A DNA stretch of 32,116 nt from a candidate division CSSED10-310 bacterium (GTDB lineage: Bacteria; CSSED10-310), in the NCBI GenBank assembly GCA_003558985.1, contig PWNJ01000096.1, positions 1 through 32,116 on the forward strand. The letters are read 5' to 3'. The notes under the pieces were generated by a model that was not told where the DNA came from, ran no database searches, and saw only the letters and a list, made by a program, of their open reading frames with translations. Every line of letters starts with the position of its first letter. Within the stretch, counting starts at the first letter, position 1. Position numbers and translations under genes: made by a program. Positions 1 to 32,116 of the stretch are shown piece by piece.

Positions 1-405
1 ACCGTAGGGAGCTGTGAGGAAGACATAAATACAACCCCAGAGATAAACTGCATTCTCGGGTGTTTCTCCCATCCAATCCAGCTCAATGTTTCCGAATCCA
101 TAATAACCGAATTCGCTGAACGGAACTTCGTCCTGGAACCAAGACTCTAATGTATCCGGGAACCAACCATCACCTGGTTCGACGGTAGCTGTGGTTGAAA
201 TGATCATGTTACCATCAGTGTCCATATAGTTAATCGTTATTTCAACAGGATTATCAGGATGGGTGTTTGCAATTGAGAAGAATGTGCTCAAACCAAATCC
301 ATCCTGCCAGAATGGGAAGTACACAGTATCGTCCTGCGTCAAAGCAACATTAGCCACTAAACCGAGAGTTGCGACCATTGCTAAAGCCAAAAAACATTTT
401 TTCAT
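1..405 (-). CDS. Secreted protein of unknown function (C-terminus beyond window)
   Basis: An open frame runs from an ATG at 405 leftwards through all 135 codons to the window edge, so the C-terminus is missing. The start is fixed by an AAGGAG ribosome binding site 7 nt upstream of the ATG. The protein opens with MKK and a hydrophobic stretch of about 20 residues (a Sec signal peptide), then a segment beginning near residue 24 that is rich in aromatic and acidic residues (DDTVYFPFWQDG). The mature part reads like a beta-rich exported domain with many Trp, Phe and Tyr. I do not recognise the family and assign no function. The upstream gap, 406-614, carries a small GC-rich hairpin in the leader (GAGGG/CCCTC) but no convincing promoter. 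Confidence 0.8.
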   Translation of the reverse strand, partial: MKKCFLALAMVATLGLVANVALTQDDTVYFPFWQDGFGLSTFFSIANTHPDNPVEITINYMDTDGNMIISTTATVEPGDGWFPDTLESWFQDEVPFSEFGYYGFGNIELDWMGETPENAVYLWGCIYVFLTAPYG

Positions 406-614
406 TTTGAAACTCCTTATAAAAGATTGGTTAAAAATTATGAGGGCCTCTCCCTCTTCTGCCCATATAAACCGATGAGTTCCCAAATTGTTCCGCGACA
501 TTTCTTTTTTTTTAAAAAACCTCACCAAACTTCAAAAATCAGTCAGACAGGCGCTCATATTAATTGGTGAACAAACTCCAATATGTCTTTTCCAAAAAAA
601 GCTGGTTACATTAA

Positions 615-3167
615 CTATAGTGGATCAGCACATGAAAAGGATCCCAGCGCTGTCAGAAAAATTTCCTGAGCATCGGCCGCTGTCACAACCCCATCACCAT
701 TGCAATCCGCCCGGCATTCTTCCTCAAATGTTGGATTGTAAAGTCCCAGCGCAATCTGAAATGCCAGTTGTGCATCAGCGGCAGTAATGGCGCCATCCAT
801 ATTAACATCGCCATTATTGATACAATCCTGTCCCGGTGTCCATGTCGGCATCGGAGTCGGCGATGTTTCTGGCATGGTCTTACCGCAAATCGAAATAGCA
901 TCTATGTAAAAACCATGATCATTTATTGTCCAATCAGAACTCAAGCGCCATCGAACATAAACTTCGGGCTGACCATCGGCTATTTCTGAAATATCAAACA
1001 CCTGTTCCGTCCAGTCATTGTCCTGAGCATATCCTGACCAGATAACCGTCCAGTCCTGATTGTTATTGGAGACTTTTACATAGGCTGTATCATAATTGAC
1101 TTCATTTTTCAGATATCTGAAAAATCGAAGCTCTGCATCATACAAATTGGAGCAATCAAATGGAGTGGACGTCAATCGATAATGTGAACTGTTTGCATAA
1201 TTCCCGGTCAGGTTTGTGGCATACACATTCTGTCCAATATATGCTCCCGGAGGACCTACCGTTGGTAGACCAAACTCCCATCCCCTTTGGCCGGAATTGT
1301 CAATTGTGTACCCCGGATCGGTTTCCAAATCTTCATTATAGTAAGGACACTGATAAACAAAGTTTGAAATTTCTAAAAACACTGTGTGTTCAGGTGCGCA
1401 CAATGATTGATCCGCACTGAATACGACAGTCAGTTCCGCCAGATGTCCTTCTGGCGCTGCAGGAGATGCCTGTATTTCAAAATGAGGTATGTTTGTTGTA
1501 CCGGTACCACCGTCAGGAATATCACCTATTTCAGCAAAGCCGTTCAGAACAACAAGATGTGGATCTGAACTGGTCAGGGTTGCTGTTACATTTGTTGTCG
1601 CTCCAACCGACATTGCTTCCAGCTCAAGATTGGCATACTCACCAATTCCAATCACATTTTTCGTTTCACCTTCCCAGTCATGTACTGTCAAACTTCCCGG
1701 AAACACACCATAACTTCCCTGTGGAACAATCCATATTGTCTGTTCAACCCGCTCTGAGCCAACTGATATTGGCACAACTGTAGTACCGTAGCCATCGGCC
1801 GAGGCAATCACATTGTAATTCCCGGGAAGCACCGGATACCAGTATCTACCGAATAAGTCTGTTATTCTTGGTGACTCATCAGCGGTCAACGGAACTTCCA
1901 GAAGACTGAAATCCGCTCCTTCAATCGGTTCACCAGTGCATGCATCTACGATATGGCCCGTTATCATGGGTCCTTCAAGACGATTCAGCAGATATTGCCA
2001 TCCAGGACGATTCCGTTCAACTGTAATATCTCGCCATTGATGATAACCCGGCAAAAATCCCTGAGCGCTGGAATTCAATTCTACGACATAGGGAAACGTG
2101 CCCAATTCGGCATAATACCAGTCTATATCACCGCCATCGACCGCATAAAGGAGTTCCCAGCAGGTTCCGGGTGCATATCCCATTGTGCCATTGTCACGTT
2201 CGATCAAAGCAGCCATTTCCTGACCAATAGCGGCCATTGCCTGATGATCAGGTGTTACTGACCCCTGACATCCATACGGATATATCACAAGTTCGGAAAA
2301 CGAATGATAGGAAATGCTGAACACCGGCCTGATCTCTTCAGCCAGACTCATTATATGACTGACCGTATAGGACTGCCCTGGAAACTCGCCACGGTAAGTA
2401 TCGTTTGACGGGCTTCCGGAACTTCCGTTGCATGATCCCCAAAAAGCAGGAAAATTTCGGTTGGGATCAATCCCGTAACTTGACGAACCCGGAGGAGGCG
2501 GATGACGATCCTTGCGCCACATATTGAAGTTGTTGAACACATAGTTAATTCCATCCAGGTTTGCTTGAGGCATCACCCATATTTCATACGAATCAACCCA
2601 GTGGGTGACCTGTGGGTCCTCACCATAATTGTTCAGCAGGTATTCCAGAATATCCATAACAACTTCACCGCTCATCACTTCACGGGCGTGCTGCTGACCA
2701 TTAAAAAACACCGTCAACTTGTCCAGATCCTGATCCGCATCTTTGGAAATTTTCATCGCATATATGGTCCGGCCTTTTTCCGTATCACCTACTGGCACCA
2801 GCTTTGTAATATCAGGAAAAATCGAGGCGTACATTTGCATGATTGCTTCTGTTTCATGAGGTTCAAGATATTCCGGATCAACCCGTATCTCTTGTCCGGG
2901 AAATTGAATCACCTCAACCGGATACGTCTTATCAATATACGGAAATTTGTCCCTGTGGATAATCAGATCTATTTTTAACTCATGCAGATCAACACCGGGA
3001 ATATCCAGCCCGGCTTCGTTGAAATCCTTTAGCGCACTCCGAAAAGACGCTCTGTTGTCAAAAGAAATCCGAACCCGGAAATACTGATCAGTCAGTTGCT
3101 CAGAATGCATACCCGATGTAACAAAAATCAACATAAGTATCACTAGTAAAACCGTCTTTTTTAGCAT
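615..3167 (-). CDS. Secreted M14 zinc carboxypeptidase with C-terminal dockerin-like tag
   Basis: An 850-residue exported metallocarboxypeptidase, expected to remove C-terminal residues from peptides outside the cell. I start it at the ATG at 3167, which has a GGAAGGAG site just upstream; a longer reading from 3200 lacks one. Order: signal peptide (about 1-22), propeptide-like region (about 25-110), M14 catalytic domain (about 112-395), a carboxypeptidase-regulatory beta-sandwich (about 402-475), a further beta-sandwich, an immune-inhibitor-A/MAM-like domain (about 610-765), a Pro/Thr linker, then a dockerin-like pair (about 786-845). Zinc ligands are H160 and E163 (HARE) and H288 (SYHSFSELVIYPYG). 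N236/R237 (DPNRNF) fit the substrate-binding pair, and E363 (VVELN) the catalytic Glu. Each dockerin repeat keeps the D-x-N-x-D-G calcium loop, and four Cys lie in and around the pair. Family is certain; substrate preference is not. Confidence 0.93.
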   Translation of the reverse strand: MLKKTVLLVILMLIFVTSGMHSEQLTDQYFRVRISFDNRASFRSALKDFNEAGLDIPGVDLHELKIDLIIHRDKFPYIDKTYPVEVIQFPGQEIRVDPEYLEPHETEAIMQMYASIFPDITKLVPVGDTEKGRTIYAMKISKDADQDLDKLTVFFNGQQHAREVMSGEVVMDILEYLLNNYGEDPQVTHWVDSYEIWVMPQANLDGINYVFNNFNMWRKDRHPPPPGSSSYGIDPNRNFPAFWGSCNGSSGSPSNDTYRGEFPGQSYTVSHIMSLAEEIRPVFSISYHSFSELVIYPYGCQGSVTPDHQAMAAIGQEMAALIERDNGTMGYAPGTCWELLYAVDGGDIDWYYAELGTFPYVVELNSSAQGFLPGYHQWRDITVERNRPGWQYLLNRLEGPMITGHIVDACTGEPIEGADFSLLEVPLTADESPRITDLFGRYWYPVLPGNYNVIASADGYGTTVVPISVGSERVEQTIWIVPQGSYGVFPGSLTVHDWEGETKNVIGIGEYANLELEAMSVGATTNVTATLTSSDPHLVVLNGFAEIGDIPDGGTGTTNIPHFEIQASPAAPEGHLAELTVVFSADQSLCAPEHTVFLEISNFVYQCPYYNEDLETDPGYTIDNSGQRGWEFGLPTVGPPGAYIGQNVYATNLTGNYANSSHYRLTSTPFDCSNLYDAELRFFRYLKNEVNYDTAYVKVSNNNQDWTVIWSGYAQDNDWTEQVFDISEIADGQPEVYVRWRLSSDWTINDHGFYIDAISICGKTMPETSPTPMPTWTPGQDCINNGDVNMDGAITAADAQLAFQIALGLYNPTFEEECRADCNGDGVVTAADAQEIFLTALGSFSCADPL

Positions 3168-3296
3168 TGAAAACTCCTTCCTTCTACAAAAAAGATTCAT
3201 TTTTGTTGTTTACCTGCAATCAGCTGCATAACACCATATTCAATTGATGCAATTTTAATACCGATAACGCTTCAGTATCCCGCGTAATTATCGACC

Positions 3297-3325
3297 TTGA
3301 TGTTTTTAAGCAATCGTTCTATTAT
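3297..3325 (+). promoter_or_regulatory. Promoter for the propeller lipoprotein
   Basis: TTGATG, a 17-nt spacer and TATTAT (five of six matches to the -10 consensus) lie 62 nt upstream of the chosen ATG at 3387. The same TTG could be misread as a start codon for a longer protein, so the promoter supports the downstream start. Confidence 0.55.
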
Positions 3326-3386
3326 TCGAATGTTTTTAGTACACTGTTTTCCATGGCAGTTGCTACTCTTTCACCGGGAGAATCAT

Positions 3387-4448
3387 ATGAAGATATTTTT
3401 GAGTTTATTTCTTGTCTGTCTGTTTTTGGTGTTTCTGTATGCCTGCGAACCAACTCCTTCTTATCCGGAAATGACAACAGAATGGATGCCTCTTGCAGAA
3501 AGTGGACTTGAAGAAATACGATATCTCTATCTAATTCCTGAAACCAATGCTCTATTAGCCGGTGGTTTTCCACGCAGAGATTTACCTGGATTGTCGGTTT
3601 ATAATCCAATTGAAAAGACGTGGGCGATTATTACGGATGATACTCCCGTAAATCAGCAAGTTTCGTGGATAGCGTCAGCCGGCGAAGCTATTTTTGTTTC
3701 ATTTTTTGCAGGAATTGATAACAAGGGTACAATTTTGGCGAGTCATGACAGTGGCAAAACATTTGACGATGTAATCCCCCTTCCCGATGATATTGACCCC
3801 CGTTGTTTTGTGTTGCCGGATGACAATCCTGCTTCAATGCTTTTGGGCACAGTAAATGACGGTCTTTTTCTGACTGACGACGGTGGAGAAACATGGCGTC
3901 AGCCCCAAACACCAACGGCTGATCCCGGAATACAGAGTCTGGCCGTCAATTCAGGAAATTCCAATCATATTCTTGTGGGTGTACGAACCGGTTTATGGAA
4001 GAGTATGGATCAAGGTGAAAATTGGGTGTCGATAACTCCCAGATTATTATCTGACCAGTATTTTGTTGTGGAAGTCACAGCTCACCCCAACAAAGAAAAC
4101 GTATTCACATGCATTCTGAGGGATGATATGGGCGATGCTTATTTGTATATGACAAAAGACGGCGGTGTTTCATGGTATGAAATCCGTGATGGATTTCACG
4201 CTGATGCACAGCCACGTTGTATTACATGGCATCCGGCAAATCCAGAAGTCATGTTTGCAGGCACAGTCATTGATGGAGTATACAGATCCGACAATTTGGG
4301 GCAAAACTGGTATCCCATCAATAAAGGATTGCCACTTGAAAATGCTTTGATAATTGTTCACCGTCTGTTTCCAGTAAATGATCCGACTTTAAGACTCTAT
4401 GCCGGATTGAACATCCATGGGCAGGTGCTCAAACTGGATATTCAATAG
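3387..4448 (+). CDS. Asp-box (BNR/sialidase-type) beta-propeller lipoprotein
   Basis: A 353-residue protein started at the ATG at 3387, which has GGGAG 7 nt upstream; in-frame codons before it overlap the promoter. The N-terminus MKIFLSLFLV continues into a hydrophobic stretch ending LYAC, so Cys20 is a likely lipidation site (Tyr at -2 is atypical). Five Asp-box motifs of the S-x-D-x-G-x-x-W type sit at about 119-126, 163-170, 206-213, 256-263 and 301-308 (for example TDDGGETW and TKDGGVSW). They are typical of sialidase-like or Ycf48-like beta-propellers. Asp boxes are structural and do not by themselves indicate glycosidase activity, and I see no sialidase Arg triad that I can assign. Likely a surface or periplasmic binding or assembly protein. 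It converges on lipA with only 2 bp between the two stop codons. Confidence 0.85.
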   Translation: MKIFLSLFLVCLFLVFLYACEPTPSYPEMTTEWMPLAESGLEEIRYLYLIPETNALLAGGFPRRDLPGLSVYNPIEKTWAIITDDTPVNQQVSWIASAGEAIFVSFFAGIDNKGTILASHDSGKTFDDVIPLPDDIDPRCFVLPDDNPASMLLGTVNDGLFLTDDGGETWRQPQTPTADPGIQSLAVNSGNSNHILVGVRTGLWKSMDQGENWVSITPRLLSDQYFVVEVTAHPNKENVFTCILRDDMGDAYLYMTKDGGVSWYEIRDGFHADAQPRCITWHPANPEVMFAGTVIDGVYRSDNLGQNWYPINKGLPLENALIIVHRLFPVNDPTLRLYAGLNIHGQVLKLDIQ

Positions 4449-4450
4449 CT

Positions 4451-5302
4451 TTAATGAGTCTGTTTTGATGCATGATATGAGGATCTTACAAGCGGACCGG
4501 ATACCACGAAATCAAACCCGGTAGCCAACGCTTCTTTTTTTATCTGATCAAATTCTTCCGGTGTCACAAAACGCTGCACCGGTAAATGATTTTTCGTCGG
4601 CTGAAGATACTGCCCAATTGTTAAACGGCCTGTCCCGGCTTTAACCAAATCCTCAAAGACACGCGCCAATTGTCGTCTTGTTTCACCCATACCAATCATA
4701 ATTCCGCTTTTAGTACACAATCGACCCAGTTGATCCGAAGCACGTTTAAGCAAATCCAGGGACCGGTTGTAATCAGCTTGTGATCTTGCAACAGGATACA
4801 ATTCAGGGACTGTTTCAATATTATGATTCAATACATCCGGTTGTGCATTAATCACTTTTTGAATTGCAGACTGATTACCGTGAAAATCCGGTATAAGCAC
4901 TTCAATTTTTATTGAATTAGAGCTTTTTTTCAGTTCGTTGATAACATCGGCAAAAATTGAGGCGCCACCATCATCAATGTCATCGCGTGTAACGCTGGTC
5001 ACAACGACATAGTCAAGATTCAAAGCTTCGGCTGCATACCTGATTCGCCTGGGTTCTGTTGCGTCTATAGTGTCAGGTTTTCCATGTTTCACGGCACAAA
5101 AACCGCAATTTCTGGTACAAACATCACCCATAATCATGAATGTCGCTGTTCCTGAGTTCCAGCATTCACCCGTGTTAGGACATTTTGCGCTGCTGCATAC
5201 GGTATGAAGGCATTGAGATGCCAGGACCCGGCGTACAGATTGATAACGTTCGCCACTGCCAAGCGGCACCTTGAACCAGGATGGAAGTCTTTCAGCCCTC
5301 AT
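4451..5302 (-). CDS. lipA: Lipoyl synthase
   Basis: A radical SAM enzyme that inserts two sulfurs into protein-bound octanoyl groups to make the lipoyl cofactor of 2-oxoacid dehydrogenases and the glycine cleavage system. The auxiliary-cluster motif C-x4-C-x5-C is at C36, C41 and C47, and the radical SAM motif C-x3-C-x2-C at C62, C66 and C69. The C-terminal RSSY motif (about 273-276) supplies the Ser ligand of the auxiliary cluster. At 283 residues it has normal family length. I prefer the ATG at 5302 (AAGGA just upstream, short spacing) to a TTG at 5326 with no binding site. It lies 56 nt downstream of the cysteine peptidase gene, so read-through from it is possible. No lipB or lipoylated enzyme gene is nearby. 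Confidence 0.97.
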   Translation of the reverse strand: MRAERLPSWFKVPLGSGERYQSVRRVLASQCLHTVCSSAKCPNTGECWNSGTATFMIMGDVCTRNCGFCAVKHGKPDTIDATEPRRIRYAAEALNLDYVVVTSVTRDDIDDGGASIFADVINELKKSSNSIKIEVLIPDFHGNQSAIQKVINAQPDVLNHNIETVPELYPVARSQADYNRSLDLLKRASDQLGRLCTKSGIMIGMGETRRQLARVFEDLVKAGTGRLTIGQYLQPTKNHLPVQRFVTPEEFDQIKKEALATGFDFVVSGPLVRSSYHASKQTH

Positions 5303-5358
5303 AAATCCTTGGTTTCTGTTTAGCAAAATACAAAGAAAATCATTCTGTTAAAACTTAA

Positions 5359-7392
5359 TCAGGACCAGCCCCACTCAATGAATGTATAATCAAAAACACC
5401 GCCTGTTTGCTGTTCCAGGATAGCGCTCCAGAAACGCACACCATCAAACGGATCATCTGTTACCGGCCATTCGAATGTCAGAATTGTTTCAACTTGAAAG
5501 GAGTCGGCTGGAATTGCACGTGAACGGGACGAAATTGCATGAGTCCATTCAGGCCAAAACCAGAATTCGCCCAACACTTCCAATGCAATGTACTCAACTA
5601 TGTTTTTAGCCAATCCATGATTACGAAGTTCAGAATACAGCAAAAACTGTTGTCCAGCTGCCAATTCCAGCAGCGGCATACCCAGATAAACATCAAGGCG
5701 TCCGTCAGTATTCTGTTTAAAGGTGTCATTGACGGGAGTCAGTATTTCAAGATCATCAATGTTCCAGCCGCCGAATTCAAGCGCCACATCGCTGTCCAGC
5801 GTGAATGCTATCTGTAAATAATCGTCATTGCCGATAAACTCGGACAAATCCAGATAAATATCCTGCCATGCCGAATCGAGCAAATAGTTATTTGGGGGAT
5901 TTTCCCATGCAATTCGGTCATTGACCAGAATTGTAGCCTGATCATATATTCCTTTTTCAACGGTAAGCCATCGTTTGAATCGTAAATAAAGCTGATCATA
6001 ATCGGACACATCAAATAAAGGAGACAGCAAATATGTGGAATGATTTGACGGATACGTTCCAGTTGATATCAACCGTTGTCCCCACATATGCGTCCCTGAA
6101 TACGGTTTCATCGGATCAAAGAACGGATCAGAATCGTCTCCGTGCATACCTCGCGTCCAATGGTCTCTGCGGTTTGACCATGTGGTCCACCCCTCATCCG
6201 AATCACCTTCAAAGTCATTATAATAAACCGGAAACACCGGTCCGGTAAGCATGTATACCGTTTTTTCACTCATACCATTAACGGCTTCCACAGAAATTGT
6301 AAATTCAACCAGTTCTCCGGGCTCAGCATCAGGCGCTATTTCAAAAGTAAATGCATTTGAAGCATCATAATATTCGCCATAAGACAATTCTGGCAAAGAA
6401 AATTCATCAGTAACAAACGTAATGGCAGAGGACTCAGTTGAAATTCTGGCAACCGAATCTGTTGCGGGATCAAATCCGGTGTTTTCAACTACAAAACCGG
6501 CCTTCACAACTTGACCTGCCTGCGGATATTCCACATCAGTAGCAAAATCATTGACATCAAAACTCACTGCCGGTAACACCTCGAAATATACCATGCTGAA
6601 GTAGTTTCCCAACCTCAAGTCACCGCGTCTGATGTAAAAATATCCATTTTCACCCCATTGAGTTCCCCATGAATTCTTTACAATCCATGAGCCACCGTCA
6701 CAGACGGTATCATCCCAGCCCACTATAACAACGCCATGATTGACTGGTGTATTAGCGTCATCAGCGTAACAACCGCCGGAATAATTCTGGAATTCATTAT
6801 TTGCGCCCATGGACGTGGCAAGCGGCCCATAATTCATCAATGCTTCCTTAATGGCTTCCACTGATCCGGCATACGCATCGTAACCGGTCGTTCTAATGTA
6901 AGCCGGATACAAAGCAGCTCTGCACTCTTCATCAGAAGCTTCATATGGATAATCCGATTCCAGTCTGGCCGGTTCCCATTCCAGATACATCCATGCACTT
7001 TCCATATTGCCACCTCTGCATCCCCAACTGAACGGTTCACAATCAACAAGATGCTGTTCGGACAGGTTGTACTCAATCCCGGTATGAATCAGTAATTGTG
7101 ATTCAAGCACAGCGAGCGCTGCAAATGCCCAGCAACTTCCGCACTGTCCCTGGTTTTTTACATGAGTAACACCATTCATTTCACGCCAGTCAAAAACTTC
7201 TGGAAATTCACGACCGGATGTAACAGGCGGCTCCTGAATCAATTCGGGATCAAGCATATAATACGTTTGCAAATCCATGAATTCCTGTTCTGACAAGCGC
7301 TGAATCCAATTGTCACTTGCATATCCTTTCAGACCAACAACATTAACAATCAATAAGCTGATCAGCATTATCTGCATACTGCGTTTTATCAT
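5359..7392 (-). CDS. Secreted papain-family (C1A) cysteine peptidase with beta-sandwich tail
   Basis: A 677-residue exported cysteine endopeptidase. The ATG at 7392 follows AAGGA by 8 nt. A signal peptide (about 1-25) is followed by a short pro-segment of about 40 residues, clearly shorter than the usual I29 inhibitor prodomain. The C1A domain (about 65-275) has the oxyanion Gln81 and nucleophile Cys87 in QGQCGSCWAF, His219 in NHGVVIVGW and Asn240 in KNSWGTQWGENGY. After it come a CARDB-like beta-sandwich (about 280-385), a MAM/immune-inhibitor-A-like jelly roll (about 390-555; starts YYNDFEGDSDEGW) and a further beta-rich region of about 120 residues. The jelly roll resembles the accessory domain of the M14 carboxypeptidase at 615-3167, but there is no dockerin here. 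Role: extracellular protein breakdown; the accessory domains may bind substrate or the cell surface. Confidence 0.93.
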   Translation of the reverse strand: MIKRSMQIMLISLLIVNVVGLKGYASDNWIQRLSEQEFMDLQTYYMLDPELIQEPPVTSGREFPEVFDWREMNGVTHVKNQGQCGSCWAFAALAVLESQLLIHTGIEYNLSEQHLVDCEPFSWGCRGGNMESAWMYLEWEPARLESDYPYEASDEECRAALYPAYIRTTGYDAYAGSVEAIKEALMNYGPLATSMGANNEFQNYSGGCYADDANTPVNHGVVIVGWDDTVCDGGSWIVKNSWGTQWGENGYFYIRRGDLRLGNYFSMVYFEVLPAVSFDVNDFATDVEYPQAGQVVKAGFVVENTGFDPATDSVARISTESSAITFVTDEFSLPELSYGEYYDASNAFTFEIAPDAEPGELVEFTISVEAVNGMSEKTVYMLTGPVFPVYYNDFEGDSDEGWTTWSNRRDHWTRGMHGDDSDPFFDPMKPYSGTHMWGQRLISTGTYPSNHSTYLLSPLFDVSDYDQLYLRFKRWLTVEKGIYDQATILVNDRIAWENPPNNYLLDSAWQDIYLDLSEFIGNDDYLQIAFTLDSDVALEFGGWNIDDLEILTPVNDTFKQNTDGRLDVYLGMPLLELAAGQQFLLYSELRNHGLAKNIVEYIALEVLGEFWFWPEWTHAISSRSRAIPADSFQVETILTFEWPVTDDPFDGVRFWSAILEQQTGGVFDYTFIEWGWS

Positions 7393-7486
7393 ATTAACAT
7401 TCCTTTCTTTGAAAAAGAGAGCGTTGCGTTATTTTAGTTAGCAAGATTCAAGCCGATTAACCATGTTTTGGTTTTAAATCGAGGAT

Positions 7487-10400
7487 TTAGTTTAAGGAAA
7501 GTTTTTCTGCCGGATCCGTTACTGCATCGATTTTCATAGCATAACTGTTGCCCTTGGCAATATCCTGATCCGAAATAATATGGACGTCAAGCAATCCTTC
7601 CGGTTTTTTTATACCCGTCCTTAAATAATTAATCTCGGCCAGGCACAGACTCCATCCATCAAGCCATAACTCCAGTTCACGACGCTGTATTGGATCTCCT
7701 CGAAAATGGATCAGCAAATTGATATCACTCGATGGTACTGCAGTTCGATTTTTAGTGCTACCAAATATATAAACTGCCTCAATCCCTTTTGTTTTTTCCG
7801 CTGACTGTCTTGCTATTTTAAGGGCCATACTCATACGCCAGCGCCAGTGATCCTCAAGTGGACTGTCCAATATATCCGTTTCCTCATCAATGTGATCTCC
7901 CGATTCAACTCCGGTTCCCAAAAACCCAACTGCCTGATCCTGATCCGCATTCGTCAAAATTCGTAAAAATTGTCCCTGGGTACTTGCCGGGACATCAATA
8001 ATTCTCAATGTGTGACTCAGATACTCATATTCAGGAACAATATCCTTCAAGATGTTTTTGGAATTTTTAAGAAATGACCAATTGAAATCAACTCCCTCAT
8101 CGTCCGGATACAAAGGTAGATAGCGAATGTTTGCTTCGACAAGATCCTGAAAGAAATGGGTCCCGAATGACAGTTCCGGAACATATTTTCCTTTTTTCAA
8201 TGCAACTTCAATCAAAGCGGCCGTGTTGTTAAAATCGGAATATGTCACGCTGACTCCCAGCTTGATATCTCCACGGCTACCCCAACGTCCCGGCCCAATA
8301 AGAATGAACTGTCTTTTGGGCAACACTTTGTTAAGTTTGGCGACTGCCCTTCCAACAGCTTTCATGTCATCAATAGTTGTAAGGCTGTTATATCCTTCGG
8401 GATCAACATAAACGATGTGTGATATCGGTGGAATCAACCCATTTGTAACATATTTGTTTGCTGAAAAAATGACTTTATCAGTTGGAATATTTTTCGGTAT
8501 CACCGACCCTTTTGTGCCCGAACTATAGCTTTGGGGTCTGCACTGCAATAAATAGAAATGTTTTCCATCTGAGGCAAACTCAATGTCAACAGGAGTTCCG
8601 ATTTTTTCTTTAAGGGTATTTAAAATCGAGTAGAGCAGTGTTATGAAATTAGTACGTTCTCTCAAACCATCAAACGATACAACGAGATCCTCTTTTTGAA
8701 AATCGGTCATGGCGGTTATCGGCCGAAGCATGTTGCGTTCATAAGTTGACATTACCGTATTGATTCCCGGTAATTCACGACCGTATTCTTTAATAAAGTC
8801 TTGTATATCAATTGTTTCAAATTGATTTGTTTTCATGTTGATCACATCCAGTTTCTGAGGTGCATATCTGGCAGTATCATCAGGAGTGATATTCACTTTT
8901 AATGCTGGTTTGCCTGGTGCGATCAAAACGGGGTAATCACTACTTGTTCTGTCAACTGCCCGAGTTCCCAGCCCTGGAACCATTCTTATTAAACCGTCAT
9001 TTCTGTGTATTCTGGGTGACCAGCGGAATTCATTATTGCTGAAAGCAACACCAGCATATGTGGGTAAAAAATAAGGGCCTGCCTTGTGACCAACAACCTC
9101 CTGAATCAATATTCCCATCTCTTCATAAAAATCCAGTAAGCCCCGCTCAGCACGATATTCAATCGGGTCAGGACCAAATGTTGACGCATATACTTCAGCG
9201 ATCGCATCCGTAAGAGCTTCCAAACGTTCTTGTCTGGAACCCTGATTTGCAAGAAACAGACTTTTGTATTTACCTGAAAAAGATGTCCCAAGTCTGTCTT
9301 CAAGCAGACTTGAGCTTCTGACAATAATTGGCTTTTCACCAATATCGTCCAGCGCCAGCGATAATCCACGCAAAATATCCGGTGGAAAATATGAGTTTTT
9401 AAACAACTGTATGATTTGGGGATATTCCATTCTGACCTGGTCGATTTCCTTGTATTTTTGTTCGGTGACATCTTCGAGGTTATTATAGTGTATAAACGTC
9501 GGCAACCCATCCGAAGACACGTACCATGTTTTCGGCATTTTCAAAGTTGAGTAAAGCTTTTCCGCCTGATCAGACTTGACAAGAATGTTATATGCCAGAA
9601 ACAGTCCAGCGCTTTTTCCTCCAAGTTTTCCGTGACTCCCCATAGGATATATGATTTTCTGAACAAGGCCAAAGAAATCTTCAATATCAATAAAATTTTT
9701 AGCGATGTTTATGAAATCAAGCTGCTCAAAAAAGAAGTGGCGTATCATTGAAACACGCAATCCCATGTCGGTGTGATCCGAAAGCTTGAAGCCATCATTC
9801 GAACTGATAAAATGATATCGGGTAACAGCTTCGACTATTTCGCTCATTGTGGAATCGTATTTACCAAGAACCTGAACAATATCAGCAGCTTTTTCTTCCT
9901 GAATCCATTTTTTGACACATATCAGTATTTCATCATCTGTCAAAATGTCGTCTGCCAGTGAAAACACTGTAGCAGCAATTTCAACCATACCTGTCAGGGT
10001 TCGCTTTTGTAACGGCTGATTCATGTCTGCATCCTGTATCAGCAGTATTTCATTACGCGAAAACGATTGAATTAACTCACCCGCTTTTTTATGACCTGAC
10101 CAGACCAGATAATTCGCCAGTTTTCTGGCTATTCTTGAATACAACTTTTGATCTGTGTTTTTCAGAAGGTCTACAATGATAACCCATTCTTTACGAATCA
10201 CACTTTTGGCATCACCATTTAACGCTTCCGCTTCTGTCAATGCCTTCTGATACTCAAACTGAAATATCGCATGCGCAAGCCGTTCACCAATTGTCTTCAG
10301 CAGTTGCTTTTCCTGTTTTAAAAACGGGTTGCTACCCATTTCATCATGACGTTTTCTATAAAATACCTCTATCTTTCCCAGAATTTTACCGTAGATCGAT

Positions 10401-10663
10401 ATAGGCGCTTCCAAACACCAGGGTGTTTTGGGGTTATCTTTCAAACTAATAACCTCACCCTTGTATATTATGCGTCCACAGCAGTCATCCGGGTAAAGAA
10501 AACCTCCGGGTATAACTTTGATAACTCTCTTGAATAAACCTGACAGAGACGATGTATGCTTCTCATTCAGAAGCGCTTCAATCTTATACAGACAGTCCAG
10601 CTCTTTGGTTCTTTCACGCAAATCACGAAAAATACTTTTGACAGAACCATTTTTGTTATCCAT
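7487..10663 (-). CDS. GAF + PEP/pyruvate-binding ATP-grasp + nucleotidyltransferase-like multidomain protein
   Basis: A 1058-residue protein of unknown reaction. Residues about 20-135 look like a GAF sensor domain and 155-330 are helical. Residues about 335-715 match the N-terminal nucleotide-binding half of PEP synthase / pyruvate phosphate dikinase: GKLGGKSAGL (345-354), VRSSSLLEDR (448-457) and the closing LLQCRPQ (705-711). The phosphohistidine swivel domain and PEP-binding barrel that normally follow are absent. Instead there is a domain (about 745-860) with GPGRWGS (790-796) and FGTHFF (833-838) that is shared with the neighbour at 10656-12404. The C-terminus (about 955-1058) is a nucleotidyltransferase fold with GSTKNR and SSDIN, where Asn982 replaces the usual second Asp. 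The start ATG overlaps the stop of the upstream gene by 8 nt (ATGGATAA), so translation is probably coupled. Confidence 0.85.
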   Translation of the reverse strand: MDNKNGSVKSIFRDLRERTKELDCLYKIEALLNEKHTSSLSGLFKRVIKVIPGGFLYPDDCCGRIIYKGEVISLKDNPKTPWCLEAPISIYGKILGKIEVFYRKRHDEMGSNPFLKQEKQLLKTIGERLAHAIFQFEYQKALTEAEALNGDAKSVIRKEWVIIVDLLKNTDQKLYSRIARKLANYLVWSGHKKAGELIQSFSRNEILLIQDADMNQPLQKRTLTGMVEIAATVFSLADDILTDDEILICVKKWIQEEKAADIVQVLGKYDSTMSEIVEAVTRYHFISSNDGFKLSDHTDMGLRVSMIRHFFFEQLDFINIAKNFIDIEDFFGLVQKIIYPMGSHGKLGGKSAGLFLAYNILVKSDQAEKLYSTLKMPKTWYVSSDGLPTFIHYNNLEDVTEQKYKEIDQVRMEYPQIIQLFKNSYFPPDILRGLSLALDDIGEKPIIVRSSSLLEDRLGTSFSGKYKSLFLANQGSRQERLEALTDAIAEVYASTFGPDPIEYRAERGLLDFYEEMGILIQEVVGHKAGPYFLPTYAGVAFSNNEFRWSPRIHRNDGLIRMVPGLGTRAVDRTSSDYPVLIAPGKPALKVNITPDDTARYAPQKLDVINMKTNQFETIDIQDFIKEYGRELPGINTVMSTYERNMLRPITAMTDFQKEDLVVSFDGLRERTNFITLLYSILNTLKEKIGTPVDIEFASDGKHFYLLQCRPQSYSSGTKGSVIPKNIPTDKVIFSANKYVTNGLIPPISHIVYVDPEGYNSLTTIDDMKAVGRAVAKLNKVLPKRQFILIGPGRWGSRGDIKLGVSVTYSDFNNTAALIEVALKKGKYVPELSFGTHFFQDLVEANIRYLPLYPDDEGVDFNWSFLKNSKNILKDIVPEYEYLSHTLRIIDVPASTQGQFLRILTNADQDQAVGFLGTGVESGDHIDEETDILDSPLEDHWRWRMSMALKIARQSAEKTKGIEAVYIFGSTKNRTAVPSSDINLLIHFRGDPIQRRELELWLDGWSLCLAEINYLRTGIKKPEGLLDVHIISDQDIAKGNSYAMKIDAVTDPAEKLSLN

Positions 10664-12404
10664 ACCGTATCACTCCCCTGCCTTGTCTCCCGTCAATTGT
10701 AACTGACAATTCATCGGCCAGTTCAATATGCCGGGTAAACTGCAAATCTTCACTCGGAACATGCTGTTCCAGCCAATTCCAGTCTATCTTGTACTTGCCA
10801 TCGTGGCGAACAGTAAAGTATGCGACCTGAAATGACGAAAGATTGTGGAAAAAATGACTGCCCTGGCTGGGGTCAACATACATGTTCGGCAATGAAGCCT
10901 CAACAATAACCCGCGCTCGATTAATCTGACCCCAGTTTACCGGAATACCCAACCAGTGATCTGAACTGCCCCAGCGACCAAAACCGATTAACAGATATTT
11001 CCGGCCGGTTTTAAGAAACTTCCTGTTAATCTGCTCCAGCTCACGCGCTATGGCAGGAGTATTTTTTGATTCGAATATATCCGGTTTAACATACACAATA
11101 TCTTTAAGACCCTTGACAGTACCATTACCCATTACACTGTTTGAAGCAGCCAAAATATTAGTTGATGACATTTCTTCCAGGGTAACATCCAATATTTCAT
11201 CTGATACCACCATTGGACGTGCCTGAAGCAAACCAAAGTTTACAGGGGTTTGCAAATCTTTCTCAAACGTAAGGGCAAACTCAATTTCGACTTTCGCATT
11301 CAACGCATCCTCACACAAATGTACTATATCCTTTAGACAACGGTTGAGCGGGAATACTTCCAGATCCAGAGTCGGTGCAAATGTAAGAACTTTAGCGCCG
11401 TGGTCCTCATACCCAGCCACCATTCTGTCTGACTGGTGATCATAGGTTGAAACGATATGAGTTAAAACATTGTCATAGTCCGCAGTTTTCAAATCCGATT
11501 CAACCAGATATTCAGTCTCCTTTAAAGGATCATGTTCTGTCGGTCTTCCCAGATTAACTGCCCAGAATCTATTTTGCGTATATTTAACCATATCACCTGG
11601 ACCAGAGAAAGGAGGTCGTGATCTGGGGAATGCCGGGGAGTATGACCATGTAAAACCACCGTCAACTATAGCTTTTCCAAGTCCAAGGGCCAGGTTGACA
11701 ACACCCTGTTCCGGCTTTGCTCTTCCAACAGGATAAAAATTATATGATTTGGCAACACCGGATATATTGGGATAATATCGTGCATAATGCTGTGATCCCA
11801 TAACCTCTTGTATAATAACACACATTTTTTCATCATGAATGGAGTGATTTGTACCAGCGATATAGTTTTTAGCCTGTCGAAAATATGTTGACGCATAAAC
11901 ATATTTAACTGCTTCATACAAACTTCGAAATCTGCTTTGCAAATCCGGTTGATTGTTTGGAATCATCTTAGTGGCATAAATACCTGCAAATGGTTCGTAC
12001 ATGGCATCCTCAAGAAGACTGGAAGATCTGACAGCCAGGGGACATCTGAATTTTTCAAGAAGCGATCGTAAATCACCGGACAATGCAGGGGGTAACTCAG
12101 TATTCAGGAAATGATGTGCCATTCTGTCATCAGGTATGTCAGAGGCGGCGATATCGTGAAGATTATTCAGATTCATGAATGCGTCAAAGCAGTCTGATGC
12201 AAGCACCGTGAACCGGGGTATTTGAACATCGATATTGCTATATTTTTTTGAAGGGAATTTTGTAAGAACTTTTTCGTTAAGAAGGACTAATCCGGCGGCT
12301 TTGCCGCCAATTTTCCCCGTCCCAATCACAGTTATTGTTTTTCTGCCGTTGGAAGATCTCCGATCAAAAACCGGAAATTTCGATCGGGACGAGGAGTCAG
12401 TCAT
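10656..12404 (-). CDS. PEP/pyruvate-binding ATP-grasp protein lacking the phosphotransfer domains
   Basis: A 582-residue paralog of the core of the 7487-10663 protein. The ATP-grasp part (about 25-400) shows GKIGGKAAGL (30-39), VRSSSLLEDA (125-134), IIQEVMG (197-203) and LLQARP (392-397), the signatures of the PEP synthase / PPDK nucleotide-binding half. The chain ends shortly after a C-terminal domain (about 432-545) with GFGRWGS (474-480) and SQGSHFF (513-519). No catalytic phosphohistidine domain and no PEP-binding barrel follow, so it cannot be a complete PEP synthase (which has about 800 residues). An ATP-dependent phosphotransfer or ligation to an unknown acceptor is possible. It starts 16 nt after the glutamate dehydrogenase stop without a clear ribosome binding site, which suggests coupled translation within one operon. 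Confidence 0.85.
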   Translation of the reverse strand: MTDSSSRSKFPVFDRRSSNGRKTITVIGTGKIGGKAAGLVLLNEKVLTKFPSKKYSNIDVQIPRFTVLASDCFDAFMNLNNLHDIAASDIPDDRMAHHFLNTELPPALSGDLRSLLEKFRCPLAVRSSSLLEDAMYEPFAGIYATKMIPNNQPDLQSRFRSLYEAVKYVYASTYFRQAKNYIAGTNHSIHDEKMCVIIQEVMGSQHYARYYPNISGVAKSYNFYPVGRAKPEQGVVNLALGLGKAIVDGGFTWSYSPAFPRSRPPFSGPGDMVKYTQNRFWAVNLGRPTEHDPLKETEYLVESDLKTADYDNVLTHIVSTYDHQSDRMVAGYEDHGAKVLTFAPTLDLEVFPLNRCLKDIVHLCEDALNAKVEIEFALTFEKDLQTPVNFGLLQARPMVVSDEILDVTLEEMSSTNILAASNSVMGNGTVKGLKDIVYVKPDIFESKNTPAIARELEQINRKFLKTGRKYLLIGFGRWGSSDHWLGIPVNWGQINRARVIVEASLPNMYVDPSQGSHFFHNLSSFQVAYFTVRHDGKYKIDWNWLEQHVPSEDLQFTRHIELADELSVTIDGRQGRGVIRYG

Positions 12405-12420
12405 GAAAGAGAGTTAGGCA

Positions 12421-13710
12421 TTAAACCCAGCCGCGATCCTTGCACGCCTGGGCAACACGATTGATCGCGATAACATACGCTGCATCGCGCATGTAAATTT
12501 TATGTTTTTTTGCCAGTTCACTAACAGCAATAAATGCTGCTGTCATTTTTGTATCCAGTCTGCTGAGAACTTCATCTTTTTCCCAGTAGTAATTCATATT
12601 ACATTGTACCTGTTCAAAGTAACTGCATGTGACGCCGCCTGCATTTGCCAGAAAATCCGGAACTACAAATATTCCTTTTTCTTCGATCACTTTGTCGGCT
12701 TCCGGAGTTGTTGGTCCATTTGCGCCTTCTGCAATCATCTTTACGCAGTCTTTAATTCTGTTTACATTGTCTGCATTGATCTGGTTTTCCAAAGCACAAG
12801 GCATCAATATATCAACTTCCTGCTCTATCCAGGCATCTCCCGGCAGAACTTCATATCCGATTTCTGCTGCCTTTTCCTTGTCAATACCACCGAATCGATT
12901 GGTTATCTTCATCAATTCATCCATGTTGATACCACTTGATTTTCTGAATGCATAGGAACACTGGTCTTCCTGATCCCAACATGACACACAGATGACTTTT
13001 CCACCCATTTGTGTATAAAGACGGATGGCAAACTGCGCAACATTACCGAACCCCTGTAACGATGCTACAGTGTCTTCAGGTCGAATACCCAATTCTTTCA
13101 AAGCTTCACGAACAGTATAGATCAAACCGTATCCGGTTGCTTCCTTCCTGCCCAGTGAGCCACCCATGCCAACCGGTTTGCCGGTAATAAATCCGGGATA
13201 CTTTGCGCCATGAATCGTTTCAAACTCGTCAAGCATCCACAACATGTGCTGGGCGCTTGACATAACATCGGGCGCCGGCACATCGTTTAACGGCCCAACA
13301 TTTTTAGCCAACTGTCTGACCCATCCGCGACACAAACGTTCCTGTTCATTATCACTAAGATTGTGTGGATCACAAATAATACCGCCTTTGCCTCCACCCA
13401 ATGGAATGTTGACAACTGCAGTTTTCCAGGTCATCCACATTGACAGCGCGCGAACCGTGTCAATTGTTTCTTGCGGGTGAAAACGTATACCGCCCTTACA
13501 GGGGCCAAGCGCATCATTGTGCTGACATCGAAATCCCCGAAAAACCTTGACCGAACCGTCATCCATTTTTACCGGAACACTAAAATGATATTCCCGAAAA
13601 CACTCTCGTAAAAGTTCCCGTGTCGCACTATCCAAATCAAGATAGTCAGCAACCTTGTCAAATTGTGTCTGAGCCATTTCAAAAGCATTAAAAGATTTAT
13701 CGCCTGCCAT
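12421..13710 (-). CDS. gdhA: Glutamate dehydrogenase (Glu/Leu/Phe/Val dehydrogenase family)
   Basis: A 429-residue hexamer-type glutamate dehydrogenase, which interconverts glutamate with 2-oxoglutarate and ammonia using NAD(P). Active-site lysines are visible at K72 (PCKGGIRFHP), K96 (MTWKTAVVNIP) and K108 (PLGGGKGG), and the catalytic Asp at D148 (VPAPDVMS). The Rossmann loop GFGNVA is at 220-225. Length is normal. The ATG at 13710 follows AAGGAG by 7 nt. It is the first gene of the operon with the two PPDK-N-like proteins downstream (gap 16 nt, then an 8-nt overlap). A terminator at 13746-13776 separates it from the ferritin-like gene upstream, so it needs its own promoter; a weak TTGATG-16-GATAAT candidate overlaps that hairpin. 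With peptidase genes nearby, a catabolic role is plausible, but coenzyme choice cannot be read here. Confidence 0.96.
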   Translation of the reverse strand: MAGDKSFNAFEMAQTQFDKVADYLDLDSATRELLRECFREYHFSVPVKMDDGSVKVFRGFRCQHNDALGPCKGGIRFHPQETIDTVRALSMWMTWKTAVVNIPLGGGKGGIICDPHNLSDNEQERLCRGWVRQLAKNVGPLNDVPAPDVMSSAQHMLWMLDEFETIHGAKYPGFITGKPVGMGGSLGRKEATGYGLIYTVREALKELGIRPEDTVASLQGFGNVAQFAIRLYTQMGGKVICVSCWDQEDQCSYAFRKSSGINMDELMKITNRFGGIDKEKAAEIGYEVLPGDAWIEQEVDILMPCALENQINADNVNRIKDCVKMIAEGANGPTTPEADKVIEEKGIFVVPDFLANAGGVTCSYFEQVQCNMNYYWEKDEVLSRLDTKMTAAFIAVSELAKKHKIYMRDAAYVIAINRVAQACKDRGWV

Positions 13711-13745
13711 GGAAATCTCCTTGTAAAAAAATTACTGGTTTAAAC

Positions 13746-13776
13746 AAAAAAAAAACTTGAAGCATTATCGCTTCAA
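13746..13776 (-). terminator. Intrinsic terminator of the ferritin-like gene
   Basis: On the minus strand a 7-bp stem (TTGAAGC/GCTTCAA, 6-nt loop) is followed, after one G, by ten T. It lies 31 nt beyond the ferritin-like stop and just ahead of the glutamate dehydrogenase gene. Confidence 0.85.
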
Positions 13777-13806
13777 TTATCTTTACATCAAATAAAACTA
13801 TTAAAG

Positions 13807-14268
13807 TCAAGCCTTGAAACTTGATTTTGCAAATTGTTCCAGACGCTGAACATGTTGCTGATCTGCTTTGGCCAGTTCCTGAATCATTTCTTTCAGAATC
13901 GGATTTGAACGAGCAATAATATACCTGTAATGAGATTCTGCGGCAGACTTTTCAAACTGCAGCGCAGTTGTCAGCGCCTCCTGCAATGTCATTGAATTCC
14001 GTCTGTCAACTTGCTTCTTCAAGATGTTCGTAAGATACGTCATTCCATCTATATCTGCTTGTATTTCCTGATATTCATTCGATCTGTCAACCACCATATA
14101 AAACTGGTTTTGAACACTTTCACGGTGCTGCAACTCCTCGCGTGCCATCAACCTGAACAATGAAAATGCCTTCGGATCTTCCTGAAACATATCACTGAAC
14201 CACATATACATCCGGTGCATCTGATATTCCAACTCCATTAACGGCTTGAATAATCTGGCCAACTCCAT
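13807..14268 (-). CDS. Ferritin-like diiron protein
   Basis: A 153-residue all-helical protein with the ligand pattern of the ferritin/rubrerythrin superfamily. A Glu in the first helix (about E14) is followed by E-x-x-H at 45-48 (EELQH), a Glu in the third helix (about E106, QFEKSAAESHYRY) and D-x-x-H at 136-139 (DQQH). There is no rubredoxin domain, so it is not a full rubrerythrin. Probable roles are iron handling or peroxide reduction in the cytoplasm. The start is the ATG at 14268, preceded by GGAG with 8-nt spacing; a longer frame from 14334 has no such site. It follows the membrane-protein gene at 14340-15329 by 71 nt and shares its promoter and terminator, forming a two-gene unit. Confidence 0.82.
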   Translation of the reverse strand: MELARLFKPLMELEYQMHRMYMWFSDMFQEDPKAFSLFRLMAREELQHRESVQNQFYMVVDRSNEYQEIQADIDGMTYLTNILKKQVDRRNSMTLQEALTTALQFEKSAAESHYRYIIARSNPILKEMIQELAKADQQHVQRLEQFAKSSFKA

Positions 14269-14339
14269 TATTACATCTCCATTCCTGTATTTTCTTCTGT
14301 GCGATTGGTTTACCAGGATACTAAATAAAACCACGCCTT

Positions 14340-15329
14340 TTAATCATCAAATAATTCCAGCAGCTTGCGTTTATCTTCATCAGACAGTTCGTCTGACTCA
14401 TTTAACAAACCAGTTTTACCTGCTTTATTCTTGTCTGAGCGTGAAGATTTTTTTCCCTTGCCACCAGATATGTGCTCCGATAAATCAGGGGATTTCCGGT
14501 CATGTTTTGAATTCAGAATATTATCAAGCTCATGTTTCAACTGTGTATCCGTATCCGGTTTTTTATCTTTTGTTGATATTTTGGAGTCTGTTGGTTTGCC
14601 GGCTGATATTTTTGGTTCATTTCTTGACTTGTTATCCCTGTCTATATCAGGCTTCTGTTTTGGATCAACAGACGGCTTTTTGCTGTTACCAGACCTGGCA
14701 TTTCTGGAGGGCGGTGGTTTTCTTCCTGTCAAGGTTTTCAAATATTCCTGGTAATGCTTTTCCCTTTCTTTATGCAGCTTTTTCCTGCGCGCTCGCAAAC
14801 GACTTTCATACTCGGCTTTTCGTTTTTTATGAATCGTCTTGATTTTGGAATACAGGAACAGAGCAATTGCAGGTGAAGCAATTAAGAATGCAATAAGAAT
14901 CGGTCGACCAATTCGTGAAAACCTTTTTCTTATCCTGACCTGGTGATATTTTCCTGAGGTTTCGGGTATTCTGATTGGAGCCATTCCGGCTGGAAACAAC
15001 TCGATATAGTACTCAATTCCAATATTCCTGTGAAATCGTTCATCTATACAAGTAACAAAACGTCTTTCAGCGGGGTCATAACCAAGCGGCATCATATGAA
15101 AGGAATCACCCTCTCGAACCCGAAACTGAACTCTGGCCTCATCACCTTCACTAATTTGCTCAATAAAAACACGAAGACATATATCTTCATGCTCATAAAT
15201 TCCAACCGGAGGAATATGATTATATGAATAATGGCGCAGGGTTTGATCAGGTTCAGAACCTTCAGTAACAGAAAAAAGCATCGGCACAATTACAATCAGC
15301 ACTTTCAGAATACATTTCAACAAAAGCAT
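14340..15329 (-). CDS. Single-pass membrane protein with periplasmic beta domain and basic cytoplasmic tail
   Basis: A 329-residue protein I do not recognise. Residues 1-24 form a signal peptide and about 30-130 a beta-rich domain ending in the IEYYIELFPAG motif common in Ig-like periplasmic domains. A transmembrane helix lies at about 143-160, followed by an Arg/Lys-rich helical stretch (about 165-200, probably a coiled coil). A long, very Lys/Ser/Asp-rich disordered tail (about 205-310) closes with an acidic helix (about 315-329, ending in LLELFDD). By the positive-inside rule the tail is cytoplasmic. The ATG at 15329 follows GGAAGGG. It leads the unit with the ferritin-like gene. The disordered charged tail could recruit a partner or nucleic acid, but nothing in the sequence proves this. 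Confidence 0.8.
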   Translation of the reverse strand: MLLLKCILKVLIVIVPMLFSVTEGSEPDQTLRHYSYNHIPPVGIYEHEDICLRVFIEQISEGDEARVQFRVREGDSFHMMPLGYDPAERRFVTCIDERFHRNIGIEYYIELFPAGMAPIRIPETSGKYHQVRIRKRFSRIGRPILIAFLIASPAIALFLYSKIKTIHKKRKAEYESRLRARRKKLHKEREKHYQEYLKTLTGRKPPPSRNARSGNSKKPSVDPKQKPDIDRDNKSRNEPKISAGKPTDSKISTKDKKPDTDTQLKHELDNILNSKHDRKSPDLSEHISGGKGKKSSRSDKNKAGKTGLLNESDELSDEDKRKLLELFDD

Positions 15330-15351
15330 TGCTCACCCTTCCTACCAAAAG

Positions 15352-15380
15352 ATTTTCTCATAAAGATATCTTTGTGTCAA
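15352..15380 (-). promoter_or_regulatory. Promoter of the membrane protein / ferritin-like unit
   Basis: On the minus strand there is a perfect TTGACA, a 17-nt spacer and GAAAAT (four of six -10 matches), ending 22 nt before the start codon at 15329. It is in the 96-bp divergent gap shared with the glycosyltransferase gene. Confidence 0.55.
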
Positions 15381-15412
15381 TTCACAAGCTAATGTGATAA
15401 AGACTATGAATC

Positions 15413-15428
15413 AGGAGGTTTTTTATTG
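15413..15428 (+). promoter_or_regulatory. Ribosome binding site fixing a TTG start
   Basis: AGGAGG at 15413-15418 sits 7 nt before a TTG at 15426. The next in-frame ATG is seven codons further in and has no comparable site, so TTG is the likely initiation codon of the glycosyltransferase. Confidence 0.75.
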
Positions 15429-16628
15429 AACCGATATCGCATAGCCATGGTAGCTGCATGTCCGTTTCCAGCAGCATTTGCTTCATCAGGACTGATCAGA
15501 GAATTATCGGGAGCGTTGCAACACAAAGGTCATGATGTTCATGTCATTACCTATCACCTTGGCAATACCAGTTTTCCACTCAATGGTATTAAGGTTCATC
15601 GTATTCCTCATGTGCCAGGCTACCAGAAAGTTTGTTCAGGTATTGCGTTTACAAAACCTTTGCTGGATTTGCTTCTTGCCCGTACGTTGTATAAAAAAGC
15701 ACTGGAATACAATTTTGACATTATTCATACGCATAATTATGAGGCTCCCCCTGCCGGATATTTTGTTCGACAAAAAATGAATATCCCAGTCGTGTATCAC
15801 GCACACAATACAATGGTTCACGAACTACCCTCTTATTTCCGGTCTACGGTCATGCAATCGCTGTCAAGAAAATTTGCCAGTTATCTGGACCATACAATTC
15901 CGCATAAAGCAGACCATATAATCACCCTTTCGAATGATCAAACAAGGTATCTGACCTCAATTGGAGTGGCTGCGAACCGCATAACAATGATTACACCGTC
16001 TATTGAAGAAACACTATTTGCTTATGGCAATGGTAAAACTATTCGGGAGGTTCTGAATATTGGCAACGCACCATTGTTAATATACACCGGTGGATTGCAG
16101 CAATATCAGAACTGCGAACTTTTAATTGAACTGCTCAGACATTGCCGTTTTGCAGAGCCTGATATGCACCTGTTGATTCTTGCACGGTCCGAACCGGAAG
16201 AATTGCATATGGCTGCCGTAACTGCAAATTTGTCCAATCACATCCATTTTTTGAAAGGCCAGGGATTGGCTTTTGAAAAAGATTGTCTTGCTGCGGCAAC
16301 AGTTGCAGTAATTCCTCGTCTGCATTGTATAGGTTTTCCAATAAAGCTGCTTAATTATGCTGCAGCCGGAGTACCCACTGTTTGTTTTGAGAGTTTGCGC
16401 AATGGTTTTGAGAATGAGAAAGAAATTCTCTCGGTTCCGGATGGTAACATAGCAGATATGGCCTCCCGGATTATTCGTTTGATTCGCGATCCCGGTTTAG
16501 CCGAAAGATTGTCGGAAAATGCCAGGATCAGAATTCGTAAACATCACAACTGGTCGGATGCCATTACTCAAATTGAGTCGATCTATGATCAGGTCACTGT
16601 TTCCAGGGATACCTGTTTACGCCAATAG
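15426..16628 (+). CDS. GT4-type glycosyltransferase (GT-B fold)
   Basis: A 400-residue cytoplasmic or membrane-associated glycosyltransferase that would move a sugar from a nucleotide donor to a growing glycan. The N-terminal half has the GT4-style opening (AACPFPAAFASSGLIRELSG) and THNYEAPPAG. The C-terminal half has ITPSIEETLF, LIYTGGLQQYQN and the donor-site region GFPIKLLNYAAAGVPTV. There the usual E-x7-E is degenerate: Lys occupies the place normally taken by the first Glu. Translation starts at TTG. It is the only polysaccharide gene here on the plus strand, and its last 40 nt overlap the 3' end of the convergent rmd-like gene. Donor and acceptor are unknown; rhamnose-type donors made next door are an inference. 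Confidence 0.85.
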   Translation: MNRYRIAMVAACPFPAAFASSGLIRELSGALQHKGHDVHVITYHLGNTSFPLNGIKVHRIPHVPGYQKVCSGIAFTKPLLDLLLARTLYKKALEYNFDIIHTHNYEAPPAGYFVRQKMNIPVVYHAHNTMVHELPSYFRSTVMQSLSRKFASYLDHTIPHKADHIITLSNDQTRYLTSIGVAANRITMITPSIEETLFAYGNGKTIREVLNIGNAPLLIYTGGLQQYQNCELLIELLRHCRFAEPDMHLLILARSEPEELHMAAVTANLSNHIHFLKGQGLAFEKDCLAAATVAVIPRLHCIGFPIKLLNYAAAGVPTVCFESLRNGFENEKEILSVPDGNIADMASRIIRLIRDPGLAERLSENARIRIRKHHNWSDAITQIESIYDQVTVSRDTCLRQ

Positions 16629-17569
16629 TTAATAATGTCAGTCAAGGTATCAGCAATGTCCAGTTCCGGATTCCATTGGCTGAGTCGGGTCATATAGTCG
16701 TGGTTTCCCTGCAACAAATTTATATCAGATGGTCGAAAACGCTCAGGATCAACCCTTACTGTAATATCAACACTGCTTAATGATGTCATGTAATCAAGTA
16801 TTTCCTTGATAGACCATGTTTTTCCGGAACACAGATTAATTACATCACCACTTGTTCCAAACTCCAGCGCTTTGACATAACCCTCAACCATATCTCTAAC
16901 GTCAGTAAAATCACGTCTGGCATCCAGATTTCCAACGTGAATAAGAGGTTCCTGAAGTTTGTGTTCAATGCGAGCAATTTGATGGGCAAAATCAGCCGTA
17001 ACAAAACCCAGTCTTTGACCTGGACCAATATGATTGAATGGTCTGACAATTACTGTTTTTCCTTTTAAAGATCGCGCTAATTGCAATGCAGCAATCTCCT
17101 GACAAAGTTTGCTGCCTGCATATGGACTTCTGGGTGCAGGTGACCGTTTTTCAGTAATTGGCTGTTCGCTGTCGGGAACCTGTCCATACACCTCACCCGA
17201 ACTGATGATCAGCAGATTAGAACGCAAACCTGTATCCCGTATGGCACACATCAGATTTACAACCCCAATCACATTGGTCAAATACGTTTCTGATTCACCA
17301 TACCAGGAATGTTTGACATTTGCCTTTCCAGCAAGATGAAAAATCTCTGCTGGCCTTATTGATTTTAGACGCTTGCGCAGATCCTTCGTTTGAGTCAGAT
17401 CAATAATGTAATGCTCCTCTATCTCTTCCCAAGCTTCACCCTTTTCTGACAGAGGATTATGGTCGAAAATGTAAACTTTTCGGCCGTTTTTTCTTAGAAG
17501 CTGTGCCAGATATCGCCCGGCAAAACCCGCTCCACCAGTTATTAACACAGGTATTTGCTGATTTCTCAT
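16589..17569 (-). CDS. rmd: GDP-6-deoxy-4-keto-mannose reductase-like SDR (Rmd-like)
   Basis: A 326-residue extended short-chain dehydrogenase. The NAD(P) loop TGGAGFAGRY is at 11-20, the acidic active-site segment SSGEVYG at 123-129 and the catalytic Y150-x3-K154 pair follows. RPFNHIGPGQRLGFV is typical of the GDP-mannose dehydratase/reductase group. It is a tandem paralog of the gmd-like gene just upstream: both share VGNLDARRDFTDVRDMV and a C-terminal RPSD region. The pair would convert GDP-mannose first to the 4-keto-6-deoxy sugar and then to GDP-D-rhamnose. I start it at the ATG 2 nt after the gmd stop (TGAGTATG), consistent with coupled translation; a TTG at 17593 is an alternative. It could also be a second dehydratase or an epimerase; the reductase role rests on context. 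Confidence 0.75.
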   Translation of the reverse strand: MRNQQIPVLITGGAGFAGRYLAQLLRKNGRKVYIFDHNPLSEKGEAWEEIEEHYIIDLTQTKDLRKRLKSIRPAEIFHLAGKANVKHSWYGESETYLTNVIGVVNLMCAIRDTGLRSNLLIISSGEVYGQVPDSEQPITEKRSPAPRSPYAGSKLCQEIAALQLARSLKGKTVIVRPFNHIGPGQRLGFVTADFAHQIARIEHKLQEPLIHVGNLDARRDFTDVRDMVEGYVKALEFGTSGDVINLCSGKTWSIKEILDYMTSLSSVDITVRVDPERFRPSDINLLQGNHDYMTRLSQWNPELDIADTLTDIINYWRKQVSLETVT

Positions 17570-17571
17570 AC

Positions 17572-18534
17572 TCAATTGACTCGTTGCCTCCAATAATCAA
17601 GAATATCCTTAAGCGTTTGTTCAAAACTGATCTCCGGTTTCCACCCCGTGGCCTTGCTGAAACGGGTATTGTCACCCAGCAGTATCGGAACATCTGACGG
17701 CCTTAACCGTTTTGGATCCTTTTCAATCCGAATATCAACATTTGAATAACTGACCAGCATGTCCAGCACCTGCTGAATAGTCCAGCATTTACCCCGACAA
17801 ATATTATATACTTCACCTGGATCGCAGTTACCCGACAGTGCCATCCAATATCCTCTTACCATGTCCCTGACATCCGTAAAATCACGCCTGGCATCCAAAT
17901 TCCCAACGTAAATTACCGGTTCCCTGCGCTTCTTTTCAATCGAGACAATCTGTTTGGCAAAATCAGAACACACAAAGACATCACCACGCCGGGGTCCGGT
18001 ATGATTGAAGCCCCGTGTTCTGATGATTTTCATACCGTAACTCATAAAATATTGATATCCAAGGAAATCCTGGCCTACTTTTGATACAGCATACGGCGAC
18101 AGTGGACGCAATGGATTTGATTCCAGTATTGGAACTTCGTTGCTGTAAACCATACCATATTCTTCGCTTGAACATGCAATTTGTATCCAGGGATCTATTT
18201 TCAGCTCTTTTATTGCCTCAAAGATGTTTACCTGGCCAATAATATTGGTGTCCAGGCTCTCTGATGGCGCTCGCCATGATGACGGAACAAAGCTTTGAGC
18301 TGCCAGGTGGAATATTTTGTCCGGTCGAATGTAGTCAAGGACCGATCTTACATTATTGGCATCTCGTAAATCACATTCAACATTGGTAAACCTGTGCAAA
18401 ACATGTTCAATGTTTTCGGTACGGCTTCTCCAACGATAAACCCCATACAATTCCACGTCTGGATGATTCTCAAGAATATAATCGGCAAGATGACTGCCGG
18501 CAAAACCTGTTATACCTGTGATTAAAACTTTCAT
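17572..18534 (-). CDS. gmd: GDP-mannose 4,6-dehydratase
   Basis: A 320-residue extended short-chain dehydrogenase that dehydrates GDP-D-mannose to GDP-4-keto-6-deoxy-D-mannose. The cofactor loop TGITGFAGSH is at 6-15, the active-site segment CSSEEYG at 121-127 (Ser and Glu where Gmd has Thr and Glu) and the Y148-x3-K152 pair follows. YRWRSRTENIEHV and RGFNHTGPRRGDVFVCSDFAKQI are characteristic of Gmd. The ATG at 18534 is preceded by AAGGAG overlapping the rfbD stop region, with 12 nt between the genes, so it belongs to the same operon as the dTDP-rhamnose genes. Its likely partner is the reductase-like paralog downstream. GDP-mannose itself must come from genes outside the window. Confidence 0.9.
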   Translation of the reverse strand: MKVLITGITGFAGSHLADYILENHPDVELYGVYRWRSRTENIEHVLHRFTNVECDLRDANNVRSVLDYIRPDKIFHLAAQSFVPSSWRAPSESLDTNIIGQVNIFEAIKELKIDPWIQIACSSEEYGMVYSNEVPILESNPLRPLSPYAVSKVGQDFLGYQYFMSYGMKIIRTRGFNHTGPRRGDVFVCSDFAKQIVSIEKKRREPVIYVGNLDARRDFTDVRDMVRGYWMALSGNCDPGEVYNICRGKCWTIQQVLDMLVSYSNVDIRIEKDPKRLRPSDVPILLGDNTRFSKATGWKPEISFEQTLKDILDYWRQRVN

Positions 18535-18546
18535 TGCTGGAACTCC

Positions 18547-19401
18547 TTACACGAAATTCGGATGTTTGATTTTCAGATAGCGACGCACAGCGTCTTTCCA
18601 GTTTGGAGGAACATTACCGGTAATATTTTTGTATTTTTCAAGTGATAACACCGAATATTCCGGGCGTTTTGCAGGCAACGGGTAATCCCTCGCAGGAATT
18701 GGTAACACAGAAACTCTCGGATTTACCAAACCCATAAAAAAAGAAGCAAAACCGTACCAGGATGTATTCCCGCTGTTTGTCAGATGAACAATACCTTTTG
18801 CTTTCTTTCGTATCAGGTCGGCAATACCGGCAGCCAGATCCTGAGTAAACGTCGGACATCCTGTTTGATCATTAATCACGCCAACAGTTTCCCGGGTTTT
18901 TGCAATCTTAATAATTGTCTCAATAAAATTAGAACCATGAGCTCCAAAAAGCCACGCTGTACGGATAATTAATGTCTTTTCGGGCAATACTTTTAACACG
19001 CGGGTTTCTCCCTCAAGCTTTGTCCGACCATAGTTGTTTATCGGATTAACTTTATCATTTTCAGTATATGGTTCTGCTTTGCTGCCATCATAAACATAAT
19101 CCGTTGAAATCTGTACAAAGAATGCATCTGCCTGTCTGGCAGCTAATGCCATGTTTTCTGCACCGAAAGCATTTACAGCCATCGCTTCGTCAAAATTTGA
19201 TTCACTTCCATCCACATTGGTATATGCCGCACAATTCACGATACAATCAGGATTGATCGAACTGACTTTCAGCGTACATGCTGTTTTATCACGAATATCA
19301 AAATCATCCATATCAACCCCGATAACTGATGCCCTATTTGCCAGTGATACTATCAAATCACTGCCCAACATGCCCTTTGCTCCGGTTATCAGGATTTTCA
19401 T
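18547..19401 (-). CDS. rfbD: dTDP-4-dehydrorhamnose reductase
   Basis: A 284-residue RmlD/RfbD enzyme catalysing the last step of dTDP-L-rhamnose synthesis, NAD(P)H reduction of the 4-keto sugar. The cofactor loop TGAKGMLG is at 6-13 and the family motif ISTDYVYDG at 98-106, with catalytic Y124-x3-K128. The start is the ATG at 19401, overlapping the rfbB stop as ATGA; a longer frame from 19485 runs inside rfbB and is not credible. Operon order is rfbA, rfbC, rfbB, rfbD. Confidence 0.95.
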   Translation of the reverse strand: MKILITGAKGMLGSDLIVSLANRASVIGVDMDDFDIRDKTACTLKVSSINPDCIVNCAAYTNVDGSESNFDEAMAVNAFGAENMALAARQADAFFVQISTDYVYDGSKAEPYTENDKVNPINNYGRTKLEGETRVLKVLPEKTLIIRTAWLFGAHGSNFIETIIKIAKTRETVGVINDQTGCPTFTQDLAAGIADLIRKKAKGIVHLTNSGNTSWYGFASFFMGLVNPRVSVLPIPARDYPLPAKRPEYSVLSLEKYKNITGNVPPNWKDAVRRYLKIKHPNFV

Positions 19402-20426
19402 TCTGCCATTCCAAGCTGATTTTGATACCAGTTCCTGTAATATTCGCGAAACTGAACTTGTTTGTCTTTTAATCTTTCCCACCATTCACGATTATCTGCA
19501 TACCATTGCACCGTTTCAGATAATCCTTGCTCAAAATCTCGTTCAGGTTTCCAGCCCAGATTCATTGTTTTGGCTGAATCGATAGCATAACGTCTGTCAT
19601 GCCCGGGCCTGTCTTTGACCGGCTTTATCAATGAGTCCGGTTTATTCAGAATTTCAAGAATTAAACGTGTAATTTCAATATTGGTTTTTTCATTGCCGCC
19701 TCCAATATTATAAACTTCTGAAAGCGTTCCTTTTTGAGCAATAATATCGAGCGCTGCGCAATGGTCTTTAACGTATAACCAGTCTCTGACATTCAATCCA
19801 TCACCATACAAAGGCAATGATTTGTCATCGAGCGCATTCGTCACAAACAGTGGTATCAACTTTTCAGGATACTGATATGGTCCGTAGTTGTTTGATGCCC
19901 GGGTAATAACAGCAGGAATTCCAAACGTTTTGATATATGATTGAACCAGCAGTTCAGCCCCTGCTTTCGATGCTGAATAGGGACTGCTGGGAGCCGGTGG
20001 ATCATTTTCAATAAAAAACCCTTTTTCAATAGACCCGTAAACCTCATCCGTTGAAATCTGGATAAATTTTTTAACCGGGTATTTCCGGATTGATTCCAGA
20101 AGCACGTGTGTTCCCAGAACATCTGTCCGAATGAATGCAGCCGGATCAATGATTGAACGATCTACATGTGTTTCAGCCGCAAAATTGAACACATAATCGA
20201 TTCCTTCGGCCATGACAGATTCAACATTGGCAGCATCGCAAATATCACCTTTAACAAATGTGTATCGCGGATCACTTTCTATTGATCGAAGATTCTCCAG
20301 GTTGCCGGCATAGGTCAGCTTATCCAGATTGACAATAGTGCATGATGAATACTTGTCCAGAAGGTAATGCACAAAGTTTGCGCCAATAAACCCGGCGCCG
20401 CCTGTTATCAAATACCGATCAGCCAT
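19398..20426 (-). CDS. rfbB: dTDP-glucose 4,6-dehydratase
   Basis: A 342-residue RmlB/RfbB enzyme converting dTDP-glucose to dTDP-4-keto-6-deoxyglucose with bound NAD. Visible features are the loop TGGAGFIGANF (8-18), the active-site triad region STDEVYG with T126, D127 and E128, and catalytic Y150-x3-K154. The C-terminal half has the NNYGPYQYPEKLIP and RDWLYVKDH motifs of the family. The ATG at 20426 overlaps the rfbC stop by 8 nt (ATGGCTGA), and the 3' end overlaps rfbD by 4 nt. Such overlaps point to translational coupling and balanced enzyme levels. Confidence 0.96.
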   Translation of the reverse strand: MADRYLITGGAGFIGANFVHYLLDKYSSCTIVNLDKLTYAGNLENLRSIESDPRYTFVKGDICDAANVESVMAEGIDYVFNFAAETHVDRSIIDPAAFIRTDVLGTHVLLESIRKYPVKKFIQISTDEVYGSIEKGFFIENDPPAPSSPYSASKAGAELLVQSYIKTFGIPAVITRASNNYGPYQYPEKLIPLFVTNALDDKSLPLYGDGLNVRDWLYVKDHCAALDIIAQKGTLSEVYNIGGGNEKTNIEITRLILEILNKPDSLIKPVKDRPGHDRRYAIDSAKTMNLGWKPERDFEQGLSETVQWYADNREWWERLKDKQVQFREYYRNWYQNQLGMAE

Positions 20427-20880
20427 CTTTTCTGTTCCAGTCGTACGGAATCTCCTCCGTATGGGCCGGAAGCCTGTATTCATCAGGCTCCGAATAGTTA
20501 TATGTTTTGGTTGGAATATTGACGATCAATGTTGTGTCCTGCGAAACTCCCTTGAACCCATGATACACACCTTTGGGAATCTGTACAAGCATCGGGTTTA
20601 AAACACCCATGAAAAACTCGTTTATCCGGCCTTTTGTGGGTGATTCATCACGAGCATCATAAAGCGCCACTTTTGCCATTCCATGGACGCAAACAAAATT
20701 ATCATCCTGTAATTTATGATAATGCCACCCTTTTACAACTCCGGGATATACAGCAGTAATATACGCCTGCCCAAAACATTCATACTCCGTCCAGTCCGAA
20801 CGAAACATTTCCATCAAAAAACCCCGTTCGTCCGGAATACGCTTTAACTGTCTGATTTTGACACCCTCAATCAAATTCAT
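20419..20880 (-). CDS. rfbC: dTDP-4-dehydrorhamnose 3,5-epimerase family protein (short, divergent)
   Basis: A 153-residue cupin of the RmlC superfamily, shorter than the usual 180 or so. It has KGWHYHK where standard RmlC has RGLHYQ, so the His is kept but flanking residues differ. It also has IPKGVYHGFKG and a closing PDEYRLPAHTEEIPYDW like the family C-terminus. Its place between rfbA and rfbB argues that it supplies the 3,5-epimerisation of dTDP-4-keto-6-deoxyglucose. A relative acting only at C3, or a ketoisomerase, is a less likely alternative. The ATG at 20880 follows AGGGAG; the gap to rfbA is 27 nt. Confidence 0.85.
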   Translation of the reverse strand: MNLIEGVKIRQLKRIPDERGFLMEMFRSDWTEYECFGQAYITAVYPGVVKGWHYHKLQDDNFVCVHGMAKVALYDARDESPTKGRINEFFMGVLNPMLVQIPKGVYHGFKGVSQDTTLIVNIPTKTYNYSEPDEYRLPAHTEEIPYDWNRKDG

Positions 20881-20907
20881 AAGAAACTCCCTGAATAGTT
20901 ACAATAC

Positions 20908-21972
20908 TTACAAAATACCTACAACACTTCGATCACCCAGAACAAATCGATATGCCTTGGGTAATACGTCAGTTTTACGCAGTTCAACACTTCGTCCAAT
21001 TAAGCTGTCCTCAATGCGCACGCCTATGTCCTCAATGCGAGCATGCTCACAAACAATGGAATGCTCAATTTCTGCATTGCGAACAATTGAATCCGATTGA
21101 ATAGATGTGAACGGTCCGATATAGGAATCAATAATTTTCGTGTTTTTTCCTATTATCGCAGGCCCACGCAAATAGGATCGTTGTATCACCGCACCTTCTT
21201 CAATAACAACCTTGTGATCAATCACGGTTTTATCATCTACCTCACCCTGATTAACCGGTTTCAGACGATCCAGAACCATACGATTCGCTTCCAGCATGTC
21301 TTCCAATTTTCCGGTATCTTTCCACCATCCATTGACAATGTGCGGATCTACCTTAAGACCCATATTGATCAATTCCTGAATTGCATCTGTTATTTCCAGT
21401 TCGTTTCTGGCAGAGGGTTTGATTCGTTCGGATGCTGAAAAAATTGATTTGTCAAACATATATACGCCAACCAGCGCCAGATCACTTTTGGGATCTGCAG
21501 GTTTTTCAACAAGTCTGACAATAGTATTGTTATCCAGTTCAGCAACTCCAAACTGTTGAGGATTTGGTACTTTGGCAAGTAATATCTGTGCATTTGCCTT
21601 GCTGTTACGAAACTCATTCACAAGGCTAGTGATACCATCAAGGATAAGGTTGTCGCCCAAATACATGACGAATGAATCATCCTTTAAATAATCTCGCGCT
21701 GTTAAAACAGCGTGAGCCAGTCCCAAGGGAGCGTCTTGCTGTATATAGGTAATTTTTGCACCCCATCGTGTTCCATCGCCTACAGCTTCCATAATTTCGC
21801 GACAGGTATCACCAACAATAATGCCTATGTCCCGAATTCCCGAAGCAAGAATCGCTTCCAGACCATAAAACAGCACGGGCTTGTTGGCCACCGGAACAAG
21901 CTGTTTGGCTCGAGTATAGGTCAATGGCCGCAGACGTGTTCCTGTACCGCCACTAAGAATCAATCCTTTCAC
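20908..21972 (-). CDS. rfbA: Glucose-1-phosphate thymidylyltransferase, long form
   Basis: A 354-residue nucleotidyltransferase that makes dTDP-glucose from dTTP and glucose-1-phosphate, the entry step of the operon. The N-terminus LSGGTGTRLRPLT (7-19) and K23-Q-L-V-P are the nucleotide-binding signature. YLGDN and the EKP motif (RLVEKPADPKSD) follow, and the C-terminal third is a left-handed beta-helix of hexapeptide-like repeats (about 255-345). That marks the long RmlA type of about 355 residues rather than the 290-residue enterobacterial type. The start is GTG at 21972, fixed by GGGAGG 7 nt upstream; longer readings from 22050 lack a site. It is first in the six-gene operon under the promoter at 22022-22050. 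Confidence 0.94.
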   Translation of the reverse strand: MKGLILSGGTGTRLRPLTYTRAKQLVPVANKPVLFYGLEAILASGIRDIGIIVGDTCREIMEAVGDGTRWGAKITYIQQDAPLGLAHAVLTARDYLKDDSFVMYLGDNLILDGITSLVNEFRNSKANAQILLAKVPNPQQFGVAELDNNTIVRLVEKPADPKSDLALVGVYMFDKSIFSASERIKPSARNELEITDAIQELINMGLKVDPHIVNGWWKDTGKLEDMLEANRMVLDRLKPVNQGEVDDKTVIDHKVVIEEGAVIQRSYLRGPAIIGKNTKIIDSYIGPFTSIQSDSIVRNAEIEHSIVCEHARIEDIGVRIEDSLIGRSVELRKTDVLPKAYRFVLGDRSVVGIL

Positions 21973-21986
21973 AATTAAACCTCCCT

Positions 21987-22009
21987 CAATCGATTTAAAC
22001 AATCGATTT
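21987..22009. repeat. Paired CAATCGATTT direct repeats, operator candidate
   Basis: Two identical 10-nt copies of CAATCGATTT at 21987-21996 and 22000-22009 are separated by AAA. Each contains the palindrome AATCGATT, so they could bind a dimeric regulator or pair into a leader hairpin. They lie between the rfbA promoter -10 and its ribosome binding site. Confidence 0.5.
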
Positions 22010-22021
22010 GTTGTGCAAAGC

Positions 22022-22050
22022 ATCTTATGTTTCATCGCCAATGATGTCAA
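22022..22050 (-). promoter_or_regulatory. Promoter of the rfb/gmd operon
   Basis: On the minus strand there is a perfect TTGACA (22045-22050), a 17-nt spacer and TAAGAT (22022-22027), 49 nt ahead of the rfbA start. It is the only strong candidate upstream of the operon. Confidence 0.7.
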
Positions 22051-22145
22051 TCATTGAAGAACATACATAATTACCTTATTCGGTTCAGTTGATTATCAAG
22101 ACAACAAACGCTGTTTATTTTTTGATTACTCCGATAACCTGTGAT

Positions 22146-22174
22146 TAGCCAGAACTTTTGTGAATGCTTATAAT
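22146..22174 (+). promoter_or_regulatory. Promoter of the 109-residue orphan gene
   Basis: TAGCCA (four of six matches), a 17-nt spacer and a perfect TATAAT (22169-22174) lie 42 nt ahead of the ATG at 22217. Confidence 0.65.
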
Positions 22175-22216
22175 AGTAACAGATTGAAGTAATCTTTCTC
22201 AACAGGAGGTTCAATT

Positions 22217-22546
22217 ATGTTTGCTTATATAGTGCTGGTTAGTAACGGGCCAACAGTAGTAGTAACCAGGCTTGACCCGGAAAAAACCGTTGCCAATTTA
22301 ATCTGGCGAGGATTCCGTGATTTTAATCTGTATCAAATACCATCAGCTCGTTTTGATGAATTACGCAAAGATATCGGACCCCATACCTGGAATAACACAA
22401 TTGCCGAGTTAAATGATGAATGGCCTGTTCGGGTTATTGATCGGGATTCCAGCCGCGCGTTTTTAACATTTCAGTTGTTTGCCTCCGACATTCCCATCGC
22501 CAAAGTAAGAAACCGCAAGCGCATAGAGATTAACACCAACAGTTAG
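22217..22546 (+). CDS. Small protein of unknown function
   Basis: A 109-residue soluble-looking protein with no signal peptide or membrane segment. It has an excellent AGGAGG site 7 nt before the ATG and its own promoter, so it is very likely expressed. Its first half is a beta-alpha pattern (AYIVLVSNGPTVVVTRLDP) and its end is basic (KVRNRKRIEINTNS). I recognise no family. It is a single-gene unit, divergent from the rfb operon and convergent with ornithine aminotransferase (48 nt between stops). Confidence 0.75.
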   Translation: MFAYIVLVSNGPTVVVTRLDPEKTVANLIWRGFRDFNLYQIPSARFDELRKDIGPHTWNNTIAELNDEWPVRVIDRDSSRAFLTFQLFASDIPIAKVRNRKRIEINTNS

Positions 22547-22594
22547 CTGAATAGACCTCTTTGCAGCTCGCGGTTCGTAACTATCAACGGTTGT

Positions 22595-23797
22595 TTACAA
22601 AGTTTTTAAAACTTTTTCAATTCTTTCCAGCGCCCAATCCAGCTCTTCTTTTGTTATACATAAGGGCGGCGCAAGTCGGATTATGTGAACATGTGTTTCT
22701 TTGCACAATAATCCTTCATTCATCAGCGCTTCACAAAAGCGTCTTGCTCCTCCCGCAGACTGTTTCAATACAATACCGATCCAAAGGCCCTTGCCACGAT
22801 ACAAATCCACATGCGGGCTATTGATTTTCTTCAGACGCTGCATCAGGTAATCGCCAAGCTCAGCGCTGGCTTCAACCAACTTTTCTTCAACCAGTACCTT
22901 CAGCGCTTCCCGGGCTGCCCGGCAACCCAACGGCGCTCCACCGTATGTTGACCCATGATCACCCGGTTTGAATACTCCCAGAATTTCCTTGCTGGCCAAC
23001 ACACCGGATACCGGTACTGTTCCTGCTGACAATGCTTTTCCTACAACCATTACATCCGGTTTAACATCTTCATGATCACAGGCAAACATTTTCCCGGTGC
23101 GTCCCAATCCGGATTGAATCTCATCTGCTACAAACAGGACATTGTTGCTTTTACAAATATCATAACACTGTTTCAAATAACCTTCCGGCGGAACATCAAC
23201 ACCACCTTCACCCTGAATCGGTTCAACCATAAAAGCAGCAGTATTGGGTGTAATGGCAGCTTTCAGAGCTTTCGAATCACCATATGGAATTATTTTGAAC
23301 CCCGGAGTAAGCGGACCGAAATCTCTTCGATATGATTTCGAAGTCGAAAAAGATACTATCGCAATCGTTCGACCATGAAAATTGTTCTCGCAAACAATGA
23401 TTTCAGCCTTATCATCAGGTACACCTTTTACTTCATAAGCCCAGCGTCTAACTGCTTTTAAAGCCGTTTCGACAGCTTCGGCGCCGGTATTCATCGGCAG
23501 CATCATTTCATATTCGAATAATGATGTTGCTTCCTTCGCCAATAACGGCCACTGATCATTTCGAAATGCGCGCGAGGTTAATGTGACTTTGTCGCATTGA
23601 TCCTTCAATGCCGCCATAATACGTGGATGACAATGTCCCTGATTCACTGCTGAATAGGCCGCGAGGAAATCCATATACCGGTTTCCGTCCACATCTTCCA
23701 CCCAAACCCCTTTCGCTTTACTGATAACGACATCCAACGGATGATAGTTATGAGCGCCGAATGTATCTTCCATGTGTATGTATTGTTTTGCGTTCAT
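22595..23797 (-). CDS. rocD: Ornithine aminotransferase
   Basis: A 400-residue class-III PLP aminotransferase that transfers the delta-amino group of ornithine to 2-oxoglutarate, giving glutamate semialdehyde and glutamate. PLP contacts are visible: [12 protein letters not shown] (103-114), the ring-binding Asp225 in [14 protein letters not shown] and the Schiff-base Lys254 in [19 protein letters not shown] near the N-terminus and GSTYGG are typical of ornithine aminotransferase rather than acetylornithine aminotransferase. The ATG at 23797 follows GGAGG by 9 nt. It has its own promoter (23842-23871) and would feed arginine/ornithine carbon into glutamate, the substrate of the glutamate dehydrogenase encoded at 12421-13710. 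Confidence 0.93.
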
Positions 23798-23841
23798 TTA
23801 TAAAAACCTCCATGTAAAAGTTACAAAAAACAACGGGGGTG

Positions 23842-23871
23842 ATTCTATCCAAAGCAGTCCTCAAATGGCAA
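23842..23871 (-). promoter_or_regulatory. Promoter of rocD
   Basis: On the minus strand there is TTGCCA (five of six), an 18-nt spacer and TAGAAT (five of six), 45 nt ahead of the rocD start and just downstream of the receptor terminator. Confidence 0.6.
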
Positions 23872-23896
23872 GCAGTTCTTTTTCCGGTAGAAACAC

Positions 23897-23927
23897 AAAA
23901 AAAAACGACGCCGGAAACCGGCGTCGT
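23897..23927 (-). terminator. Intrinsic terminator of the first TonB-dependent receptor gene
   Basis: On the minus strand a perfect 10-bp GC-rich stem (ACGACGCCGG paired with CCGGCGTCGT, 3-nt loop) runs into a tract of T. It begins 25 nt beyond the receptor stop. Confidence 0.9.
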
Positions 23928-23952
23928 CACATTCATTGACAACAGTTTTCGT

Positions 23953-26919
23953 TTAGAACGCGTACCGCAACATAATGTTATAGATACGCGGCGGACCCCA
24001 GGCATTATCAGTGTTGAAAATCTCTGGTCTTCGCGGATTAAATACATCATTTCGTGATAGTACACCCTGGAAGTTGGCGATATTGATAACATCAAGCACC
24101 ACAGTCAGAGCGCCGTATCGTCCGAATTTGAATGAGTTCTGCCATGAGATATCCCATGTATTGTATCCTGGGAGCTCATAACCTCCACGACCTTCCGGAT
24201 AATACCATGCATATGCTCTATATGGAGGTCTTGCAGTCCATGTGGACGGATCATTGATATCATTATCGGGATCGTCCGGATCATAAGTATCCTGAGGCGC
24301 CATCCGTTTGCTGTAATGATATCCTGAACGATAGAAACCGTTCAGTCCAAATGACATTTCATACCAGTCGGTTATATCAAAATGGTATGTGGCAGCGATT
24401 TTCAGGTAATGACGACATGACCATGGAAGCTCACCATACAAGTTAACAGATGTCTGATATGTATCATACTGGCCGGAAAACTGTGAAACACCACTGAATC
24501 CCGCCTGCTGATTGATAACGGATCCCTGGGCACGGGAATATGTGTAACTGGCCTGAAGATTCCAGTTGTCGCGACGTGCACGGGCTGTAACTTCGTAACC
24601 GTAATAATCCCGTTTGTTACCTTCCACGTTGGTCACCCAATACAGATGTTTGGAGTAATCCCTTCCGTCATCTCTGGGATCAAACTTTTTATTGGGGTCA
24701 AGGCCTGAAAAATCATCCTTTACTCCACCCAGATAGGTCCATGTAACATTCCAGTCTTCATCAAGAAACAATCCAACATCTTCAATCATGTTTCGGGTTC
24801 TGCGGTTCGTATAGGATAAACCAACCATGAAGTTAGGCATAACTTCCTGCTGAATACCTATTTTAAATTCATCCGTGTATTCAGCCGACAGATTTGGGTC
24901 AATCAGATTCCAGTCACCCGGTTGATCCTCTGATGTAGTTCTCCAGTTGTTATCATCAAAGAAAAATTCTTCATCCGGAATACCATCTCTGTTTCTATCC
25001 GTCCACTGTGGCCCTGTGTATTCCTGACTCCTGGTGGCGTATGTGTCTGCTTCAAAGGGCTGAAACATCATCGGCAACTGCAGATCAAAGGGATTATAAA
25101 ACCGTCCCCAGAAAGCGCTGAGCGCTGTTTGACCATCGCCAAACACATCCCATGCGAAACCTATCCGAGGTGCAATCATATTGTCCAGTTTCATTGGAGC
25201 TTTTTCCTTGAAAGAACCATCAGCGTTTCTGAAAGAATCACCGCGCCATTGGCCCCATCGCCATGCCGGGACATTTTTATCCCCATCATCGTTTTTATAG
25301 GTGACCGTTTCGTACCTGACTCCCAGATTCAGTGTAATATCATCTGTTATGTACCAGTCATCCTGAATATAGAATGCCAGATAATCGCCTTTGACAAATG
25401 CAGATCCTTCGTTCAAATAAACTGATCTGGTCGCATCAGTGCCGAAATAATAGGAGCCGTCTTCGGAAGGATTCTGGGTAATTGTATAAGTAGCGCCACC
25501 CGGAACGAAGATAATCGATTCACGTTCCAGCCAGTGGAGTTCGATACCGGTTTTCCATTCATGAGATCCCATCAGATCATCAATGAAATAACTGGCGTTT
25601 GCGGTGAACTGCATTCGGTCACGCAAGTCTTCGCGCCAGTTTCCGTAGTTGTTATAACTCTGTCTGTAATAAGTGTCGAAGAAATTGGGTGATGTTGCAT
25701 CTCCATCAGCGGGAATATCATTAATAAACCCTTCTGCAACACCGAATCGAGATACAAAAAAGAGGTTTGAGCTATACAGCCATGTCCATTCCAGACTATA
25801 GAAAGGACCACCCTGTTCACCGGTGCCATATGCTTCGGGCGTAGTATTCGTGCCACCAAATCTGTTAATTATTTCAGCGTCTTCACCTGAATAGGCAAAA
25901 ACAAATTTATGCTCCTGCATTGGCTGATAGGTAATTTTTGCATAGGGCAGATAAAATTCTCTATCCTGATTAATTCTTACCAGTTGCGATGGGTCTTCTG
26001 AGTCAGCGCCATATGAGCCGATTGTGAAACCTTCTCCATCGGTTACCGTAAGACTGTAAGTTACCATGAACCAGAGTTTATCCTGAATAATCGGTCCATC
26101 CAGCGTTATTGCATACTCGTTTCGCAGAAACTCTGACAAATTTCTTTTATCGTCATGTTTATCTTTAGAGTAATAATCACTGTCCATTCGTTTCCAGCGA
26201 AAAACACCGTGAAACTCATTGCCACCGGATTTTGTAACCGCATTGACAATACCACCCATGGAACGGCCAAACTCGGCCTTGAAACCACCGGTTTGGACCT
26301 CAACCTGTTCTATGGCGTCAGCGGCCAGATTGGCGCCGAAGGTTGACGTTACGGGGTCTGTCGTGTCAATACCGTCAAATAAATAGGTGTTATCAGTGAA
26401 TGAACCACCGGCAACCCGAACATTTCCGCCGCCTGTAACATTACCGCTCATTGTGAATGCGCTGAACATATCATCTGAGCCTGGAAGACGCTGCGACAGA
26501 TCGCGCTCAATGGTTGTTCGGCTGGTTGAGCTGGTAACATCAAGCACTTCAGCAGCTCCGGTAACTATTACGGTTTCCTCAAATGGAGCCATTTCCATTA
26601 CAAAATTGATGTTGACCGTTTGCCCCACAAGCACCCTGATGTCCGGTCGCTGAATGGTTTTCATACCCATCAGTTCAATCGTCAGAGAATACATGCCTGG
26701 AGGCAACTGAGGCATCCGGTACAGACCACTTTCGCTTGTAACATCCACCCGGGCTCCGGGAAGATTGGGCCCCGTGGCGGTAACCGTAACGCCGGGAATC
26801 GGGTTGTCATCGGGATCCGTAATTCGGCCTGCAATGACTCCCGTCAAAGAAGCGCTTACTGAACTGCTGGCAACCAGCACAACAGTAAAGCTTAACAGTA
26901 AGAGTTTTTTAAGGCACAT
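23953..26919 (-). CDS. TonB-dependent receptor, Oar-like, copy 1
   Basis: A 988-residue outer-membrane receptor for TonB-driven import. The start is the ATG at 26919 behind GGGAGG; an upstream GTG lies ahead of that site. A signal peptide (about 1-23, VSA cleavage) leads to a carboxypeptidase-regulatory beta-sandwich (about 25-112) and a TonB-box-like ETVIVTG (115-121). The plug follows (about 125-235, with GGIVNAVTKSGGNEFHG), then a large barrel ending in MLRYAF with terminal Phe. It closely matches the receptor at 27141-30134 along the whole length, differing mainly in predicted surface loops. No SusD-like partner is adjacent. Substrate unknown; Oar-type receptors are linked to large peptides or proteins, which fits the peptidases here. 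Confidence 0.93.
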   Translation of the reverse strand: MCLKKLLLLSFTVVLVASSSVSASLTGVIAGRITDPDDNPIPGVTVTATGPNLPGARVDVTSESGLYRMPQLPPGMYSLTIELMGMKTIQRPDIRVLVGQTVNINFVMEMAPFEETVIVTGAAEVLDVTSSTSRTTIERDLSQRLPGSDDMFSAFTMSGNVTGGGNVRVAGGSFTDNTYLFDGIDTTDPVTSTFGANLAADAIEQVEVQTGGFKAEFGRSMGGIVNAVTKSGGNEFHGVFRWKRMDSDYYSKDKHDDKRNLSEFLRNEYAITLDGPIIQDKLWFMVTYSLTVTDGEGFTIGSYGADSEDPSQLVRINQDREFYLPYAKITYQPMQEHKFVFAYSGEDAEIINRFGGTNTTPEAYGTGEQGGPFYSLEWTWLYSSNLFFVSRFGVAEGFINDIPADGDATSPNFFDTYYRQSYNNYGNWREDLRDRMQFTANASYFIDDLMGSHEWKTGIELHWLERESIIFVPGGATYTITQNPSEDGSYYFGTDATRSVYLNEGSAFVKGDYLAFYIQDDWYITDDITLNLGVRYETVTYKNDDGDKNVPAWRWGQWRGDSFRNADGSFKEKAPMKLDNMIAPRIGFAWDVFGDGQTALSAFWGRFYNPFDLQLPMMFQPFEADTYATRSQEYTGPQWTDRNRDGIPDEEFFFDDNNWRTTSEDQPGDWNLIDPNLSAEYTDEFKIGIQQEVMPNFMVGLSYTNRRTRNMIEDVGLFLDEDWNVTWTYLGGVKDDFSGLDPNKKFDPRDDGRDYSKHLYWVTNVEGNKRDYYGYEVTARARRDNWNLQASYTYSRAQGSVINQQAGFSGVSQFSGQYDTYQTSVNLYGELPWSCRHYLKIAATYHFDITDWYEMSFGLNGFYRSGYHYSKRMAPQDTYDPDDPDNDINDPSTWTARPPYRAYAWYYPEGRGGYELPGYNTWDISWQNSFKFGRYGALTVVLDVINIANFQGVLSRNDVFNPRRPEIFNTDNAWGPPRIYNIMLRYAF

Positions 26920-27036
26920 GAAAAAATCCTCCCTCACAATAGATGGTTTCCAATGCCAAAATTATCAGCAAACAATTTACTCAAAAACAGCCCTCATAAT
27001 TATGACATTTATAGGCCTTTTGGGGCTTTTAAAGTC

Positions 27037-27069
27037 ATTAATCAGGATTATATCAGAGCCTTGATTAAT
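27037..27069. repeat. Inverted repeat around the -10 of receptor copy 1
   Basis: ATTAATCAGG at 27037-27046 and CCTTGATTAAT at 27059-27069 are inverted copies with a one-base bulge. They flank the -10 hexamer at 27047-27052, a typical place for a repressor site, although a hairpin is also possible. Confidence 0.45.
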
Positions 27070-27076
27070 TTAGCAA
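27047..27076 (-). promoter_or_regulatory. Promoter of receptor copy 1
   Basis: On the minus strand there is TTGCTA (27071-27076), an 18-nt spacer and a perfect TATAAT (27047-27052). It sits directly after the terminator of receptor copy 2, leaving a leader of about 120 nt. Confidence 0.6.
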
Positions 27077-27085
27077 CATGTTTAT

Positions 27086-27116
27086 AAAAAAAACGGCGCC
27101 GTTTCCGGCGCCGTTT
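27086..27116 (-). terminator. Intrinsic terminator of receptor copy 2
   Basis: On the minus strand an 11-bp stem (AAACGGCGCCG paired with CGGCGCCGTTT, 4-nt loop) runs into a T tract, 24 nt past the stop. It insulates copy 1 from copy 2. Confidence 0.9.
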
Positions 27117-27140
27117 GTATCAAACAATTATACTTCGGGA

Positions 27141-30134
27141 TTAGAATGCGTAGCGCAGCATGATGTGATATGCACGCGGCCAGCCCCATGCATTTTCAGT
27201 ACCGAAGATGTCCGGATTGTTGGGGTTGAATGTGTCAACTTCGCTCAGAATACCCTGGAAGTTAAAGATATTAACCACATCCAGAATGACAGTCAGAGCG
27301 CCATAGCGGCCGAATCTGAATGAGTTCTGCCATGAGATATCCCAGGTATTGTATGCGGGCAGTTCGTAACCGCCGCGACCTTCAGGAAAATGTCCCTGAT
27401 AGGTGCGGTATGGCGGACGTGCTGTCCATGTGTCGGGATCGTTGATATCATTGTCAGGATCGTCTGGATCATAGGTAAACGGTGGTGCCATTCTTTTGCT
27501 GTAATGGTAACCGCTTCTGAAAAATCCGTTCAATCCGAATGACATTTCGTACCAGTCGGTAAGATCGAAATGATATGTTCCGGCGATTTTCAGATAGTGT
27601 CGCAATGACCAGGGCAGTTCGCCGTACATATTCTGTGATACACCCCATGTATCATATCCGGCAGAAAACTGTGCTACACCACTTGAACCTTCATGAACAT
27701 TAATATGAGTTCCCTGGGCTCTTGAGTATGTATAGCTGGCCTGCAGATTCCAGTTGTCACGTCGGGCACGTGCAGTAATTTCATAGCCATAATAATCACG
27801 TCGGGCTTCTGGAACATTGGTTACCCAATACAGATGCTTGACATAATCCGGATCTTCCTGACCCGCTCTGGGTGCACGAGGATCAAATTGTCTCTCTGGA
27901 TCATGACCAGAGAAATCATCCTTGATTGCTCCCAGATATGTCCATGTAACATTTCCATCTTCATCAAAGAACAGACCGATATCTTCGATCATATTTCTGG
28001 TTCTGCGGTTCGTGTAGGATAAACCGACCATAACATTCGGCATAACTTCCTGCTGAATACCAATCAGGATTTCATCAGTGTATTCCGGTGACAGATCCGG
28101 ATCTATCAGGTTCCAGTCACCCGGTTCATCTTCTGAAGTGGTAACCCAATTGGCATCATCAAAAAAGAAATCTTCGTCCGGCACGCCATCTCTATTTCTG
28201 TCTGACCATTGTGGACCGACATATTCCTGGCTGCGGGTCGCATACTGATTAGCTTCCCATGGCTGAAACATTCCGGGTAACTGCAGATCAAAGGGGTTAT
28301 AAAAACGGCCGTAAAAACCATGAATTGAGGTTCTTCCTGTTCCAAACACATCCCATGCGAAACCAATACGCGGTGCAAGCATATTATCCATTTTCATTGG
28401 AGCTGTTTGTTTGAATGAACCATCGGGGTTCAAGTATGATTCTGCTGTCCACTGTCCCCATCGCCATGCTGGAACCTTTGAATCGCCAGCATCATTTTTG
28501 TAAGTAACGGTTTCATAGCGGAGTCCAAGATTCAATGTAATATCATCCGTGATGCTCCAGTCATCCTGAATGAAGAATGCCATGTAATCTCCGGATACTT
28601 CTGCCACTCCGGGATTGATTCGCAGTGATCGTGTTGCTTCGGTTCCGATATAGTAGTCTGGATTATCCGGGTCACCAACCGGTATCTGAGTTACGGTATA
28701 AGAAGCGCCGCCGGTCATATCATCGACAACTTCACGAACCATTTTGTGATACTCAAAGCCGGCTTTCCATTCATGTGAACCCATCAGATCATCAAGAAAA
28801 TAGCTGGCGCTACCGCCCATTTGGAAACGATCTCTGTCATCTGTCAGCCAGCGTCCGTAATTATTATAGTTTTGCTGGTAATAAGTGTCCCAAAATGCTG
28901 GTGAATCTCTGTCATTGTCACTTGGAACCACATTGATAAACCCTTCAGATGTTCCTATACGGGTAACAAAAAACAGATTAGAGCTGTACAGCCATGTCCA
29001 TTCAAGGCTGTAAAACGGACCGCCCTGTTCCTGTGTTCCAAACGCTTCCGGTGTTGTGTTCATGCCACCATAGATGTTCTTGATTTCGGCATCTTCACCG
29101 GAATAATTGAAAACGAATTTATGTTCCTGCATCGGTTGATAGGTAAATTTGAAATACGGAAGATGAAATTCCCGATCCTGGTCTATCAGGACCTGGTCGC
29201 CAGGATCCAATTGATCCGCACCATAAAAACCAATGGCTGGTCCTTCACCGTCTGTAACACTCAGACTGTAGGTGACCATGAACCAAAGTTTGTCCTGAAT
29301 AATCGGACCGTCAAAGGTACCTGCATATTCATTGCGAAGTGACTCTGGAAGCGTTCTTTTGTCTTCATGTTTGTCACTTGCACGAGTGTCGGTATCCATT
29401 CGTTTCCAGCGCAGAACTCCGTGGAATTCATTACCACCCGATTTTGTAACAGCGTTAACAATACCGCCCATTGAACGACCGAATTCCGCTTTAAAACCAC
29501 CGGTCTGAACTTCAACCTGTTCAATGGCATCTGCGGCAAGGTTAGCGCCAAACGTTGATGTTACCGGATCAGTTGTGTCAACACCGTCAAACATGTACGT
29601 GTTATCAGTGCTTGCTCCACCACCAACACGAACGTTTCCTCCACCAGTAACATTACCACTCATTGTAAATGCACTGAACATGTCATCCGAACCCGGAAGA
29701 CGCCGTGACAGATCGCGTTCAATTGTGGTTCTTGCAGAAGATGATGTTGTATCAAGTACTTGTTCCGCGCCGGTAACCACTACGGTTGTCTCAAATGGCG
29801 CCATTTCCATCACAAGATTGATGGTAGCAGTTTGCCCGACAAGAACTCTGATGTCAGGACGTTGAATGGTTTTCATACCCATCAGTTCAACCGTTAAGGT
29901 ATACATACCTGGCGGTAACTGGGGCATACGATACAATCCCGTAGAGCCGGTGACATCCACCCGCGCTCCGGGAAGATTGGGTCCCGTGGCTGTCACTGTG
30001 ACACCCGGGATCGGATTGTCATCGACATCAGTTATACGACCTGCAATAACACCCGTCAAAGACGATGCCTGCAGCGAACTGGTGCCGACCAATAAGGCCA
30101 AAAGGCCAAAGAAAAGAATTTTTCGAAGGTGCAT
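27141..30134 (-). CDS. TonB-dependent receptor, Oar-like, copy 2
   Basis: A 997-residue paralog of the receptor at 23953-26919 with the same order: signal peptide (about 1-23, LQA cleavage), carboxypeptidase-regulatory domain, TonB-box-like TTVVVTG, plug, large barrel and C-terminal MLRYAF. The ATG at 30134 follows GGGAGG by 6 nt; a TTG two codons earlier is less likely. Protein identity with copy 1 is very high through the N-terminal regulatory domain and plug. The DNA nonetheless differs at many third codon positions, so this is an old duplication under strong purifying selection. The copies differ more in segments expected to be surface loops. A TPR protein with a similar regulatory domain is encoded upstream on the same strand. 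Confidence 0.93.
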   Translation of the reverse strand: MHLRKILFFGLLALLVGTSSLQASSLTGVIAGRITDVDDNPIPGVTVTATGPNLPGARVDVTGSTGLYRMPQLPPGMYTLTVELMGMKTIQRPDIRVLVGQTATINLVMEMAPFETTVVVTGAEQVLDTTSSSARTTIERDLSRRLPGSDDMFSAFTMSGNVTGGGNVRVGGGASTDNTYMFDGVDTTDPVTSTFGANLAADAIEQVEVQTGGFKAEFGRSMGGIVNAVTKSGGNEFHGVLRWKRMDTDTRASDKHEDKRTLPESLRNEYAGTFDGPIIQDKLWFMVTYSLSVTDGEGPAIGFYGADQLDPGDQVLIDQDREFHLPYFKFTYQPMQEHKFVFNYSGEDAEIKNIYGGMNTTPEAFGTQEQGGPFYSLEWTWLYSSNLFFVTRIGTSEGFINVVPSDNDRDSPAFWDTYYQQNYNNYGRWLTDDRDRFQMGGSASYFLDDLMGSHEWKAGFEYHKMVREVVDDMTGGASYTVTQIPVGDPDNPDYYIGTEATRSLRINPGVAEVSGDYMAFFIQDDWSITDDITLNLGLRYETVTYKNDAGDSKVPAWRWGQWTAESYLNPDGSFKQTAPMKMDNMLAPRIGFAWDVFGTGRTSIHGFYGRFYNPFDLQLPGMFQPWEANQYATRSQEYVGPQWSDRNRDGVPDEDFFFDDANWVTTSEDEPGDWNLIDPDLSPEYTDEILIGIQQEVMPNVMVGLSYTNRRTRNMIEDIGLFFDEDGNVTWTYLGAIKDDFSGHDPERQFDPRAPRAGQEDPDYVKHLYWVTNVPEARRDYYGYEITARARRDNWNLQASYTYSRAQGTHINVHEGSSGVAQFSAGYDTWGVSQNMYGELPWSLRHYLKIAGTYHFDLTDWYEMSFGLNGFFRSGYHYSKRMAPPFTYDPDDPDNDINDPDTWTARPPYRTYQGHFPEGRGGYELPAYNTWDISWQNSFRFGRYGALTVILDVVNIFNFQGILSEVDTFNPNNPDIFGTENAWGWPRAYHIMLRYAF

Positions 30135-30426
30135 TTTCAACCTCCCTCAGATTAGATGTTTAATGGTTGCTTACTCCTGTAAGTATCATTTTTTTTACCA
30201 TAGATATACCGAACGCTCCTGCTGATGCAAATAATCCCTGCACCAGACCGCAAATCATAATCGTTATGTAGTTTAACAACAAGTTTTGCAAATTTCAAAA
30301 CCTTTTAACCCTGTTATGACCATGATCTAACCGAATCTTCATATCCTTCATATGGTTATCATCCATATTTTTTTCTTGAAGAACTCATACAGAGATACTC
30401 CTTTATTATGCGTATAACATAAAATA
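30135..30426. other. Longest intergenic region, leader of receptor copy 2
   Basis: These 292 bases hold no gene I can support. On the minus strand there is a possible 9-codon leader frame (30359-30388) with an AAGGAG site at a normal distance, a weak promoter candidate TTGTTG-17-TATGAT (30254-30282), and a 32-codon hydrophobic frame (30160-30258) with no ribosome binding site. A loose inverted repeat TTATG/CATAA lies just after the TPR gene but lacks a T tract. Confidence 0.4.
30254..30282 (-). promoter_or_regulatory. Possible promoter of receptor copy 2
   Basis: On the minus strand there is TTGTTG (three of six), a 17-nt spacer and TATGAT (five of six), 120 nt ahead of the receptor start. 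The -35 is weak, so transcription could also come from the TPR gene upstream. Confidence 0.3.
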
Positions 30427-31437
30427 CTACTTATCTGTCATCTCCCTTAACAATTGAATCGTATCACGAGTATCCTGCATTTGTTCTTCCGGAACATCTT
30501 CAAAACTTTCCAAAATCGTTTCCATCTTTTCATACATTTTCAAAGCATTCGCATAATCACCCTGATTAATGTAAATGTCACCCAATAATCTGACTGAATC
30601 AAAATGATCCGGAAAATTTTCTACTGATTTCTCCAACCACTCTGCAGCCGCTGCCAGATCACCTTCACGAACTTCAATCCCTGCCAGGTTAAACAGAACC
30701 AGAGGATTCAGTTCATGCTCCACTTCTTCTTTCCATATCTTTTTAGCGTTTTCAAGGTCTCCCTTAATCATATATGTTGCTCCCAAAAGAGAACCTATGT
30801 CTGCAATTGACTCCTTGTCTTCATCAAGTTCATACGCTTTTCGAAGATATTTATGAGCATTTTCGGCATCGTGATCATCAAATGCCATCTGACCTAAAAT
30901 CAGATATGTCAGATAATGGATTTCAGGATCCAGCTTAATTGCTTTTTCAAACAACCGTTTAGCTTCATCAAGATTGTCCCGCTGAAGCTCTTCCAGTCCT
31001 TGATTATGTGCTTCTTCAGCCAATAAACGATTCCGCTCTTCCTCCGTCATATCCTCAAGAAACTGTTCTCTGGCTTCTTTTTTTGCCTCCTCAAGAGTCC
31101 GCATGGTCCACTCTTCCCGTACGTTCACTCCAGGACGCAGGGTAACGGTTCCTTCCAAAGGCTGATATCCTTCTTTTGTACACCTTATTGTGTAAGACTC
31201 CGGTTCCAAACCCACGATACTTGTGCGACCCCGACGGTCTGTGGGATCCAGTTGGTAGGTGCGAGTGGCGGTAATCGTGCTTATCAATTCAATATCAACG
31301 CCTTGCAGAGGTTTTCCGTCTGTATCCCTGATTGTAACAAAAAGGCGTCCCTGAGTTCGGCCACCATGAACCGGAACAAAAGACGCAATCATCACAAAAA
31401 TAATACTTGCCAGCAATATTTTTTGGTTTGTTTTCAT
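30427..31437 (-). CDS. Exported TPR protein with carboxypeptidase-regulatory domain
   Basis: A 336-residue protein. A signal peptide (about 1-25) is followed by a carboxypeptidase-regulatory beta-sandwich (about 30-112; RLFVTIRDTDGKPLQGVDIEL), a charged helical linker (about 113-145) and at least four to five tetratricopeptide repeats (about 145-325; for example ADIGSLLGATYMIKGDLENA). It should act in the periplasm or at the outer membrane as a protein-binding scaffold. The ATG at 31437 follows AAGGAG with rather long spacing (11 nt). It precedes the tandem receptors, whose N-terminal domains have the same fold, so a role in receptor function or assembly is reasonable but unproven. Confidence 0.85.
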   Translation of the reverse strand: MKTNQKILLASIIFVMIASFVPVHGGRTQGRLFVTIRDTDGKPLQGVDIELISTITATRTYQLDPTDRRGRTSIVGLEPESYTIRCTKEGYQPLEGTVTLRPGVNVREEWTMRTLEEAKKEAREQFLEDMTEEERNRLLAEEAHNQGLEELQRDNLDEAKRLFEKAIKLDPEIHYLTYLILGQMAFDDHDAENAHKYLRKAYELDEDKESIADIGSLLGATYMIKGDLENAKKIWKEEVEHELNPLVLFNLAGIEVREGDLAAAAEWLEKSVENFPDHFDSVRLLGDIYINQGDYANALKMYEKMETILESFEDVPEEQMQDTRDTIQLLREMTDK

Positions 31438-31471
31438 AATGTCAAATACTCCTTAATCCTAAAGCTACCGA

Positions 31472-31501
31472 AATCTAACCCATTCTGCATACATATGTCA
31501 A
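31472..31501 (-). promoter_or_regulatory. Promoter of the TPR gene
   Basis: On the minus strand there is a perfect TTGACA (31496-31501), an 18-nt spacer and TAGATT (31472-31477), 34 nt ahead of the start codon. The rest of the 205-nt gap to rimO shows nothing clear. Confidence 0.55.
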
Positions 31502-31642
31502 GTCAACTGATCCCATAAACATTTTTCATTGCACACCTGATTGTTGAAACAGGCCAGTGCGCTTATAATCCCGGTTACTGATAAAAACCCCATCCCTATA
31601 TTATTTTATTAACATAAAATCTGTTTTTCGTAAAGACTTCAT

Positions 31643-32116
31643 CTAATTTTTTTCAGGAACAACTGCTTGATAATCATACATATCAACACCCGTCAGACGT
31701 ACTTGCAACCAGCTTCCCGCAGAATAGTTCCCCCGAACTCTGACCCAACCGTCCACCTCAGGCGCCTGAAACTCGGTTCTTCCCAGAACATATCCCGGGA
31801 CTGTTTCGTCTGGTCCATCAATTACTATCAAACATTCGCTACCCAACCGTTCCTGACTTCGCGCCTCGACAATTTCTGCCTGCGCTGACAACAACATTGC
31901 TGCCCGCTCTTCAGCCGTATACCTGTCCACTGCATCCTGCCGATAAGCAAAAGCAGCCGTGTCCGGTTCCGGTGACCACGAAAAAACTCCCAAATGGTCA
32001 AACGCGCCACTGTCCACAAGTTCCAGCATGTTCCGAAAAGCTTTTTCAGTCTCACCCGGATACCCCGTCATCAAGGTTGTACGAATCGCAACCCCGGGAA
32101 TACTTTTTCGAATGTG
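31643..32116 (-). CDS. rimO: Ribosomal protein uS12 methylthiotransferase, C-terminal part
   Basis: The last 157 codons of a gene whose 5' end lies beyond the right edge; the frame is open to position 32116. The segment IRKSIPGVAIRTTLMTGYPGET and the following LGVFSWSPEPDTAAF are characteristic of the radical SAM domain end of RimO. GRTEFQAPEVDGWVRV and the closing beta-rich stretch are its TRAM domain. RimO adds a methylthio group to an Asp of ribosomal protein uS12. The iron-sulfur motifs lie outside the window. The related MiaB is less likely, because the EVDGWVRV-type TRAM and the FSWSPEPDT stretch are RimO features. Confidence 0.92.
   Translation of the reverse strand, partial: HIRKSIPGVAIRTTLMTGYPGETEKAFRNMLELVDSGAFDHLGVFSWSPEPDTAAFAYRQDAVDRYTAEERAAMLLSAQAEIVEARSQERLGSECLIVIDGPDETVPGYVLGRTEFQAPEVDGWVRVRGNYSAGSWLQVRLTGVDMYDYQAVVPEKN

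Follow-up and report, generated by a model that had tools for sequence, protein, structure and literature searches.

A family of ATP-grasp proteins linked to glutamate dehydrogenase and sharing a conserved C-terminal domain

Two adjacent genes, P1 and P2, in a 32,116-nucleotide stretch of DNA (the window) from a candidate division CSSED10-310 bacterium encode proteins that belong to one widespread and apparently undescribed ATP-grasp family, and the linkage of this family to the gene for glutamate dehydrogenase (GDH) is well supported. In the open-access literature, no paper was found on the GDH link, the function or the C-terminal domain (C-domain) of the family. The anatomy of these proteins (sensor-type inputs on some members, ATP-grasp residues all intact, one histidine that never varies, an optional nucleotidyltransferase) and their persistent GDH linkage are best fitted by an ATP-driven, sensor-coupled regulator of GDH, in which the C-domain histidine would be charged by the ATP-grasp domain. 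We favor this reading tentatively, at just under even confidence; we infer both its chemistry and what it modifies.

P1 (positions 7487..10663, minus strand; 1058 aa) is composed of a GAF-like domain, a helical region, a PPDK_N ATP-grasp domain, the new C-domain and a nucleotidyltransferase domain, and P2 (10656..12404, minus strand; 582 aa) of a PPDK_N ATP-grasp domain and the same C-domain. The P2 stop and the P1 start overlap by 8 nt (10656..10663, minus strand), and the two open reading frames are present as described in an earlier note on this DNA, which had reported adjacent, overlapping paralogs with the nucleotide-binding half of PEP synthase/PPDK. That observation was correct, but the note omitted the shared C-domain, the two terminal domains of P1 (GAF-like and nucleotidyltransferase), and the adjoining gene for GDH (12421..13710, minus strand; 429 aa; Pfam ELFV_dehydrog, 3e-73), a conserved neighbor located directly upstream of P2 on the same strand with a gap of 16 bases. 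Its view of P1 and P2 as bare nucleotide-binding halves found no support, since both carry the conserved C-domain in addition and P1 a further two domains. No Rfam RNA was found in the window. Elsewhere in the window, we observed a zinc carboxypeptidase (M14) gene with a dockerin type I domain at the C-terminus (615-3200) and two neighboring large paralogous genes of 994 and 999 aa (23953-26937 and 27141-30140).

The ATP-grasp domains of P1 (residues 346-724; 8492..9628, minus strand) and P2 (residues 31-410; 11175..12314, minus strand) were matched by Pfam PF01326 with E values of 7e-58 and 1.3e-34, respectively. In Foldseek searches, the P1 domain matched rifampin phosphotransferase (RPH, 1e-13), phosphoenolpyruvate (PEP) synthase (3e-10), and HpeI (3e-10). 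Nine residues (K350, R449, E455, D456, Q521, D693, E695, Q707, and R709 in P1 numbering) were invariant in 85/85 P1 orthologs, which bears out the claim of intact ATP-grasp signatures under conservation, and the catalytic residues were preserved in every subfamily. P1 and P2 share with PEP synthase and pyruvate phosphate dikinase (PPDK) a PPDK_N domain with the same K, R, E, Q, and R catalytic residues. However, they lack the swivel domain PF00391, with its TxxGGxxxH phosphohistidine motif, and the PEP/pyruvate barrel PF02896, and instead carry another C-domain and are linked to GDH. The lack of these two domains had already been noted, and the Pfam profile search of both proteins gave no match to PEP-utilizers or PEP-utilizers_C. 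A stand-alone gene for phosphotransfer domains had also been reported missing from the window; in agreement with this, a six-frame search of the genome (60% complete) matched PF00391 only on another contig (C179), in a PPDK-like ORF. P1 and P2 therefore combine an intact, conserved ATP-grasp domain with the lack of a classical phosphohistidine or PEP domain, which supports a different phosphate route or acceptor, as the earlier note had proposed. Its further suggestion that the proteins act with others in trans finds its strongest clue in the conserved GDH gene, which it had overlooked.

The GDH linkage was examined in two samples. The first comprised 80 P1 loci from one genome-collection scan, which were the best matches to P1 and not a random draw, and spanned Aminicenantes, Zixibacteria, Acidobacteria, Ignavibacteria, Planctomycetes, Calditrichota, Spirochaetes, and others. 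Sixty-four loci, counting that of the window, had 3.3 kb or more of upstream sequence; a same-strand GDH gene was located upstream of P1 in 62 of these 64, and P2 lay between GDH and P1 in 43. The second sample was collected with the C-domain profile alone from 337 genomes at all distances, and 66 of these (about one in five) were positive. When 57 members whose loci had been gathered by C-domain or P1 sequence alone were counted, GDH was found within 6 kb of 34 (P1, 18/22; REC type, 8/16; P1b, 8/19); some P1b and REC members had no GDH nearby. By comparison, no GDH was found at 30 loci of canonical PF00391 PEP-utilizing enzymes (0/30), for which the flanks were shorter, about 1.5 kb. In neighbor clustering, GDH was the commonest true neighbor, and the other large clusters were antisense frames. 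Because the genome of the window has two GDH genes, we estimate the chance of coincidental linkage at about 1%. The linked GDHs were of several types, 33-35% identical to each other; receiver-type members in seven loci (L054, L076, L095, L200, L210, L135, and L136) adjoin a second GDH type, about 33% identical. By eye only, a glutamate-synthase-small-subunit-like gene was seen near a family member in L172, L174, and L202, and GDH was absent nearby in the first two of these. No PII protein was found in the genome of the window, which is 60% complete.

The linkage could also reflect a metabolic step on the substrates or products of GDH. The main rival to a GDH regulator is a metabolic ATP-grasp enzyme, with P2 and P1 as subunits, that acts as a kinase or ligase on glutamate, 2-oxoglutarate or ammonia in the manner of RPH or HpeHI. 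The ATP-grasp fold of P1 is closest to those of the small-molecule dikinases RPH and HpeI, and the GDH linkage fits a pathway no less than a regulator. The split into two proteins also has its closest precedent in HpeHI, where HpeI is a free-standing ATP-grasp subunit that works with a second protein (PMC12167813). However, HpeH has a classical swivel and a substrate domain, whereas P1 and P2 are both composed of ATP-grasp and the new C-domain, no swivel protein is encoded near them, and nothing resembling the substrate domains of RPH, PEP synthase or PPDK was recognized. Furthermore, the accessory domains of the family (receiver, GAF-like, and nucleotidyltransferase) are of kinds typical of regulators, and the diversity of the linked GDHs suits a regulator that travels with its target. 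We consider a metabolic enzyme unlikely.

The C-domain, a region of ~200 aa common to P1 and P2, lies C-terminal to the ATP-grasp domain at residues 726-920 of P1 (7904..8488, minus strand) and 415-582 of P2 (10659..11162, minus strand). It is characterized by the motif GxGRWG...LG...E...SxGxHFF and measured 209-210 residues in 85/85 P1 orthologs. In both window proteins, a C-domain carrying GRWG, Glu, and SxGxHFF comes after PPDK_N, the arrangement by which, together with a neighboring GDH gene, we define the family. R793, E819, and H836 (P1 numbering) were invariant across subfamilies, and H836 was the only invariant histidine in 101/101 family members of all subfamilies. In P1 this residue (8156..8158, minus strand) starts a helix in the AlphaFold model, and its counterpart in P2 is His517. 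Pfam gave no consistent match to the C-domain in 85 members, and a fold search with the AlphaFold model (pLDDT 90.4, pTM 0.90) yielded no significant match to PDB or viral structures. Two candidates, CD38-type cyclases (Foldseek prob 0.6, 75 columns, rmsd 5) and calcineurin-like phosphoesterases in the viral structure library (prob about 0.3), were rejected as below significance.

The C-domain might alternatively be a highly diverged swivel, so that P1 and P2 would be rearranged PEP-synthase-type phosphotransferases whose third domain has been replaced by GDH or another protein acceptor. The predicted order of strands and helices resembles that of a swivel, with the invariant histidine starting a helix after a Ser/Gly loop, and the PPDK profile match (query 680-762) reaches into the linker that follows the ATP-grasp domain. 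By contrast, profile-profile comparison detected no relation to the swivel (probability 0.3%), and no swivel domain appeared among the 50 best PDB matches of the model (pTM 0.90). The GG motif of the swivel is also missing: [ST]xxGGxxxH was present in 12/12 swivel controls vs 1/167 family sequences. Four approaches (Pfam, comparison of profiles, a fold search, and the motif) were used to look for a hidden swivel domain, and none revealed one; we regard a diverged swivel as distinctly unlikely. For a GDH regulator, it is our guess, made from the conservation of His836 in a domain with no detectable kinship to the swivel in sequence or fold, that this residue may be the phosphorylation site.

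P1 contains three further regions. The N-terminal GAF-like sensor domain (residues 1-150; 10214..10663, minus strand) was recognized by weak Pfam scores together with Foldseek. When scanned alone, 14/42 members matched Pfam GAF at E ≤ 0.1 (best, 6e-4), the window protein at 0.046, short of the gathering cut-off; the P1 N-terminus matched the GAF structure 6oei/3K2N (Foldseek prob 1.00, E 0.03). It is followed by an all-helical region with an invariant Pro217 (residues 157-335; 9659..10195, minus strand), delineated by AlphaFold secondary structure and alignment. At the C-terminus is a Pol-beta/MNT-type nucleotidyltransferase domain (residues 937-1058; 7490..7855, minus strand; motif GS...SDxN...D). 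It resembles MntA (Foldseek prob 0.99), and in most orthologs it shares the GS...DxD...D pattern of MNT proteins, but it differs from them in being fused to a GDH-linked ATP-grasp protein. MntA modifies a partner protein. The window copy keeps GS, D980, and D1026 but has lost one of the three metal-binding Asp residues, the second being Asn982; this position is Asp in 76/83 P1 orthologs that have the domain. GlnE/GlnD-type enzymes, which modify glutamine synthetase and PII, are likened to P1 by analogy only. That the ATP-grasp domain merely senses ATP/AMP and the nucleotidyltransferase alone adenylylates GDH, as GlnE/GlnD act on their targets, is suggested by the Pfam NTP_transf_2/Polbeta match in 40/40 members scanned, the triad intact in most orthologs, and the kinship to a protein-modifying enzyme, but is very unlikely given the many GDH-linked members without the domain (P1b, P2, and REC types), the Asn of the window protein, and the ATP-grasp catalytic residues preserved everywhere.

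A tree of the ATP-grasp and C-domain core resolved two clades, P1/P1b and REC/P2, separated by a long, fully supported branch; its root is arbitrary, and truncated or over-long ORFs have led to wrong labels for L003, L071, and L073. P2 formed a single supported cluster nearest to the REC-type proteins, whose receiver domains exceed the Pfam cut-off. L003, on contig C143 of the same genome as the window, is a third family member, of the receiver type, truncated where the contig begins. Proteins with a REC-PPDK architecture have been recorded before (PMC5847659), and by architecture they look like the REC type of the family. The core of the REC type shares ATP-grasp and C-domain with P2, which itself lacks receivers. 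The papers searched gave neither a function nor a GDH link for REC-PPDK proteins.

The earlier note had also suggested a two-subunit complex, and this was upheld in part. A paired function is supported by the presence of P2 in the majority of loci mentioned above, by P2-P1 junctions that mostly overlap by 4 or 8 nt, by one natural P2-P1 fusion (L097), and by REC-type proteins that replace P2 beside P1 in five loci (L137, L138, L201, L202, and L204). The pairing is not obligate, as about one P1 locus in three has no P2. What looked like a second fusion, in L088, proved to be a spurious long reading frame running over GDH. Where both proteins are present, P2 and P1 probably form a complex.

As a regulator of GDH, the system would work as follows. 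The sensor domains, GAF-like on P1 and receivers on P2 relatives, would read the triggering signals. A phosphoryl group from ATP would probably be passed by the ATP-grasp domain to the invariant histidine (P1 His836, P2 His517), with the C-domain standing in for the swivel domain. Once charged, the protein would alter GDH activity by covalent modification or binding, jointly with the P1 nucleotidyltransferase where this is active. Of 64 loci with enough sequence downstream of P1, 31 have a metallophosphoesterase gene there, and the enzyme may reverse the action of P1/P2. This calcineurin-like gene is just downstream of P1 and usually convergent (L025:11192-12046 and 30 other loci); in the window, genes for a papain-like protease and lipoyl synthase come after P1, and no metallophosphoesterase was found there. 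A fuller scheme drawn by analogy with GlnE/GlnD, in which sensor-coupled ATP-grasp enzymes phosphorylate the histidine of a carrier domain and with the nucleotidyltransferase modify GDH reversibly, the metallophosphoesterase perhaps being the eraser, is possible but doubtful.

GDH connects carbon and nitrogen metabolism, and few proteins dedicated to regulating the bacterial enzyme are known. A GDH-linked family present in 66 of the 337 genomes, whose C-domain found no match among known families or folds, would indicate that a layer of nitrogen control has been overlooked, and it offers a concrete target for study. It would also give a possible use to proteins now labelled 'PEP synthase-like'.
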